The position numbers and the translations under genes are program-made. From Natrinema thermotolerans DSM 11552 (GTDB taxonomy: Archaea > Halobacteriota > Halobacteria > Halobacteriales > Natrialbaceae), in NCBI GenBank assembly GCA_000337115.1, contig AOIR01000036.1:18373-82372 (forward strand): DNA of 64,000 bases, read 5' to 3'. The notes beneath the pieces are model-generated. The model searched no databases and had not been told where the DNA came from. It saw only the letters and a program-made list of their open reading frames with translations. Shown piece after piece: positions 1-64,000 of the stretch. The stretch's first letter is position 1, and the number at the start of each line of letters is the position of its first letter.

Positions 1-23
1 TCAGAGATGTGTATAAGAGACAG
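1..23. other. Residual sequencing adapter (Nextera mosaic end)
   Basis: Positions 5-23 are exactly AGATGTGTATAAGAGACAG, the 19-bp Tn5/Nextera transposon mosaic end used in library preparation. The four bases before it are probably also adapter. The coding frame of the downstream ATPase gene runs cleanly up to position 24 and is cut here. This is an assembly artefact at a contig end, not an insertion element. Confidence 0.96.
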
Positions 24-842
24 CGCGGTCACCGTCTCGGTCCCGGTCACCGGACTCGGCGTCACGACCGCGTTCGCGTCGAACGAGTCCGCGAGCGCCT
101 CCCGCGTTAACACGCTCGAGGGCGGGCCGTCCGCCGCGACCCGCCCGTCCGCGAGCAATACGAGCCGATCGCAGTAGCGGGCGGCCAGCTCGAGGTCGTG
201 GATCGCCGCGACGACCGTCCGACCGCCCTCGACCAGCTCCCGGACCAGCTCGAGCGTCTCGACCTGATGGTTCACGTCGAGGCTCGCGGTGGGTTCGTCG
301 AGCAGCATCACCGGGGTCTCCTGGGCGATCGCCCGCGCCAGCACGACACGCTGGCGCTGGCCGCCGCTGACCTCGTCGATCGGTCGATCGGCTAACTCAG
401 CAGTCCGGGTCCGCTCGAGGGCGCGCTCGACCGCGGCGCGGTCCGCGGGCGTCGCCGACGAGAACCGCGAGCGATGCGGGTGTCGCCCCATCTCGACGAC
501 ATCCCGCACCGGGAACGAAAACGACAGCGTCGTATCCTGTGGCACGACCGAGACGAGCCGGCTCGAGGCCCGCGAGGAGAGCCCGTGAACGTCGGTCCTG
601 TCGATCGCGATCGACCCCGAATCGGGCGCGAGCGCCCCGCTGATCAGCCGCAAAAGGGTGGTCTTGCCGGCCCCGTTGGGACCGACGAAGCCGACGAACT
701 CGCCGGGCTCGATCGTCAGTGAGACGTTCTCGAGGACTGCGAGGTCGCCGAAGGAAAGCGAACAGTCCGTGATCGAGATCGACGCCGGCTCGAGATCGTC
801 GTCTCGGTCGCGGCCGGCACCGGAGTCGCGGTCGGCCGGCAT
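24..842 (-). CDS. btuD: ABC transporter ATP-binding protein, BtuD/FecE type (3' end missing)
   Basis: ATPase of a corrinoid or iron-chelate importer; it powers the permease encoded just upstream. Translation gives a Walker A motif GPNGAGKT at about residues 54-61, a Q-loop region, an ABC signature read as VSGGQRQR, Walker B VMLLDEP and an H-loop AAIHDL, so all nucleotide-binding motifs are intact. The ATG overlaps the permease stop by one base (TGATG), indicating co-transcription and translational coupling. The first ~25 residues form an acidic, low-complexity lead-in. The C-terminus runs off the contig into adapter sequence, so 273 codons are visible and the end is unknown. Substrate assignment (vitamin B12) follows haloarchaeal BtuCDF precedent and cannot be proved from sequence. 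Confidence 0.85.
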
Positions 843-1945
843 CACACCGAGTACACCTCCCTGCGCGTGAGCAGGAACAGGAAGAACGGGGCACCGAGCG
901 CCGCTGTGACGATGCCGACGGGAACCTCGGTCGGGCCGGCCGGCCACCGCGCGATCGTGTCCGTGACGACCAGAAACGACGCGCCGGCGAGCGCGCTCGT
1001 CGGGAACAGGATCCGGTGGTCCGGGCCGACGAGCAGCCGCATGATGTGGGGGACGACCAGCCCGACGAACCCGATGACGCCCGTGACGGCGACCCCCGCC
1101 GCGGTGACGACGCTCGCGAGCGCGAGTAGAACGAGTTTGGTCCGCTCGACCTCGACCCCGAGGTGGTGGGCGTCCTCCTCGCCGAGCAGGAGGACGTTCA
1201 GTTCCCGCGCGTACGTCGCCAGCACGAGCGCGCCGGCGAGCGACACCGGGAGCGCGAACGTGACGTCGTTCCAGCCCCGGTTCGCCAGGCTCCCCATCAA
1301 CCAGACGACGGCTTCCCTGAGGCCGTCGCCGCTGTGGATGAGCATGTACGAGATCATCGCGCCGAGAAAGGCCTGCACGGCGACGCCGGCGAGCAACAGC
1401 GTCGCGACCGGCGTCCGTCCGCCCTCGGTCGCGATCGCGTAGACGAGAAACGCCGTCGCGAGCGCACCGACGAACGCGGCCAGATGGAGGCTGCCGAATG
1501 GAACGAGCGCGGGAAAGGCGATGGCCGCGACCGCGCCGGCCGCACCGCCCGAGGAGACGCCGATGATCGACGGATCAGCGAGCGGGTTCCGGAAGAACCC
1601 CTGCATCACCGTCCCCGCGGCGGCGAGCGCGAACCCGACCGTCGCGGCGAGGACGATCCGCGGCAGTCGCAGTTGCACGACGATGTACTCGTGGGTCTTC
1701 TCGACGGGAAACGAGAACGCGGACGAAAACTCGAGGCCCGGAACCGGCACGGGCCATCCGAACAGGGGCAGCGTCGCGGTCCCAACTTCGATCCCGGACG
1801 GGACGGCGACGCCGTTGAGGATCGCCATCGCAACGGTCGCCGGCTCGATCCGGACCGGTCCGAGGGCGGCGCTGCCGATGACGACGGCCACGAGCAGGAC
1901 GCTCAGTCCTGCCGACCACACTGCCGTTCGGAGCCGTCGCTGCAT
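842..1945 (-). CDS. btuC: ABC transporter permease, BtuC/FecCD family
   Basis: Integral membrane permease of a vitamin B12 or iron-chelate importer. The protein is almost wholly hydrophobic with about ten predicted helices, and shows the FecCD-type hallmarks: a PRI-containing segment before a long helix (LRLPRIVLAA), the GxxxQGFFRNPLADPSIIG stretch, and the C-terminal GFVGLVVPHIMRLLVG stretch that contacts the ATPase. I chose the ATG at 1945 rather than the in-frame upstream start at 2011, because a TATA-like box at 1971-1980 lies 26 nt before it and the longer start would overlap the divergent gene. Translationally coupled to the ATPase downstream. The divergent neighbour encodes the matching binding protein. 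Confidence 0.88.
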   Translation of the reverse strand: MQRRLRTAVWSAGLSVLLVAVVIGSAALGPVRIEPATVAMAILNGVAVPSGIEVGTATLPLFGWPVPVPGLEFSSAFSFPVEKTHEYIVVQLRLPRIVLAATVGFALAAAGTVMQGFFRNPLADPSIIGVSSGGAAGAVAAIAFPALVPFGSLHLAAFVGALATAFLVYAIATEGGRTPVATLLLAGVAVQAFLGAMISYMLIHSGDGLREAVVWLMGSLANRGWNDVTFALPVSLAGALVLATYARELNVLLLGEEDAHHLGVEVERTKLVLLALASVVTAAGVAVTGVIGFVGLVVPHIMRLLVGPDHRILFPTSALAGASFLVVTDTIARWPAGPTEVPVGIVTAALGAPFFLFLLTRREVYSV

Positions 1946-1970
1946 TCGTCTCAACCTCGCTTGCAGTAGG

Positions 1971-1980
1971 CAAATATTTG
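1971..1980. promoter_or_regulatory. Palindromic TATA box shared by divergent importer genes
   Basis: The ten bases CAAATATTTG are a perfect palindrome. Its edges are 26 nt from the A of the permease ATG (1945, minus strand) and 26 nt from the A of the binding-protein ATG (2006, plus strand). This is the spacing expected for leaderless haloarchaeal transcripts in both directions, so a single TATA element appears to serve both genes. Confidence 0.7.
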
Positions 1981-2005
1981 TTGAAGTAGGGAAGAGGTAT
2001 TTCCG

Positions 2006-3127
2006 ATGCAACGACAGCTAGCCGTTATTCTGACAGTTCTCCTTACAGTTTCGGCGATCGGGCCCGCCGTGGCCGGCGCCGGAACTGGGACTGGAGCAGC
2101 CGTACAAGACGCCGAGGTACAGTGTGACTATCCGCTCACGATGACCGACGCGACCGGCGAGGACGTGACCATCGAGGACGAACCCGAGTCGGTCGTCACG
2201 CTCTATCCGGGCGACGCACAACTCGCCTACTCGATCGGTGCCGAGGACACGGTCGTCGGCATGCCCGTCGGCCAGTACACCGAGTCGCTCGAGGCCGGCG
2301 ATCGAACCGACATCACCAAAGACGACGGCGTGACGCCCGTCGCCGAGGAGATCATCAACCTGAATCCCGACGTCGTCCTCGCCGCGAACGTCGCTCTCTA
2401 CAATCAGGATCTCCTCGAGCAACTCGAGGACGCCGGGATCACGGTCGTCGTCCTCGACACCGCGAACTCGCTCGACGACGTTCGCGAGAACGTCCGCGTG
2501 ACCGGGCAGGTGACCGGCGAGTGTGACGGTGCCGAGGAGACGCTCCAGTGGATGAACGAGCGCCTCGAGATCTACGAGAACGCGCTCGAAAACGAGTCCG
2601 CACCGCTCGCGTACTACGACGGCGGCGAGAGCGGCGACACCCACGGCACGGAGACGTTCCAGCACGACGTGATGACGACGGCCGGCCTGACCAACCTGGC
2701 GGCCGAGGAGGGCCAGGTAGAATGGGGACAGATGAACTCGGAGGTCGTCGTCAACGCGAACCCCGAGTGGATCGTCTACCCCGACAGCGACCGCTGGGAT
2801 GCGCCGCCGTCGACGGCTGACCTCGATGGAGTGACCGCCATCCAGGAGGACAACATCGTCGCCGTCGACGATAACGCGATGAGCCAGCCCGGTCCCAACG
2901 TCGTCTACGCGATCGAGACGATCATCGAGAACGTCCATCCCGACGTGTACAGCGAGATCGAAGGCGACCTCGAGGCGGTCGACGAGGAGTACCGCGACGA
3001 CGGAAACGAGTCGGACGGCGGATCGGAGAGCGACGGGGATAACGAGAGCGCTATCCCCGGGTTCGGCACTGCCGCCGCACTGATCGCCCTGTTGGCCGCC
3101 GCCGGCTTCGTTGCCCGGCGACGATAG
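2006..3127 (+). CDS. btuF: PGF-CTERM-anchored ABC transporter substrate-binding protein, BtuF type
   Basis: Extracellular binding protein that delivers ligand to the divergently encoded permease. Residues 1-24 form a Sec signal peptide. The body is a helical-backbone (cluster A / TroA-like) fold, with the typical VVTLYPGDAQLAYSIGAEDTVVG opening and an INLNPDVVLAAN segment. An acidic, Asn/Ser/Glu-rich linker (about 330-348) leads to a C-terminal IPGFG motif, one hydrophobic helix and a basic RRR tail. This is the PGF-CTERM signal processed by archaeosortase A and replaced by a lipid anchor, so the protein is tethered to the cell surface rather than being a lipoprotein. Ligand could be cobalamin, heme or a siderophore; BtuF is the closest guess. 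Confidence 0.85.
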   Translation: MQRQLAVILTVLLTVSAIGPAVAGAGTGTGAAVQDAEVQCDYPLTMTDATGEDVTIEDEPESVVTLYPGDAQLAYSIGAEDTVVGMPVGQYTESLEAGDRTDITKDDGVTPVAEEIINLNPDVVLAANVALYNQDLLEQLEDAGITVVVLDTANSLDDVRENVRVTGQVTGECDGAEETLQWMNERLEIYENALENESAPLAYYDGGESGDTHGTETFQHDVMTTAGLTNLAAEEGQVEWGQMNSEVVVNANPEWIVYPDSDRWDAPPSTADLDGVTAIQEDNIVAVDDNAMSQPGPNVVYAIETIIENVHPDVYSEIEGDLEAVDEEYRDDGNESDGGSESDGDNESAIPGFGTAAALIALLAAAGFVARRR

Positions 3128-3225
3128 CGTCCGCGGTTCTTTCTGTCTCCCGTTCGGTTCGCCGTCCCCCGCACTGACGTATCGTTTTGAAAAGGGTTTA
3201 CTCGCCGGACCGCACAGGAACGCGC

Positions 3226-3507
3226 ATGGTCGAGAACGTCATCTGGCCCGCCTATCTCGATGCGGCCCTCTCACGGGCCGAGGGACGGCGCGTGGCCGAG
3301 GACCTGGCGGTCGAGGAACCGACGGTCGACGAGATCGCGAAGGCCGTCCAGCAGATCGGGTACGATGCCACGATCGAGCGGGACAAGGCCTACTCGCGGG
3401 AACACTGGGCCGACCGGGGCCGGGTCGTCGTCCGCGGGGCCGACGACTCGACGAAGAACGACCTCGTCCAAGCCGTCGCGGCGTACGTCGTCGCGATGCG
3501 CGAGTGA
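3226..3507 (+). CDS. srp19: Signal recognition particle 19 kDa protein
   Basis: SRP19 binds the 7S RNA tips and primes SRP54 loading for co-translational membrane targeting. The 93-residue product starts [13 protein letters not shown], with the family-typical N-terminal strand, and contains the basic RNA-binding region around [12 protein letters not shown]. Length matches archaeal SRP19. The ATG at 3226 is preferred to an upstream in-frame start at 3187 because the AT-rich box at 3191-3201 sits about 28 nt before it. The next gene (Gar1) starts 2 nt after the stop, forming a small RNA-protein operon. Confidence 0.92.
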
Positions 3508-3508
3508 G

Positions 3509-3748
3509 ATGCGCCGGGTCGGAAGCGTCGTCCGCACCGCACAGGGCCTCGCGGTCCTCCGGGCGGACGAAACGGACGGCGACGCCCACCGCGACGAGAT
3601 CGGGACGACGGTCCTCGACGACGACCTCGAGGCGATCGGCCGCGTGGTCGACGTCTTCGGACCGGTCTCGCGGCCGTATCTGGCGGTGACGCCCGACGAC
3701 GGCGTCCACTTGCCCGCACTGGTCGGATCGACGCTGTACGCGCGGTAG
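3509..3748 (+). CDS. gar1: H/ACA RNA-protein complex component Gar1
   Basis: Small beta-barrel protein of the H/ACA pseudouridylation complex (with Cbf5, Nop10, L7Ae). The 79-residue product opens MRRVGSVVRTAQGLAVLRAD, has the central RVVDVFGPVSRPYLAV core that is diagnostic of the Gar1/Naf1 fold, and ends soon after. It is read from the ATG at 3509, only one base after the SRP19 stop codon, which argues for co-transcription and termination-reinitiation. No glycine-arginine tails are present, as usual for archaea. Confidence 0.9.
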   Translation: MRRVGSVVRTAQGLAVLRADETDGDAHRDEIGTTVLDDDLEAIGRVVDVFGPVSRPYLAVTPDDGVHLPALVGSTLYAR

Positions 3749-3803
3749 CGGTCGCTTCTCTCGGACACTCCTCGTCACCGCCCGGCCCTCGAGTGAAAAA
3801 GCC

Positions 3804-3828
3804 GATATAAGCGGGGTTCGAACCCCGC
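3804..3828 (+). promoter_or_regulatory. TATA box followed by an 18-bp perfect palindrome
   Basis: GATATAA at 3804-3810 is placed as a leaderless TATA box for the ATG at 3832. Bases 3811-3828 read GCGGGGTTCGAACCCCGC, identical to their own reverse complement. The palindrome fills the space between TATA and start codon, where a repressor would block RNA polymerase. It is GC-rich and would also form a hairpin in DNA or RNA. It resembles a tRNA T-arm, but no tRNA body surrounds it. Confidence 0.5.
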
Positions 3829-3831
3829 CGC

Positions 3832-4905
3832 ATGAACGATCGGAGCCGGATCCTCGCGGCCGTCGGCGCGACGGTCCTGCTGTTCGTCGCCGTCCAGATC
3901 GGTGCCCTGGCGCTGGTCGAACCGTTCGACCAGTCGGGACGACAAGCCGTCGAGAACCCGCAGGATCCGACCAACAGCATCTTTTACGTCGGTATCATGC
4001 TCGTCGCGACCGCGCTGATGCTCGCCGCCTTCCGGTACGACCTCGAGGGGCTGATCAGACTCCTACTGGTCGGTGTCAGCGTGATGATCTCGTGGTACGT
4101 CTTCGCCGAACTCGTGCCCGCCCTCGTCGAGCCGATCGCCCCGGCCAGCGTTGCCGACGGACTCGCCGTCCTCGCCTCGCTGGCCGTCGGTGCCGCCCTG
4201 CTGTGGTATCCCGAGTGGTACGTCATCGACGGTGCGGGGATCGTGATGGGAGCCGGTGCCGCCGCCCTCTTCGGGATCAGTTTCGGGCTCCTGCCAGCCC
4301 TATTGTTACTCTCGGTGCTGGCCGTCTACGACGCCATCAGCGTCTACGGCACCGAACACATGCTCGATCTCGCCGAGGGCGTGATGGACCTCAAGATCCC
4401 GGTCGTCCTCGTCGTGCCGACGACGCTGTCGTACTCCTATCTCGCGGCCGGCAGCGCCGAGGACGCCCTCGAGGACGGCGATCAAAGCGCTGCGGACGGC
4501 GGCCAGCCGGTCGCCGAACCCGAAGACGCGGGCGACGACGGCGCCACCGCGGCCGAGAGTGACGACGGAACGGCCACGATCGACGACGAGGCGGCCGGGG
4601 ACGACGTCCTCGAGCGCGACGCCTTCTTCATCGGGCTGGGCGACGCCGTCATCCCGACGGTGCTGGTCGCCAGCGCGGCGTCGTTCCTTGAGGCCGGGGC
4701 GATCGCGGTACCGGGGCTCGCGCTGAACCTGGCGGCGCTTGGCGCGTCGCTGGGGACGATCGCCGGCTTGCTCGTCCTGATGTACATGGTGATCGAGGGG
4801 CGGGCCCACGCGGGCCTCCCGCTGCTGAACGGCGGGGCGATCGGGGGCTATCTGCTCGGCGCGCTCGCCAGCGGCGTCTCGATCGCGACTGCGGTCGGGT
4901 TCTGA
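3832..4905 (+). CDS. Presenilin-family intramembrane aspartyl protease (PSH)
   Basis: Membrane-embedded aspartyl protease of the presenilin/PSH (A22-like) family, which cuts transmembrane segments of other proteins. Nine hydrophobic helices are apparent. The first catalytic motif is YD at residues 166-167 and the second is GLGD with Asp at 271. The C-terminal substrate-clamp motif is present as GLPLLNGG, a haloarchaeal variant of the PAL motif. Between the two aspartates lies a roughly 60-residue acidic loop (about 206-258), equivalent to the large cytosolic loop of presenilin. The gene has its own promoter with a palindromic candidate operator immediately before the start. Substrates are unknown. 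Confidence 0.88.
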   Translation: MNDRSRILAAVGATVLLFVAVQIGALALVEPFDQSGRQAVENPQDPTNSIFYVGIMLVATALMLAAFRYDLEGLIRLLLVGVSVMISWYVFAELVPALVEPIAPASVADGLAVLASLAVGAALLWYPEWYVIDGAGIVMGAGAAALFGISFGLLPALLLLSVLAVYDAISVYGTEHMLDLAEGVMDLKIPVVLVVPTTLSYSYLAAGSAEDALEDGDQSAADGGQPVAEPEDAGDDGATAAESDDGTATIDDEAAGDDVLERDAFFIGLGDAVIPTVLVASAASFLEAGAIAVPGLALNLAALGASLGTIAGLLVLMYMVIEGRAHAGLPLLNGGAIGGYLLGALASGVSIATAVGF

Positions 4906-4923
4906 CCCCAGCCGTCCCGCGAC

Positions 4924-6201
4924 CTATCGGTCGACGACGGTGACGCCGCGAACCTCGAACCGAGCCCCGCCGTTTCGTCCCGACGTGACCCTGATCGACC
5001 AGCCGTGGGCGTCGACCACGTCGCTGACGATCGCCAACCCGAAGCCCGAGCCGCCGGCGCTCGAGTAGCCCGATTCGAACACCCGCTCGCGCTCGTCGGG
5101 CGGGATTCCGGGACCGTCGTCTTCCACGTAGAACCCGTCGTAGTCGGCCGCTTCGCCCGACCAGTCCGTGGGCCGCGTTCCGCCCTCGACCGCTTTCGCC
5201 GCCTCGTCGTCGCGGTCCCCGTCGGCGGCCGTCGACTCGAGGGCCCCGATCTCGATATGAAGGCCGTCTCCGGCGTGTTCGACGGCGTCCTGACGAGTTC
5301 GGGAGTCAGGACTCGTCGAGCCGTACTCGACGGCGTCCTGCTGAGCGTTCGAAGCAGGGTTCGTCGAGCCGTACTCGACGGCGTCCTGCTGAGCGTTCGA
5401 AGCAGGGTTCGTCGAGCCATGCTCGACGGCATTTCGAAACAGGTTCTCGAAGAGGTGTGTCAGCAGCGACGAATCGGCGCGGATCGCGACGTCGTCGACG
5501 ACGGCGACGCTCGCGCCGTCCGTGCGGACGGTGGTCCAGGCGGTTTCGACGGCCCGCGAGAGCGCCAGAAGTTCGGTCTCCTCGACCGCGTCGATCGTCG
5601 TGAGGAGCAATGCCTCGTTGATGATTGACTCCATGCGCTCGAGCGAGGCGCGCAACGGGTTTTCGTCGCTGTCGTCGCCGAGGTCGACGCCGTCGTCCAA
5701 CTCGAGCATCTCCGTGTGTGCCAGCGCAACGGACAGCGGGTTCCGGAGGTCGTGAGAGAGCAGTGTGGCGAACGACTCCATCCGGTCGGCCTGTTCCTGC
5801 GTCCGCCGCTCGAGGAGTTTGCGCTCGGTGATGTCGACGTGCATGACGAGGACGAACCGCTCGCCGCCGTGGTCGTACGGTCTGGCATCCAGCAGGTACC
5901 AGCCGTCCTCGCCCGGCGTGTGGCAGGGGTACTCGAGGCGGAACGACTCGCTGTCGCCGGCGGCAATCTCGCGGATCCCGCGTGCGGTCTCGGTCGCGTC
6001 GGGATCGTCGCTCGCCTCACAGACCGCGAGATAGTTACTCCCGACGCCGCCCGCGCTCCGTGCCAGTCCCTGTTCCTCGCCGAACGACTCCCAGGATTCG
6101 TTCGTGTAGACGATCGTACCGCCCGTATCGAGAATCGCGACGCGGGCGGCCAACGCATCGAAGCCGGCGGCGACCAACGAGTCCTCGCCTGAACTACTCA
6201 T
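4924..6201 (-). CDS. PAS domain sensor histidine kinase with expanded N-box repeat
   Basis: Cytosolic sensor kinase with no membrane segment. Residues about 13-125 form a PAS/PAC domain (ending HVDITERK), followed by a dimerisation helix with the H-box SHDLRNPL (phospho-His 150). The HATPase domain has the N-box FENLFRNAVEH (251-261), DDGPGI G1 box (361-366) and a GFGLAI G2 box near 385. Directly after the N-box come three 16-residue tandem units, each built around DAVE(Y/H)GST, then an acidic insert before the ATP-lid region. No receiver gene is adjacent, so it is an orphan kinase. It converges with the presenilin gene, 18 nt away. Confidence 0.88.
   Translation of the reverse strand: MSSSGEDSLVAAGFDALAARVAILDTGGTIVYTNESWESFGEEQGLARSAGGVGSNYLAVCEASDDPDATETARGIREIAAGDSESFRLEYPCHTPGEDGWYLLDARPYDHGGERFVLVMHVDITERKLLERRTQEQADRMESFATLLSHDLRNPLSVALAHTEMLELDDGVDLGDDSDENPLRASLERMESIINEALLLTTIDAVEETELLALSRAVETAWTTVRTDGASVAVVDDVAIRADSSLLTHLFENLFRNAVEHGSTNPASNAQQDAVEYGSTNPASNAQQDAVEYGSTSPDSRTRQDAVEHAGDGLHIEIGALESTAADGDRDDEAAKAVEGGTRPTDWSGEAADYDGFYVEDDGPGIPPDERERVFESGYSSAGGSGFGLAIVSDVVDAHGWSIRVTSGRNGGARFEVRGVTVVDR
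5281..5424 (-). repeat. Three tandem 48-bp in-frame repeats within the kinase gene
   Basis: Units lie at 5281-5328, 5329-5376 and 5377-5424. The last two differ at only two positions; the first is more diverged. Each encodes 16 residues that duplicate the end of the HATPase N-box, so the array lengthens the loop between the N-box and the G1 box without breaking the reading frame. The near identity of two units indicates recent slippage or unequal recombination. Confidence 0.92.
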
Positions 6202-6284
6202 TACCCACTCTTGGAGCGGGATCTACTTGAGGGGTGTGCTACCGACCGACTATCGAGAACCGGTCGATCCATCCGGGCCCGCCC

Positions 6285-7784
<1,500 letters not shown>

Positions 7785-7989
7785 TGGGCTCACTTCCCCC
7801 GGACGACAGTTAAACGGTGTGATGCACCGCGAACGCGGCGGTTACCCGGGGCCGCAGAGCGGCTCAGACGCTCGGATCGGCCCCGGTCAGACCGGCGTTC
7901 AATACGGAGTGAGAGAAATGAAGGCAACCGTTTTCGGCAGTGTCGACTGGCCAAAAACTAAGCAACAGAAGCGAGTGGGTGCCGATACG

Positions 7990-8370
7990 ATGGGACGCAA
8001 CGTCGATCCGACGGCCCTCCTCCCGGAGCGAAGCGTCCTCTCCCTCGAGGAGTACCTCGAGATGCAGGCCGCGGTCGGGAACCGAACCCGGTTCGAGATC
8101 CTCTACCGACTCTCCCACGCGGACGAACTGACGCCGACGGAACTCGATTCGGTGATGGACGTCGACGACAGCACGCTCCACTACCACCTCGAGAAACTCC
8201 GGGACGTCGGTCTCATCGAGAAACGCGTTCGGACGGAACGGGACAGTAACGGTCTCTATACCTACTACAGGCCGACGGTCCTCGGCGACGTCATCCTCGA
8301 ACACGGGGTCGAAGAACTCCTCCGGCGCGAGTGGGACTTCGGCGACGCCTACGACAGCAGCGCGGCCTGA
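7990..8370 (+). CDS. ArsR-type winged helix-turn-helix regulator
   Basis: Small DNA-binding protein of about 126 residues. A winged-helix domain is visible: NRTRFEILYRL (helix 1), LTPTELDSVM (helix 2) and STLHYHLEKLRDVGLIEK (recognition helix and turn), followed by a wing with RTERDSNGLYTYY. The C-terminal helix EELLRREWDF may mediate dimerisation. No cysteine metal site is present, so it is unlikely to be a metal sensor. The ATG at 7990 is supported by an A-rich box about 30 nt upstream; an in-frame ATG at 7918 would add 24 residues. Its target is not evident. Confidence 0.8.
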   Translation: MGRNVDPTALLPERSVLSLEEYLEMQAAVGNRTRFEILYRLSHADELTPTELDSVMDVDDSTLHYHLEKLRDVGLIEKRVRTERDSNGLYTYYRPTVLGDVILEHGVEELLRREWDFGDAYDSSAA

Positions 8371-8391
8371 CTCCAGACTGTCGGGACCCAG

Positions 8392-8895
8392 TCAGTCGGA
8401 CCGGACGACGACTCGATCGAGCGCGTCTTCGACCGCCCGTAGCGCCGTCGCCCCCGCGCGTCGATCGACGACGACGACCATCGTTCCGTCGGCGACGGCC
8501 GCGGCGTCCGGCGCGATCCCCTCGACGTCGAGTCGCTCGAGGGCGGCCCCTGTGGCGGCCGCGTCGACCTCGCCCGCCGCGACGATGGCCGTCGAATCGC
8601 CGCCGCAGGGGCCGAAGGCCGTGCCGCCGACGGTCACGAGCGCGTCGTCGCGGTCGGCTCCGTCCTCGAGCCGTCCGACGCCGCTTTCCATCCGCACGCG
8701 AACGTCGCGGGAGTCGGTCTCGTGGGCGGGCAACTCGTCGGCGTACCGGCGCAGCGCCGTCGCGATCGCGTCGGCTTCGCCCTCGATCGGAAGCGAGCGG
8801 GCCGCGGCGGTGTAGTTGACGACGCCGGCCCGTAGGGCGGTTCGGAGGAAGGGACGCCGATCGACCGCCCGTCGCGTCTCGGCTGCCAGTGACAT
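8392..8895 (-). CDS. Conserved haloarchaeal hypothetical protein (DUF7523-like)
   Basis: A 167-residue protein without recognised catalytic motif. It begins MSLAAETRRAVDRRPFL, followed by RAGVVNYTAAAR, a pattern seen in a haloarchaeal family of unknown function that I associate with DUF7523. The C-terminal half contains alternating strand-rich segments (TMVVVVDRRAGATALRAVEDAL) reminiscent of an ACT-like ligand-binding fold. The ATG at 8895 is chosen because an AT-rich box (8922-8926) is 28 nt upstream. It is followed convergently by the HTH gene, 21 nt away. Confidence 0.6.
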   Translation of the reverse strand: MSLAAETRRAVDRRPFLRTALRAGVVNYTAAARSLPIEGEADAIATALRRYADELPAHETDSRDVRVRMESGVGRLEDGADRDDALVTVGGTAFGPCGGDSTAIVAAGEVDAAATGAALERLDVEGIAPDAAAVADGTMVVVVDRRAGATALRAVEDALDRVVVRSD

Positions 8896-9027
8896 AGCGG
8901 GGACGGCGTCGCGAGCGATCATAAAGTCGCCGTCATCGTCGCTCGGACGGCTCGGGGCCGTTCCCCCAGTTTCGGGGAGAATCGATTCGTCCGACAGTAT
9001 ATACCGTTCCGGTCCCTTGGCTCTCCC

Positions 9028-9351
9028 ATGAGCGAGTCCGAACCGGCTCAGTCCCCAGTCGACGCCGTCCGCGAAGACGTGTCGCTGTTCCTCCGCCGGA
9101 ACTTCCCCCAGATCGAGGCCCACGGCGGCGAGTCCGCGATCACCGAGGTCGACCTCGAGGCGGGGCGCGTCTCGATCGCCCTGACCGGGGCCTGTAGCGG
9201 CTGTGGCGTCAGTTCGATGACCACCCAGGCGATCAAGCAACGACTGCCGGCCGAGATCGACGCGATCGACTACGTCAACGTCAGCACCGGGTTCGACGGC
9301 ATGGCCAGTGGATCGTCGGGGCCCGACGTGCCCGACGACGTGCCGTTCTGA
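9028..9351 (+). CDS. NifU C-terminal-domain iron-sulfur scaffold protein
   Basis: Scaffold or carrier for Fe-S cluster delivery. After a short acidic start, residues about 15-85 form the NifU C-terminal fold: PQIEAHGGESAITEVD, then GACSGCGVSSMT containing the essential CxxC motif that binds a bridging cluster. The 107-residue length fits the stand-alone Nfu type. A BolA-like gene lies 60 bp downstream on the same strand, and BolA proteins assist cluster transfer from Nfu or glutaredoxin, which supports a shared role. Confidence 0.9.
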   Translation: MSESEPAQSPVDAVREDVSLFLRRNFPQIEAHGGESAITEVDLEAGRVSIALTGACSGCGVSSMTTQAIKQRLPAEIDAIDYVNVSTGFDGMASGSSGPDVPDDVPF

Positions 9352-9411
9352 ACCGGTTGCGCCACCGACCGCGACCGCGGCGCTTTTGCCGCGAGCGACC
9401 AACTCCCTCCT

Positions 9412-9669
9412 ATGAAGCCAGCAGCCGTCGAGGACGTCATCGAATCGAATCTCGAGGACGCCGACGCCACGGTCACACACGCACGAGACGAGGGCGACGA
9501 GGACCACCTCGCCGCGACGGTCGTCTCGCCGGTCTTCGACGGGCTCCCGCTCGTCCAGCAACACCAGGAGGTCTACGACGCGCTGGGCGATCACATGACC
9601 ACCGACATCCACGCCCTCGAGCTGTCGACGTACACCCCCGAGGAGTACGACGACCTCGAGAGCGAATAG
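9412..9669 (+). CDS. BolA family protein
   Basis: Small alpha/beta KH-like protein (85 residues) of the BolA family. The characteristic C-terminal block is present: VFDGLPLVQQHQEVYDALGDHM followed by DIHALEL, which contains the conserved His used for Fe-S cluster sharing with a partner. It follows the NifU-type gene by 60 bp with its own TATA-like sequence, so the two may be co-regulated rather than strictly co-transcribed. The partner glutaredoxin is not in the window. Confidence 0.88.
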   Translation: MKPAAVEDVIESNLEDADATVTHARDEGDEDHLAATVVSPVFDGLPLVQQHQEVYDALGDHMTTDIHALELSTYTPEEYDDLESE

Positions 9670-9737
9670 AGCGGCCGCCGTTTAGTGTGGTCTCGAACGC
9701 GCTCGCTCGGTGCGGGAACGCGATCGAAGCCGCCCGC

Positions 9738-9752
9738 TTTCACGGCGTGAAA
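9738..9752. promoter_or_regulatory. Inverted repeat upstream of the UspA promoter
   Basis: TTTCAC-GGC-GTGAAA is a six-base perfect inverted repeat with a three-base spacer. It lies about 70 bp upstream of the TATA box (9821-9830) of the next gene and could be an activator site. No second copy was found near other genes. Confidence 0.3.
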
Positions 9753-9852
9753 CGACTGCACGGGCCTATTCTGGGGCGCAAGTTGAAAATGCTGGAGAGG
9801 GACGAAGGTTTTTCTGGACAAATATATTATTCTATGCCCAATACCACCGGGT

Positions 9853-10353
9853 ATGGCATCGACGATAGGTGGAACGGACGAATCGACCGCGACAGACCGG
9901 CCGGATTTCGCGGGCGAAGCGACGACCGAGGCGGGGTTCGGCCGCGTCCTCGTCGCGGTCGACGGTGAGACGCCGGCCGCGGTGGGACGAGTGGCGATTT
10001 CGGAAGCCGCCCGTCACGGCGGCCGTATCGACGCGCTCTCGATCGTTCGCATGACCGCGTCCGTCGACGGCTGGGACGTGGTCGTCGAGCGGCGTGAAGC
10101 CGCCGCCGAAGCGGCGCTCGAGGCGGTCGAGGACGCGTCCGCCGGCACCGACGTCACGGTCTCGAAACGCCTTCGATACGGCGATCCAGCCGAGGAGATC
10201 GCCCGCTACGCCGCCCACAACGACGTCGATCTCGTCGTGATCGGCGAACCGACCCGGACCGGCCTCCGACGCTATCTCTCGCCGACCAGCGTCACCGACC
10301 GCGTCCGTCGGGCCTCGTCCGTTCCAGTGCTGACGGTCCCCGCCGACGACTGA
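9853..10353 (+). CDS. Universal stress protein (UspA family)
   Basis: Cytosolic alpha/beta protein of the Usp superfamily. An acidic 29-residue N-terminal extension precedes the core, which begins FGRVLVAVDGETPAA and ends with GEPTRTGLRRYLSPTSVTDRVRRASSVPVLTV. The usual ATP-binding G-x2-G-x9-G-(S/T) motif is replaced here by GEPTRTGLRRYLSPTS, so the classical nucleotide site is degraded and it is more like the non-ATP-binding class. The ATG is supported by a strong TATA (AATATATTAT) 28 nt upstream. Confidence 0.85.
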   Translation: MASTIGGTDESTATDRPDFAGEATTEAGFGRVLVAVDGETPAAVGRVAISEAARHGGRIDALSIVRMTASVDGWDVVVERREAAAEAALEAVEDASAGTDVTVSKRLRYGDPAEEIARYAAHNDVDLVVIGEPTRTGLRRYLSPTSVTDRVRRASSVPVLTVPADD

Positions 10354-10468
10354 CTGTTCCGCGTCTCCGCCGCTTCCATCCGCGCGCCGACGTCCGTCGA
10401 TTCGACCGCCTGCCGGTCACGCCCGTTGACCCGTGGATTTATTTCATTCCGGTTGACACGTCTATCAC

Positions 10469-10930
10469 ATGGAGACGCTTCATCCCCGCATCAGGCTTAT
10501 CTGGATCGCCCGCGGCGCGATCGCGGCGGTCGTCCTCGCCGTCGCCCTCGTCGCCCTCGATCAGTGGCGAGTTACCGTCCCGCCGCTCGCGATCGCGGCC
10601 GCCGTCGCCGTCGCACTGGTTCTCGCCGTCGGCTACGCCGTCCGCCTCTACCAGGTCTGGCGGTTCGAACTGCAGGACGATGCCCTCTACCTCGAGCGCG
10701 GCGTCGTCACGTTCGTCGAGACCGCCGTTCCGTTCGTCCGCGTCCAGCACGTCGACACCCAGTTCGGCCCGATCGAGCGGGCACTCGGCCTCTCGAGCGT
10801 CGTGGTCTATACTGCCGGCTCCCGGAACGCCGACGTTCGGATTCCGGGCCTGACGCCGGACCGGGCCCGCAGCCTACAGGAGACCCTCCGCGAACTGGCC
10901 GTCGAGAGCGAGGGCGACGATGCCGTCTGA
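10469..10930 (+). CDS. Bacterial PH-domain membrane protein, YdbS type (copy 1)
   Basis: Membrane protein of 153 residues with two N-terminal helices (about 10-55) and one bacterial PH2 (DUF304) domain. The domain signature is WRFELQDDALYLERGVV followed by [31 protein letters not shown]. It is the small partner of a two-gene unit: the next gene starts 11 nt before this stop. An AT-rich promoter (10434-10446) is about 30 nt upstream. Bacillus YdbS/YdbT belong to the sigma-W envelope-stress regulon and affect bacteriocin resistance; an equivalent role here is inference. A paralogous pair lies at 18.5-20.6 kb. Confidence 0.82.
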   Translation: METLHPRIRLIWIARGAIAAVVLAVALVALDQWRVTVPPLAIAAAVAVALVLAVGYAVRLYQVWRFELQDDALYLERGVVTFVETAVPFVRVQHVDTQFGPIERALGLSSVVVYTAGSRNADVRIPGLTPDRARSLQETLRELAVESEGDDAV

Positions 10931-12527
10931 GACGAACCGACTACATCCCCTCAGTGCCGTGATGCTGGCGCTCCAGCACGGAGCAACCGGCTTCTCGGTC
11001 CCGGTCTTGCTCGTGGGGCTGGGCCCCAGCGTTCTCGATATCGATATTGGACCGCTACTGGCGTTGGTCCCGATCGGTCTCGTCGCCGGCGTCGGCTACG
11101 GCATCGCGTACTACTACCGATTCACGTACGAAGTCACCGCGAGTACGTTCGACGTCTCCTCGGGTGTGTTCGCGCGCCGCTCACGTGAGATCCCCTACCG
11201 GCGGATCCAGAACGTCGATCTCTCCCAGGGCCTCTTCGAGCGACTGTTCGGCCTCGCAGTCGTCTCGATCGAGACCGCCGGCGGTGGCGACACCGAAGCG
11301 ACGCTCCGGTTCGTCAGCGAGGACGAGGCGGAGCGGCTCCGGGCGGAAATCCGCCGGTTGACGGCCGCCACGGGGGAGTCGACCGCCGACCCCGACTCCG
11401 ATCGGTCGGCATCGGACGAGCCGACCGCGTCCGAACGAACGCGCGAGAACCACTCGCCAGGCGGTGGTGCGCCGACGCTGTTGTTCGACCTCGAGGTCCG
11501 GGAACTCCTGCTCTACGCGGTGACCTCGTTCCGGTGGGGTGCGGCGGTCTTTCCGATCGCGATACTCGTCTTCCTCGGCGGTGCCGACTCGGGACCGGGC
11601 CTCGTGCCCGCGTTCGTCATCGACGCCGCTCGCCCCTTCGGCGGGCCGGACGCGCTCGAGGGGGCGGCGGTCGGCCCGCTTTTGGTGTTGGCCGCGGTCA
11701 CCGCCGTTCAGTGGTCGGTGTTCACCTACGTCTCGAGCGCGATCTACACGGTCGCGAACTACTACGGGTTCCGCCTCGGCCGCGCGGGCGAGGACTTCGT
11801 CTACGAGCGCGGGCTGGTCCAGCGCTACAGCGGCTCGATTCCCGTCGAGAAGGTCCAGTCGGTTTCGGTCACCGAGAACCCGCTCCAGCGACTGGTCGGC
11901 TACGCCGGTCTCTGGGTCGAAACAGCGGGGTACGGTCCCGACAGCGGGAGCAGTAATCAGTCGGCAGTCCCGCTTGCCGGGACCGACCGCGTCTACCGCT
12001 TCGCCGAGAACCTCACCGGCGTCGAGACACCCGAGTTCCGGAGTCCGCCGCGGCTGGCTCGTCGCCGATACTTCGTTCGGTATTCGATCGTCGCGGCCGT
12101 GATCGTCGCCGCCGCGATCGGTCTCTCACGGGTCTCGACGTTCGACCGCTGGTATCTCACCGCCGTCGTTTTCGTTGCTGTCCCGCCCGCCGCACACCTG
12201 AAATACGTCAATCTTGGCTACTTCGTGGGTGCGGACCACCTCGTGATCCGGAGCGGGTTCTGGAACCGCCAGACGACCGTGATCCCCTACTACCGGATCC
12301 AGACGGTCTCGACCCGGCGCTCGGTCTTCCAGCGACGGCTCGGGCTCGCGTCGTTGGCCGTCGATACCGCCAGTTCGCGCACCTTTGCGTGGGGGTCGCC
12401 GACGATCTATGACATCGACCTCGAGACGGCCCGCGAGATCCACGACACCGGCCGGGAACGGCTCCAGTCGGCGCTACGCGAGCGCGCCCGGACGGACGAT
12501 CTCGGGCTTTCGGTGGATTTTACGTGA
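10920..12527 (+). CDS. Triple bacterial-PH-domain membrane protein, YdbT type (copy 1)
   Basis: A 535-residue membrane protein with three PH2 (DUF304) domains separated by transmembrane pairs: domain 1 around residues 65-145 (REIPYRRIQNVDLSQ), domain 2 around 280-350 (GSIPVEKVQSVSV) and domain 3 around 435-520 (TVIPYYRIQTVSTRRSVFQRRLGL). Each has the recurring (I/V)PxxRIQ(N/T)V pattern. An acidic linker joins domain 1 to the second membrane section. The start overlaps the YdbS-type gene by 11 nt. The last ~60 bp of this gene are part of a direct repeat that recurs just before fumC, and they also carry the fumC-type TATA box. Confidence 0.82.
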   Translation: MPSETNRLHPLSAVMLALQHGATGFSVPVLLVGLGPSVLDIDIGPLLALVPIGLVAGVGYGIAYYYRFTYEVTASTFDVSSGVFARRSREIPYRRIQNVDLSQGLFERLFGLAVVSIETAGGGDTEATLRFVSEDEAERLRAEIRRLTAATGESTADPDSDRSASDEPTASERTRENHSPGGGAPTLLFDLEVRELLLYAVTSFRWGAAVFPIAILVFLGGADSGPGLVPAFVIDAARPFGGPDALEGAAVGPLLVLAAVTAVQWSVFTYVSSAIYTVANYYGFRLGRAGEDFVYERGLVQRYSGSIPVEKVQSVSVTENPLQRLVGYAGLWVETAGYGPDSGSSNQSAVPLAGTDRVYRFAENLTGVETPEFRSPPRLARRRYFVRYSIVAAVIVAAAIGLSRVSTFDRWYLTAVVFVAVPPAAHLKYVNLGYFVGADHLVIRSGFWNRQTTVIPYYRIQTVSTRRSVFQRRLGLASLAVDTASSRTFAWGSPTIYDIDLETAREIHDTGRERLQSALRERARTDDLGLSVDFT

Positions 12528-12557
12528 CTCGCTCCGGTTCCCGCGTATTGCAGACGG
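12465..12557 (+). repeat. Direct repeat copy 1 (end of PH gene plus fumC-start relic)
   Basis: 12465-12536 matches 13453-13524 at 70 of 72 positions (offset 988). After a one-base indel, similarity continues over CCGCGTAT-GCAGACGG. In this copy the position of the fumC ATG reads ATT, so it is a fossil start. The copy contains the end and stop codon of the PH-domain gene and the GGATTTTACG promoter element. Confidence 0.9.
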
Positions 12558-12697
12558 GATCGACGGTGACCGGCCCGAGGTGACCGAGCGAGAGTATCGG
12601 TCGTTACTGCGACGGGATACCCCCGGCTGGCTTTCGATCTTCCAATAACGAGCCGGCCCGTTCGGGGGCACATTTGTGTTGGAAATCCCAGATCCAG

Positions 12698-13060
12698 ATG
12701 GGAAATATTACATCAAATGGAATACATTATTATGATGTGGACTTGAAACGAATACAAATCGATCGTGGGTTCGGTGCAATAATCCTTGGAGTTTTACTGT
12801 CTTATTTGATTAGACAAAATACAAATGCTGTGCTATTAGCGGCCGGATGTTTCGCGTTCGTGTACGTAGCAGCAACAACGTACGAACCGATTGCCCGATC
12901 CGTTGTTTTTACTACGGCGATGGTCGCGGTTCTTTCTCTGACAGCTCTATCGATCGGCATTATTTGGTTCAATGAATATCGAATTCTTGCTTTTTTAGCG
13001 CTATTTGTGTCAATAATGGGGTTTCGTGTACTTCATACGATCATCTCCGAAAACCTGTAG
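12698..13060 (+). CDS. Small four-helix membrane protein in AT-rich insert
   Basis: About 120 residues with a polar N-terminus (MGNITSNGIHYYDVDLKRIQ) and four hydrophobic segments, ending FRVLHTIISENL. I do not recognise a family. Base composition is far more AT-rich than all neighbouring genes, and codon choice (ATA, AAT, TTA) is unlike them, so it was acquired from elsewhere. An in-frame TTG at 12674 is an alternative start. It lies between the two direct repeats and is the main cargo of that insert. Confidence 0.6.
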   Translation: MGNITSNGIHYYDVDLKRIQIDRGFGAIILGVLLSYLIRQNTNAVLLAAGCFAFVYVAATTYEPIARSVVFTTAMVAVLSLTALSIGIIWFNEYRILAFLALFVSIMGFRVLHTIISENL

Positions 13061-13121
13061 CGAACCAAAAACCACTGTGGAACGAATGGTTGGTGAAACT
13101 GGTCAACTGGTGCGGAAACCT

Positions 13122-13301
13122 TTAACCAGTGAGCCACTTCGTAGCGCTCTTGCGAGCAAGCCAGATCGCCGCAGCGATCATAATAATTGTTACAAGAACC
13201 TCTTCTGCAGCCGTTCCGTCTTTGGGATGTCCTGTGTATTCTTGAAGTGTATCGCCGACTGTCTCAGCGAGTTCACGAGCATCTTCGGCGGTCTCTGCCA
13301 C
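13122..13301 (-). CDS. Putative 59-residue single-helix membrane protein
   Basis: A short minus-strand frame with convincing protein character: an acidic amphipathic half (AETAEDARELAETVGDTLQEY) followed by a hydrophobic helix (EVLVTIIMIAAAIWLA) and a basic tail ending KWLTG. It is read from a GTG at 13301. The same frame stays open for about 20 more codons upstream without a start codon, so the gene may be 5'-truncated or frameshifted. TATA-like sequence occurs around 13366-13380. Function is unknown; it shares the AT-rich insert with the four-helix protein. Confidence 0.4.
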   Translation of the reverse strand: MAETAEDARELAETVGDTLQEYTGHPKDGTAAEEVLVTIIMIAAAIWLARKSATKWLTG

Positions 13302-13452
13302 TGGGTTCCCTGTATCTGGTAAACCTATATCACAAATCTCTGCACATCCTGACTGGCCGAGTTCTTTATTATAATATTAGTAAACAAATTTTCTATATTT
13401 ATATATCCCAGTAGAATCTGTGGCTAGGACTATCGACTTCGACTTGAGCTAG

Positions 13453-13546
13453 CAGCCGGCGCTACGCGAGCGCGCCCGGACGGACGATCTCGGCCTTTCG
13501 GTGGATTTTACGTGACTCGCTCCGACGCTCCGCGTATGGCAGACGG
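13453..13546 (+). repeat. Direct repeat copy 2 (promoter and first codons of fumC)
   Basis: Second copy of the repeat described at 12465-12557. Here it ends in the intact fumC ATG (13536) and first codons. It repeats the last codons of the PH-domain gene although that gene is not adjacent, which shows that the PH gene and fumC were once direct neighbours and that the AT-rich segment was inserted with duplication of the junction. Confidence 0.9.
13505..13510 (+). promoter_or_regulatory. TATA box of fumC
   Basis: ATTTTA lies 26-31 nt upstream of the ATG at 13536, right for a leaderless transcript. It is inside the duplicated PH-gene 3' end, so the fumC promoter was originally embedded in the coding sequence of the upstream gene. 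The same element is present at 12517-12522 in copy 1, where it now points at a dead start. Confidence 0.6.
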
Positions 13547-14951
13547 AGACGATTACCGACTCGAGGAGGACAGTCTCGGCGAGATGCAGGTGCCCGCGGA
13601 CGCCTACTGGGGGGCACAGACCCAACGTGCGATCCAGAACTTCCCCATCTCGGGGATCACGTTCAGTCGGCGGTTCATCCGCGGGCTCGGCGTCGTCAAG
13701 AAGGCCGCCGCGCAGGCCAACCGCGACCTCGGTCTCGTCGACGACGACGTCGCCGGGGCGATCATCGAGGCCGCCGACGAGGTCATCGCCGGCGAACACG
13801 ACGACCAGTTCCCGGTCGACGTTTTCCAGACCGGCTCGGGGACCTCCTCGAACATGAACGCCAACGAGGTCATCGCCAACCGCGCCGCCGAGATCATGGG
13901 CTCGGAGATCGGCGACCGCGTCGTCCACCCCAACGACCACGTCAACTACGGCCAGTCGAGCAACGACGTCATCCCGACCGCGATGCACGTCGCCTCCCTC
14001 GAGGCGGTGGAGAAAGACGTCATTCCGGCGCTTGATACGCTCCGCGAAGCGCTCGAGGAGAAAGAAGAGGAGTTCGACGACGTGATCAAGACCGGTCGCA
14101 CGCACCTGCAGGACGCGACGCCGGTCACGCTCGGGCAGGAGTTCTCGGGCTACCGCACGCAGGTCGAGAAGGGGCTGGCCCGCGTCGACCAGGTCCGTGA
14201 CCACCTCGGCGAACTGGCGCTGGGCGGGACCGCGACCGGGACCGGGCTCAACACGCACGAGGAGTTCCCCGGCCGCGCCGCCGAGTACATCACGAAAGAG
14301 ACCGGCGTCCAGTTCCGCGAGGCCGACAACCACTTCGAGGCCCAGGCCGCCCACGACGCGATGAGCGAGGCCCACGGCGCGCTCCGGACCGTCGCCGGCT
14401 CGCTGAACAAGATCGCAAACGACCTCCGCCTGCTCGCGTCGGGCCCCCGGAACGGACTCGGCGAGATCGAACAGCCGGAGAACCAGCCCGGCTCCTCGAT
14501 CATGCCCGGCAAGATCAACCCGGTCGTCGCCGAGGCCGTCAACCAGGTCCACAAGCAGGTCGTCGGCAACGACGCCGCAGTTTCGGCCGGCGCGGCCGAG
14601 GGTCAGATCGACCTCAACCTCTACAAGCCCGTGCTGGCACACAACTTCCTCGAGTCGGCCGAACTCATCTCGAACGCGAGCCAGGTCTTCGGCGAGCGCT
14701 TCGTCCGAAAGCTCGAGGCCAACGAGGCCTACTGCGAAGAGCGCGTCGAGCAGTCGATGGCGATGGCCACCTCGCTGAACGTCCACATCGGCTACGACAA
14801 GGCGAGCGAGGTCGCCAAGACCGCGCTCAAGGAGGACAAGACCGTCCGCGAGGTCGTCCTCGAGAAGGGCTATCTCGACGAGGAAGAAGCCGACGAGGTC
14901 CTCGATCCCCGGAAGATGGCCCAGCGCGGTATCCTCGGTCAGGACGACTAG
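13536..14951 (+). CDS. fumC: Class II fumarate hydratase
   Basis: Cytosolic TCA-cycle enzyme that interconverts fumarate and malate. The 471-residue product has the superfamily signature GSSIMPGKINP, the GSGTSSNMNANEV substrate-binding block, and TGRTHLQDATPVTLGQE, all typical of class II (iron-independent) fumarases. MADGDDYRLEEDSLGEMQVP is the natural start: the ATG at 13536 has a TATA box 28 nt upstream, while the GTG at 13512 would add eight residues coming from the duplicated repeat. It is a stand-alone gene; the next gene converges on it. Confidence 0.95.
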   Translation: MADGDDYRLEEDSLGEMQVPADAYWGAQTQRAIQNFPISGITFSRRFIRGLGVVKKAAAQANRDLGLVDDDVAGAIIEAADEVIAGEHDDQFPVDVFQTGSGTSSNMNANEVIANRAAEIMGSEIGDRVVHPNDHVNYGQSSNDVIPTAMHVASLEAVEKDVIPALDTLREALEEKEEEFDDVIKTGRTHLQDATPVTLGQEFSGYRTQVEKGLARVDQVRDHLGELALGGTATGTGLNTHEEFPGRAAEYITKETGVQFREADNHFEAQAAHDAMSEAHGALRTVAGSLNKIANDLRLLASGPRNGLGEIEQPENQPGSSIMPGKINPVVAEAVNQVHKQVVGNDAAVSAGAAEGQIDLNLYKPVLAHNFLESAELISNASQVFGERFVRKLEANEAYCEERVEQSMAMATSLNVHIGYDKASEVAKTALKEDKTVREVVLEKGYLDEEEADEVLDPRKMAQRGILGQDD

Positions 14952-14991
14952 ACGGGCGGGAGTTCGTTTTCGACCCGCAGGCTGCCCTCGC

Positions 14992-15423
14992 TCAGGGCCG
15001 CGCGATCAGTACCGACGCGTCGACCGTTCGAACCACGCGATCGGTCGTGGTCCCGAGGAGCCGTTCTTTCACGCCCGAGCGCCCGCTCGCACCCATGACG
15101 ACGAGATCGCTCCCGATCTCTGCGCTGACGGCTGCGATCGCCTCGTGTGGCACCCCTTCGCGGGTGAGCCGTTCGTAAGTCACGTCCGAGCGCTCGGCCC
15201 GCGCCGTCGCGTCATCGAGGGCCGACTCGGCCTCATCCTCGAGCGTTTTTGTCAGTTGCGGGGCGAGCGCTCCCTCGCCGGCCCCGGCCATCTCCGTCCC
15301 CGCGTCGACGACGTACAGAACGTGAACTGTCGCCGCCGTTCCGTCGGCGATCGCGACCGCCTCTTCGACCGCCGCCGCGCTCGAGTCGCTCCCGTCGGTC
15401 GGCACGAGAATATCGTCGTACAC
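14992..15423 (-). CDS. Universal stress protein (UspA family, ATP-binding type)
   Basis: A 143-residue single-domain Usp. The core begins YDDILVPTDGSDSS and carries the ATP-binding motif GASGRSGVKERLLGTTTDRV (G-x2-G-x9-G-T), so this member is of the nucleotide-binding class. I read it from a GTG at 15423, the position where most Usp proteins start, because a T-rich box (about 15450-15457) lies roughly 30 nt upstream. A longer TTG-initiated form from 15450 is possible but less likely. It converges with fumC. Confidence 0.85.
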   Translation of the reverse strand: MYDDILVPTDGSDSSAAAVEEAVAIADGTAATVHVLYVVDAGTEMAGAGEGALAPQLTKTLEDEAESALDDATARAERSDVTYERLTREGVPHEAIAAVSAEIGSDLVVMGASGRSGVKERLLGTTTDRVVRTVDASVLIARP

Positions 15424-15507
15424 GGTCCTCGTCTCGTGTTCGGCGCCCAAAAATCAACCGCGCGCAGTCGCATGGTTACGGGACCAGCCGGCGGGTATAG
15501 ACGGGTC

Positions 15508-16578
15508 TCAGCGATCGACCGGGTCGAGATTCGCCTCGTCCAGCGGATCCTCGATATCGCCCATTACTGCCTCGAGCAGGTCGGTGACAGTGACCAGTCC
15601 GACGACCTCGCCGTCCTCGATGACCAGAGCGAGTTCCTGATTTTCGGTCTGGAACTGGTCGATCGCGTCGCTGACGTCGGTGTCGGGCGAGAGCGTCATC
15701 GGCGGCGCGGCCAGTTCCTCGAAGTCGATGTCGTCGTCGGCCAACTCCTCGCGATGGCGCACGAAGACCGGCGTGTAGACGATCCCGCGGAAGTCGGTCA
15801 GTTCGTCGCCGACCAGCGGGTACCGCGTCTGTGGTCGCTCCTCCATCTTCCGGAAGTTCTCCGCGAGATCGGCGGTCGTCGACAGGGCGACGATCTCGTC
15901 GGCGTCGATCATTAGCTCGCGGATGGGGCGCTCGCCGATGTTGAACGCGTTCATCACCTCTTCGCGGCGGTCGGCCGGGAGGTCTCCCTCCTCGAGGACG
16001 GAGCCGAGCCGGTTCCGGAGGTCGGCACGCGTCTCGATGACCTCCTCCTCGGCCTCGGTCCACGACTGCGTCATCTCGACGCCGAACAGCCCCAGCGTCG
16101 CCTTGGCGACACTGTCGCCGAACCAGATCAGCGGGGCGATAGCTTTGGCGAACCAGTACAGCGGCCGCGCACCGTACTGACAGACCTGCTTCGAGCGTTC
16201 GACGCCCAGATAGGTCGGCGTCTGCTCGCCGTGCGTGAGATGAACGAGGTTGATGAGCAGGAAGCCGAGGATCGAACCGGCGCCCGCGGACGCCAGCGCC
16301 GTGTTCGCGAACAGCGGCTCGAACAGCGCCGCGAGCCCCGGCTCGGCGACGATCCCGAGCGCGATGCTCGTCCCCGAGATCCAGACCTGACAGGTCGTCA
16401 GGTAGAACTCGAGGTCGTCGGTCATCTCCCACGCCAGTTGGAGCGACGGTGTGTCGAACTCGGACTCGGGATACTGCCGGGCGCGAGTCAGTCCGAACTC
16501 GACCGCGACGAAGAATGCGTTCAACAGGATGAGGACGAGTCCGGCCACGATCCGCGCAGCGATCTCGATCGGTTCCAT
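15508..16578 (-). CDS. DUF21/CBS-pair membrane protein (CNNM/CorC-like)
   Basis: A 356-residue protein with an N-terminal CNNM/DUF21 domain of four membrane helices (about 8-190) starting IVAGLVLILLNAFFVAVEFGLTRAR, followed by a cytosolic pair of CBS domains (about 205-345; RPIRELMIDADEIVALS and LALVIEDGEVVGLVTVTDLLEAVMGDI). The CBS pair normally binds adenine nucleotide and gates Mg2+ or Na+/Mg2+ transport. The C-terminal CorC_HlyC domain found in longer homologues is absent, as in many haloarchaeal versions. Role in magnesium or cobalt efflux is inferred from family. Confidence 0.85.
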   Translation of the reverse strand: MEPIEIAARIVAGLVLILLNAFFVAVEFGLTRARQYPESEFDTPSLQLAWEMTDDLEFYLTTCQVWISGTSIALGIVAEPGLAALFEPLFANTALASAGAGSILGFLLINLVHLTHGEQTPTYLGVERSKQVCQYGARPLYWFAKAIAPLIWFGDSVAKATLGLFGVEMTQSWTEAEEEVIETRADLRNRLGSVLEEGDLPADRREEVMNAFNIGERPIRELMIDADEIVALSTTADLAENFRKMEERPQTRYPLVGDELTDFRGIVYTPVFVRHREELADDDIDFEELAAPPMTLSPDTDVSDAIDQFQTENQELALVIEDGEVVGLVTVTDLLEAVMGDIEDPLDEANLDPVDR

Positions 16579-16849
16579 TGTTCGCCCGTTCCGTCGGCGA
16601 TCACTTATGAGTCAGGGAGTCGACTAGAACCGCCGGCGGGATCCCTCGTCTCTCGTCTCACGACGGCGACGGTCGCATCGTGAAGCTACCACCCGAGAGA
16701 CAACTCGAGATTACGTAAACACGGCTTCTGACCGTTCTTTCTTCCCGACCCGTCGACCCCAAATCGGGACAGTGACGCCGAATCAGTGGTGTCTGCGCCG
16801 GAATAAAAGAACCCAAGCAGTTTTGGCGAAGGCTCGCGTCAGACGAAAT

Positions 16850-17083
16850 ATGCACACCTGTCGCAACTGCAACCAGTCGTTTCAGACCGAGCTTGCCCTC
16901 GAGTTACACCGGGATACGTGCGAAGATGGCCAACTCCTCTGTGAGGTATGCGGGGAGCGATTCCAGGAGGGGTCGGCGACCCAGGACGGCTGGCACTACG
17001 AGTGCCCCAACGAGGACTGTGACGGCGACGGACTACAGGAGGACCTCTATCGCGTCGACGACGTCCGAGCCGCAACCCACTGA
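16850..17083 (+). CDS. Small zinc-finger protein
   Basis: A 77-residue protein with two metal-binding modules. The first is a C2H2-like finger, HTCRNCNQSFQTELALELHRDTC, with Cys-x2-Cys followed by His and Cys ligands. The second is a four-cysteine ribbon, CEVCGERF ... YECPNEDCDGDG. Such proteins are common in haloarchaea and may bind nucleic acid or a protein partner. The ATG at 16850 is chosen as the start because the finger begins at once; upstream in-frame sequence is basic and unlike the rest. Confidence 0.75.
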   Translation: MHTCRNCNQSFQTELALELHRDTCEDGQLLCEVCGERFQEGSATQDGWHYECPNEDCDGDGLQEDLYRVDDVRAATH

Positions 17084-17174
17084 CACCGACTCACGTCTCG
17101 TCTACTGATGGCGGGGACGACCACGGTCTCTGCCCCCGATACGTCACCCTTGTTCTTCGCAGTTGCTCTCGCCC

Positions 17175-17903
17175 CTACGCGTCGTAGCTCGTCTCGAGGT
17201 AGTCGATCAGTTCGCGAACGATCGACGGTTCGAACGTCCAGAAGCCGGCGTACTCGCCGGGGTCCCGTTCTTCGGCGACCAGGGCACCGCAGTGCCTGCC
17301 GTCCTCGCCGCCGTCGAAGACGACGAACCAGAACGCGCCGAGTTCCCCGGAGCCGGTGACGACCGAGACGCCCTCGAGCGGGGTCGGCCACTCCCCCGCC
17401 AGAAACACCGTCACGTCGATCGAGTCGCGGGCACCGAACTGCTCGTAGACTCCCGTCTGGGCCCGCAACGCCGCCGGTCGCTGGAAGCCAGCGTACAGCC
17501 GGCCGGCACCGACCCGCCACGCCCGCTCTTCGATCTCGCGGGAGGTCGCGAGCAACTGCTCGCGGGTCGCGGACGCAAACAGCGTGTTCTCGAGGAAGTC
17601 GAACAGGTGAGTGGGATCGGGCCCGGCGTCGGCCAACTCCCACGGCGGATGGTCCGTCGGCGAGAGGATCGCCTCGAACCCCTCGAGCCCCAGCGCGCCC
17701 CGAAACGCGCCCTCGGCGTCCCGGACGATCACGAAGCCGGTCCCGTCGAGTAGCCCCAGCGGACGATGTGTCACCTCGGCGGTTCGCGTCTCGAACCCTC
17801 GACGGAGCGCCGTCACGACCGACTCGTCGTCGGTGTATATCTCGAGGGTCTTGTACCGTTGATCCACCGCCTCGAAGGCGTCTCGGAGCGACCGCATCGT
17901 CAT
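17175..17903 (-). CDS. DICT sensory domain protein
   Basis: A soluble protein of about 242 residues matching the haloarchaeal DICT (diguanylate cyclase and two-component) sensory domain, with the segments RYKTLEIYTDDESVV, FETRTAEVTHRPLG and GFVIVRDAEGAFRGALG. The C-terminal part (TFEPSIVRELIDYLETSYDA) is helical. The ATG overlaps the stop of the upstream HTH gene by one base (TGATG), so the two form a translationally coupled sensor/regulator operon. Ligand unknown. Confidence 0.75.
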   Translation of the reverse strand: MTMRSLRDAFEAVDQRYKTLEIYTDDESVVTALRRGFETRTAEVTHRPLGLLDGTGFVIVRDAEGAFRGALGLEGFEAILSPTDHPPWELADAGPDPTHLFDFLENTLFASATREQLLATSREIEERAWRVGAGRLYAGFQRPAALRAQTGVYEQFGARDSIDVTVFLAGEWPTPLEGVSVVTGSGELGAFWFVVFDGGEDGRHCGALVAEERDPGEYAGFWTFEPSIVRELIDYLETSYDA

Positions 17904-18265
17904 CACTCGACGGCCCGGAGACAGTCGAGGATCGACTCCGGGATCGACGTCTCGGTGACGTCGCCGGACTCCCTGTCGAACGCGAGCAGGCCCATGTCCT
18001 CGAGCCGCGGTAGCGTCTCGTGGTACAACTGGATCCTGATCCGGTCGCGATCGGCCGGCGACGCGATCGTCCCGTCGGCGCTGGCGGCCACGCCGGCGAT
18101 CACGTCCGCGAGTTCCTCGACCGCTGGCGATGGCTGCTGGTGGCAGTAGACGATCGTCGCTCGAGCGGTCGGCGACGCAAGCAGCCGGAACACGTCATCG
18201 ACCGGTCGGTCGTCGACCGCCGAACTGAGCGCAAACGGATCGAGTTCGGCACGGTCGCCTCCCAT
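17903..18265 (-). CDS. DUF7344-type winged-helix protein
   Basis: A 120-residue predicted DNA-binding protein. The pattern DDVFRLLASPTARATIVYCHQQPSPAVEELADVIAG, then IRIQLYHETLPRLEDMGLLAFDRESGDV, is characteristic of the DUF7344 winged-helix family abundant in Halobacteria, where one or two copies form the regulator. It is the first gene of a two-gene unit with the DICT protein. It probably acts as the transcriptional output of that sensor. Confidence 0.75.
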   Translation of the reverse strand: MGGDRAELDPFALSSAVDDRPVDDVFRLLASPTARATIVYCHQQPSPAVEELADVIAGVAASADGTIASPADRDRIRIQLYHETLPRLEDMGLLAFDRESGDVTETSIPESILDCLRAVE

Positions 18266-18308
18266 CGTTCGATGTAATCTATGTTAACGTCAGTCATATA
18301 CTTATCCC

Positions 18309-18496
18309 TCATGAGCCCCGTTCCCCGGGCCCGATCTCCTCGCCCGTGAGGACGATCTCCGTTGCAGTTCTGTTCCCGACCACGGCCTCGAGGAAGGGAA
18401 CGTACGCGTCGCGGCGATGCCGAACTGCACTTCGGGCAGCGACAGCGCCGTTCCCTCGCCGACGCTCTCGGTCGTTGCAAACTCACCGCCGCTTTC
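18309..18496 (-). pseudogene. Enoyl-CoA hydratase/isomerase gene fragment
   Basis: Minus-strand translation gives EFATTESVGEGTALSLPEVQFGIAA and then, after a one-base shift near 18410, DAYVPFLEAVVGNRTATEIVLTGEEIG before a stop. Together these match the central crotonase region (the LPEV..GI core, then the LTGEEI core). No start, no N-terminal half and no C-terminal third remain, so this is a gene fossil. The intact crotonase MenB in this window is a different sequence. The second PH-domain operon starts just after it. Confidence 0.55.
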
Positions 18497-18531
18497 CCAT
18501 GTTTTAATCGGGTCGTCCCCTCAGGATAGGT

Positions 18532-19020
18532 ATGGAACGGCTCACGCCGCGAGTGCGGGTCGTCTGGCTGGCCCTTGCGCTGGTTCGGGCCGCGATCTTC
18601 GGTGGGATCGTCGTCGGTGCCGCGATCGGGGTCACCCGGACCGATCTCTGGGCGGGCGCGCCGGACGTCCTCGTGCCGGCCGCCGTCGCGATCGCCGTCG
18701 CCCTCGCCGTCCTCCGGGTCGTCGTCGCCTGGCTTCGCTACGGTGTCTGGCGGTTCGAACTCCGGGACGACGACCTCTACATCGAGCGCGGCGTCTTTAC
18801 ACGAGTTAGAACCGTCGTCCCCTACGTCCGAGTCCAGCACGTCGACTCCCGGCGCTCGCCGCTCGAGCGGACGACCGGGCTCGCAACGGTCGTGGTCTAC
18901 ACGGCCGGCTCCCGGAGTTCGGACGTCGCGATCCCCGGGCTGACGCCGGCCCGTGCGGAATCGCTTCAGGAGTCGCTTCGGGGTCTCGCGATCGAGAGCG
19001 AGGGTGAAGACGCCGTATGA
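18532..19020 (+). CDS. Bacterial PH-domain membrane protein, YdbS type (copy 2)
   Basis: A 162-residue paralogue of the protein at 10.5 kb: two N-terminal helices and one PH2 domain with [18 protein letters not shown] and [22 protein letters not shown]. The C-terminal halves of the two copies are nearly collinear, sharing [15 protein letters not shown] and ESEG(E/D)DAV blocks. The promoter TTTTAAT (18503-18509) is about 26 nt before the ATG, so the transcript is leaderless. The stop overlaps the next start by four bases (ATGA). Confidence 0.82.
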
Positions 19021-20606
19021 GATCGCTGCATCCCGCGTCGGTCGCCGTCCGTTCGCTGTCACGGAGTCTCAATACCGGCTTCCTGTTTTTCGTCGTCGGC
19101 GTCGTCGTCTCGCCCGGCGGGAACGGGATCGATCTCCTGTCGGTGTTCGGTCTCGTCGCGGTCGGGATCGTCGTCGGCATCGTCTACGAGTTCGCCTACT
19201 ACCAGCGGTTCCGGTACGACCTGACCGACGATACGTTCGACGTCACCTCCGGCGTCCTCGCGCGTCGGGACCGTGAACTCCCGCTCGGTCGGATCCAGAA
19301 CGTCGACATCAGACAGAACGTCCTCGGTCGCGTCCTCGGCATCGCCGCCGTCCACATCGAGACCGCCGGCGGCGGTCAGACCGAAGTCAGCCTCGAGTAC
19401 GTCTCGGAGGACGAGGCCCATCGGCTCAGGCGACAGCTCCGGCGTGGCGCGAGCGGGGGCAAACCGGCCGACGACGCCCTCGAGGCGGACGACCACACTA
19501 CGGCGTCCGACGCCGGCCCCGACGAAACGCTCCTGTTCGAGATTCGCCCGCGAGAACTCGTGATCCTGAGCGTCTTCACCATCGACCCCGGGGCAAGCCT
19601 CCTCGGCGGTATCGCGCTGTCCTTTGCCAGCGGCTTCGATCCCGCGACGCTGCTGCCCGGGGATCGTATCGGCTGGCTTCCGGGCCCCGAAACGGGTCCG
19701 CTCGTCCTCGTGTGGGGCCTCCTCCTGTTCCTGCTCGCCGCCTGGGTCGTCAGCGCGGTGCTTACGTTCACCCGATACTACGGGTTCCGGCTCACCCGCG
19801 CCGACGACGAACTCTACTACGAGCGCGGACTCTTGCAGCGCTACAGCGGGACGATCCCGCTCGAGAAGGTTCAGGCGCTGACGATCTCGAAGTCGGTTCC
19901 GTTCCGCTGGTTCGGGTACGCCGCCCTCAGCGTCGAGACGGCCGGCTACGCGCCCGGTCAGTCCGACTCCAGGGGCACCGAGTCCGCGATCCCGCTTGCC
20001 GACGCCGACCGGGTAAACGAACTCGCACGCGCGATCGAACCGTTCGGCCCGGCCGACCTCGAGTCGCCGCCCCGCCGTGCGCGCGAGCGGTACGCGGTCC
20101 GGTACCTGCTCGTCGTCGCCGCCGTCGTCGGGACCGCGGCGCTGGTGGCGCGGTACACGGGAGTCGTCGACCGGTGGTACCTGCTGGCCGCCATCACGGT
20201 GCTGGTTCCGCTGGCTGCTCACCTGAAGTGGACCAGCCGGGGCTATCAGGTCGGCGACCGGTACTTCCTCACACGAGCCGGCTTCTGGCGGCGAACCACG
20301 AAAGTCGTCCCCTACTACCGGGTCCAGGCCGTCCTCCACCAGGCAACGATCTTCCAGCGCCGGCGGAACCTCGCCAGCGTCACCGCCGACACCGCGAGTT
20401 CGGCCTCGCTGCTCGGCCGGGCCGCGACCGCCCACGACATCGACGACCAACGGGGCCTCGAGCTACAGGCCGACCTCGAGGAACGGTTGCAGGAACGGCT
20501 GCGGGCACGCAAGCGCCAGCGGACGGTCGGCCAGTGGTTCCGGGAGGCCGACGACGGTGACTCGAGCGACGAGGACCCGTCACCGGAGTCCAACGACGAT
20601 CGGTAG
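19017..20606 (+). CDS. Triple bacterial-PH-domain membrane protein, YdbT type (copy 2)
   Basis: A 529-residue paralogue of the 10.9-kb gene with the same layout: membrane pair, PH2 domain 1 ([24 protein letters not shown]), acidic linker, membrane pair, PH2 domain 2 ([13 protein letters not shown]), membrane pair, PH2 domain 3 ([24 protein letters not shown]) and an acidic tail. It starts inside the YdbS-type stop codon, so the two subunits are probably made in a fixed ratio. Function is inferred to be envelope related, from Bacillus YdbT. The S66 peptidase gene converges 11 nt away. Confidence 0.82.
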
Positions 20607-20617
20607 CACGCTCATAA

Positions 20618-21634
20618 TCAAACGGAGATCCGCTCCTTCGTTGCATCAACGGTCACGTCTGCTCCAAGCGGAAGCGGAATACACGGGTCCGTGTGACCGT
20701 AATCGAGACCGAAGACAAGCGGAATACCCGGATTATATCGTTCGATTTGTTCGAGTATCGCCTCTCGCTGTGCCGCACAGTATTCTTCCCGATTCACGTC
20801 GGCGGCAAACGTTGCAGGCCGTCCAACTAGGACCGCATCGAACTGCTGGAGCAATCCGCGCTCACCCATGCACATGAGCGTCCATCCGATCCGCTCGGCA
20901 TCCGGTGCATCGTCGGCAGTTTCCAGTACGAGAACAGCACCCTCTAGGTCACTAGTCTCCGGTACGTATCGTTCCGTCTGAAGGTGCCAACTGATGATTT
21001 CGAAACAGCCGCCCCATAGTCGCCCTTCGACTGTCGTACTCGGGCCATACCATTCCCAGCCATGGTTGTCGAACCACTCACGCGGCTCGCCCGTGTCAAA
21101 GTCATAGAAACGGTCACTCCATTCGGATGCCGGGTGGAGTTCTCCCAGTCGCTCCTCGAAGAACGCACGGCGAAGATACTCCGCAGTGTACGAATGCAGT
21201 TCCGGGTCACAGGCAAGGTCGGGCATCACTTGCCCACCTGAATAGGAGACGATTCCTAGATTCCACAGATACAACGAGAGGTTGCAGTTGTCACTGTATC
21301 CGAAAAACCGAGTTGGATTTTCTCGGAGAATATCCGGGTCGAGGTGTTTCAGGATCCGAAGTTGGTCATCTCCACCGAAGACGGCAATCGCCGCGCTTAT
21401 GTCCGGATCTTCGAAGGCGCGCATAACGTCGGCGGCTCGTTCTCGTGGATGCTCGCGGAGGTATTCCCCGTTCTGCTGTGCAGTTTCGTAGAGAACCGGC
21501 TCGAGGTCAAATCGGGAGCGGAGACGCTCTACTGCAATATCGATACAGTCTTGGCTGGCGACCATCGACGAGGGCGCAAGTATCGCAACCGTATCTCCCG
21601 GTTGTGCGGGCGGGGGATGAATCGGTGATGGCAT
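20618..21634 (-). CDS. S66-family serine carboxypeptidase (MccF/LD-carboxypeptidase-like)
   Basis: A 338-residue protein of the S66 family, which includes peptidoglycan LD-carboxypeptidases and the microcin C immunity protein MccF. The nucleophile region FFGYSDNCN, the acid region VEGRLWGGCFEI and the catalytic-His region GLDYGHTDP are all visible, so it should be active. Haloarchaea have no murein, so a detoxification or peptide-turnover role is more likely than cell-wall recycling. GC content and codon usage are clearly lower than neighbouring genes, indicating horizontal transfer. TATTTG at 21660-21665 is a plausible TATA box for the ATG at 21634. Confidence 0.85.
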   Translation of the reverse strand: MPSPIHPPPAQPGDTVAILAPSSMVASQDCIDIAVERLRSRFDLEPVLYETAQQNGEYLREHPRERAADVMRAFEDPDISAAIAVFGGDDQLRILKHLDPDILRENPTRFFGYSDNCNLSLYLWNLGIVSYSGGQVMPDLACDPELHSYTAEYLRRAFFEERLGELHPASEWSDRFYDFDTGEPREWFDNHGWEWYGPSTTVEGRLWGGCFEIISWHLQTERYVPETSDLEGAVLVLETADDAPDAERIGWTLMCMGERGLLQQFDAVLVGRPATFAADVNREEYCAAQREAILEQIERYNPGIPLVFGLDYGHTDPCIPLPLGADVTVDATKERISV

Positions 21635-22685
21635 ACCAATAACATATTGCTACTGTCAAATAGAGTTTGTGTTCCACTGCGGTTCCCCGTATGCCGCGAC
21701 GAGGAGACAGCTCCCGCTGTTCAATCCAAGGGATCAGTCGTGGCATGCCCGGCTTCAGCAACCAGGATGGATATAGCGATATATTATTTATCACCTGGCG
21801 GCACGCACCGTCCGGCCCACCACACAACACGAGCGTCCGCCCGCCCGAGACGGACCCCTTCTCCAAGGGCACTCGACCACGAGGGCGATAGAAACCGAGA
21901 GTCGACGGCGGACTCCGGAACGACGTGAAACGGCTCAGTAGCGTTCTAAGCGGAGCGAGAGAAAGAAGATAGAGGACGTAGCTGGTGAGGAAAACGACGA
22001 TTCAGGCCGTAAATCGACTGTCGTAGCGCAACTCAACACCGATGAGAGGTCTTCAGGAAGAGTACTCGTCGTCAGCCATGTCCCCGACTGCGGGGACGGC
22101 AGTGAGTCCCGTCAGTACCAGTCGAGCAATGAGCGATATCGACCCGCGGTGAGAACTGCCCGAGACAGTGTCGCGGACCGAAACCACCGCAAACGGCGAA
22201 GGAGTGAACGACCACCGCGTGACGACGAGCGACTTTCGATCGGGTTCACCTCGCCCATCCTCGAGACGACCGAACGATCGGTGCTGACTTCGCGATGATC
22301 GTTACAGGATCGTCCGAGTGACACGGGCCCTCGAGCCGAGGCCGTGACTCGAGCGAGCAAACCGACGCCCGGGCCGATCGATCGCGGTAGTTAGAGTGTC
22401 CTCGAGGGGGGGCGGCGTTCTGGACCTGAGCCTATTCGATACTGATCGGTCCTGCTTGGGGAGGGTCTCCAACCGTGGCCGGAGCGGCGTTTCACCCAGT
22501 TGCCGCAAGACGGACATCGTCTCGTCCGACTTCCCCATCTATTTTTATCTTAATCTCTGTCACTACGTTCACCATTCAATGATACTGATTCATAGGACCA
22601 GTAGGTCTTTTAATCAGGACTCATGGGGACACGTTTCGGCCAAGTTGGGTGGTATAGATCGAGATAAATTCACTTAGCTCTAATA
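21635..22685. other. Gene-poor interval of about 1 kb
   Basis: No frame here has convincing coding character on either strand. The first 250 bp are AT-rich and contain the S66 promoter. A plus-strand frame from about 21968 is open for roughly 80 codons but lacks a start and any family resemblance. A seven-base hairpin (GTCCCCG-ACTG-CGGGGAC) occurs at 22080-22097. The last 130 bp are AT-rich and hold the promoter of the following integrase operon. It is probably decayed mobile DNA, but no transposase fragment could be identified. Confidence 0.6.
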
Positions 22686-23129
22686 ATGGGTAGATTGAAG
22701 GTCGCGGCGTCTGACGGGTGGGGTATGGGTGATTCGACGGACTCGTCTCGGGCTGCTGTCAAGACCTACGTCCCGGCCTACCAGAAATCGGAGTGGCGAT
22801 CCCACGCCGACGACCTCGATATGAGCCAGAGTGAGTTCGTCCGGACCATGGTCCAGGCCGGACGAAAGGGGTTCGACCCCGAGCCGAACGCCACAGCGGA
22901 ACCCGGTTCATCCGGCTCTGACCCTGGGGGTAACGCCCTCGAAACACAGGTCCTCGAATTACTGGAATCCGACACGTACTCCTGGGACGAACTGCTCGAG
23001 GCAGTCGCCGACGACATCGAGTCGCGACTGGACGAGACCCTCGAGGAGTTACAGGCGGACAACCGGATTCGATACAGCGGTCGCCACGGCGGATACACGG
23101 TCGTCGACGGTGATGGCGATGGCGACTGA
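22686..23129 (+). CDS. DUF5805 family protein
   Basis: A 147-residue protein of a haloarchaeal family (DUF5805) regularly found directly upstream of a tyrosine recombinase. The first part (AAVKTYVPAYQKSEWRSHADDLDMSQSEFVRTMVQAG) looks like a ribbon-helix-helix DNA-binding module: a strand followed by a helix-turn-helix pattern. The second part (LETQVLELLESDTYSWDELLEAV ... LEELQADNRIRYSGRHGGYTVV) is a winged-helix-like domain. The gene is preceded by GTATAGAT at 22652-22659; ATG 22725 is an alternative start. The next gene starts 17 nt before this stop. Confidence 0.75.
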   Translation: MGRLKVAASDGWGMGDSTDSSRAAVKTYVPAYQKSEWRSHADDLDMSQSEFVRTMVQAGRKGFDPEPNATAEPGSSGSDPGGNALETQVLELLESDTYSWDELLEAVADDIESRLDETLEELQADNRIRYSGRHGGYTVVDGDGDGD

Positions 23130-24165
23130 GCCGACCGCCGAGGTCCCCGAGGACGTGACCGACCCCATCGCGTACTTCCTCGACGACCAACGGTATCACG
23201 GCAAGAGCGAGCGTACTCTCGAGGCCTACGACCGGGTGTTGCGCCGGTTCGAGTCCTTCCTCGTCGAGCGGTTCGATACCGATGCGACCGGCGCGGCGGG
23301 GCGTCGGGAGTGTATGGCCTGGATTCACTCGCTGCGCGGCGAGTTCGAATCCAGTACGATCGCGACCTACGCCTCCTATCTCAACCGGTTTTACGAGTAC
23401 ATGACCCGCGTCGGTGTCTTCGACGACAACCCGATGGCACTGGTCATGGAGGAGCTGTCCGAATCGATCGAGACGAACCCCACGCGGCGGGACATCTCGA
23501 TCGCCGAAATGCGGTCGTTCGTCGACGGGATCACCCACCCGCTCGAGCGGGCCGTCGTCGTCACGCTGTTGAAGACCGGGATGCGAGTCGGCGAGCTGTG
23601 TAACCTCGATCTGCGGGATCTCCACCTCGAGACGCCCCCAGTCGACCTCGAGTGGACCCCGCGGGTCGGCCTCGAGCAGCGGCCGGCGTCGCTGTTCGTG
23701 TCGTCGGAGCCGGCCCGCGGCACCACGGTCAACGGCGAGGAGCGGACGGCCTCGAACAAGCGAAAGCGCGAGACGGTCGTCCCCGTCGACGAGGAACTTC
23801 GCCGGGTCCTGTGTGAGTGGCTGGCGATCCGACCGGACGCGGTCTCGCCGGCGCGACCGCTCTTTCTCGACACTCGCGATTCCTGGGGCCAGCGGCTCAC
23901 GCCGTCGGACGTCCGCTATCTCGTCGAGAAACACGCTCGAGAACGAGGCTGGTACCGAACCGGCGGCGGTACCGAGGAGAACGTGACGCCACACTACTTC
24001 CGGCATTTCTTCACGACCCACCTGCGGGACCGGACCGGCGACCGGGGGATCGTCCAGTATCTCCGGGGCGACGTCGCCGGCGACGTGATCGACACCTACA
24101 CCCACAACTGGGGCGATCGGGTCCGCGAGACGTACCTCGACAGTATCTACACGGTGACGCAGTGA
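23113..24165 (+). CDS. Tyrosine-type site-specific recombinase (Xer/integrase)
   Basis: A 350-residue lambda-integrase-family enzyme. Residues about 14-105 form the SAM-like core-binding domain (IAYFLDDQRYHGKSERTLEAYDRVLRRF). The catalytic domain contains the first Arg in KTGMRVGELCNLDL, a Lys-rich beta hairpin (NKRKRETVVPVD), the HxxR box HYFRHFFTTHL, and a nucleophile Tyr in DTYTHNW. All catalytic residues appear intact. Pairing with DUF5805 suggests a conserved two-gene module in which the partner supplies DNA-binding specificity. No attachment-site repeats were recognised around it, so it may act as a chromosomal Xer-like enzyme rather than a prophage integrase. Confidence 0.88.
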   Translation: MAMATEPTAEVPEDVTDPIAYFLDDQRYHGKSERTLEAYDRVLRRFESFLVERFDTDATGAAGRRECMAWIHSLRGEFESSTIATYASYLNRFYEYMTRVGVFDDNPMALVMEELSESIETNPTRRDISIAEMRSFVDGITHPLERAVVVTLLKTGMRVGELCNLDLRDLHLETPPVDLEWTPRVGLEQRPASLFVSSEPARGTTVNGEERTASNKRKRETVVPVDEELRRVLCEWLAIRPDAVSPARPLFLDTRDSWGQRLTPSDVRYLVEKHARERGWYRTGGGTEENVTPHYFRHFFTTHLRDRTGDRGIVQYLRGDVAGDVIDTYTHNWGDRVRETYLDSIYTVTQ

Positions 24166-24459
24166 CTGTCAGTGCGACGCGTTTGACGGGTCACATCGAC
24201 GCTCGCGGCGGATGACGATACACCGTTTTCACTCGCGTCTCCACTCGTTCCGGCTCTGTTTACTCCGGGCTGACTCAAGATCTGTGTTGCATAGCCGACT
24301 CATGAATCCTATATCGCTATACTAATTGTCCCCGACCGTTCGAAACGACGACCCACTCACCAATCGAACAGCCAGTCGCCGCCATCGAGCCGTCGGCTTC
24401 CGTGTAGCGACGGCTCGAGCGCTCTCAGATCGGCGCCGAGTAACGTGGCCGGCTCCGAT
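24166..24459. other. Intergenic interval without a recognised gene
   Basis: Between the recombinase stop and the convergent HisG-like gene there are 294 bp. The middle part (24280-24330) is AT-rich and includes GTGTTGCATAG, which loosely recalls insertion-sequence ends, but no partner end or transposase remnant was found. No frame is coding-like. Confidence 0.5.
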
Positions 24460-25386
24460 TTAGTGACCGACGGCGAGTTCGGTCTCGAGGTCGCCGCCGT
24501 TCAACAACGAGCGGACGAACGCGACCGTTTCGGTCGTCTCCGCGGTGTTTTCCAGCAACACGGTTTCGCTGGGGAATAGCTGCTCGCCGAGCAGGAGGCC
24601 GTGATCGCGTGCGGTCGAGCCGGTCACGGTCAGGTAGACGCCGAGGCCCGTCTCCGCGATCGCCGCCTCCTCTTCGCGACCCTCTTCCGGGTAGCGAAAC
24701 TCGATGCCCTCGAGCGCTCGGGTTCCAAGCACTGCCTGGACGAGCCGTTCGTATCGCGGTTCGATACAGAGCGGTCCTTGGTACGCCTCGAGGAAGTCCC
24801 GATCGAGCGAGCCTTCGGACGGTGCGACTTCGGGCGTCGCCAGCAGCGTATGATAGACGGTATCGCCCATTCCGGTGACGACCTGCACGTCGGTATCCGA
24901 GGGGTTGATCCGGGCGTTGATGTCGGCGATCCGGTTCAGCGGCTCCGCTCGGAGTTCGACGACCTCCTCGAGGACCAGATCGGCGCTGTCGAACCCGAGG
25001 GCGAACTCGTGAGTCCGGAGCGACCGGAACGGTTCCTCGCGACCCACGAGTTGGATCGCCGCGCCGTCGGGTGCGCTCTCGACGTGGGAAAGCGGGATCG
25101 TGACGCTATCGAAGACGATCCGACGGGGCTTGCCGGCGCGGTCGTCACGCAAGAGCGTGTATTCGGGCGCGGTCGGATCGTCGACGGTGCTGTAGGCGGC
25201 GAGACGATGGTAAACGTCCTCCTCGTCGGGGTCGATCGTCCCCTTCGTGAGCGCCTTTTCGTGGCGAAGCGTCGACGTGATATCGTCCGCGAGGTCGGGA
25301 ACGTCGAGCCGGTCGGCCAGCCGGTCCAGTACCGACTCGAGTGGTCGTCCCTTTCGCGGCACAGCGATCGGTATCGTCTCGCCCAT
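24460..25386 (-). CDS. HisG-like (ATP phosphoribosyltransferase-fold) orphan protein
   Basis: A 308-residue protein with the outline of HisG: an N-terminal IAVPRKGRPLESVLDRLADRL, resembling the IA(I/V)PxKGRL start, and a late segment AETGLGVYLTVTGSTARDHGLLLGEQLFPSETVLLEN, resembling the HisG ETGSTLRxNGL phosphoribosyl-binding region. The middle is divergent and carries an extra acidic section. It is far from other his genes (hisF is 14 kb away and not co-transcribed), so it is either a paralogue with a new role or a sensor using the same bilobal fold. I am moderately sure of the fold and unsure of any activity. Confidence 0.5.
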   Translation of the reverse strand: MGETIPIAVPRKGRPLESVLDRLADRLDVPDLADDITSTLRHEKALTKGTIDPDEEDVYHRLAAYSTVDDPTAPEYTLLRDDRAGKPRRIVFDSVTIPLSHVESAPDGAAIQLVGREEPFRSLRTHEFALGFDSADLVLEEVVELRAEPLNRIADINARINPSDTDVQVVTGMGDTVYHTLLATPEVAPSEGSLDRDFLEAYQGPLCIEPRYERLVQAVLGTRALEGIEFRYPEEGREEEAAIAETGLGVYLTVTGSTARDHGLLLGEQLFPSETVLLENTAETTETVAFVRSLLNGGDLETELAVGH

Positions 25387-25443
25387 CGAGCGACTGTCGA
25401 CCGGCGACGGATAAACGAGTTGTGTTTCCGAGGCGAGACGCCG

Positions 25444-27633
25444 TCAGTCCGAGAACATCGACCCGAGCTGGTCGCGCCACTCCTGAATGTCGGTCACGTC
25501 CGCGCGCACCGTCTCGACGTCGTCCGCGAGGTCCTCGATATCGTCCTCGAGATCCTCGACGTCGTCTTCGACTGACTCCACGTCATCCTCGACCCCGTCG
25601 ACATCGTCTTCAAGCTCCTCGACATCGTCCTCGATTGATTCCACGTCGTCCTCCACGGTTTCGAGATCGCCCGCAACCGTCTCGACCTCGTCGTCGACGG
25701 ACTCGACGTCGGCTTCCACGTCCGCGAGGTCGGCCTCGAGGCCCTCGACGTCGTCGTCGACGGCGTTTACCTCCGACTGGAGATCGCCGTTCCAGTCGCT
25801 GAGATCGTCGACGTCCGCGGCGACCTCGTCGACCCGCGAGGTGGTCCCCTCGAGTCGGTCGTCGACGGACTCGATCTCGGCTTCCAGTGCTTCGAGATCG
25901 GACTGGAGATCCTCGATGAGCTGTGCCCCCGTCCCGTTCTCCTCGAGGAACGTCTCGAGGGCGTCGGTGTAGGCGGCCACTTCCTCGACGCGGGACTGGA
26001 GGTGATCGACTTTCGCGATCTCGGCACCCGTGGGCTCGACGTCGAGTTCGGCACGGATCGCCTCGAGATCGTCGTCGTCGACGTTGCCTTCGCGGATCTC
26101 GGTCGCGAGCCGGGTGGCGACGGAGCCGGTGAACTCCGGTGCCGGATTCGGGGCGGCGTCGGCCGTCGCGGCGGCGTCCTCGACCGGTGGCTCGTCTTCG
26201 ATCCCGGCTGTCACACCGGTCTCATCGGCTGTCGAGTCGGCGTCGACCTCGGGCTCGGATTCGGTGGCCGGCTGCGTATCGGGCTCCGGCTGGGACTCCG
26301 CCTCGAGATCGGTGTCGTCGGTCGCTTCGCCGTCGGGTTCCTCATCCGTGTCCGCCTCGAGGTCACTGTCGGCAGTGGTTTCAGCGTCGGACTCAGCAAG
26401 GGATTCGTCGTCGGCCGCTTCGGAGTCCGGTTCCGCGTCGGCTTCCGCCGACGCCTCGAGCGCGTCGTCGGATTCCTCGGCGGCCGTGGCTTCGTCGCCG
26501 TCGTCACTCGCCGTCTCGTCGGCTTCGGTCGCAACGTCGGGCTCGGACGGGTCAGCATCGTCCGCCGCCAGATCGATTTCGGGCGCGTCGCCGGCATCGT
26601 CTTCCTCGGCCACATCGTCAGCGTCGCCTTCGTCGGCATCGTCGTCGATGTCGAGTTCGATCGCGGCGTCGTCGTCGACTGGCGTCTCGTCGTCGGCTTC
26701 GGCAGCCGCTTCGGTCGCGGTGTCGGCCGCAGGGCTCGAGTCGTCGGCCTCGTCGCCGAGATCGAGATCGACGCTGGGCTCGTCCGATCCGTCCGCCGCA
26801 TCGTCTTCGTCCGCCTTGCTATCGATCTCGAGGTCCTCGTCGGTCCCTATCTCGATCCCGCCCTCGTCGGCCCCGATCGAAAGGCCGGCATCGTCGTCAG
26901 CAGCCGTGTCCTCGTCGGGCTCGGGGATCTCCTCGTCGTCGAAGCCGAGATCGATATCCGGCGTTTCCTCCGTCTCCTCGTCATCGTCAACATCGGCCGT
27001 CTCCGGCTCGGGATCGACGTTCTCGAGGTCGAGGTCTAGCCCCGCCGACTCGTCGTCCTCCGCCTCGGCGTCGGCGGATTCGGCGTCGGTTTCGGCGGCC
27101 GTTGTGGTCGTCTCGTCGGCCACGTTCTCCGCTTCGTCCTCGAGTCCCGGTACCGAGTCGGAATCGCCGGAGATCATGTCCTTGACGGCCTGATTGCGGT
27201 CCTCCGAGACGATGTTGCCGATGACTTCGTCGTCGACCTCGTCGGCCGTGTCGGCGGCGTCGTCGCGGGCGCTGAGATCGGCGATCGCGGGCTCCCCGAG
27301 AAACGCCGTCGCGCGGCTCTCGTCCTCGAGTTGGATACCGTAGACAGTCAGGAGCGTCTCGTCGGGCTCGAGGGTGGCCGTGAACTCGACGTGGTGGTCC
27401 TGATAGGCTGTCCAGTCGTCGCTGTGGTAGTCGGGATGGAACCCGACCTTGTCCATCGGGAACGATTCGGGGATGTCCTCGGAGAGTTGGAACGTGACCG
27501 GCTCGTCACGGTCCGATTCGATCTCGAACCGGATCGCGGGGACGGGGAACTCGTCCGCTGCGAACGTCTTCCGGACGGTTACCCCATCGGCACTGACCTC
27601 GATCACGTCGTCCGTATCGGCGGTGCTACTCAT
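25444..27633 (-). CDS. Large acidic coiled-coil protein
   Basis: A 729-residue protein, among the most acidic in the window. Residues 1-115 form a compact beta-rich domain (VTVRKTFAADEFPVPAIRFEIESDRDEPVTFQLSEDIPESFPMD). About 130-500 is low-complexity Asp/Glu/Ala/Thr sequence, probably disordered. About 510-600 (TGSVATRLATEIREGNVDDDDLEAIRAEL) is helical, and 600-729 is a continuous coiled coil with seven-residue periodicity (repeats of the type VEDDVESIEDDVEEL). There are no signal peptide or membrane segments. A TATA box (27657-27665) supports the ATG. Function is not recognised; the shape suggests a cytoskeletal, scaffold or chromosome-associated spacer. Confidence 0.7.
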   Translation of the reverse strand: MSSTADTDDVIEVSADGVTVRKTFAADEFPVPAIRFEIESDRDEPVTFQLSEDIPESFPMDKVGFHPDYHSDDWTAYQDHHVEFTATLEPDETLLTVYGIQLEDESRATAFLGEPAIADLSARDDAADTADEVDDEVIGNIVSEDRNQAVKDMISGDSDSVPGLEDEAENVADETTTTAAETDAESADAEAEDDESAGLDLDLENVDPEPETADVDDDEETEETPDIDLGFDDEEIPEPDEDTAADDDAGLSIGADEGGIEIGTDEDLEIDSKADEDDAADGSDEPSVDLDLGDEADDSSPAADTATEAAAEADDETPVDDDAAIELDIDDDADEGDADDVAEEDDAGDAPEIDLAADDADPSEPDVATEADETASDDGDEATAAEESDDALEASAEADAEPDSEAADDESLAESDAETTADSDLEADTDEEPDGEATDDTDLEAESQPEPDTQPATESEPEVDADSTADETGVTAGIEDEPPVEDAAATADAAPNPAPEFTGSVATRLATEIREGNVDDDDLEAIRAELDVEPTGAEIAKVDHLQSRVEEVAAYTDALETFLEENGTGAQLIEDLQSDLEALEAEIESVDDRLEGTTSRVDEVAADVDDLSDWNGDLQSEVNAVDDDVEGLEADLADVEADVESVDDEVETVAGDLETVEDDVESIEDDVEELEDDVDGVEDDVESVEDDVEDLEDDIEDLADDVETVRADVTDIQEWRDQLGSMFSD

Positions 27634-27700
27634 ATGAGACCAACGTTACCATACCATTATTATAAAACGTGCGGACGGTCCGACGACTGGTTTCCCCAGC

Positions 27701-28534
27701 TCAGAGGTCGACGCGATCGCCGATCTCGACGATCTCGAGGTCCCGTGGGGAGTCGAAGCTTCGGGCGTGGTGGTGCAGCGTCGTCGGGTCGGCGGTCAGC
27801 CCCTTCCACATGTCCCAGTGGCTCGGGAGCAACCGGTCGGCATCGATGGCGGCGGCGCACTCGATGAGCTGGTTCTCGTCGTTGTACCAGCGGGTCCGTT
27901 TCGGCTCGCGGGTCTGCTTGTCCGGAATTCGGCCGACGGTGCCGAAAGCGAGCGCCGCGAGGTCGATATCGTACTCGTCGCCGAGGCGTTCGAACTCGTC
28001 GGTCGGTTTCGTATCGCCGCCGTGGAAGAAGGTGCCCGCGTCGTGGTCGATCACGTAGCTCACGGGGTGGGTCGCGTCGGGGTCGTTTGCCACCTCGACG
28101 TGGACGGTGAACTCACCGATCTCGAGCGTGTCGCCCTCGGCGACTTCGGTCAGTTGCTCGTCCGAAACGTCCCAGTCGTCCGTCCAGGCCTCCTCCTCGC
28201 GTGCGACGGCGACGCTGTCATCCGGGCCGTAGAAGGTCGCGTCCGTGGTCTCGAGGATCGGGGCCTGACTCGGCCCGTGGACGTGGTCGGTGTGTTCGTG
28301 GGTCGCGAGGACGGCGTCGGCGGCCGCGACGTCCGCGGGGTCGAACGGGACCGGAATCATCCGGATCGTCCGTGGCGGATCCCCTAGGCCGAGATAGGGG
28401 TCGATGAAGACCGTCGTTCCCTCGCTGCCTTTCAGAACGAAGCCGTTACAGCCGAGATACCAGATCGCCACGCCGTCGGGGGTCGCGTCCGCGACGTCGC
28501 GAACGAGCCAGTCGCCCCAGTCGCTTTCGATCAT
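27701..28534 (-). CDS. Metallo-beta-lactamase-fold hydrolase, UlaG-like
   Basis: A 277-residue enzyme of the MBL superfamily in the UlaG/L-ascorbate-6-phosphate lactonase-like branch. The metal motif THEHTDHVHG is at about residues 97-106, followed by DATHPVSYVI with a second metal His, FHGGDTKP with the bridging Asp, and a C-terminal LLPSHWDMW carrying the last His ligand. All ligands for a two-metal site are present. The physiological substrate is not predictable from neighbours: an HTH gene is upstream and the acidic coiled-coil gene downstream. Confidence 0.82.
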   Translation of the reverse strand: MIESDWGDWLVRDVADATPDGVAIWYLGCNGFVLKGSEGTTVFIDPYLGLGDPPRTIRMIPVPFDPADVAAADAVLATHEHTDHVHGPSQAPILETTDATFYGPDDSVAVAREEEAWTDDWDVSDEQLTEVAEGDTLEIGEFTVHVEVANDPDATHPVSYVIDHDAGTFFHGGDTKPTDEFERLGDEYDIDLAALAFGTVGRIPDKQTREPKRTRWYNDENQLIECAAAIDADRLLPSHWDMWKGLTADPTTLHHHARSFDSPRDLEIVEIGDRVDL

Positions 28535-28674
28535 ACTCGAGGATGCGGACAGCGACCCGGTAAGTGTTGTCGTCTCGGCCGATGGAGCGTCCGCTATCGG
28601 ATCGGGTTCGACGACCGCGAGAGACAGTCAGAGAGACGGACGGGCGGGGTATCGGCGGACGTGATCGGACACGG

Positions 28675-29421
28675 TTAGAGCGGGAACGGCGAGCGGCGGG
28701 CGTCCGGCGCCGCATCGGCGTCGGTACTGGCGGTTTCGATCGCCGGCGTCCCGTCGGTGGATCGAACCCACTCGGTGCGAACGCGCGGATGGCCCTCGTA
28801 GGAGACCCGACCCGACTCGTCGTCGTAGCCGATCAGCGTGGCCTCGTGCAACAGCGGCAGGTGGACGTGAACGAGGGCGGTACGGACCTCGTCGACGCGG
28901 TCCTGTGTTACCTCGTGCCCGACTGCGTCGGCCTCCGCGGCCGCCACGGCTCGAGCGAGCGCCGCCGTCGTGACGGGCTGGTACCGATCGCCGAGTATCG
29001 CGAGGGTCCGTCGCCTGCGTTCGTCGGCGAGGGCCTCGAAGAGGGCATCGAGGGTGGTCGCCTCGAGGTCGCGGTTCGAGCCCGAGAGCGCTTCCGCGAA
29101 CACGGTGTCGTCCAGCAGTTGCTCGTCGGGGACCCGAACGACGTCGTCGTCCGTCTCGAGCAGTCCCGCGTCCATCAGCCGCGGGAGCAGCTTGTGGTGG
29201 AGTTCGGCGAGCGCCCGCTGCTGGTCGTCCGCCGAGACGTCGTGGCGGCGTGTATCCGCTGTTACCGCCGCGAACTCGGCCGCAAGGTCGTCTTTCCCGA
29301 TCCCGTCCGGCGATCGCTCGTGAACGAGCCGGAGGAGCGTTCGTCGACGAGCGTCGGCGAGGGCGGCGAAGCGATCGGTGTGACCGGCGGCCGCGGATCC
29401 GCTCGAGGCTGAGTTACTCAT
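28675..29421 (-). CDS. Tandem DUF7344-type winged-helix regulator
   Basis: A 248-residue protein with two copies of the DUF7344 winged-helix fold: RFAALADARRRTLLRLVHE ... LAELHHKLLPRLMDAGLLETDD (about 16-100) and LFEALADERRRRTLAILGD ... ALVHVHLPLLHEATLIGYDDESGRV (about 125-210). The duplicated form probably mimics a dimer of the single-domain type seen at 17.9 kb. The extended Ala/Asp/Arg-rich tail is disordered. No sensory domain is attached, and no target is evident. Confidence 0.78.
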   Translation of the reverse strand: MSNSASSGSAAAGHTDRFAALADARRRTLLRLVHERSPDGIGKDDLAAEFAAVTADTRRHDVSADDQQRALAELHHKLLPRLMDAGLLETDDDVVRVPDEQLLDDTVFAEALSGSNRDLEATTLDALFEALADERRRRTLAILGDRYQPVTTAALARAVAAAEADAVGHEVTQDRVDEVRTALVHVHLPLLHEATLIGYDDESGRVSYEGHPRVRTEWVRSTDGTPAIETASTDADAAPDARRSPFPL

Positions 29422-29640
29422 CGACTACTGGTCGGGGACTAACGGGCAAAAGGGTGCTTCCAAACAGATTTGGAATCAGTCCCTCATTATGGCCACTTTG
29501 CTTTACATTCTACCAGATACTGCTATTTAGTGCTGTACGTAGCGATCTTTTTCGAAGATAGCAAAACGAATGTCTATCACACAGTATTGTCAGACGAGCC
29601 TGAAACACGCCGACGATGTACGGAGACAGAGGAAAAAGCG

Positions 29641-30690
29641 TTACCAGGTGCCGTGGAACGTGTCGAAGGAGAGTTCGTCCAGGGGCTTGTTGCCGACCGC
29701 GATCTCGTACTCGCCGGGCGTGAGCATCGGCTTGTGGAACTGCGGGCCGTCGTCGGTCGTGATCCGCGGACAGCCGGTGTTGACGAACGCGTCCATGTCG
29801 AAGTTCCGCAGGCGGTCCGGCGTCACCTCGTCCATCGTGATGAGGTAGGCGTCGTCGTTATCCTCGAGGATCTCCTGGGCCTGCTCCCAGCGGCCCTGCC
29901 CGATCTTGGTACAGAAGATGACGCCCCACTTCTCGGCGTCCATCGCGCGGTGGACGGCACCGTAGCGCTGTTTCATGAACTTCTCCGTGTCGGCGACGGT
30001 GACGACGTTGTTGACGGGGTCGGCGATGACAACGTGCTTGTCGGGATACTCCATCGCCAATCCGAGCGGGTGGAACTTGCCGCCGCCGACGTAGAGGACC
30101 TGATCCGCAGGGACGTCCGCGCTCGCGTAGTTACATCCCAGGACCTGTCCCTCGTGGGTCAGCCGATCGTCGCCGCGGCGGCTGTGGACCTCATAACCCC
30201 GTTCCTCGAGGAAGGCAGCCATCTCCTCGTAGCGATTCATGTGCTGGGCGGTCGTCACGAGACCGACGTCTTCGGTCTCTTCCGGCGGCTCGAGGGTGTC
30301 GAGCGCGTCCTCCATGATCGGCGTGACCTCGACGTTCGAGAACAGCGGCACGTAGATCACCTTGTCCGTGTCCTTCATCGGCGAGTGGCCGAAGTGAACG
30401 AACACGTCGGTGCGTTTCATCAGATAGGTGTCGAGGTCGCAGGCACCGTAACAGGGCTGGCCCGAGAGCATGAACGTCACGTCGTCGTCGGCCAGCTCCC
30501 GGAGGTCGTCGGCGACGGACGGCCCTCGTCGTTTCAGTCCCTCGGGGAACTGCAGGCCGACCTTCGTGGCGTCTCGCTCCTCGATCGCGTCGACGATCGT
30601 CTCGAGTTCGTAGTCCCACTCCCGGTCGTGCTTGAGCTGCATTCCGGTGTTCCGGAGGTCCCCTTCAGTGTACTCCGACTCCTGACTCAT
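29641..30690 (-). CDS. dph2: Diphthamide biosynthesis enzyme Dph2
   Basis: Radical-type Fe-S enzyme that transfers a 3-amino-3-carboxypropyl group from S-adenosylmethionine to a histidine of translation elongation factor 2, the first step of diphthamide formation. The 349-residue product has the three conserved cysteine sites that hold the 4Fe-4S cluster: GQPCYGACD (C80, C84), VLGCNYAS and NTGCPRI. Other family blocks are VGLQFPEGLKRR, YVGGGKFHPLGL and CTKIGQGR. The ATG at 30690 (MSQESEY) is preferred; longer in-frame sequence upstream is low-complexity and antisense in character. An archaeal homodimer is expected. Confidence 0.93.
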   Translation of the reverse strand: MSQESEYTEGDLRNTGMQLKHDREWDYELETIVDAIEERDATKVGLQFPEGLKRRGPSVADDLRELADDDVTFMLSGQPCYGACDLDTYLMKRTDVFVHFGHSPMKDTDKVIYVPLFSNVEVTPIMEDALDTLEPPEETEDVGLVTTAQHMNRYEEMAAFLEERGYEVHSRRGDDRLTHEGQVLGCNYASADVPADQVLYVGGGKFHPLGLAMEYPDKHVVIADPVNNVVTVADTEKFMKQRYGAVHRAMDAEKWGVIFCTKIGQGRWEQAQEILEDNDDAYLITMDEVTPDRLRNFDMDAFVNTGCPRITTDDGPQFHKPMLTPGEYEIAVGNKPLDELSFDTFHGTW

Positions 30691-30743
30691 TAGCACTGCT
30701 TGCGCCCACGAACGTATAACGCCGACGCTTCTGGTGGACCGGC

Positions 30744-31322
30744 TTACGACCGCTCGCGGACCCCCTCGGATCGAGCGGGCTCGCCGTACGTGCAGGTCCC
30801 GAACGCGGCCCGGAAGTCCTCGCCGTCGAAGCCATCGAGCAACGCGTCCACCGTCCCGAGCAGTTCCTCGAGACGGTTCTCGTCCGATGTGTCGCGGCCG
30901 GTGTCGGTCCCGGCATTCTCGGGAGCGTCGCCGGCCGCGAGAGCCGCGCATTCGTCGATCAGCTCGTCATAGCAGACCCGACGCAGCAGTCGATCGACGG
31001 TCTCACACAGTGTGGCGTTCGAAACCGGTTCGGTGAGTTCGACGGCCGCCGTGCGGTCACGGTCGGGCTCGTCGTCCCTGCGAAGTATCGCCATCGCGTA
31101 TCCCGCGCCCCTGCGTTCGACGGCTCGCGCGACGACAGTTCCGTCGGCCGTTCGCAGATCCCGTCCGATCAGGGCCACGTCGACGGCCTCGAGTCGCGCG
31201 AGCGCGTCGGACCCATCGGTCGTCGTCTCGACCCGGTACGCCCCCGTGAGCCACGAGCGGTACTCGGCGACCGCGTCGGGGTCGGTGGCCGCGACGAGAA
31301 CGGTTCGCTGTGCGTCAATCAT
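30744..31322 (-). CDS. HalX-domain protein with degenerate receiver domain
   Basis: A 192-residue protein with a receiver-like domain (about 6-115) followed by a HalX helical domain (CYDELIDECAALAAG ... LLGTVDALLDGFDGEDFRAAFG). Alignment by eye with typical HalX receivers shows loss of the phosphorylation machinery: the acidic pair is replaced in LVAATDPDA, the phospho-acceptor Asp position reads Gly in VALIGRDLR, and the conserved Lys near the C-terminus is missing in VELTEPVS. It should therefore be a phosphorylation-independent pseudo-receiver. No partner kinase is adjacent. It lies upstream of dph2, apparently as a separate gene. Confidence 0.75.
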   Translation of the reverse strand: MIDAQRTVLVAATDPDAVAEYRSWLTGAYRVETTTDGSDALARLEAVDVALIGRDLRTADGTVVARAVERRGAGYAMAILRRDDEPDRDRTAAVELTEPVSNATLCETVDRLLRRVCYDELIDECAALAAGDAPENAGTDTGRDTSDENRLEELLGTVDALLDGFDGEDFRAAFGTCTYGEPARSEGVRERS

Positions 31323-31513
31323 TACTCTCGTTCTCTGCTGCCGGCTTGGATATCAAACTATGGATAAAACCAATACTATTTACATGTGTCGGCGTGTATC
31401 CAACCGGGACGCCCTCGAGAGCGATCGTGTCGGCCGATCGGCCGGGATGACGGTCCTGCCGACTTCGTTTTCCGTCCCAACAGTCATAGTACTGGAGCGT
31501 AAACAGGGGGTTA

Positions 31514-32437
31514 ATGGCAGCGGAACAGGCCACAGACGGCTATCTCTTCGACCTCTATCGTCGATACATCGGTGAACCGGAGGACCGGACCGACGTTTAC
31601 GTTGGATTCGGATTGTTCCTCGGTGGAATCGGACTCGCACTCGTCGGACTGCTGCTTTTCCTGTGGGGGAACACCTACGACGCCCGCACCGCGGGTTACG
31701 TCGCGTGGGTCGGCCCCGCGTACGCGCTCGCGATGACGGCCCTTCCCGTGACGATGCTCGGTATCGTCGTCCTGTTACCCTCGGAGCGGCGGATGCAGTA
31801 CGCCTCTATCGCCGGCGTCGCCGTGACCATCGCAGCGATACTCGGCTTCCTCGTGGCCTACCCCGGCGACTGGAACGGGTACGGCAACGACTACACCGTC
31901 CCGATCATCGCCACCTACGCCGTCGGGCTGGCTGCGATCACCGCCTCGACCGGGGCGGCCCTGATCGCCCACTACCTCGATATGGCACAGCAGGCCGACG
32001 CCGTCGCGGTCGAGGCCGACGACGACGACGATGAACCGGAACTGACCGACGACGAGATCCAGCAGGACATCGACGACGCGATGGAGGGCGTCGAACTCTC
32101 GTGGGGCGGTGTCGAGAAGACCGAACACAAGCGACTGAACTTCTCGAGCGACGATCTCGGCGATGTCGAGATCGACACCGACGCCGGGACCACGACGACC
32201 CGTTCCTCGGGCGTCGACCAGCAGGTCGCCGGTCTCAAAGGGCTGAAAGGCGGCGAAACGAAACAGACCACCTCGAGTTCGACGGTCGACGACCAGACGG
32301 CGAAACTCAAGGAACTGCGCGAACAGCAACGCGCGGAGGAACTCGCGACGGCCGACGAGGAAAGCGCCACCGAACGCGTCACAAAGCCCTTCGAAGGGTT
32401 GCTGAATCGGGTTCGTTCGCTGGTAAAACGGGATTAA
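31514..32437 (+). CDS. Membrane protein with acidic cytosolic tail (DUF7139-like), next to salactin
   Basis: A 307-residue protein. Four membrane helices span about residues 30-160 (FGLFLGGIGLALVGLLLFLWG, VAWVGPAYALAMTALPVTMLGIVVLL, ASIAGVAVTIAAILGFLVAY, IIATYAVGLAAITASTGAALIAHYL). The second half is soluble and charged, with a DDDDDEPELTDDEIQQDID acidic patch and a C-terminal basic amphipathic helix (FEGLLNRVRSLVKRD). I associate it with the haloarchaeal DUF7139 family. The salactin gene follows 97 bp downstream on the same strand with its own TATA box. A role as membrane tether for the filament is inference. Confidence 0.65.
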   Translation: MAAEQATDGYLFDLYRRYIGEPEDRTDVYVGFGLFLGGIGLALVGLLLFLWGNTYDARTAGYVAWVGPAYALAMTALPVTMLGIVVLLPSERRMQYASIAGVAVTIAAILGFLVAYPGDWNGYGNDYTVPIIATYAVGLAAITASTGAALIAHYLDMAQQADAVAVEADDDDDEPELTDDEIQQDIDDAMEGVELSWGGVEKTEHKRLNFSSDDLGDVEIDTDAGTTTTRSSGVDQQVAGLKGLKGGETKQTTSSSTVDDQTAKLKELREQQRAEELATADEESATERVTKPFEGLLNRVRSLVKRD

Positions 32438-32504
32438 CGCGACCGTGCAGCAGTAATTAATTCTTACTTCGGTGCCGGTAAAGAGAGGAATTAATGCACA
32501 TAGA

Positions 32505-32512
32505 TTTATAAT
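32505..32512 (+). promoter_or_regulatory. TATA box of the salactin gene
   Basis: TTTATAAT is centred 27 nt before the ATG at 32535, giving a leaderless transcript. It shows that salactin has its own promoter even though the preceding membrane-protein gene is on the same strand. Confidence 0.6.
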
Positions 32513-32534
32513 CCGTCGGTGGCCTTCCCCACAC

Positions 32535-33569
32535 ATGGCCAAAGGCCTGGACGTCGGTACGATGAACATCCTGTCAGCACAACAGGATGGGAACGACACG
32601 GTTTTCGTGCAACAGCGTAACTCCTTCGTCGAGATCGAGTACTCGGACATGGCCGAGCAGATGCTCTCGCGAAGCGAAGTCCTCCACATTCGCAAGGACG
32701 ACAAGGTCTACGTCGTCGGCGACGACGCCCTGAACTTCGCGAACATCTTCAACAAGGAGACCCGTCGGCCGATGAAACACGGGATCCTCTCGAACGACGA
32801 GCAGAGCGCGATCCCGATGATGAAACTCATCATCGAGCAGGTCGTCGGCGAGCCCGCGTATCCGGACGAGAAGCTCTACTTCTCGACGCCCGCGGACCCG
32901 ATCGACTCGGACCTCTCGACGCTGTACCACCAGAAGACGATCGAGTCCTTCCTCGACGACATGGGCTACGACGCCGAGCCCATCAACGAGGGGATGTCCG
33001 TCATCTACTCCGAACTCGCGGACAACAACTTCACCGGTCTCGGGATCTCGTTCGGTGCCGGGATGACGAACGTCTGTCTGGCCTACTACGCGGTGCCGGT
33101 CATGAAGTTCTCGGTGGCCCGCGGTGGCGACTGGGTCGACGAGCAGGCCGCTCGCGCAACGGGCACGCCCGTGGACAAGGTCACCTCGATCAAGGAAGAC
33201 GACTTCGAACTCGACTTCACGACCGATGTCGGTGGCGTCGAGGGGGCGCTCTCGATTTACTACGAGAACCTGCTCGACTACGTCATCGAGAACATCGTCA
33301 AGGAAGTCGACGAGGAAGACGTCGAGGAAGGCCTCGACGTTCCCGTCGTCGTCACCGGCGGGACCTCCAGCCCGAGCGGCTTCGAGGCCCTGTTCAAGGA
33401 CCACCTCGAGGAGGCGAACATTCCGTTCTCGATCAGCGGCGTCACGCACGCGAACGAACCGCTGTACAGCGTCGCTCGCGGTGGTCTGGTCGCGGCCCGT
33501 TCCGACGAGGACGTCGATCACGACGACGGTGGCGACGAGGAAGCGGAAGCGGCGGCTGCGAACGAATAG
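32535..33569 (+). CDS. Salactin, haloarchaeal actin homologue
   Basis: An actin-superfamily ATPase of 344 residues that, in Halobacterium, forms dynamically unstable filaments growing from the cell poles and supports chromosome distribution. The nucleotide-binding motifs are visible: phosphate-1 GLDVGTMN (4-11), phosphate-2 [20 protein letters not shown] (170-189) and the adenosine motif [16 protein letters not shown] (about 270-285). The ATG at 32535 is the second Met of a longer frame and matches the salactin N-terminus [11 protein letters not shown]. The acidic, Ala/Glu-rich C-terminus ([17 protein letters not shown]) is typical. Downstream T6 marks a terminator. Confidence 0.9.
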
Positions 33570-33586
33570 CGACACCCCACAGTCGA

Positions 33587-33592
33587 TTTTTT
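33587..33592 (+). terminator. T-rich terminator after salactin
   Basis: Six consecutive T residues on the plus strand, 17 nt after the salactin stop codon and before the convergent zinc-ribbon gene. A T-run after the stop codon is the usual archaeal termination signal. No GC hairpin precedes it. Confidence 0.5.
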
Positions 33593-33626
33593 CGGCGACG
33601 CGGTCGAGCAGTCCCGACTCGAGTCG

Positions 33627-33797
33627 CTACTCCTCGTAGAAGCGGTTGAACGCGTCCCGCCAGGATTCGGGGTCCTCGCCGACCGGTTGGTGTTCGACGG
33701 GAACGTCGGCGAACCCACAGTGGGGACACGTGACCGTAGACGCGTCGCCGAGTGAGAGTTCCTCGATCGCTCCCCCACACCGTGGACAGTCGTCCAT
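33627..33797 (-). CDS. Small zinc-ribbon protein
   Basis: A 56-residue protein with two CxxC pairs, DCPRCGGAI (about 3-9) and VTCPHCGFAD, that would bind one zinc ion as a rubredoxin-like ribbon, followed by an acidic and aromatic tail (WRDAFNRFYEE). The ATG at 33797 is used because a TTAAG-containing box about 27 nt upstream fits a leaderless start; a GTG five codons earlier is the alternative. It is convergent with salactin. Such proteins often bind RNA or a partner enzyme, but no specific role can be given. Confidence 0.72.
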   Translation of the reverse strand: MDDCPRCGGAIEELSLGDASTVTCPHCGFADVPVEHQPVGEDPESWRDAFNRFYEE

Positions 33798-33986
33798 ACC
33801 TGATACTTTCACGGGCCTGTCTTAACTCTATTCGAACCTCTCGCGAAACAGAGACGTCGAGGTGCCCGCTGGACAAAGCGGCCGCGGCCGCCGTCACACT
33901 GTGACGATACCGGGCCAGTCTGCGACCGTGTATTACTACTACGCATCCAGAAAGCTTTTTGTATGCAGTCTATGTATTAGTGTGTA

Positions 33987-34379
33987 ATGAGTACGACGTC
34001 CCCCAACCCCGCAGTCGAACGCTGTCAACCCGCCGATGCGACTCCCGTCTCCCTCGAGGCCGCGACCCTCGAGTCGACCGCCCCCGAGTACCTCCGCGAT
34101 CTCAAGGCCACCCTGACCGCCGAGGGGATGGTGCCGGCCGAACTGATCGTCGAGGCGTGTTTCGACGCGGACTGCTCGCTGGCGACCCAGGAGGAGGTGG
34201 ATCGGATCCGGGGCTACGTCCGGGCCGGGTCCTTCCTCGGCGTCGGCACGGTGACCGTCAGCGTCGGCGATGTCGCCGACCCGGAGAAGGTCCGGCCCGC
34301 GCTCGCAGCCTGTGCCGAACGCGCCGATCGAGAGGGGCTCGCCTTCGATCTCGAGGGCTCGCTCTCGCTCGCGGAATAA
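33987..34379 (+). CDS. Conserved hypothetical protein paired with a methyltransferase gene
   Basis: A 130-residue acidic soluble protein, not recognised. It has a helical N-terminal half (EYLRDLKATLTAEGMVPAELIVEACFDADC) and a likely strand-rich centre (GSFLGVGTVTVSVGD) followed by helices (VRPALAACAERADREGLAFDLEG). Its TAA stop is immediately followed by the ATG of the METTL5-type gene, so the two are co-transcribed. It could be an accessory subunit or activator of that methyltransferase, but it lacks the zinc-binding cysteines of Trm112, the known METTL5 partner. Confidence 0.65.
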   Translation: MSTTSPNPAVERCQPADATPVSLEAATLESTAPEYLRDLKATLTAEGMVPAELIVEACFDADCSLATQEEVDRIRGYVRAGSFLGVGTVTVSVGDVADPEKVRPALAACAERADREGLAFDLEGSLSLAE

Positions 34380-35036
34380 ATGGCCGGCCCGTCACGGCGG
34401 ACGCTCGCCCGTCGGCTCGAGTCGCTCGCGGACTTCGCCGACCCTTCGCCCGCCCTCGAGCAGTATCTCACCCCGGCGGAGCTGGCTGCCCACCTCTGCC
34501 ATCTCGCCGGGCTCCAGAACGATCTCGAGCGGCCGGTGATCGATCTGGGGACCGGCACCGGAATGCTCGCGATCGCGGCGTCGCTGGCCGGTGCCGACCG
34601 GGTCGCGGGGATCGACGTCGATCCGGACGCGCTCGCGCTGGCCCGGGAGAACGAACGGACCGCGCTCGAGGGCGAGGGAGCCGCCGACGGCAACGATCGA
34701 GCCATCGAGTGGCTCCGGGGGGACGTGAGCCGGCATCCGTTCGCGACGACCGGGGCGACCGTCCTCTCGAATCCGCCCTTCGGTGCCCAGCGGGGGAATC
34801 GTCACGCGGACCGGGAGTTCCTCGAGACGGCCAGCGAGATCGCCGCGGTCTCGTATACGATCCACAACGAAGGGAGCCAGGAGTTCGTCGAGTCCTACGC
34901 CGCGGACGCCGGCGGCGAGGTGACCCACGCGTTCCGGGCCGAGTTTCCGATTTCGAATCAGTTCGAGTTCCACACCGAGGCCGAGGCGACGCTCGAGGCC
35001 GAGGTCTTCCGGATCGAGTGGTCGTCTCGAGCGTAA
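34380..35036 (+). CDS. METTL5-family rRNA adenine N6-methyltransferase
   Basis: A class I SAM-dependent methyltransferase of 218 residues. The SAM-binding motif VIDLGTGTGMLAIAASLAGADRVAGIDVDPDAL occupies about residues 53-85, and the catalytic NPPFG motif (about 129-133) is the signature of N6-adenine methylation. The compact length, the N-terminal LEQYLTPAELAAHL block and the FRAEFPISNQFEFH C-terminal block match METTL5, which modifies a conserved adenine of small-subunit rRNA. It is expected to need a Trm112-like partner, which is not encoded next to it. Confidence 0.85.
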   Translation: MAGPSRRTLARRLESLADFADPSPALEQYLTPAELAAHLCHLAGLQNDLERPVIDLGTGTGMLAIAASLAGADRVAGIDVDPDALALARENERTALEGEGAADGNDRAIEWLRGDVSRHPFATTGATVLSNPPFGAQRGNRHADREFLETASEIAAVSYTIHNEGSQEFVESYAADAGGEVTHAFRAEFPISNQFEFHTEAEATLEAEVFRIEWSSRA

Positions 35037-35271
35037 TCGGTCGCCGCGGTCGCGGTCATCGCTGCCGCGAAAGGGAAACGAACTGTCGTTTGGTCGGCGG
35101 ATACCGAACCCGGAACGGGCACCGCTCTCATACTGGCAACACGGAATTTCCACGCCCTCCCCAGCCGATTCACTCGCTCCGTTCGTCGCTCGTTCATCCC
35201 TCGCGCAGTGTCGACCCGCGGTTCACCGGTGGTTCACCGCGGCCCAGCGCGCGCCACCGCAGAGGGAGAGA

Positions 35272-37125
35272 TCAGTAGCCGTTGTACGTCTCCTCGCTGG
35301 CGATGGCGACCCGCGTTCCGTCGGCCGCCGCGTAAACCGTCTCGTTCTCGCGTTCGAACGTCAGCCCGCCCGCCGTCGCCGTCTCGTTCGCGGCCGGAAT
35401 CGCCGTCGTGGCGGGCTCCGTTCCGTCCGCGGTCACTGAGAGGACGAACTCGCCGCCGTCCGAGCCGACGGTCACGTTTCGGCCGGCGATCCGGGCTTCG
35501 GCCCGCGAGTCGTTGGATTCGTGAGCGAGTCGCCGCTCCCCGCCGTCGGGCCGAAGCCAGACCTGATAGACCGTGTCGTTGCCGACCGGTTCCCAGCCGG
35601 CCCGCTCGACGTGGACGGCTTCCCGCCAGCCGGCCCCGCCGACGTAGACGGTCTCCTCGCCGGTAGCCGAGAGCCGCTGGGCGCTGACCGCCTCGAGCCA
35701 CACCTGACGGCGCTCGCTGGCGACGATCACCCCGCTCGACTCGAGGCCCTCGTCGCTCTCGATAGCCTCGATGCCGATCCCCGAGACGAGCCCGTTGGGG
35801 ACGCCCTCGACGTACTCGACCGTGTAGTCCTCGATCCGAACGGCCGTGTCGGTGGTCGCGCTCGCGTCCTCGACGACGAGGAAGTTGGCGGGGACGGCGA
35901 CGCCGGCCAACAGCGCGAGGACGCCGACCACCGCGAGGACGGCCACCTGCTTTCGGGACAGCGCCGCCAGCGAGCCGCCGTCAGCCGCTCGGTCCCGGGT
36001 ACCGCCGGCGAGTTCGCGAACCCGCTCGAGGCGGTCGTTACCGGGCCGGTCGTCGCCGTCGTCGGCGCGGGCCAACTCGAGGGGCCGGTCGATCGCGCGG
36101 TTGCCGTCCGCCGTCACGGTCGCCCCCCTCGATCCGGAGAGTAGCCCCGCGAGGCGCTCCGGGACCGCCGGCCGCTCGGAGGCGGTGATCGCCAGGGTGA
36201 CGACCAGTGCGAGGACGGCCACGACGACCACGCCCGGTCCCTGATAGAGGAGATACGTGTTCTCACCCCCGAACCAGTAGATCGCCCACAGCCCCTTCGC
36301 GAAGCCGAACAGGAGGACGGCCAGCCAGAGCCGCAGCGGGTCCGGGCGTCGTCCCCGTCGCTCGAGCAGAACGATCCCGAGGACGAACCCGATGAAAAGC
36401 CCCAGTGCGTGGCCCTGAATCGCGATGCCGGCCCACGACGGTGCCGACGGCGGACTGGGTTGGGCGGTGTAGACGTAGATCGGGTTCTGCAGTGCGGAGT
36501 AGAGGCGCAAAATTGCACCCTGAATGCCGAGCGTGGCGACGATCGTCACGATCGGGTAGTGAACGATAGCGAAGCCGGCGAAGGCAAAGACCACGCCCGA
36601 GAAGCCGATCACGGGGCCGAGCGCGAACAGGCTCGTTGCCAATCCGACCGCGATGACGGCCAGGGGAAAGCAGACGAAGGCCCGGACTCGCGGGTTCCGG
36701 TACAGCGAGCCGGCCCGTCCCGCGGCGGCATCGGCCGCCGCGTTGCCGTCGGTCGGATAGTGACCCCAGGCGTACTCGGCGAGCGGTGCGACGACGATCG
36801 TCCCGGCCAGATTGCCGATCAGGTGACTCGGCCCCGCGTGGGAGAACGACGCCGTGACCATCCCCAGCGGGTAGAAATACGACCACGTCCGGAAGGGGAT
36901 CGTCACCGGGTCGTCGAAGTCCGTGATCCCGCCCTGGACGAACAGATAGACCGCGAGAACGACGGCGATCACGAGCAGCGAGCCCCACGGCACGCCGAGG
37001 ACGAACCGCGACCGGAGGCGGTCGCGCCAGCGTCGCGCCGGCCGGTGGAGTCGCCTGACGACCGCGACCGACCCGAGCAGCGTCGCGGCGACGAGGACCG
37101 TCAACAGGGCCGCAACCGAAACCAT
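35272..37125 (-). CDS. Rhomboid-family intramembrane serine protease with C-terminal ectodomain
   Basis: A 617-residue membrane protein. The rhomboid core is N-terminal: HLIGN with conserved His and Asn (101-105), the GFSG nucleophile motif (Ser 176) and the GHALG motif with catalytic His 239, so the dyad is intact. After the core come two more membrane segments, a roughly 70-residue charged linker, one further helix near residue 405, and a C-terminal domain of about 190 residues rich in Thr, Val and Asn sequons that probably faces outside. The extra domain is unusual and may recognise substrate. The start ATG at 37125 has a TATA (37148-37155) at the right distance. Confidence 0.85.
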
Positions 37126-37286
37126 ATCGCGTGGTTCGAACGGGGGCGTATAGTGATTTGCCTTCGGCGAACCGTCGGCGTTGCGTCGTCCGCCCCCGAT
37201 CTCGAGGCGGCGGTGGGACGGCCGCGGCCGACCGTACAACGGCCGCTTCGAAAGGTACAAGCGGCCGACGGTCGGACCCATACAGC

Positions 37287-37571
37287 ATGGAACTGCGGGT
37301 CACCGAGAGTACCGACGACGAACTCTCGATCGAGATCGCCGGCGAGGATCACACCTTCATGAACGTACTCAAGGGCGCCTTGCTCGAACACGACGACGTG
37401 AGCGCGGCGACCTACGACGTCAACCCTGAACAGTCGGGCGGCCAGACCGAGCCGATCCTGACGATCAAGACCGAGGGCGGGGCCGACCCCCTCGAGTGCC
37501 TCGAGGAGGCGGCGGTCACCGTCCGCGAGAAGTCGACGGCGTTTCGCGACGCGTTCGAAGCGGCGGCCTGA
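37287..37571 (+). CDS. rpoL: DNA-directed RNA polymerase subunit L
   Basis: A 94-residue subunit homologous to eukaryotic Rpb11/AC19, which dimerises with RpoD in RNA polymerase assembly. The sequence [33 protein letters not shown] carries the diagnostic HTFMN(V/L)L motif. Length and order fit archaeal RpoL exactly. It is divergent from the rhomboid gene, and the ATG at 37287 is the internal Met of a longer spurious frame. Confidence 0.92.
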
Positions 37572-37652
37572 AGCGGGTCGAGGACTCGATCGAACAGTCG
37601 TCACGGCCGCGTTTTCGTATCGTTTGCGACGGACCGAGAGCCGAGTCCGAAC

Positions 37653-38510
37653 TCAACACGCCACGTAGAAGACGTACACGTCGTCGTTTGGTGCGACGTG
37701 GATGTCCATTCCTTCGGCGTCGTACCCGGTACGGACGTTGTCGCCGAACTGCGAGGAGAGCAGTCCGTCGGCGATGTCGGCGGCCAGGGCCGACTCGTTT
37801 CCGTACTCCGCGAGCGAGAGGTCCGACACGACAAGCGGTGCGCCGACGACCCGAGCGTTGCCACAGTCGTGCCCGAACTCGTCGGGGTCTGCCGCGTCGG
37901 GCTCTCTGTCGTCGAACTCGGCGGCGACGAGTCCGCGGTTCCGGTGTTCCGCGAAGGCCGCCAGCCCGTCGTCGTATCGCCGCCCGTCCGAGCCGCCGCG
38001 CTCGTCCTCGAGTCGGTCGTGGATCGCGGCCTCGGTCGTCTCGAAATCCAGCCCGGCCGCTTCGTCGGCCTGGCCCGGCGCGTCGGGCGGCGAGGGCGGG
38101 CCGATCCCGGGGAGGATCGACGGCGAAACGATCCCCGTCGCGAACAGCGCGACGACGACGCCGATGACGGCGAAGACCGGCAGATAGGGCGTGGCGACCT
38201 CGAGCCAGCTCGGCGTCTCGAGGTCGCGTTCGACCCCCTCGTAGGTCTGCTCGACCCGCTCGAGGTCGGGGTTGCCACAGCGCGAACACGGCGGGGTGTT
38301 CCGGACGTGTTCCCGGCCGCAGTTCGTGCAGGCCCAGACGTAGTCCGGGCCGGTCTCGACGGTCCCCGACGGGATCGGTTCGCTGCCGCCGCGGTCGTCG
38401 GTGTCGTCGACCCGGACGATCGCCTTCTCGAAGGCGTTGTGGCCACAGTTGTCACAGGGCGGGTCGTTTTCCGCGTGCGGTTTGCCACACCGCGTACACC
38501 GCCATTTCAC
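37653..38510 (-). CDS. Double zinc-ribbon, single-helix membrane protein
   Basis: A 285-residue protein. Two zinc ribbons occupy the N-terminus: CTRCGKPHAENDPPCDNCG (about 5-23) and CTNCGREHVRNTPPCSRCG (about 61-79), each with two CxxC pairs. A membrane helix follows (about 110-126, VFAVIGVVVALFATGIV). The C-terminal 150 residues resemble a secreted CAP/SCP-like fold in part: FETTEAAIHDRLEDERG opens it and DVYVFYVAC ends it. It starts with GTG at 38510. The closest sequence is the frameshifted copy directly upstream. The ribbons are cytosolic and the tail external by this topology. Function unknown. Confidence 0.65.
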   Translation of the reverse strand: MKWRCTRCGKPHAENDPPCDNCGHNAFEKAIVRVDDTDDRGGSEPIPSGTVETGPDYVWACTNCGREHVRNTPPCSRCGNPDLERVEQTYEGVERDLETPSWLEVATPYLPVFAVIGVVVALFATGIVSPSILPGIGPPSPPDAPGQADEAAGLDFETTEAAIHDRLEDERGGSDGRRYDDGLAAFAEHRNRGLVAAEFDDREPDAADPDEFGHDCGNARVVGAPLVVSDLSLAEYGNESALAADIADGLLSSQFGDNVRTGYDAEGMDIHVAPNDDVYVFYVAC

Positions 38511-38666
38511 TGTTCGAACGGCAGGACTGCGAAGGCATAAGCGTACTGGGGAGTCGAGCGAGCGACTGCTGATCCCCGTTCGAGTTCGCCGATTCGACCC
38601 TCACCCGACGCACCGATACCGGATCCGTTGACATTCTCCAGTCGGAATCGGCGAGCGAACCGGACG

Positions 38667-39490
38667 TTAGCACGCCGCGTAGAAGACGTAGATCGATCCG
38701 TCGACGACGTGGATGTCGAGCCCCTCGCCGTCGTATCCGGTGCCGGTAACCTGATCGCTCGGGGCCATAACCACCGCGAGGTCCGCCGCGAGCGATTCCG
38801 CGTCGTCGTACTCACTCACCGAGAAGCGGACCGGTACCCTGCCGGCGGTCGGTTCGCCGCGGCAGTCGACATCGAAATCATTCGAGTCGACCGGGTCCAC
38901 TTTCCTGCCCTCGTACTCGTGGGCCACGAACGCTCGGTTGTGGTACTCCGCGTACGCCGCGAGGCCGTCGTCGTACGCCCGCGCGTATTCTCGGTCCGCC
39001 TCGAGGCGTTCGTGGACCAGTTCTTCGGTCGCCTCGAGGTCGATACCGGCCGCTTCGCCGCCGCTTCCAGGGGCATCGGGTGGCGACGGCTGGCCGATTC
39101 CGGGAAGCATCGATGGCGAGACGATTCCCTCGCAAACAGCGCCGCGATCAGGACGACGACGGCGACCACGGGTAGGTACGGTTTCGCGACTCCCAGCCAG
39201 CCCGGGACATCGAGATCGCTTTCCACGGCATCGTACGTCTGCTCGGTCTTCTCGAGGGTCGGATTGCCACAGCGCGAGCAGGGCGGATTGTGTTTGACGT
39301 GTTCACGACCGCAGTCCGTACAGGTCCAGACGTATGTCGGCCCCGTGTCGATCCCCTCGGTCGGCGACTCCCTCGCCTCGTCGCTCCCCTCTCGGACGAC
39401 CGCCTTCTCGAAGGCGTTGTGACCGCACTCGTCACAGGGCGGATCGTTTTCCGCGTGCGGTTTGCCACACCACGCACACCGCCATTTCAT
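38667..39490 (-). pseudogene. Frameshifted paralogue of the zinc-ribbon membrane protein
   Basis: Upstream tandem copy of the previous gene. From the ATG at 39490 it encodes the same two zinc ribbons (CAWCGKPHAENDPPCDECG and CTDCGREHVKHNPPCSRCG) and the membrane helix. Comparison with the intact copy shows one base missing near 39129, where the neighbour reads GATCCCCGTCG and this copy GATTCCCTCG. The rest of the protein (LPGIGQPSPPDAPG through YVFYAAC) continues in the other frame to 38667. The 3' part is otherwise intact, so the break is recent or a sequencing error. Confidence 0.8.
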
Positions 39491-39574
39491 CAACCCTATC
39501 TGTATAATAAAATAATATAAATATGCCGATAGGGGACGGTGCGGACAGATCGAACGGGAGTCGCTCGGTCCCGA

Positions 39575-40390
39575 TCAGCGCCGGACGGGAACGCCGCGCT
39601 CGTCGAGATAGGCCTTCGTCTCCTCGATGGAATACTCGTCGAAGTGGAAGATCGACGCCGCGAGCCCGGCGTCGGCACCGGCCTCGGTGAAGACGTCGTA
39701 CATGTCCTCGGGACCGCCACAGCCCGAGGACGCGATCACGGGCGTATCGACGGCGTCACAGACCGCCTCCGTCAGCGGGAGGTCGTAGCCGTCCTTGGTG
39801 CCGTCCTTGTCGATGGAGTTGACGAAGAGTTCGCCCGCACCGCGGGATTCGGCTTCGGCGGCCCACTCGAGGACGTCGATCCCGGTCCCCTCGCGGCCGC
39901 CCTTCTTGGTACACTCGAACCAGCAGGACTCGCCGTCGATCTCGACGTAGTGTTCCCCCTGCTCGTCGAAGCGCCGTCTAGCGTCGACGCTGATGACGAT
40001 ACACTGGCTGCCGAAGGCGCGTGCCCCCTCGTTGATCAGTTCGGGGCGCTCGAGCGCGCCAGTGGTGATCGAGACCTTGTCCGCGCCGGCCCGCAGGGTC
40101 TCCTTGATGTCGTCGGTCGTTCGGATCCCCCCGCCGACGGTGAGCGGGATAAAGACCTCGTCGGCGACGCGTTCGACGACGTTCAGCATCGTCTCCCGGC
40201 CGTCCGCGGAGGCGGTGATGTCGAGGAAGACGAACTCGTCTGCCCCCGCCCGGTTGTAGGCGCGGGCCATCTCGACCGGGTCGCCGGTGTATTGCAGGTC
40301 CTCGAAGTTGACGCCGGTGTAGACCGCCGGGTTCCCGTCCTCGTCGAGATCCACGTCGATACACGGGATGACGCGTTTTGTCAGTACCAT
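39575..40390 (-). CDS. hisF: Imidazole glycerol phosphate synthase cyclase subunit
   Basis: TIM-barrel enzyme that joins the ammonia made by HisH to PRFAR, forming imidazole glycerol phosphate and AICAR in histidine synthesis. The 271-residue product has the catalytic Asp in [14 protein letters not shown] (Asp 12 region), a second catalytic Asp in [16 protein letters not shown], and phosphate-binding loops GGGIRT and ASSGCGG. The start ATG at 40390 ([10 protein letters not shown]) has TTTACTAT about 30 nt upstream. It stands alone here; other his genes are not in the window. Confidence 0.95.
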
Positions 40391-40533
40391 GTGGTCGTTA
40401 CCCGACCGTTCGCGCCCGGGATAGTAAAGGGGTCTGGATCGGGCGAATTCCACTCGATGGGTCGCCGTCGGCAGCGCGGCCGCTCGAGACCCGTGTCGGT
40501 GATCTTAAGCGGTCGAGCCGAGAACACGCGAGT

Positions 40534-40722
40534 ATGACGGACGACAGCGACACCGCAACGGAGGACGACACGGGAGCCGACGTCGGCCACGACCCCGCGG
40601 CCGACCGGACGACCGCACCGATGAGCGACTTCTCGGCGGGGGAAGCGCTGACCGGTGCGCTCGTCGCACTGGTCGGCATTGCGATCGCGTTCGGAATCCC
40701 GCTCCTTACGGTCGGCGTCTAG
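40534..40722 (+). CDS. Small acidic single-helix membrane protein
   Basis: A 62-residue protein: an acidic N-terminal half (MTDDSDTATEDDTGADVGHD) and one hydrophobic helix (about 38-60, ALTGALVALVGIAIAFGIPLLTVGV). It resembles short haloarchaeal membrane proteins of unknown function. It has its own ATG and converges with the ribbon-helix-helix gene with one base between the stops. Confidence 0.55.
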   Translation: MTDDSDTATEDDTGADVGHDPAADRTTAPMSDFSAGEALTGALVALVGIAIAFGIPLLTVGV

Positions 40723-40723
40723 G

Positions 40724-40954
40724 TTAGAAGACGTACTCGTCGTCGTGGCCCATCATCCCGTCGTCTTCGAAGCCGGTACCGCCGGTTCCAGCCCCCTCCT
40801 CTTCGTCCGATGGGCCGCTGGTCTTGTACGCCTTGATGCCCGTCGATAGGAGGTCCTCGATCGCCTCCTCGCGGTTGACGAACTCGCCGCGCTCGACCAT
40901 CTGGGCGATCTGCATCTCGAGGTGTTCCGGTATGGTGATCTCTACTTTCGGCAT
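40724..40954 (-). CDS. Ribbon-helix-helix DNA-binding protein
   Basis: A 76-residue CopG/Arc-type regulator. MPKVEITIPEHLEMQIAQMVERGEFVNREEAIEDLLSTGI shows the short beta strand followed by two helices that dimerise to bind DNA. The C-terminal third is acidic and glycine-rich. The strand residues KVEITI would make the base contacts. The 263-bp region upstream could include its own operator. Confidence 0.8.
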   Translation of the reverse strand: MPKVEITIPEHLEMQIAQMVERGEFVNREEAIEDLLSTGIKAYKTSGPSDEEEGAGTGGTGFEDDGMMGHDDEYVF

Positions 40955-41106
40955 CTGATTCGGCTTTCGGCGAGGGGGTATTTAGGTTTGACGGGGACTC
41001 TACACCAGTCGAAACCGATCGGTCAGGCAGCCGAAACGAGACCGCGTTTCAGTCCCACAAAACCGAGGACGCGTGTGGGATCGGCAAGCGACGGCAGTCG
41101 GATGGC

Positions 41107-41183
41107 ACTGTCTCGTACGGTTTGCTGTACCGAGTTCCCGGTGAGGACGGGCGGTCACGGCCCCACCGGCAATGGCGGACAGT
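41107..41183 (+). ncRNA. Putative structured intergenic element (three-way junction)
   Basis: A 77-base stretch with nested inverted repeats. The outer stem is ACTGTC (41107-41112) with GACAGT (41178-41183). Inside are a 6-bp hairpin GTACGG/CTGTAC with a TTTG loop (41115-41130, one G-T pair) and a longer hairpin CCGGTG + GGGC pairing with GCCC + CACCGG (41138-41169, 5-base bulge). No tRNA T-loop or anticodon arm is present. It could be a small RNA, a transcribed structural element or a short mobile repeat. Strand is not known; a plus label is arbitrary. Confidence 0.3.
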
Positions 41184-41217
41184 AGACCGTCTCAGTTCGG
41201 GGATCGAGACGACCGAC

Positions 41218-41517
41218 TCAACGGTTGCCCATCATCGAGTCGAACGCGTTCTTCAGGGTCGTACCGGGTTGGGTCAGCGTCTCCAACTGTTGGCGCATCT
41301 TGCGCTGGTTGAAGTAACTCGCGAACGCGAGGATCGTCGGGGGCCAGAGGCCGACGAACGTCCCGAGGTCGCGCTCGCCGCGGATGAAGAAGTAATACAG
41401 CGAGAGTCCGACCGAGGCGGCTGACGCGACGAACGCCGGCCCCATCGCCTGCTCGCCCATCTCTTCCGGTTCTGTGTCTGTCATTTCTCGTTCCGTTAAC
41501 TGTTGTCTACTCGCCAT
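41218..41517 (-). CDS. Small two-helix membrane protein
   Basis: A 99-residue protein with an acidic start, two hydrophobic segments (FVASAASVGLSLYYFFI and FVGLWPPTILAFASYF) and a polar tail (QLETLTQPGTTLKNAFDSMMGNR). Family not recognised. CTTAGTA about 28 nt upstream of 41517 favours that ATG; an in-frame ATG at 41484 would give an 88-residue form. Confidence 0.55.
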   Translation of the reverse strand: MASRQQLTEREMTDTEPEEMGEQAMGPAFVASAASVGLSLYYFFIRGERDLGTFVGLWPPTILAFASYFNQRKMRQQLETLTQPGTTLKNAFDSMMGNR

Positions 41518-41816
41518 GCGATCGTACCCTCGGCGAGACCGTACTAAGGGATGGCGAGGGTTTCGACGGAAACTATCGAGTTGCAGTCACGCCGCGACCG
41601 TTTCGATCAGTTTCGACCCCGCTCCCGTCTCGGGAATATTGCCTTTTTCGAGCGACAGCCTGTCGGCACCGACCCGCTCTCGAGTCTCGGCTCGAGTCAC
41701 CGATCGACGACGGATCGGTGACCGGCCGACGCTGTCCGGCCGCAGCCGCGACGGTCATCCGCGGGGACGGCGATCGATGGCGTCACATCTACGTCCGTTC
41801 GACCGTACGGACGGAT

Positions 41817-42413
41817 ATGGACGCGACCGACGTCACGGATCTCTATCAGGAATTCGGCGACGAACGGCTGCCGCCGGGACAGCGCGAAACGACCGCCTTC
41901 CCGGTCCTCTCGAAGAGCGGGACGCCCGACTGGGACCCGGAGACCTGGGAGTTCACCGTCACCGGCGCAGTCGAGGAGGAACTGACCTTCTCGTGGGAGG
42001 AGTTTCGCGAACTACCGTCGGTCACACAGCGTCAGGACTTCCACTGCGTGACCGGCTGGAGCAAGTTCGACTGTTCGTTCACCGGCGTTTCCTTCCCCGA
42101 ACTCGCCGAGCAGGCCGGCGTCGACCCGGAAGCCGTCCACGTGATGTTCTCCGGGCTGGACGGCTACACTACGGATCTGCCCCTCGAGGACTGTCTGCGC
42201 GAGGAGGTCCTGTTCGCGTGGGCGTTCGACGGCGAGCCCCTGCCCGATGACCACGGCGGTCCACTCCGGGTGGTCACGCCCCACAAGTACGCCTACAAGG
42301 GTGCCAAGTGGGTCGATGGCGTCGAGTTCCTCACCGAGCCCCAGCGGGGTTACTGGGAGCGGCGTGGCTACTCCCAGACTGCGAACCCGTGGGAGGAGCA
42401 GCGATACAGCTGA
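41817..42413 (+). CDS. Sulfite-oxidase-fold molybdopterin-dependent oxidoreductase
   Basis: A 198-residue cytosolic protein with the catalytic core of the sulfite oxidase/YedY family: AFPVLSKSGTPDWDPETWEFTVTGAV, the Mo-coordinating cysteine in QDFHCVTGWS, and DLPLEDC, PLRVVTPHKYAYKGAKWVDGVEFL. No Tat signal, heme or dimerisation domain is attached, so it belongs to the short single-domain type. Substrate is unknown; methionine-sulfoxide reduction is the role of YedY (MsrP). It precedes the menaquinone genes but has separate promoter sequence. Confidence 0.85.
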   Translation: MDATDVTDLYQEFGDERLPPGQRETTAFPVLSKSGTPDWDPETWEFTVTGAVEEELTFSWEEFRELPSVTQRQDFHCVTGWSKFDCSFTGVSFPELAEQAGVDPEAVHVMFSGLDGYTTDLPLEDCLREEVLFAWAFDGEPLPDDHGGPLRVVTPHKYAYKGAKWVDGVEFLTEPQRGYWERRGYSQTANPWEEQRYS

Positions 42414-42464
42414 TCGATTCGCCAATAGTCAGGCTGAAGTCCGGCCGGTCCTGACGTGCGATCG

Positions 42465-43808
42465 ATGGATCGATCGTCGGGCGACAGTCGACTGGCGGGC
42501 GGGACGAACGGGGCCGACGGCGCTGCCGATCTCGTCAGTCGGAGCCGCGAACTCGAGGGGGTCGCTGCGGACGCGATCCTCGACGGCAGCGCCGCCGCCC
42601 GCGTCCAGTGGGCCACGCCCGACGGGCTGGAACTGGTCGGGCGAGGGATCGCAGCCGAGTTCACCGCCGGCGGAACCGGTCGCTTCGACCGACTCCGCGA
42701 CCGGGCGAACCGGGTGTTTTCCGGGCTCGTTCACGACGGACCGGAACCGGCCCGTCCGCGGGCCGTCGGCGGTGTCGCCTTCCATGACGGCCACGAGCCG
42801 ATGCCGCCCTGGACCGGGTTCCCGGCAGCGTCGTTTATCGTGCCGCGAGTGCAGGTCGTGCGGACCGACGACGGCACCTGGCTCACGGCCGTCGGCGATC
42901 GGGCCGGCGAGGCCGACGACCGACTCGAGCGCTGGCACGACCGCCTGACGGTCTCGCCGGGGACGGGGCCGAGCGGCTCGACGCCCGGCGTCGCCGCGAC
43001 CCGGCGGACGACCTCGCCAGCCGAGTGGACGACGCAGGTCGACACCGCCCTCGAGCGGATCGCTGACGGCAGGCTGCGGAAGGTCGTTCTCGCACAGGCG
43101 CTGTCGGTCGAACTCGAGGGGCCGATCGACGTCGCGGCGACCCTCGAGCGGTTGGGCCGACAGTACCCGAACTGCTATCGCTTTTCGATCGGTCACGGCA
43201 CCGGCGGCACCTTCTTTGGCGCACCGCCGGAGCGGCTGGTCTCGAAACGCGGCCAGCGCGTCGAGACCGAGGCGCTCGCCGGCTCGGTACCCCGCGGCGA
43301 GACGCCGGCCGAGGACGAGGATCACGTCGAGCGCATGCGCGGTGACGAGAAGTTCCAGCACGAACACGGGCTCGTCGTCGACGCGATCCGCGAACAGCTC
43401 GCGCCGTTTGCCCGCGACCTGACGGTCAGCGAGCAGACGATCCGCCGGCTGGCGACGATTCAGCACCTACAAACGCCGATCGAGGCGACGCTCTCGGGCG
43501 ATCGACACGTCCTCGAAATCGTCGAGGCGCTCCATCCGACCCCCGCGGTCGGCGGCGTCCCGCCGGACACGGCCTGGGAGACGATCCGCGAGACGGAGTC
43601 GTTCGACCGGGGCTGGTACGCTGCCCCGGTGGGCTGGTTCGACGCCGACGGCGACGGCGAGTTCGCGGTCGGACTCCGCTCGGGCGTCGCGACCGACGAG
43701 CAGGTCACCCTCTTTGCGGGCAGCGGCATCGTCGCCGACAGCGATCCCGACGAGGAGTGGGACGAGGTACAATTGAAGTTCCGACCGGTCCTCGACGAAC
43801 TCAGATAG
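42465..43808 (+). CDS. menF: Isochorismate synthase
   Basis: Chorismate-binding enzyme that converts chorismate to isochorismate, the first committed step to menaquinone. The C-terminal half carries the family blocks LRKVVLAQALSVELEG, ETEALAGSVPRGETP, VSEQTIRRLATIQHLQTPIEATL and LHPTPAVGGVPPDTAW, with active-site Lys and Glu visible. The protein has 447 residues. ATG 42465 is chosen; a GTG at 42456 is an alternative nearer the TATA-like AATAG. The menD start codon is 4 nt after this stop, so the two are co-transcribed. Confidence 0.9.
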   Translation: MDRSSGDSRLAGGTNGADGAADLVSRSRELEGVAADAILDGSAAARVQWATPDGLELVGRGIAAEFTAGGTGRFDRLRDRANRVFSGLVHDGPEPARPRAVGGVAFHDGHEPMPPWTGFPAASFIVPRVQVVRTDDGTWLTAVGDRAGEADDRLERWHDRLTVSPGTGPSGSTPGVAATRRTTSPAEWTTQVDTALERIADGRLRKVVLAQALSVELEGPIDVAATLERLGRQYPNCYRFSIGHGTGGTFFGAPPERLVSKRGQRVETEALAGSVPRGETPAEDEDHVERMRGDEKFQHEHGLVVDAIREQLAPFARDLTVSEQTIRRLATIQHLQTPIEATLSGDRHVLEIVEALHPTPAVGGVPPDTAWETIRETESFDRGWYAAPVGWFDADGDGEFAVGLRSGVATDEQVTLFAGSGIVADSDPDEEWDEVQLKFRPVLDELR

Positions 43809-43812
43809 ACCG

Positions 43813-45630
43813 ATGACGGCACCGAACCGCGCGACCCTGTGGGGCCGCGTGCTGGCCGACGAACTCGCCAAAAGCGGCCTCGAAGCCGTCTGTCTCGCGC
43901 CCGGGAGCCGCTCGACGCCGCTGACGGTTGCCTTCGCGGCACACGACGGGATCGACGTCTACTCGCATCTCGACGAACGCTCGGCGGCGTTTTTCGCGCT
44001 CGGACGCGCCCGACGCACCGGCGAGCCGACGGCACTGGTCTGTACCTCGGGCACGGCCGCGGCGAACTTCCACCCCGCCGTCATGGAGGCCGATCGGGCC
44101 CGCGTTCCGCTGCTCGTGCTGACGGCCGACCGGCCCCCGGAACTGCGCGACAGCGGCGCGAACCAGACCGTCGATCAGGTCAAACTCTACGGCGACGCGG
44201 TCCGATGGTATACCGAACTCCCCGAACCGGAGGCCGACGAGCGGAAAGTGAGAAGTCTACGGACCACTGCGGCCCGTGCGCTCGCCGAGACCGGCGGCGT
44301 TCCGCCCGGACCAGTCCACGTCAACTGTCCGTTCCGCAAGCCCCTCGAGCCGATCGAGGTACCCGGCGACGTGCCCGATTCCTTCGCCGAGACGACGGCC
44401 GGCCGAGGGCGTGACGGGCCGTTCGTAGAAACCGCGAGCGGCCGGCAGCTCCCGGACGACGCGGACCGCGACCGGCTGGCTGCGGCACTTGCAGACGCCG
44501 ACCGCCCGCTGCTCGTGGCGGGGCCGGCCGATCCGACGACGCTTCCCGTCCTCGAGCCCGCTGCCGTCACGCGACTCGCGGAGCGGCTCGACGCCCCGAT
44601 TCTGGCGGACCCCCTCTCGGGGCTGCGCTTTGGCCCGCACGTCGACCGCGAAAACGAGAACTCGCTACCGCGAACGATCTACGGCGGCTACGACACCTAC
44701 GTCGGACAACTGCCGCCGCCGGACGTCGTCCTTCGGTTCGGTGCCTCCCCCACCTCGAAGCCGCTCCGCCACTGGCTGCGCGACGCCGACGCCCGCCAGT
44801 TCCTCGTCGATCCCCCCGGAAAGTGGCGCGAGGCCACCTTTACCGCGACCGATCTGTTGGCAGCCGACCCCGCCGCCGTCGTCGACGGACTGCTCGAGGC
44901 GCTCCCCGACCGGGACGGCCGTTCCGAGATCGACCGCGACTGGCGCAAGCGCCTCGCGGCGGCGGAACGTCGCCACTGGGCGATCCGCGACGAGGCGCTT
45001 GCCCCGGACGCACTCGAGACCGACCCCTTCGAGGGGGCGATCCTCGCCGACGTGTTCGCGGCCGCGCCGGATCCGGCGACGGTGTTCGTCTCGAACAGCA
45101 TGCCGATCCGGGACGCCGACCGGTTCGCCCGGCCGCGGGCGGCCGAGCTGACGGTACTGGCCAACCGCGGGGCGAGTGGAATCGACGGGATCACCAGCAC
45201 GGCACTCGGCGCCGGCAGCACGGCCGACGAGCCGCTGGTGCTGGTCACCGGCGATCTGGCGTTCTATCACGATTCGAACGGCCTGCTCGCGCTCGAGCGC
45301 TGTGGCGTCGACGCCACGATCGTTCTGCTGGACAACGACGGCGGCGGCATCTTTCACGAACTGCCGATCGAGGCGTTCGAGCCGCCCTTCACCGACCAGT
45401 TCAAGACGCCCCACGGCCTCGACTTTTCGGCGCTCGAGGACCTATACGACCTCGTGTTCGAACGCGTCGCGCCGGCGGATTTCCCGGCCGCCTATCGCCG
45501 GTCGCTCGAGACGCCGGGCACGCAGGTCCTCTCGGTCGCGTTCGACTCCGAGGCGAGTCATCGGCGACGTGACGCCCTCGCGGACCGCGTTACCGACGCG
45601 GTCGCGACCGACCTCGAGCACGACGTGTAA
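43813..45630 (+). CDS. menD: SEPHCHC synthase (menaquinone biosynthesis)
   Basis: Thiamine-diphosphate enzyme that adds the succinyl unit of 2-oxoglutarate to isochorismate. The 605-residue product has the typical MenD N-terminus LAPGSRSTPLTVAFAAHDG, a DRPPELRDSGANQTVDQVKLYG block, the NSMPIRDADRFARP motif and the GTSGTAAAN region. The ThDP site is TGDLAFYHDSNGLL followed by DNDGGGIFHELP. Length is normal. Second gene of the menFD unit; a J-domain gene converges on it. Confidence 0.93.
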   Translation: MTAPNRATLWGRVLADELAKSGLEAVCLAPGSRSTPLTVAFAAHDGIDVYSHLDERSAAFFALGRARRTGEPTALVCTSGTAAANFHPAVMEADRARVPLLVLTADRPPELRDSGANQTVDQVKLYGDAVRWYTELPEPEADERKVRSLRTTAARALAETGGVPPGPVHVNCPFRKPLEPIEVPGDVPDSFAETTAGRGRDGPFVETASGRQLPDDADRDRLAAALADADRPLLVAGPADPTTLPVLEPAAVTRLAERLDAPILADPLSGLRFGPHVDRENENSLPRTIYGGYDTYVGQLPPPDVVLRFGASPTSKPLRHWLRDADARQFLVDPPGKWREATFTATDLLAADPAAVVDGLLEALPDRDGRSEIDRDWRKRLAAAERRHWAIRDEALAPDALETDPFEGAILADVFAAAPDPATVFVSNSMPIRDADRFARPRAAELTVLANRGASGIDGITSTALGAGSTADEPLVLVTGDLAFYHDSNGLLALERCGVDATIVLLDNDGGGIFHELPIEAFEPPFTDQFKTPHGLDFSALEDLYDLVFERVAPADFPAAYRRSLETPGTQVLSVAFDSEASHRRRDALADRVTDAVATDLEHDV

Positions 45631-45657
45631 CTCCCGCTTTCCGCCCGATTCCGTTCG

Positions 45658-46635
45658 CTACGGTTGCAGGACCCACCACAGCACGACGGCGTAGCCCAGC
45701 GGAATCCAGACGAACCCGAGCGCGAACAGGCCGAACAGCGATCCGAGCCCGACCGGCGACAGCACCGCGATCCCGAGCGGGAACAGGATGCTCCACCCGC
45801 CGAAGACGCCGATCGCCAGCCGCGGCATCGTCAACAGATACCCCACCAGCGCGAGCGTACAGCCGGCGAGGACGACGTTGACCGGCAGCGAAAAGAACGG
45901 GGTGAGACTCGCCCAGACGAGCAGCGGGTACAACACGGCGACGGCCCCGACCGACGTCGCCGTCGACCCGTCGATTCGCTGGCCCTCCCACTCGAGGTCG
46001 ATCTCGTCGTCCCAACCGTGAACGGAGTAACTGAAGCCGTCATCCGCCGTCGCGTCGTCGCTCTCGGTCGAACCTGCCGACTCGTTCGACTCCGCTTCAT
46101 CGTCCGCGCCGAAGGGCCAGTCGCCGGTCGCCTGCCGCGTGGCCCGTTGCTGGCGGCGTCGCGACCGCTGGCGGGCGTGGTGGCTCGAGGTTCGACCCGT
46201 CGTTCCGTCCGTGGCCGTCGTGTTAGCGGCCCCTCGAGCGCGGCCGGTCCGGCGACTCGTTCGCCGTCCGGTCGTCGCGCCGCCGGTTTCCGTTCCCGCC
46301 GTCGCGTTCGTGCGGCCGCCCGTCGGGTGCGAGCTGGTTCGCTCGGTGGTCCGGTTCGAACCGTCGTCGGCAGCCTCGCCGGTCGCGTCGTCGCGTGCGG
46401 TGCCGTCGGCGAGTCCGACGTAGGCCTCGTGACCGAGTCGGTCGTAGCGGGCCCGTTCGTCCCCGTCGGTCAATACCGATCTGGCAGTCTGGACCCGCTG
46501 GAACCGCTCGGCTGCGTCGGGGGCGTCGGAGTGGTCCGGATGAGTCTCGAGGACGCGATCGCGGTAGGCCGACTCGATCTCGTCGGGAGTGGCGTCCGGG
46601 TCGACCCCAAGGACCTCGTAGTAGGTCTCCCCCAT
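45658..46635 (-). CDS. J-domain protein with C-terminal membrane domain
   Basis: Residues 1-70 are a J-domain (YYEVLGVDPDATPDEIESAYRDRVLETHPDHSDAP) with the HPD motif required to stimulate Hsp70. A long Thr/Arg/Asp-rich disordered stretch follows (about 75-200), then several hydrophobic segments (about 225-320, AVAVLYPLLVWASLTPFFSLPVNVVLAGCTLALVGYLL) ending WIPLGYAVVLWWVLQP. It is therefore a membrane-anchored co-chaperone, distinct from classical DnaJ (no zinc domain). It lies between menD and the TrmB gene on the opposite strand, with TTATTTTT about 27 nt upstream as promoter. Confidence 0.82.
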   Translation of the reverse strand: MGETYYEVLGVDPDATPDEIESAYRDRVLETHPDHSDAPDAAERFQRVQTARSVLTDGDERARYDRLGHEAYVGLADGTARDDATGEAADDGSNRTTERTSSHPTGGRTNATAGTETGGATTGRRTSRRTGRARGAANTTATDGTTGRTSSHHARQRSRRRQQRATRQATGDWPFGADDEAESNESAGSTESDDATADDGFSYSVHGWDDEIDLEWEGQRIDGSTATSVGAVAVLYPLLVWASLTPFFSLPVNVVLAGCTLALVGYLLTMPRLAIGVFGGWSILFPLGIAVLSPVGLGSLFGLFALGFVWIPLGYAVVLWWVLQP

Positions 46636-46918
46636 CGGGTAGCCGATCGGTCGGACGGGTGAAAAATAACTCGGCCTCCCTGACGTGTTCGGGCTCCTGT
46701 CGGCCGGCACACGGGCGACCGGAACCGGTGGCTTTCGAACAAATAAACCATACTCCGGTATACGAAATACGACGGTCGGTCCCAGGACGACGGGAATCGA
46801 TATCACACCTTCGCCCGTCGAACGGATCGAGAAGCGACCGGCGATGTTCCGGGATCGCAGCGAGTACTCTCCTCGAGTTGCGCGGCCGCTGACTATCTTC
46901 TCCCGGAATTTGGACGAA

Positions 46919-47677
46919 TCAGGCGTTGCGGTCCGTTCCGGACTCGATGCCGGACTGCATGAACTGTGCCAGAATGCGACCGATGCTGCTGCCGGCCGTC
47001 CACATCGCCTCCTCGTCGACGGCCTCGTCGTCGGTCGCGACCGACAGCAACACCGTTCCCTCATCGATCATCAGGGCCCGGCCGGCGAAGTCGGCGGGGT
47101 TGTCCTCGCCCATCACGATCACCCGGATCGGACTCGCCGCGAAGCGTTCGCGGATCGCCTCCTCGGCCGTGACGACGGTGACGTCGATCCCCTGCGTCGC
47201 CCGCTCGCGCAGTGCCGTTTCGATCGCCTCGGTCAACGACCGGCTCGAGGGCGCAGTGAAGACGACGGCCGTCGCCGCCTCGCCGATCAACTCCGCGATC
47301 CGATCGTCGATCGGTTGGCGGCCCCGGAGGGTCGACACCGAGCCGTCGTCCGGGCGGTCCGGCGTCGCCGTCCGGAGTTCCGCGAGGTTTGCGAACGCGC
47401 GCTCGCGCTCTCGTTCGAGTCGGTTCGTCAACTGCTCGCGGGCGGCGCCGAGACTCACCGGCCGGTACCGTTTCGGTGACGACTCGGTCAGTTCGACGAG
47501 TCCGCGCTCGAGGAGATCGTCGGCCGCGCCGTAGACCTGCGACCGGGGGACCTCCGAGATTTCGCTGATCTCCTGTGCGGTCCCCGTCCCCAGTTCCTGG
47601 AGGGCGACGAAGACGCGGGCCTGATAGTTCGGCAGGCCGAGCCGTTTCAGCGCCGCGACTGCATCTCGTGTACTCAT
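46919..47677 (-). CDS. TrmB-family transcriptional regulator
   Basis: A 252-residue regulator with the winged-helix DNA-binding domain of the TrmB family: LKRLGLPNYQARVFVALQELGTGTAQEISEISEVPRSQVYGAADDLLERGLVEL (about 9-62). The remainder is an effector-binding domain (DDRIAELIGEAATAVVFTAPSSRSL, IRVIVMGEDNPADFAG). TrmB proteins often sense sugars in archaea. It is divergent from an RND-type exporter with a palindrome between them, so it most likely controls that exporter and itself. Confidence 0.85.
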   Translation of the reverse strand: MSTRDAVAALKRLGLPNYQARVFVALQELGTGTAQEISEISEVPRSQVYGAADDLLERGLVELTESSPKRYRPVSLGAAREQLTNRLERERERAFANLAELRTATPDRPDDGSVSTLRGRQPIDDRIAELIGEAATAVVFTAPSSRSLTEAIETALRERATQGIDVTVVTAEEAIRERFAASPIRVIVMGEDNPADFAGRALMIDEGTVLLSVATDDEAVDEEAMWTAGSSIGRILAQFMQSGIESGTDRNA

Positions 47678-47753
47678 GAATACCTGCGGGTCGGTCGCTC
47701 GAGGGTTCGCGCGTCGGGCCTATCAGTAGCGGGGTTCCCCGATTGGATATATT

Positions 47754-47769
47754 TTGTAGTATCCTACAA
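47754..47769. promoter_or_regulatory. Palindromic operator between the TrmB and exporter genes
   Basis: TTGTAG-TATC-CTACAA is a six-base perfect inverted repeat. A second, overlapping inverted repeat reads AGTA-N8-TACT (47758-47773). The TATA box of the exporter (AATACTTAT, 47768-47776) overlaps its right edge. A regulator bound here would compete with TBP, so repression is the natural prediction. The known haloarchaeal TrmB site (TACT-N7/8-GAGTA) uses similar half-sites in the opposite order. Confidence 0.55.
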
Positions 47770-47802
47770 TACTTATGTCCCCGGGTGGGGAAACGGCTGG
47801 TA

Positions 47803-50397
47803 ATGGATCCGGCCGATCGGTACGCGGCGTTCGTGACCGCACACAGCAAGGCAATCATTGCGGTCGTGCTGATAGCGACGTTGCTCGTCGCCAGCGGGGC
47901 GGGTAGCGTCGACTCGGAGCTGACGATCGCGAACTTCGAGAGCGACTCGACGGAGGCTGCGAAGTACGACCAACTCCGGTCCGACTTCGCGACCGAAGGG
48001 GAGAACACGACCGTCGTCCAGGTCGTCGTCCGCGACGAGAACGCCCTGTCGAAAGCGTCGCTGCTCGAGGGGCTGACCCTCCAACGGGCCATCGCCGACG
48101 ACGGCAACGTGAACGCGACGTTGCGGAATCGGCAGCCGATGGTCGGGCTCTCGAACGTCGTCGCGACCGCGGCGATTCGAGAAGCCGAGGCCGGCAACGG
48201 GACTCACAACGGGTCCGCCGGCGCGGCCGACGGTTCGGCACCGCCGTCGCTCGAGGCCCAGATCGCGCAACTGGAGTCGATGTCGGAAAGCGAGGTCGAA
48301 GCGACCGTCGAACGGGTGCTGGCCCCGGAGTCGGCGGCCGCGGGCACGGTCGATCCCTACTCGCTGTTGCCGACCGACTACGAGCCGGGCGCGACGACGA
48401 CCGACGGGCGCGTCCTCTACGTCTTTCAGGACACGAGCGGCGCGACCGGTGACGATCTCCCCGCGGACGTGGCCGACGCCCAGCTCGAGATCCGGGAGCT
48501 GTCCGCGGCGACGTTGACGTCCGGGGAGAGCTTCGTCTTCGGGAGCGCCGTCGTCGACGCCGAGAGTACGCAGGCGACCGGCGAGAGCTTCGCGATCATC
48601 TCGCCGATCGCGTTGCTGATCATCGTCCTCGCGCTGGGGATCGCCTACCGCGACGTCTTCGACATCGGGCTCGGGCTCGCCGGGATCGCGCTCGTCCTCG
48701 CGTGGATGGCCGGCTTCATGGGCTGGGCCGGGATCGGCGTGACGCAGATCCTGATCGCCGTTCCGTTCCTGCTGATCGGGCTCTCGATCGACTACGCGTT
48801 ACACGTCGTGATGCGCTACCGGGAGGCCAGCGCCGACGATCCCGACGCGACGCCCCGGACGGCGATGCGTCGGGGGTTGGCCGGCGTCGTCGTCGCCATC
48901 GGTGCCGCTACGTTCACGACTGCCGTCGGATTCCTCTCGAACGTCGTCAGCCCGCTGGCCTCGATCAGGGAGTTCGGCATCGTCAGCGCCGTCGGCATCG
49001 TGTCGGCGTTTCTCGTCTTCGGCTTGCTCTTGCCCGCGCTGAAACTCGAACTCGACGGGGGACTCGAGCGACTCGGCCTGTCGCGTCGCCGGCCGGCATT
49101 CGGTCGCGGCGGCGTCGCCAGCCGGGTCCTCAGCGTCGGTGCCGAAATCGCCGACCGGGCGCCGTACGTCGTCATCGCCATTGCACTCGTCTTGAGCGCG
49201 GCTGGGGGCGCGGCCGCGACCGACATCGACACGTCGATCGAGCAGACGGACTTCCTGCCCCGGGACTCGCCGGCCTGGATGGACTCGCTGCCCGGTTCGT
49301 TGCAGCCCAGCGACTACCAACTGCGCGAGCAGGCGCTGTATCTGAACGACCGGTTCGCCCAGTCACGCGATCAGTCGAGGGCGGAGGTACTGATCGAGGG
49401 GCCGGTCACCGACCCCGACACGCTCGAGCGGGTCGCGGCCGGCAGGGATCGGGCGGCGAACGCCTCGTCCGCACAGACGCTGGCGAACGGCCGCCTGCAG
49501 GCGACCGGGCCGCTCGAGACCATCGAGTCGGTCGCCGCGGACAACGAGACGGTCGCCGCCGTGGTCGACGACGCCGACACCGACGGCGACGGCGTGCCGG
49601 AGGAAAACCTCACGGCGGTCTACGACGCGGTCTACGCCGCCGATCCGTCGGCGGCCGCTGAGACGATCCACCGCTCGGACGGCGAGTACCGGTCCCTCCG
49701 GCTCTCCGTGGGCCTTTCCGGCGGGGCAAACACGGTGACGATCACCGAGGAGATGCGCGCCGTCGCGACGACCATCGAGGGCGACTCCGGACTGACGGTG
49801 ACGGCGACCGGCCAGCCGATCGTCGAGGAACTCGTCCAGCAGGGGCTGCTCGAGACGCTCGTGCAGGGCTTCGCGATCACGTTCGCCGTCATCCTCGCGT
49901 TCCTGACGGCGACGTTCTGGGCTCGCTACCGGACGCTCTCGCTCGGTGCGGTCGTCATCGCGCCGGTCCTGTTCGCACAGGCGTGGCTGTTCGGGACGAT
50001 GTACCTCGCGGGGATTCCCTTTACCTCCGAGACGGCCATCATCGCGGCGATCGGCATCGGGATCGGCGTCGACTACGCGATCCACGTCGGCGAGCGGTTC
50101 CTCGAGGAGGAGCGAGCGCGGGGTGACCCCATCGCGTCGCTCCGGCGAACGGTCCGGGGGACCGGCGGCGCGTTGCTCGCCAGCGCCGTCACGACCGCCG
50201 CGGGCTTTGGCGTCCTCGTGTTCGCGCTCGTGCCGTCGCTGCGGCGCTTTGGCTTCGTCACGAGCGTCGCGATCGCGTACGCGTTCCTCGCCAGTATCGT
50301 CGTCCTGCCGAGCCTGCTCGCGGTCTGGGCACGGTACACCGACTACGACGGGACCGACGACGACGCCACTGACGACCTCGCTGACACGACCGGCTGA
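47803..50397 (+). CDS. RND/MMPL-family exporter (HAE3 type)
   Basis: An 864-residue transporter with two RND halves. Each half has one N-terminal helix, a large outer loop (about 35-265 and 470-690) and a set of five helices. The SSD-like cluster in half 1 is FLLIGLSIDYALHVVMRYREAS; the matching segment in half 2 is IGIGIGVDYAIHVGERFLEEE, each with the acidic residue used in proton coupling. Such HAE3/MMPL proteins export hydrophobic molecules such as lipids or sterol-like compounds. The upstream frame to 47743 is discarded in favour of ATG 47803, where promoter spacing fits. TrmB control is likely. Confidence 0.85.
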   Translation: MDPADRYAAFVTAHSKAIIAVVLIATLLVASGAGSVDSELTIANFESDSTEAAKYDQLRSDFATEGENTTVVQVVVRDENALSKASLLEGLTLQRAIADDGNVNATLRNRQPMVGLSNVVATAAIREAEAGNGTHNGSAGAADGSAPPSLEAQIAQLESMSESEVEATVERVLAPESAAAGTVDPYSLLPTDYEPGATTTDGRVLYVFQDTSGATGDDLPADVADAQLEIRELSAATLTSGESFVFGSAVVDAESTQATGESFAIISPIALLIIVLALGIAYRDVFDIGLGLAGIALVLAWMAGFMGWAGIGVTQILIAVPFLLIGLSIDYALHVVMRYREASADDPDATPRTAMRRGLAGVVVAIGAATFTTAVGFLSNVVSPLASIREFGIVSAVGIVSAFLVFGLLLPALKLELDGGLERLGLSRRRPAFGRGGVASRVLSVGAEIADRAPYVVIAIALVLSAAGGAAATDIDTSIEQTDFLPRDSPAWMDSLPGSLQPSDYQLREQALYLNDRFAQSRDQSRAEVLIEGPVTDPDTLERVAAGRDRAANASSAQTLANGRLQATGPLETIESVAADNETVAAVVDDADTDGDGVPEENLTAVYDAVYAADPSAAAETIHRSDGEYRSLRLSVGLSGGANTVTITEEMRAVATTIEGDSGLTVTATGQPIVEELVQQGLLETLVQGFAITFAVILAFLTATFWARYRTLSLGAVVIAPVLFAQAWLFGTMYLAGIPFTSETAIIAAIGIGIGVDYAIHVGERFLEEERARGDPIASLRRTVRGTGGALLASAVTTAAGFGVLVFALVPSLRRFGFVTSVAIAYAFLASIVVLPSLLAVWARYTDYDGTDDDATDDLADTTG

Positions 50398-50488
50398 CCC
50401 CGGCCGGCAGTCGACCTCGAGCGGGGAGTCGACGACGACCCGGCCGAGACGCGAATCTATTTCAGCCGTCGCCCGCCACACTCGAGCA

Positions 50489-51430
50489 ATGGTTTCGGAA
50501 CTCTTCGATCCCGAGCAGTGGGAGCCTGCGGCACTGAACGACGAGTTCAGGGACATCACCTACCACCGCGCGGTCGACGCCGGGACGGTCCGGATCGCGT
50601 TCGACCGGCCCGACGTCCGCAACGCCTTCCGGCCGGGGACCGTCGACGAACTCTACGACGCCCTCGACCACGCCAAGCGCCAGACCGACGTGGGCTGTAT
50701 CCTGCTGACCGGGAACGGGCCGTCCTCGAAGGACGGCGGCTGGGCCTTTTGTTCCGGCGGCGATCAGACGGTTCGCGGCGAGGACGGGTATCAGTACGAA
50801 GGGGACGAGGAGAGCGAGGCGCAACGCGCCTCGGAAGACGCGAGCGGACAGAGTCCGCGAGCGCAAGCGTCGGAGCAGGGACGGCTCCACATCCTCGAGG
50901 TCCAGCGCCTCATTCGGCACATTCCGAAGGTGGTCGTCGCGGTGGTGCCGGGCTGGGCCGTCGGCGGGGGCCACTCGCTGCACGTCGTCTGTGACCTGAC
51001 CCTCGCGAGCGAGGACCACGCGAAGTTCCTCCAGACCGACCCGGACGTGGCCAGCTACGACGCCGGCTTCGGCTCCGCGTACTTGGCCAAACAGATCGGC
51101 CAGAAGAAAGCCCGCGAGGTCTTCTTCCTCGGGAAGACCTACGACGCCGAGGAGGCCGCCGACATGGGCATGGTTAACGAGGCAGTCCCCCACGGGGAAC
51201 TCGAGGAGACCGCCCTCGAGTGGGGCGAGCGCATCAACTCCAAGAGCCCGACGGCGATGCGGATGCTCAAGTACGCGTTCAACATGACCGACGACGGGAT
51301 GGTCGGCCAGCAGGTCTTCGCCGGCGAGGCGACGCGGCTGGGCTACATGACCGACGAAGCGAAGGAGGGTCGGGACGCGTTCGTCGAGGGTCGCGATCCG
51401 GACTTCGACGATTTCCCGTGGCACTACTAA
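50489..51430 (+). CDS. menB: 1,4-dihydroxy-2-naphthoyl-CoA synthase
   Basis: Crotonase-fold enzyme that closes the second ring of menaquinone from O-succinylbenzoyl-CoA. The 313-residue product has the MenB motifs GWAFCSGGDQTVRG (oxyanion-hole Gly), PKVVVAVVPGWAVGGGHSLHVVCDLTLAS, and QTDPDVASYDAGFGSAYLAKQIGQKKAREVFFL. An extra charged loop (about 108-130) is acidic, typical of haloarchaea. The TATA-like AATCTATTT is about 30 nt upstream of the ATG at 50489, indicating its own promoter rather than strict read-through from the exporter. Confidence 0.93.
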   Translation: MVSELFDPEQWEPAALNDEFRDITYHRAVDAGTVRIAFDRPDVRNAFRPGTVDELYDALDHAKRQTDVGCILLTGNGPSSKDGGWAFCSGGDQTVRGEDGYQYEGDEESEAQRASEDASGQSPRAQASEQGRLHILEVQRLIRHIPKVVVAVVPGWAVGGGHSLHVVCDLTLASEDHAKFLQTDPDVASYDAGFGSAYLAKQIGQKKAREVFFLGKTYDAEEAADMGMVNEAVPHGELEETALEWGERINSKSPTAMRMLKYAFNMTDDGMVGQQVFAGEATRLGYMTDEAKEGRDAFVEGRDPDFDDFPWHY

Positions 51431-51453
51431 CCGAAGGCCCGTATATCGAACCG

Positions 51454-52704
51454 ATGCACCGACGAACGATCCTCCGGCGGACGACGCTGCCGGCCGCGCT
51501 CGCGCTCGCGGGCTGTACTGCGCCCAGCGGCGAGCCCGACGGAGAGGCCGACGCCGGGGGCGGAAGCGACGGCTCCGAGGGCGTCTCGGGAACCCCGCCG
51601 ATCCCGATGCTCGAGGACCCGCCGGAGGCGGTCTATCTACCCGGCCACCGGAAGTCGATGCGCGTTCTCGAGCCGGTCGATGCCGGCGAGTACGCGCTGA
51701 CCCCGATGCTGTCGTACCCCCATCCGTTCTGGATCGTCACGGCGAACTACCGCGAGTTCGTCGAACCCGCGGCCGGCCGCGGGGTCCATCTGATGGTCGT
51801 CGTCTGGGACCGGGAGACGGGACGGGTCTTGCCCGGTGCCGAGCCGAGGGTGACGGTCTCCCGCGACGGGCGCGAGATCGATTCGCGGGCGCTGTGGCCG
51901 ATGCTCTCCCAGGAGATGGGCCTCCACGTCGGCGACAACGTCGACCTCCCGGCGGACGGGACCTACACCGTCGACGTCGAGCTCCCGCCGCTCTCGATCC
52001 GTCGGACCGGCTCGCTGGCGGGCCGATTCACCGACGGGGCGACCGCGACCTTCGAGTTCACGTACGATCAGGCCTTCCGCGAGGCCGTCGTCGAGGGGAT
52101 CGAACTGCTGGACCGGGACCGGTGGGGCCAGCGGGGCGCGCTCGAGCCGATGACGGAACGCGGAGCCGCCGGTGACGAGGACGGCGGAGAGGGCAACGGC
52201 GACGACGCGGCCGGCGTGGGGAACGGGGAACCGGATCCTGGGGCCCCCTACTCGCGGGTGCCGCCGGCCGACGCCTATCCGGGGACGCGGCTGGTCGAGT
52301 CGGCTGCCGGTTCCGAGACGAACGGCACGGCCGGCGATGGTGTCCCCACGAGCGGCGATGCGGCGGTCGTCGTCGCGTTGCTCGAGCCCGAATCGCGACT
52401 CGCCGACGGCGACGACCCCTATCTGCTCGTCTCGCCGCGGACGCCGTACAACCGGGTGCCGCTCCCGAACGCGTCGCTGCGGGTCGTCCTCGAGCGCGAC
52501 GCCCGGCAGGTCCTCGACGAACGCCTCGAGCCGGTGATCGACGGTGAGTACGGGCACCACTACGGGCGGTCCGTCTCGGACGTTCGGGAGAGTGACACGG
52601 TCCGGATCGCGGTCGAGTCGCCCCCGCAAACGGCCCGCCATCAGGGCTACGAAACGGCGTTTTTCGGGATGGAGCCGGTCGAACTCGTGGTCCCGTCGGC
52701 GTAG
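51454..52704 (+). CDS. Tat-exported lipoprotein with P19/Tpd-like metal-binding domain
   Basis: A 416-residue lipoprotein. The N-terminus has twin arginines (RRT) in HRRTILRRTTLPAALALAGC, a lipobox LAGC with Cys at about 21, then a Gly/Asp/Ser linker. Residues about 70-225 resemble the P19/Tpd family of periplasmic copper and iron-handling proteins: HPFWIVTANYREFVEPAAGRGVHLMVVVWD and MLSQEMGLHVGDNVDLPADGTYTVDVEL, with Met and His ligands. A second beta-sandwich repeat fills about 300-410. I associate it with DUF7350. It sits inside the men cluster, 23 bp after menB, suggesting a link between quinone supply and metal or redox handling. Confidence 0.65.
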   Translation: MHRRTILRRTTLPAALALAGCTAPSGEPDGEADAGGGSDGSEGVSGTPPIPMLEDPPEAVYLPGHRKSMRVLEPVDAGEYALTPMLSYPHPFWIVTANYREFVEPAAGRGVHLMVVVWDRETGRVLPGAEPRVTVSRDGREIDSRALWPMLSQEMGLHVGDNVDLPADGTYTVDVELPPLSIRRTGSLAGRFTDGATATFEFTYDQAFREAVVEGIELLDRDRWGQRGALEPMTERGAAGDEDGGEGNGDDAAGVGNGEPDPGAPYSRVPPADAYPGTRLVESAAGSETNGTAGDGVPTSGDAAVVVALLEPESRLADGDDPYLLVSPRTPYNRVPLPNASLRVVLERDARQVLDERLEPVIDGEYGHHYGRSVSDVRESDTVRIAVESPPQTARHQGYETAFFGMEPVELVVPSA

Positions 52705-52804
52705 CTGGTTCCTCCGGTCGCTTCCCCGCTCGCCCGCGGCCGCGACCGCGGGCGGTCACTCGCAATGCCAACGTTGACACTCTCTCGAGTGGGACACTCG
52801 AACC

Positions 52805-53749
52805 ATGAGTTCGGCCGAGGTCGAGACATCACGGACGAAGGCGTGGCTGATGGCGGCCCGCCCACAGACCTTGCCCGCGGCCGCGGCCCCGGTGATCGTC
52901 GGGTCGGGGCTGGCGGCCGCCGAGGGCGTGTTCGCGCCGCTGCCGGCGATCGTGGCCTTCGTCGGTGCGGCGCTGATCCAGATCGGGACGAACTTCGCGA
53001 ACGACTACTACGACGCCGTCAAGGGGGCCGACACCGAGGACCGAGAGGGCTTTACCCGGGTCACCCAGTCGGGGCTCATCTCGCCCGCACAGGTCAAGCT
53101 CGCGACGATCGTCACCTTCGGACTGGCGATCTGCTCGGGGACCTATCTCGTCTACGTAGGGGGCGTTCCGATCCTCGTCGTCGGCCTCGTCAGCGTCTTC
53201 TGCGGATGGGCCTACACCGGCGGCCCCTATCCGCTGGGCTATCACGGGCTGGGCGATCTCTTCGTCTTCGTCTTCTTCGGCCTCGTCGCCGTGACCGGGA
53301 CCTACTACGTACAGGCCGCGGCTGTCCTCGCGGAGCCGCTCGCGACGACGATCCCCGACGGCACCGTCCCGCTCGAGGCCGTGATCGCGAGCCTGCCGAT
53401 CGCCGGGCTCTCGACGGCGATTCTCGTCGTGAACAACGTCCGGGACAAGGAGACCGACACCGAGGCGGGCAAACGGACCCTCGCGGTCCGGCTGGGCTAC
53501 CGCTGGAGTCGCGTAGAGTACGTGGCCATGCTCGCGATCGCCTACGTCGTTCCGGGCTGGTTCTGGCTCGCGACCGACGTCGGACCCGGTGTGTTGCTCC
53601 CGCTGGTGACGCTGCCCTACGCCGCGATGATCGCGCGAACCGTCCTGACCCGAACCGATGGCGAGGCGCTCAACCCCGCGCTCGAGGCGACCGGCAAGCT
53701 GCTCGCGATCTATGCCGTCTGTTTCGCCGGGGGGCTGGTGCTGCTATGA
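52805..53749 (+). CDS. menA: 1,4-dihydroxy-2-naphthoate polyprenyltransferase
   Basis: UbiA-family membrane enzyme that attaches the polyprenyl chain to the naphthoquinol ring, giving demethylmenaquinone. The 314-residue product has about nine helices and the two Asp-rich motifs: NFANDYYDAVKGAD (first, near residue 65-75) and NNVRDKETDTEAGKRTLAVRLG (second, about 218-235). The start MSSAEVETSRTKAWLMAARPQTL is typical. The stop overlaps the menC ATG by four bases (ATGA), so menA, menC and menE form one translationally coupled run. Confidence 0.93.
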   Translation: MSSAEVETSRTKAWLMAARPQTLPAAAAPVIVGSGLAAAEGVFAPLPAIVAFVGAALIQIGTNFANDYYDAVKGADTEDREGFTRVTQSGLISPAQVKLATIVTFGLAICSGTYLVYVGGVPILVVGLVSVFCGWAYTGGPYPLGYHGLGDLFVFVFFGLVAVTGTYYVQAAAVLAEPLATTIPDGTVPLEAVIASLPIAGLSTAILVVNNVRDKETDTEAGKRTLAVRLGYRWSRVEYVAMLAIAYVVPGWFWLATDVGPGVLLPLVTLPYAAMIARTVLTRTDGEALNPALEATGKLLAIYAVCFAGGLVLL

Positions 53750-54843
53750 GCGCCGCCGAGGACCTCTCGCTTGCGTATCGTCCCTTCTCGCTTGACCTCG
53801 TTGAGCCGCTCGAGACGGCCGACGGGACGATCGCGTCCCGGGACGGCTTTCTCGTCCGACTGGTCGACGAGGCCGACGACGGCAGCGACGGAGCCGGCGA
53901 CGAGCCGGCCGTCGGCTACGGAGAAGCGACGCCGCTGCCGGGCTGGACCGAGTCCCGGGAGGACTGCGAGCGCGCCCTCGAGCGCGCACAGGAGGCGCTC
54001 CGAACCGACGGCCCGAGCGAGGCCCTCGAGGCCGTCGACCGGCAGGTCGCGGCCCGTCACGCCCTCTCGCTGGCACTGGCCGACCTGCAGGCGACCCGCG
54101 AGTCGACGCCGCTGTATCGCTACCTCGGACAGGGGCCGATGGTCGGGCGGGTGCCGGTCAACGCGACGATCGGCGACGGCTCACCGGACGAGACGGTCGC
54201 CGCGGCCCGCGCGGCCGTGGATCGGGGCTTTACCACCTGCAAGCTGAAGGTCGGCCTCCGGAGCGTCGAGGACGACATCGAACGCGTCCGCCGAGTCCGC
54301 GAGGCCGTCGGCGACCGGATCGAACTGCGGGCCGACGCCAACGAGGCCTGGACCTTCGAGGAGGCCCAGTCGGCCCTCGAGGGCTTTGCCGACTGCGGCG
54401 TCTCGATCCTCGAGCAGCCCCTGCCTGCCGGCGCGCTCGAGGGCCACGCCGACCTCCGGGCGGAGAGCCCGGGCGTCTCGATTGCGCTCGACGAGGGGCT
54501 GTTGGAACACGGCGTCGACGCGATCTGTGACGCCGGGGCGGCCGACGTCGTCGTCCTGAAGCCGATGGCGCTGGGCGGGATCGACGTCGCCCGACAGGTC
54601 GCCGCGTGGCTGTCCGAACTCGAGGTCGCGCCGCTGGTGACGACCACCATCGACGGCGTCGTCGCTCGCACCGGCGCGGTACATCTGGCGGCCGCGATCC
54701 CCGGCGTACCGGCCTGCGGACTGGCGACCGGCGATCTGCTCGCGACGGATCTGGGCCGGGATCCCGTCCTGATCGAGAAGGGGTCGGCCGTCGTCCCGCA
54801 GGCGAAGGGACTGGGCGTCTCGGACGTCTGGGGTGACCGATGA
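53746..54843 (+). CDS. menC: O-succinylbenzoate synthase
   Basis: Enolase-superfamily enzyme that dehydrates SHCHC to O-succinylbenzoate. The 365-residue product has the barrel catalytic Lys in TTCKLKVGLRS, metal ligands in RADANEAW, SILEQPLP and IALDEGL, and the later Lys in DVVVLKPMALGGI. It overlaps menA and menE by four bases each. The upstream part of the same frame is spurious and belongs to menA coding sequence in another frame. Confidence 0.92.
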   Translation: MSAAEDLSLAYRPFSLDLVEPLETADGTIASRDGFLVRLVDEADDGSDGAGDEPAVGYGEATPLPGWTESREDCERALERAQEALRTDGPSEALEAVDRQVAARHALSLALADLQATRESTPLYRYLGQGPMVGRVPVNATIGDGSPDETVAAARAAVDRGFTTCKLKVGLRSVEDDIERVRRVREAVGDRIELRADANEAWTFEEAQSALEGFADCGVSILEQPLPAGALEGHADLRAESPGVSIALDEGLLEHGVDAICDAGAADVVVLKPMALGGIDVARQVAAWLSELEVAPLVTTTIDGVVARTGAVHLAAAIPGVPACGLATGDLLATDLGRDPVLIEKGSAVVPQAKGLGVSDVWGDR

Positions 54844-56366
54844 CCGGCGGCCTCGAGTGGCCGACGCGGGACCTGCTCGCCGGTCGTGCCTCGACGACGC
54901 CGGACGCGACGGCACTCGTCGACGCCGACGGTGACCGATCGTGGACGTACAGGGCGTTCGACCGGCGGGTCGACGCCGTCGCGGCGCGACTCGAGAGCCT
55001 CGTCTCCGGCCCCGACGATCGCCTCGGTATCCTCATGGACACCCGCGTCGCGTTCGCCGAGGTCTACTTCGCGGCGATGCGACTCGGCGTCACGATCGTC
55101 CCGTTGAACGTCCGGGAAACGGCAGCGGAACTCGCCTCGAAGGCCGACCGTACCGCCGTCGACGCGGTCGTCTGCGAGGCGGCGACCGAAGAACTCGCCC
55201 TCGAGATCACCGACTCCCCGATCCGCTCGGTCGACGCCCCCGATCGCGACGGCGTCGACCCGCTCGAGCCGATCGACGGGGCGTCCGTGACGCCGGTCGC
55301 GCTCGAGCGCGACGACACGCACCTGCTCATGTTCACGTCGGGCACGTCGGGCGAACCGAAGGCCGTCCGGCTGACGGTCGGCAACCTCGTCGCCAGCGCG
55401 ACCGCCTCGGCGTTCCGGCTCGGCGTCCTGCCGGCCGACCGGTGGCTCTGCTGCCTGCCGATGTATCACATGGGCGGGCTGGCACCGATCGTCCGGTCGA
55501 CGCTGTACGGAACGACCGCCGTGATCCAGCGCGCGTTCGACCCCCGCGACACCGCCCGCGTCGTCGACGAGTACGATATCACGGGCGTCTCGCTCGTGCC
55601 GACGATGTGCAAGCGCCTGCTCGAGGCCGGCTGGGAACCGCCGGAATCGCTGCGGTTCGTTCTGCTGGGCGGCGCTCCGGCTTCACGGGAACTGCTCGAG
55701 CGCTGTCGGGAGCGGGGCGTGCCGGCCCACCCGACCTACGGCATGACCGAGACCGCCTCCCAGATCGCGACGGCGACGCCGGCCGAGACCGCGGCCCACG
55801 AGGGGACGGTCGGCAAGCCGCTTTCCGGAACCGACGTGACAGTTGTCGACGAGGACGGCACGGTTCTCGGACCGGGCGAACAGGGCGAACTCGTCGTCTC
55901 GGGGCCGACGGTGACGCCGGGCTATCTCGACGCCGCCGAGACCGCGGCGGCGTTCGACGACCACGGCCTCCACACCGGCGACGTCGGCTACCGCGATGCA
56001 GACGGCCGGCTGTGGGTCCTCAATCGCCGCAGCGACCGCATCGTCACCGGCGGCGAGAACGTCGACCCCGGCGAGGTCGTCGCGGCACTGCGGTCCCACC
56101 CAGCTGTCGAGGACGCCGCGGTCGTGGGTCTCTCCGATCCGGAGTGGGGCGAACGGGTCGCGGCGCTCGTCGTCCCCGAAGCGGGGGCAGCCGCATCGCT
56201 CGAGCCGGCGTCCCTGCTCGCTCACTGCGACGAGCGTCTCGCGGGGTTCAAGCGGCCGAAGACGGTCGGGGTCGCCGACTCGCTTCCCCGGACGGCATCG
56301 GGGACCGTCGACCGCGAGGCGGTCCGCGAGCGCCTGCTTACGGACGGGACTGACCTGAGCGGGTAG
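54840..56366 (+). CDS. menE: O-succinylbenzoate-CoA ligase
   Basis: Acyl-adenylate-forming enzyme that activates O-succinylbenzoate for MenB. The 508-residue product has the ANL phosphate loop LLMFTSGTSGEPKAVRL (about residues 162-178), the HPTYGMTETASQIA motif, the hinge region RLWVLNRRSDRIVTGGENVDPGEV and the terminal catalytic Lys region (FKRPKTV ... PRTASGTVDREAVRE). Overlaps menC by ATGA. Last gene of the menaquinone run; the BCCT gene converges on it 16 nt away. Confidence 0.93.
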   Translation: MTGGLEWPTRDLLAGRASTTPDATALVDADGDRSWTYRAFDRRVDAVAARLESLVSGPDDRLGILMDTRVAFAEVYFAAMRLGVTIVPLNVRETAAELASKADRTAVDAVVCEAATEELALEITDSPIRSVDAPDRDGVDPLEPIDGASVTPVALERDDTHLLMFTSGTSGEPKAVRLTVGNLVASATASAFRLGVLPADRWLCCLPMYHMGGLAPIVRSTLYGTTAVIQRAFDPRDTARVVDEYDITGVSLVPTMCKRLLEAGWEPPESLRFVLLGGAPASRELLERCRERGVPAHPTYGMTETASQIATATPAETAAHEGTVGKPLSGTDVTVVDEDGTVLGPGEQGELVVSGPTVTPGYLDAAETAAAFDDHGLHTGDVGYRDADGRLWVLNRRSDRIVTGGENVDPGEVVAALRSHPAVEDAAVVGLSDPEWGERVAALVVPEAGAAASLEPASLLAHCDERLAGFKRPKTVGVADSLPRTASGTVDREAVRERLLTDGTDLSG

Positions 56367-56382
56367 TCTCCCGCGTCGCTGG

Positions 56383-57972
56383 TCAGTCGTCGTCGGAGAC
56401 GCTCTCGGAGACCGGCCGCTGACGGCGGGTCGGCGGCTCCGAGACCGGCGTCTCGTTGTCGCGAACGTAGTTTCTGGCGACGACGTAGCTGCCGTACAGG
56501 ACGAGCAACAGGAACAGCGAGAACGGCAGCGCCATCGTCACCGACAGCGACTCGATGGCGCTGAACTCCTCGAGTTCGAGCGACATCATCCCGAAGACGG
56601 CGAGCAAGGCACCCCACCACGCGCGGTTTCGCGGGTTCGGGTTTTCGTCGCCGAGCGTGATCGCCGAAATCATAAACACCGCCGAGTCGAGCGAGGTAAT
56701 GATGTAGCCGGCGATGATGAAGACGAAGAGTACGGCGAGAATCGTTCCATACGGCGTGATCTCGAGGGCTTTCGCGATGGCTGCGGGATTGCCCGAAGCG
56801 GCCAGTGCCTCCGCGATTGGGGCTTGATACCCCGGTGCGAGCGCCCAGCCGCCGATGAGACCGTGCTGGATCCAGGTAAACAGCGTCGGGACCAGCACGA
56901 GGACGGCGAACAGCTCCCTGACCGTGCGGCCCTTCGAGACGCGGGCGACGAAGCTCCCGACGAAGATACTCCAGGCGGCCCACCAGGCCCACCAGAAGCC
57001 GGTCCAGTCGGCCGCCCAGTTGCCCTCGGCCCCCGGCGCGGTGTACAGCGACAGCCGGAACAGGTTGCTGAGCCAGACGCCGGTCGCGTCGAGGTGGAGT
57101 TCGAGCATGTACAGCGTCGGCCCGATCACCACGAGTAGGGCCATCGCGGCGCCGATGAGGATCACCGTCGCCCGGGCCGCGTTACGGATCCCCTTCCGGA
57201 GGCCGAGCCAGACGTCACCGAGGAAGACCAGCCCGATCAGCGCGAACACCGCGTAGGTGAGTATCCGCGCCTCGAGGCCGAAGACGCCGCTGAGGATCGA
57301 GGACATCGTCTGTGCGCTGAACCCGAGCGTCGTCGCGATGCCGCCGATCGTGGCGATCAGCGCCGCCAGATCGACCAGCCAGTAGAGGCCCGGGATTCGG
57401 CCCTTGTCGACGACGCCGGCAAGCATCGAACTGATCTTGTACTCGCCGATGCCGTCCGTGTAGACCGCGATCCCGAAGGCGATCGCGACGGGGAGATACC
57501 ACATCGCCAGCCCCGGGAACACCTCGTGGATGAACATGAATGCGAGCGCCATCGACTCGGTGGACGCGTTCTGGACCGGCGCGGGATCCGGCGGGGGATA
57601 CTGGACGATCGAAACCGGTTCCGCCACGCCCCAGATGAGGACTGACGCGCCGAACCCGACGGTAAAGACCATCGATAGCCACGAGAAGCGATCGAATTCG
57701 GGCTCGGCGTCGGGGCCGCCGATCCGGATCCGGCCGTACCGCGAGGCCGTGAACGCGGTCGCGGCGACCAGCAGGACGAACCCAAGCAGGATGAACCACC
57801 AGCCGAAGTAGACGAGGACCCAGCTTTTCGCCCCAATGAGCGCACTACTCAATGCCGACGGCCGCAGGAATCCAACGATCCCAAGCGAGAGCATCACGCC
57901 CATCGTCACGAAAAACAGGGCCATCTCTCCCCGCGAGGCGTCCTCGAGGCCGAGGAGTCGACCGACGTTCAT
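56383..57972 (-). CDS. BCCT-family betaine/choline/carnitine transporter
   Basis: A 529-residue secondary transporter for trimethylammonium osmolytes. Twelve helices are apparent. The family signature WTGFWWAWWAAWSIFVGSFVARVSKGRTVRE (about 320-350) is intact, with the aromatic box for the quaternary amine and the glycine-rich SVMALFxxG-equivalent in half 1. A positively charged and Arg/Ser-rich C-terminal tail (about 505-529) could be an osmosensory region. In a high-salt organism it would import compatible solutes or choline. Promoter not evident by eye. Confidence 0.88.
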   Translation of the reverse strand: MNVGRLLGLEDASRGEMALFFVTMGVMLSLGIVGFLRPSALSSALIGAKSWVLVYFGWWFILLGFVLLVAATAFTASRYGRIRIGGPDAEPEFDRFSWLSMVFTVGFGASVLIWGVAEPVSIVQYPPPDPAPVQNASTESMALAFMFIHEVFPGLAMWYLPVAIAFGIAVYTDGIGEYKISSMLAGVVDKGRIPGLYWLVDLAALIATIGGIATTLGFSAQTMSSILSGVFGLEARILTYAVFALIGLVFLGDVWLGLRKGIRNAARATVILIGAAMALLVVIGPTLYMLELHLDATGVWLSNLFRLSLYTAPGAEGNWAADWTGFWWAWWAAWSIFVGSFVARVSKGRTVRELFAVLVLVPTLFTWIQHGLIGGWALAPGYQAPIAEALAASGNPAAIAKALEITPYGTILAVLFVFIIAGYIITSLDSAVFMISAITLGDENPNPRNRAWWGALLAVFGMMSLELEEFSAIESLSVTMALPFSLFLLLVLYGSYVVARNYVRDNETPVSEPPTRRQRPVSESVSDDD

Positions 57973-58208
57973 CGTTCGACCCCACTGCGCTCGTCGCCGT
58001 TCCGTTCGGCGGTCGTCTGCGTATCGTCGCTACTCACGATTGTGTGAGCCAGCATCAGATGTGTCTCGGATCCCACTCCTAATCGTTGAAGAACCCTTTG
58101 TATCGAACGCCGCTACAGGATCGGTACCACACTACAGGATAGCTGGGCGGAACCCACGGGATTGCCGCCGGACCCGGAGTTAAGCCGCTTGCCGCCCTAC
58201 CCGGAGCC

Positions 58209-59012
58209 GTGTGTACGCTCACGCTCGCTTGGCAGGTCTTCGAGGAGGCACCGGTCGCCGTCGCCGCGAACCGTGACGAAGCCATCGGCCGGGCGTCGGA
58301 CCCGCCGGGCGTCTACCGCGAGGACCCGCTGATCGTCGCGCCGCGTGACGCCGAAGCCGGCGGCACCTGGATCGGCTACAACGAACACGGTGTCTTCGTC
58401 GGCCTCACGAACAAGTGGGCCACCGCCGATCTCGCCGGCGAACGATCTCGGGGGCTGCTCGTCGCCGACGTCCTCGAGGCGCGTTCGGCCGCCGAAGCCC
58501 GCTCGATCGTGGCGGACGCGACCGCTGCCGACGAGTACAGCGGGTTCTATCTGGTTGTCGCCGACGCCGACGAGGCGTTTTGCTACCAGTGGGACGGCGA
58601 CCTCACGCTGACCGAGTTCGAGCCCGGCGTCCACGTCGTCGTCAACGTCGCGGTCGACGACGATGTCGACGTCCCGGCGGACCGAGCGGCGGTCGGCCGA
58701 GCGCAGGCGGACAACGCTCGAGCGGTCCGGGATGCGCTCGCGCCGGCATCGGGCGAGACCGTCGGCGACTGGCTCGAGCGCGGGGCCGCGGTGCTTTCGG
58801 ACCATGATTACGGCGTCTGCATTCATGAGGACGGGTTCGGGACCCGTTCGTCGTCGCTGCTCGCGCTCGGTCCCGAGACGACACGATACGAGTTCGCACC
58901 GGGGCCGCCCTGTCGGACGAGCTACGAGTCGGTCTCTCTCCCCGAACGCGTGTCGGGGGCCGTCGACGCCGACGGAGCGGACCCGGCGATCGACGGCGAA
59001 GGGCACATTTAA
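58209..59012 (+). CDS. NRDE/TANGO2-family protein
   Basis: A 267-residue protein of the TANGO2 family. It starts with MCTLTLAWQVFEEAPVAVAANRDEA, and the NRDE motif (residues 21-24) is the family name. Cys 2 becomes the N-terminal nucleophile after Met removal in Ntn-type relatives. GGTWIGYNEHGVFVGLTN and DYGVCIHEDGFGTRSSSLL are also typical. It is read from a GTG at 58209 with GTTAAG (58179-58184) as TATA box. Mammalian TANGO2 is linked to heme or lipid handling; the archaeal role is not established. Confidence 0.88.
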   Translation: MCTLTLAWQVFEEAPVAVAANRDEAIGRASDPPGVYREDPLIVAPRDAEAGGTWIGYNEHGVFVGLTNKWATADLAGERSRGLLVADVLEARSAAEARSIVADATAADEYSGFYLVVADADEAFCYQWDGDLTLTEFEPGVHVVVNVAVDDDVDVPADRAAVGRAQADNARAVRDALAPASGETVGDWLERGAAVLSDHDYGVCIHEDGFGTRSSSLLALGPETTRYEFAPGPPCRTSYESVSLPERVSGAVDADGADPAIDGEGHI

Positions 59013-59037
59013 GCGGCTCGCACTATCTGGTATGGGT

Positions 59038-59088
59038 ATGGACGCACTCCTGCCTGTAGCGACGCACACGGCGAGGTGGTGGCCGTGA
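59038..59088 (+). CDS. 16-codon leader ORF overlapping the next regulator
   Basis: From the ATG at 59038 the frame encodes MDALLPVATHTARWWP and stops at 59086-59088. ATTTAAG at 59006-59012 is about 29 nt upstream, the right distance for a leaderless transcript, so this is the first ORF on the mRNA. Its TGA overlaps the GTG start at 59085 of the winged-helix gene as GTGA, a coupling geometry. It could also be the true N-terminus of that gene with a frameshift. Two adjacent Trp codons precede the stop. Confidence 0.4.
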   Translation: MDALLPVATHTARWWP

Positions 59089-59435
59089 GCGTGTCCGCGG
59101 CCGAAGCCGAACTCACCGAGGCCGAGCGCGCGGGCCTCGAACTCGTCCGCGAGTCCGGCGGTATCCACCAGAGCGACTTCTGGAAGGAACTGGACGTCTC
59201 CTCGCGGAAGGGCAGTCGAATCGTCGAGTCGCTCGTCGAGAAGGAACTGGTCGACCGGGAGGAGACCGTCTACGAGGGACACAACACCTACTACATCTCG
59301 CCGACCGCCCGCGACCTCGATTTCACCCTGCTGATGGCCGGCGACATGCTCTCACCGTTTATCGGCGAGGAGGAGGTCGACCCCAACAGCGACGCCTTCT
59401 CCCAGTGGATCATGAACCTCGCTTACGAGGAGTAA
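59085..59435 (+). CDS. Winged helix-turn-helix regulator
   Basis: A 116-residue DNA-binding protein. The recognition segment ESGGIHQSDFWKELDVSSRKGSRIVESLVEKELVDREETVYEGHNTYYISPT is a MarR/TrmB-type winged helix. The C-terminal part (FTLLMAGDMLSPFIGEEEVDPNSDAFSQWIMNLAYEE) is acidic and helical. Upstream GTG codons at 59076 and 59079 are alternatives to the GTG at 59085. No regulatory target is evident; the FNT transporter gene converges downstream. Confidence 0.75.
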   Translation: MSVSAAEAELTEAERAGLELVRESGGIHQSDFWKELDVSSRKGSRIVESLVEKELVDREETVYEGHNTYYISPTARDLDFTLLMAGDMLSPFIGEEEVDPNSDAFSQWIMNLAYEE

Positions 59436-59523
59436 CCCGTCGACCGCGTCGACGGACCACCGCTCTTTCATCGGTTGCCGGTTCTCGATCGAGAGCCGCT
59501 CGAGCGCAAGGTACTGCGTCGGG

Positions 59524-60312
59524 TCAGTCGTCGCGTCCGTCCGCGCCCCGCACCTGCGCGACGTGAGCGAACGTGACCAGCCCGATACCGCCGACGACGT
59601 TACCGGCGGCCGAGACGGCGATCGTCTCCCCGAGCGCGCCGGAACCGATCGCCGCGTCGAAGAGGTACCCGAAGAAGACGTGGATCGCGGTGACGACCAC
59701 GTGGTCGAAGGGGCCAAGCGCCAACAGGAAGCCGACGAGATAGGCCAGCGCGAGCCGGCTTCCGACGCTGTCGGCCGCCGCCAGGAGGAACGACAGGAGG
59801 CTCACGAGCGCCCCGCCGACGATCGCGCTCGCGAAAATTCCCCTCGCCGGTCGGTTGACGATCCCCTCGGCGGTACCGGACAGCGCGTGTGCCGACTCCG
59901 GCGGCAGCACCCCGTCGACGGCGAAGACGACCGCGAAGAGGAACCCGCCGACGAGGTTGAAGACGAGCGTGACCGCCCACAGGCGACCGATCGGGACCAG
60001 CAGCCACGTGCCGTCCCGAGCGGCCGCCGCCGCGACCGGGTCGAAGAAGTTCTCGTTGAACAGTTCCGTGCGGCCGATGACCAGAAACACCATGCCGACG
60101 CCGAAGGTGAGCGCGCCAGCCACGTGTGCGGCCTCGCCGAACTGCGGTTCGACGAGTCCGTCGACGACGCCGAGTGCGACGATACCGAAGACGATCGTAA
60201 ACCCCGCAATGAAGCTGGTCGCGGCGAGTTCGAGCAGCGACTGCTCGAGTCGTCGCTGGCCCTCGTCGACGGCCCGATCGAATATCTCGGCGGGATCCGG
60301 CGCGACGGACAC
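59524..60312 (-). CDS. FNT-family formate/nitrite transporter
   Basis: A 262-residue pentameric channel-type transporter of the FocA/NirC family with six helices. Conserved sections are FGVGMVFLVIGRTELFNENFF (the ELFTxN-like signature), a broken helix near GIFASAIVGGALVSLLSFL, and a pore His in VVVTAIHVFFGYLF. It starts with a GTG at 60312. It moves small monocarboxylates such as formate, nitrite or hydrosulfide; the specific ion cannot be decided. A unique conserved His in the pore region is present. Confidence 0.85.
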   Translation of the reverse strand: MSVAPDPAEIFDRAVDEGQRRLEQSLLELAATSFIAGFTIVFGIVALGVVDGLVEPQFGEAAHVAGALTFGVGMVFLVIGRTELFNENFFDPVAAAAARDGTWLLVPIGRLWAVTLVFNLVGGFLFAVVFAVDGVLPPESAHALSGTAEGIVNRPARGIFASAIVGGALVSLLSFLLAAADSVGSRLALAYLVGFLLALGPFDHVVVTAIHVFFGYLFDAAIGSGALGETIAVSAAGNVVGGIGLVTFAHVAQVRGADGRDD

Positions 60313-60419
60313 GGGCTAGTTACGGTTCGTTGATGAATAAGAGCGGGACATGAATACGCCGGACGTCGAGATACTGTGCGTCGGGTCGGGAGCCGACCCC
60401 GGCAGCCCGGCGGAATCGA

Positions 60420-60833
60420 TCACTCGTAGGGATCGAGCCGTTCGATGAGAACGAAGGGGTCGCGTTCGCGGTTGTAGTAGGAGACGTCGCCGTCTAACGC
60501 TTCGATGAGTCGCCGATGGACCTCTCGTGCGGCCCGGCCCTCGTCGGGCTCTAGGTGGTGCTGGCCGCGCATGTCGGTCCAGAACCCGCCGTCGAGCCAC
60601 AGCAGCGTTTCGTCGTTGGACTGATAGACGACCTCGCCCTCCTCGGTCAGGCCGTCGATCGCGAGCTGTCGACCCGACAGCTGTGCGCGCGCGAGGACCG
60701 CGGTGAGTTGCCGGCGGGAAACCGGCGCGTGCAACGCGACGTCATCGATCGTTTCCCCGAAATAGCTCTCGACGAGATCACACGCCCGCGAGAATTCGTC
60801 GAATTCGACCTCCTGATCCTGTGCGATTTTCAT
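60420..60833 (-). CDS. Conserved hypothetical protein
   Basis: A 137-residue soluble acidic protein. It starts MKIAQDQEVEFDEFSRACDLVESYFGETIDDVALHAPVSRRQLTAVLARAQLSG, mostly helical, then ETLLWLDGGFWTDMRGQHHLEPDEGRAAREVHRRLIEALDGDV and ends FVLIERLDPYE. I do not recognise the family. ATG 60833 is chosen over a GTG at 60884. It is between the FNT gene and gatA with no obvious functional tie. Confidence 0.55.
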   Translation of the reverse strand: MKIAQDQEVEFDEFSRACDLVESYFGETIDDVALHAPVSRRQLTAVLARAQLSGRQLAIDGLTEEGEVVYQSNDETLLWLDGGFWTDMRGQHHLEPDEGRAAREVHRRLIEALDGDVSYYNRERDPFVLIERLDPYE

Positions 60834-60984
60834 AAGTCCCCTCGAGTGAACCGTTCGGTACGCAGAGGATTGACAGACGTACACAAAAATCTATCCGTCG
60901 TTCAGACGGTTTCCTGTCAGTCATTGCCGGCGCAACCGCGACCCGGGCAGCGGTTGCGCCGGGAAATCGGGACAGCAACCCGTC

Positions 60985-62310
60985 TCAGGCGAGCGCGCTC
61001 GCCGCTCGGATCAGCCGCCGTTCGCCGAATGCGGGGCCGATCAGTTGGAGGCCGACGGGGAGCCCGTCCGTTTCGCCGGCCGGCACCGAAATCGCGGGCA
61101 GGTCCGCGAGGTTCACCGGCACGGTGTTCGCGTCGGCGAGATACAGCTGCAGCGGATCCTCGAGGCTCTCGCCGAGTTCGAACGGCGGCACCGGCATCGT
61201 CGGGCTGGCGAGGACGTCCGCCTCCGCGAGGGCATCGTCGAAGTCCTGTTTGACCCACGCGCGGGCGTCCTGGGCCTTCTTGTAGTACTTGTCGTGGTAG
61301 CCGGCGGAGAGTGCGTAGGTCCCCAGCAGAATCCGCCGTTTGACCTCGTCGCCGAACCCCTCCTCGCGCGCTTTCGCGAAGGTCTCGTTCCAGTTGCCGT
61401 CGTAGCCGCCCGACTGCCCGTAGCGGACGCCGTCGAACCGCGCGAGGTTCGACGAAGCCTCCGACATCGCGATCACGTAGTAAGCCTCGACGGCGTGTTC
61501 GACGGACGGCAGGGAGACCTCGTGGTACTCGGCACCACGGTCCTCTAAGTCGGCGATGGCGTCCCAGAACGTCTCGACGACGCCCTCGTCGGCCCCCTCG
61601 AGCAGCTCCGTCGGAATGCCGATCGAGAGCCCGTCGACGTCACCGGTCGCAGCGTCGGCGTAGGTTTCGTCGGCCTCGAGGAGCGCCTCGCGTGTCTCAC
61701 GGGCGTCGCTCGTTCGACCATCCGAGGCGCGTGGCGCCTCGCGTGTCGTCGCATCGCGCTCGTCGCTGCCGGCGATCACGTCCAGCAGTTCGGCGGCGTC
61801 CTCGACGGTCTCGCCGAAGGGGCCGATCTGCTCTAAGCTGTTGCCGTAGGCGACGAGGCCGTACCGCGAGACGAGGCCGTAGGTGGGCTTGATCCCGACG
61901 ACGCCACAGAAGGCGGCCGGACAGCGGACCGAGCCGCCGGTGTCCGACCCCAGCGCGAGGTCGGCCTCGCCGGCGGCGACGGCGGCCGCGGAACCCCCCG
62001 AGGAGCCCCCGGGAACGTGGCCCGGCGCGGCGGGGTTGTCCGTCGCGCCGAAGTAGGAGGTCTCGGTGGTCGTCCCCATGCCGAACTCGTCCATGTTGGC
62101 CTTGCCGACGATGGTCGCGCCGGCCTCCTTCAGCCGCGAGACGACCGTTGCGTCGTAGGGCGGGACGTAGTCCTCGAGCATCCGCGAGCCGCAGGTCGTC
62201 CGGACCCCCTCGGTCGAGATGTTGTCCTTGACCGCGACCGTCCGACCGGCGAGCGGGCCGTCGTCGGCTCCCTCGATTCGCTCCTCGGTGATGAAAATGT
62301 CCTCGGACAT
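60985..62310 (-). CDS. gatA: Aspartyl/glutamyl-tRNA amidotransferase subunit A
   Basis: Glutaminase subunit of the tRNA-dependent amidotransferase that converts Asp-tRNA-Asn (and in bacterial systems Glu-tRNA-Gln) to the amide. Amidase triad: catalytic Lys in GRTVAVKDNISTEG, first Ser in GSDTGGSVRCPAAF and second Ser in HVPGGSSGGSAAAVAAG. The signature VVGIKPTYGLVSRYG is present. With 441 codons it is slightly shorter than average. The ATG at 62310 is 2 nt after the gatC stop, giving a gatCA operon; gatB is elsewhere. Confidence 0.92.
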   Translation of the reverse strand: MSEDIFITEERIEGADDGPLAGRTVAVKDNISTEGVRTTCGSRMLEDYVPPYDATVVSRLKEAGATIVGKANMDEFGMGTTTETSYFGATDNPAAPGHVPGGSSGGSAAAVAAGEADLALGSDTGGSVRCPAAFCGVVGIKPTYGLVSRYGLVAYGNSLEQIGPFGETVEDAAELLDVIAGSDERDATTREAPRASDGRTSDARETREALLEADETYADAATGDVDGLSIGIPTELLEGADEGVVETFWDAIADLEDRGAEYHEVSLPSVEHAVEAYYVIAMSEASSNLARFDGVRYGQSGGYDGNWNETFAKAREEGFGDEVKRRILLGTYALSAGYHDKYYKKAQDARAWVKQDFDDALAEADVLASPTMPVPPFELGESLEDPLQLYLADANTVPVNLADLPAISVPAGETDGLPVGLQLIGPAFGERRLIRAASALA

Positions 62311-62312
62311 GG

Positions 62313-62591
62313 TTACGAGACGTTGGGCCCCTTGAAGTAGCCGTCCTCGGTTTCCGACGCGTTCCGGAGCGCGTCCTCGCTCGAGAGCGATTCGCGTTCC
62401 TCGTCGGGCCGCATCACGTTCGCGAGATCGGCGTCCCGATCGACTGCCGGCACCTCGTCTAGGGTCTCGAAGTACTCGAGGATGTCCGCGAACTGCCCGG
62501 TGAACCGGTCGACCTCTTCGTCGTCGAGGTCGACGCGGGCCAGCTCCGCGACGTGGCGGACCTCCTCGGGACTGACGGCGTCGTCGCTCAT
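62313..62591 (-). CDS. gatC: Aspartyl/glutamyl-tRNA amidotransferase subunit C
   Basis: A 92-residue subunit that wraps around GatA and stabilises the complex. MSDDAVSPEEVRHVAELARVDLDDEEVDRFTGQFADILEYFETLDEV is the conserved family N-terminus, and LRNASETEDGYFKGPNV is the conserved GatC tail. It is first in the gatC-gatA unit, 2 nt from gatA. Confidence 0.93.
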   Translation of the reverse strand: MSDDAVSPEEVRHVAELARVDLDDEEVDRFTGQFADILEYFETLDEVPAVDRDADLANVMRPDEERESLSSEDALRNASETEDGYFKGPNVS

Positions 62592-62763
62592 ACGTGGTCA
62601 GACCGGCCTCCGGAGAGTAAGGGTTTCGATACCGCGGGGCCGTCGAACCGTCCGCCGACCGCTGCCCGCCGCGGACTGTCTCGATCCCAGCGTTTAACTG
62701 ACATGATTCCGTTATATGGGTCACGAGAACGTTTTCCAGCCACTGGTACCCGTCTCGCTGACA

Positions 62764-63741
62764 ATGACAGACTTACCCATCCGAACGCGAAGCGACGAGC
62801 CCCGCCAAACCGAGTCCGAGACATCGACCGAGACCGCCGACGAGCGAACCGAGTGTCCCGAGTGTGGTGGCCGACTGGTTTCCGACGACGGACGTGCCGA
62901 GACGGTCTGTACGGACTGTGGCCTCGTGGTCGAGGAAGACGAGATCGACCGCGGCCCCGAATGGCGCGCGTTCGACGCCGCCGAGAAAGACGAGAAGTCC
63001 CGCGTCGGCGCGCCGACGACCAACATGATGCACGACCAGGGGCTCTCGACCAACATCGGCTGGCAGGACAAGGACGCCTACGGCCGCTCGCTCTCGAGTC
63101 GCCAACGCGAGAAGATGCAGCGCCTGCGTACCTGGAACGAGCGCTTTCGCACCCGTAACTCCAAGGAGCGCAACCTCAAGCAGGCGCTGGGCGAGATCGA
63201 CCGGATGGCCTCTGCCCTCGGTCTCCCCGACACCGTCCGCGAAACGTCGAGCGTGATCTATCGGCGTGCCCTCGAGGAGGACCTGCTGCCGGGCCGCTCG
63301 ATCGAAGGCGTCGCCACGGCGTCGCTGTACGCCGCCGCCCGACAGGCCGGCACCCCCCGCAGTCTCGACGAAATCGCCGCCGTCTCCCGCGTCGAGAAAG
63401 CCGAGATCGCCCGTACCTACCGGTACGTCGTCCGGGAACTCGGCCTCGAGGTCCAGCCGGCCGATCCCGAGAGCTACGTCCCCCGGTTCGCCAGCGATCT
63501 CGATCTCGCCGATGAGACCGAACGCCGCGCTCGCGACCTCCTGTCGACGGCCAAGGAACGCGGCGTCCACAGCGGCAAGTCCCCGGTCGGCCTCGCCGCG
63601 GCCGCCGTCTACGCCGCCGCCCTCCTGACCAACGAGAAGGTCACCCAAAACGACGTCAGCGACGTCGCCAGCATCTCCGAGGTCACCATCCGCAACCGCT
63701 ACAAGGAACTGCTCGAGGCCGACGGCGGCGCACCGGCATGA
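62764..63741 (+). CDS. tfb: Transcription initiation factor B (TFB)
   Basis: Archaeal TFIIB homologue that bridges TBP-DNA and RNA polymerase. An acidic Thr/Glu-rich start (about 1-28) is followed by a zinc ribbon CPECGGRLVSDDGRAETVCTDCG (residues 31-53), a B-finger/linker region EWRAFDAAEKDEKSRVGAPTT, and two cyclin-like repeats (about 115-210 and 215-310), the second with KSPVGLAAAAVYAAALLTNEKVTQNDVSDVASISEVTIRNRYKEL. Haloarchaea have several TFBs; I cannot tell which one this is. The ATG at 62764 is used, with a TATA-like TTATAT at 62710-62715 giving a short leader. Confidence 0.93.
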   Translation: MTDLPIRTRSDEPRQTESETSTETADERTECPECGGRLVSDDGRAETVCTDCGLVVEEDEIDRGPEWRAFDAAEKDEKSRVGAPTTNMMHDQGLSTNIGWQDKDAYGRSLSSRQREKMQRLRTWNERFRTRNSKERNLKQALGEIDRMASALGLPDTVRETSSVIYRRALEEDLLPGRSIEGVATASLYAAARQAGTPRSLDEIAAVSRVEKAEIARTYRYVVRELGLEVQPADPESYVPRFASDLDLADETERRARDLLSTAKERGVHSGKSPVGLAAAAVYAAALLTNEKVTQNDVSDVASISEVTIRNRYKELLEADGGAPA

Positions 63742-63867
63742 GTGGCGTCGCGACCGACGGTCAACCCGTGATTGTCGCGTTCCAATACTGTCTTACTCGC
63801 CGAACAATCACGAGAACGATATTTTAACAGGTCGATACTCAAGGGTGGTCGTCGTGACCGTGGCCGT

Positions 63868-63993
63868 ATGCACTGTGACAACTGCGATTCCGACGCGGTC
63901 GCGTACACGTTGACGACCTACGTCGAACCGGACGGACGGGAGTCGGTCGACCTCCACTTCTGTTCGACCGATTGTCTCCACGTCTGGACCTGA
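63868..63993 (+). CDS. Small four-cysteine zinc protein
   Basis: A 41-residue protein with two CxxC-type pairs, MHCDNCDSDAVAYT and LHFCSTDCLHVWT, likely binding one zinc ion. The length, sequence MHCDNCDSD and HFCSTDC ending are like short haloarchaeal zinc-finger proteins (DUF7576-like). An AT-rich stretch (ATATTTTAAC) lies about 45 nt upstream. Function unknown; it may bind nucleic acid or a partner protein. Confidence 0.65.
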   Translation: MHCDNCDSDAVAYTLTTYVEPDGRESVDLHFCSTDCLHVWT

Positions 63994-64000
63994 TGACGCT

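Follow-up and report, generated by a model that had tools for sequence, protein, structure and literature searches.

A conserved palindromic core as a probable shared promoter of divergent btuF and btuC-btuD genes in Halobacteriales

In the window (the whole 64-kb stretch of DNA analysed here), the genes for a BtuF-like substrate-binding protein and for the vitamin B12 importer components BtuC and BtuD diverge from a short intergenic region with a 10-bp palindrome at its midpoint. We propose, with a probability of about 0.78, that this palindrome is the shared core of a bidirectional BRE-TATA-BRE promoter for btuF and btuCD. The proposal is based on the spacing of the site, which is kept across the order, and on the decay of its halves where only one of the two genes is present. 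The genes and the core are as follows.

842..1945, minus strand: btuC, vitamin B12 ABC permease (NF007081, 576 bits; Pfam FecCD)
2006..3127, plus strand: btuF-like PGF-CTERM-anchored ABC substrate-binding protein (TIGR04281, 409 bits; Peripla_BP_2; PGF-CTERM)
1..842, minus strand: start and N-terminal part of btuD, overlapping the btuC stop and broken by an assembly join at the window edge
1971..1980: palindromic core CAAATATTTG, proposed shared TATA-type site, right half for btuF and left half for btuC

The divergent genes and the core between them

The start codon of btuC (CAT at 1943-1945, minus strand; stop at 842-844) is supported by the match to NF007081, in which residue 1 of BtuC aligns to position 1 of the 366-position model with a score well above the cut-off of 461 bits; since this match is full-length from the first residue, the ATG at 1945 is a good start. 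The btuF ATG lies at 2006-2008, and its product passes TIGR04281 and has a PGF-CTERM anchor; both start codons are credible. Judged by its family matches, the plus-strand protein is related to BtuF, yet it is best named by TIGR04281. Downstream of btuC lies btuD, with overlapping stop and start. Inside btuD, window positions 1-23 (G000:C36:18373-18395) contain the Illumina Nextera mosaic end AGATGTGTATAAGAGACAG after a single N, and the assembly has 30 copies of this 19-mer, located at the starts of contigs and at internal joins. The close relative G026 runs collinear through the break in BtuD, which is an assembly artefact.

The sequence CAAATATTTG is a perfect 10-bp palindrome centred at 1975.5, exactly halfway between the A of the btuC start codon (1945, minus strand) and that of the btuF start codon (2006, plus strand). 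On both sides, 26 positions separate the start-codon A from the nearer palindrome edge, with 25 bases between. The palindrome, its centre and this symmetry had been claimed in the initial annotation, and the coordinates proved exact on recheck. The intergenic gap is 60 bp and the ATG-to-ATG distance 61 bp. Within the 64-kb window CAAATATTTG is present in a single copy, and it was found in none of 100 dinucleotide shuffles. To gauge the background, genes were called naively in 400 kb of a close relative: the degenerate core YAARTAYTTR occurred three times, an ATG-to-ATG spacing of 55-67 bp was found for 2 of 73 divergent pairs, and btuC/btuF alone had a central AT palindrome. The site thus has the near-palindromic AT core midway between divergent genes that characterizes an archaeal single-TATA bidirectional promoter.

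The core is embedded in a larger, asymmetric arrangement, the parts of which are listed below.

1952..1983, plus strand: conserved asymmetric element CAA-N6-TTGC-NN-TAG-N-core-TTG (34-sequence alignment; match to profile R1, E 4.8e-9)
1952..1963: CAA-N6-TTG dyad, candidate regulator site, kept largely in one-way copies of either direction
1967..1969, plus strand: TAG, candidate BRE-side contact for btuF, from its direction-specific loss
1981..1983, minus strand: TTG (CAA on the minus strand), candidate BRE-side contact for btuC, from its direction-specific loss
1961..1990, plus strand: 10-bp direct repeat TTGCAGTAGG / TTGAAGTAGG around the core, with a 20-bp period

The second copy of the direct repeat is well conserved just within the family of this genome. 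A mirrored likeness of the two coding starts, ATGCAgCGACgGCT and ATGCAaCGACaGCT, was considered by eye and rejected, as most orthologues have ATGCGAC at btuF and another sequence at btuC.

Conservation and spacing across Halobacteriales

Of 61 genomes from the same genus, family and order, 57 have a match to the BtuF protein. The block TTGCAGTAGGCAAATATTTGTTGRAGT is near-identical throughout the same family, and in the other families it persists with the looser consensus TTGCNTTAGRYAARTAYTTRTTG. Aligned with one another, 34 diverse copies share eight invariant columns and, further upstream, the CAA; a sequence profile (R1) was built from this alignment. R1 matches this genome once and found a site in 56 of the 61 relatives' genomes, nearly always as one strong site per genome. 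For the collection scan, btuF loci were taken with a narrower BtuF alignment (A3), A2 being too diverse; 78 of 80 named haloarchaeal btuF loci, including those of Haladaptatus, Halorussus, Halobacterium, Haloarcula, Haloferax, Halorubrum and Natronomonas, carried a site at E<=1.

The survey of orthologous btuC/btuF intergenic regions, which the initial annotation had proposed, yielded 118 distinct two-way elements, with YAARTAYTTR as the core consensus across the order, and the symmetric spacing was kept. Measured from the core centre, the btuF start lies at 29.5-32.5 nt in 113/118 and the btuC start at 28.5-32.5 nt in 110/118, while the start-to-start distance is 59-65 in 112/118; each start codon was assigned as whichever in-frame ATG or GTG came closest to 30.5 nt, a choice that narrows these distributions slightly. 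The two distances to the centre are equal in 46 of the 118 elements and within 1 nt of each other in 79. By these counts, the symmetry observed in the window is the rule across the order. The central TA step is kept in 115/118 two-way copies. The core itself is imperfect in some of them (TACATTTTTA at L085, CACATATTTA at L198, TAAAGTTTTG at L072 and L084), and some orthologues have G or C inside the core (TAAGTACTTA). Comparison of the orthologues revealed no second conserved AT-rich block or candidate TATA in the approximately 60-bp intergenic region.

The haloarchaeal consensus core promoter consists of a TTWT TATA box and a CGAAA BRE. The window core CAAATATTTG contains neither TTWT nor CGAAA and does not conform to this consensus, and neither the TAG nor the TTG flank matches CGAAA. 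Many orthologues have TTTATTG, which contains TTAT.

One-way copies, the promoter model and its alternatives

Copies of the element next to only one of the two genes served as a natural experiment. We compared the 118 two-way copies with 15 btuF-only copies, classed as such because no divergent start lies near on the other side, and with six btuC-only copies. The btuF-only set includes the paralogue in Natrialba, Natronobiforma, Salinadaptatus and Natrarchaeobius, two small genomes of one family, and others. By our count, the btuC-only copies represent about three independent origins and the btuF-only copies about six. The mean number of palindromic pairs was 4.36 of 5 in two-way copies (n=118), compared with 2.27 in btuF-only (n=15) and 3.0 in btuC-only copies (n=6); the Mann-Whitney p values against the two-way set (1e-10 and 2e-4, respectively) are descriptive, as they overstate independence given shared ancestry. 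An intact left half AAR (AAA or AAG, the leftward TATA) is found in 115/118 two-way, 4/15 btuF-only and 5/6 btuC-only copies, and an intact right half YTT (TTT or CTT) in 115/118, 9/15 and 1/6, respectively. Decay thus appears mostly on the side expected from the absent gene. Four btuF-only copies retain the left AAA or AAG, with the symmetry broken elsewhere, and the right half also deviates in 6 of the 15.

The flanks were lost in a direction-specific manner as well. The TAG left of the core is present in 113/118 two-way and 13/15 btuF-only copies, compared with 2/6 btuC-only copies (lost in four), and the TTG right of the core in 118/118 two-way, 6/6 btuC-only and 10/15 btuF-only copies. 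Such losses would be expected of BRE-side contacts, each lying upstream of one direction, and the flanks probably hold such contacts. In the CAA-N6-TTG part, the AA is kept in 15/15 btuF-only and 4/6 btuC-only copies and the TT in all; as this part is largely kept in both kinds of one-way copy, it may be a direction-independent regulator site.

Salinibaculum (L146 and L168) offers the clearest example: btuC and btuF have moved apart and each has its own copy, asymmetric in its own way, with CACATACTTG at btuF and with GAAATACTTG and CAAATACCTG at btuC. The gap between the two genes is about 140 bp and holds two copies (L146 2743-2884, L168 2795-2938). Judging from the sequences, these copies are a duplication with reciprocal decay. 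Split loci in two clades of another family show similar decay; the genome G061, for example, has TAAATATGTA at btuC and TAAACTTATG at btuF. The symmetry itself appears to be under selection, since it persists where the site serves two protein genes and, once these have parted, is lost on the side that no longer has a gene.

On the model proposed here, TBP would sit on the symmetric core and TFB would join it on one side or the other, the TAG side leading to btuF and the CAA/TTG side to btuC-btuD, and polymerase would begin a few nucleotides upstream of btuF or btuC-btuD. Transcription of btuF would depend on the right half (TAYTTR) and that of btuC on the left half (YAAR, as read from the opposite strand), and the asymmetric flanks would give each direction its own BRE-side contact. 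The CAA-N6-TTG part would probably be bound by a putative regulator tied to B12 supply. The two directions would presumably be mutually exclusive and, because one site is shared, competition may set the btuF:btuCD ratio as a physical consequence. The predicted transcript starts are as follows.

1998..2005, plus strand: predicted btuF transcript-start zone, leader of about 3-8 nt (TATA-to-start spacings in PMC8707807 and PMC6640164)
1946..1953, minus strand: predicted btuCD transcript-start zone, placed by mirroring (PMC8707807 and PMC6640164)

In halovirus HF2 the TATA box starts at -26 (PMC8707807), and in Pyrococcus furiosus the divergent starts of BRE-TATA-BRE promoters are 49-50 bp apart, as shown in vitro for PF1918 (PMC6640164). 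With 61 bp between the ATGs, the latter spacing would leave a leader of about 5-6 nt on each side; from these spacings, each ATG would be preceded by a leader of about 3-8 nt, instead of the leaderless transcripts suggested in the initial annotation. Such leaders fit the tendency of haloarchaeal transcripts to have a very short leader or none, 72% being leaderless in Hfx. volcanii.

The separate decay of the halves when their own gene is absent would also be explained by two overlapping directional TATA boxes (TATTTRTT rightward and TATTTRYC leftward), each acting as the upstream element of the other; a TATA centred on each half would lie about 28 nt from its ATG, which is nearer true leaderless geometry. 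We consider this unlikely, at odds of about one in four, as the central TA step is kept in 115/118 and the block is too short for an 8-bp TBP footprint to be shared independently. This reading differs from the shared-core model only in register. An origin of the symmetry by chance, as a coincidental midpoint in an AT-rich spacer, is practically ruled out by the order-wide survey with its 118 elements of two-sided spacing, and also by the absence of a comparable pair among the 73 naively called divergent pairs in 400 kb of the relative and of the 10-mer from all shuffles.

The palindrome might instead be mainly the operator of a dimeric regulator, probably linked to B12 or cobalt, with any TATA role secondary or located elsewhere. 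The conserved element, at about 32 bp, exceeds a bare core promoter in both length and asymmetry; it is nearly single-copy in each genome, lying by btuF/btuC and in some genomes by cbiE and cobB (cbiA); and cores such as TAAGTACTTA would be unusual TATA boxes. However, a dimer operator should stay palindromic regardless of whether it serves one gene or two, whereas the one-way copies lose their symmetry direction-specifically; the fixed distance of about 30 nt to both start codons is a need of a core promoter, and the 60-bp gap has no other candidate TATA. We therefore regard an operator as the main role of the palindrome as improbable. Taken together, the two-sided spacing and the half-specific decay give good support to the earlier suggestion of one symmetric two-way site; the description as a bare TATA palindrome does not hold, as an asymmetric, order-wide element surrounds it.

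Link to vitamin B12 and relation to known promoters

In several genomes a btuF paralogue is divergent to cbiE, which encodes cobalt-precorrin-7 methyltransferase, or to cobB, which encodes cobyrinic acid a,c-diamide synthase; this suggests a pairing of transporter and biosynthesis genes under one site. Paralogous btuF genes with the element, divergent to cbiE or cobB (cbiA), were seen at L087, L138, L142, L163 and L086; at L087 the start of the cbiE-type gene lies 31.5 nt from the centre of the AAATATTT palindrome. We tentatively suggest, at somewhat less than even odds, that the element is an order-wide B12 control site in which a putative regulator site (CAA-N6-TTGC...TAG...TTG) is fused to a two-way TATA box. 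A second activator of cobalamin genes has been proposed for Halobacterium salinarum (PMC3794607).

Several candidates for wider control were rejected. A whole-genome search for a regulon of the direct repeat (TTGNAGTAGG) gave, besides this site, a single match with three mismatches. The R1 scan of 61 genomes gave no large regulon: few sites lie outside btuF/btuC. The extras accompany btuF paralogues that are paired with cbiE or cobB or, in a single genome, stand upstream of a gene not far from a likely cobT, and the remaining weak matches look like chance. A looser scan (TTGNNNTAGNNAAATATTTNTTG, three mismatches) gave many extra matches, at about the rate of the reversed control. The TrmB motif (TACT-N7-8-GAGTA) does not resemble the element, and a cobalamin riboswitch needs a long structured 5' leader, whereas the gap here measures 60 bp and leaders of just a few nucleotides are predicted. 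At about 4461 in L249 (G057:C1:2007461), a one-way copy with core TACATTTTTA (score 44) precedes a HAD-like gene, the leader being about 60 nt longer than at other copies; a gene that is likely cobT, by eye, lies about 3 kb off. The sequence TTGTAGTAGGTAAACATCTCTTC at L094 (G028:C1:831765-831787) is found, identical or nearly so, in the same-genus genomes G011, G016, G020, G021, G022, G024 and G028, where the copies stand outside btu loci.

TATA-centred bidirectionality had been described as rare in the initial annotation, but two-way transcription from a single TATA is documented in P. furiosus and halovirus HF2 and has been claimed to be widespread in archaea. In P. furiosus (PMC6640164) one near-symmetric TATA element lies between divergent starts, and the btu site similarly has one near-symmetric, proposed TATA-type core between its two genes. 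The P. furiosus promoters have a BRE on both sides, whereas the btu flanks (TAG/TTG) are asymmetric and only candidate BREs; their second product is mostly antisense RNA, thought to be non-functional, whereas both btu products are protein genes of one transporter; and the btu spacing, unlike theirs, is conserved across the order. In HF2, a two-way TATA (T-40936/T-40979) and class II intergenic repeats have been described, with starts mapped (PMC8707807). The btu site would resemble it as a TATA working both ways in a haloarchaeal host, but the HF2 site is viral and accompanied by inverted repeats rather than a conserved chromosomal gene pair. Like the Halobacterium gvpA/gvpD operons (PMC4390858), the btu genes are haloarchaeal divergent operons run from one intergenic region; gvpA/gvpD, however, have two separate TATA-BRE units 35 bp apart, with 108 bp between starts and overlapping GvpE activator sites (PMC4390858), where btu has one AT core. 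The btu site also shares the symmetry principle of the divergent promoters of Warman et al. 2021, who, as cited in PMC12825309 and PMC10268837, found that promoter-element symmetry permits divergent transcription in bacteria and archaea.

The btu site is probably an unusually well-conserved case of the known single-TATA bidirectional promoters. According to our literature search, three things are new: the btu element, its conservation across the order next to protein-coding genes and, in split loci, its half-specific decay. Known archaeal two-way TATA promoters mostly give antisense noise, whereas this one would serve two protein genes, and what determines the direction of an archaeal promoter becomes testable with a 10-bp element and natural one-way variants. 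If the proposed B12 control is true, one protein-DNA event would set the binding protein together with the importer's membrane part and, in some lineages, cobalamin-biosynthesis genes as well, and the element offers a DNA site with which a B12-linked regulator may be sought.
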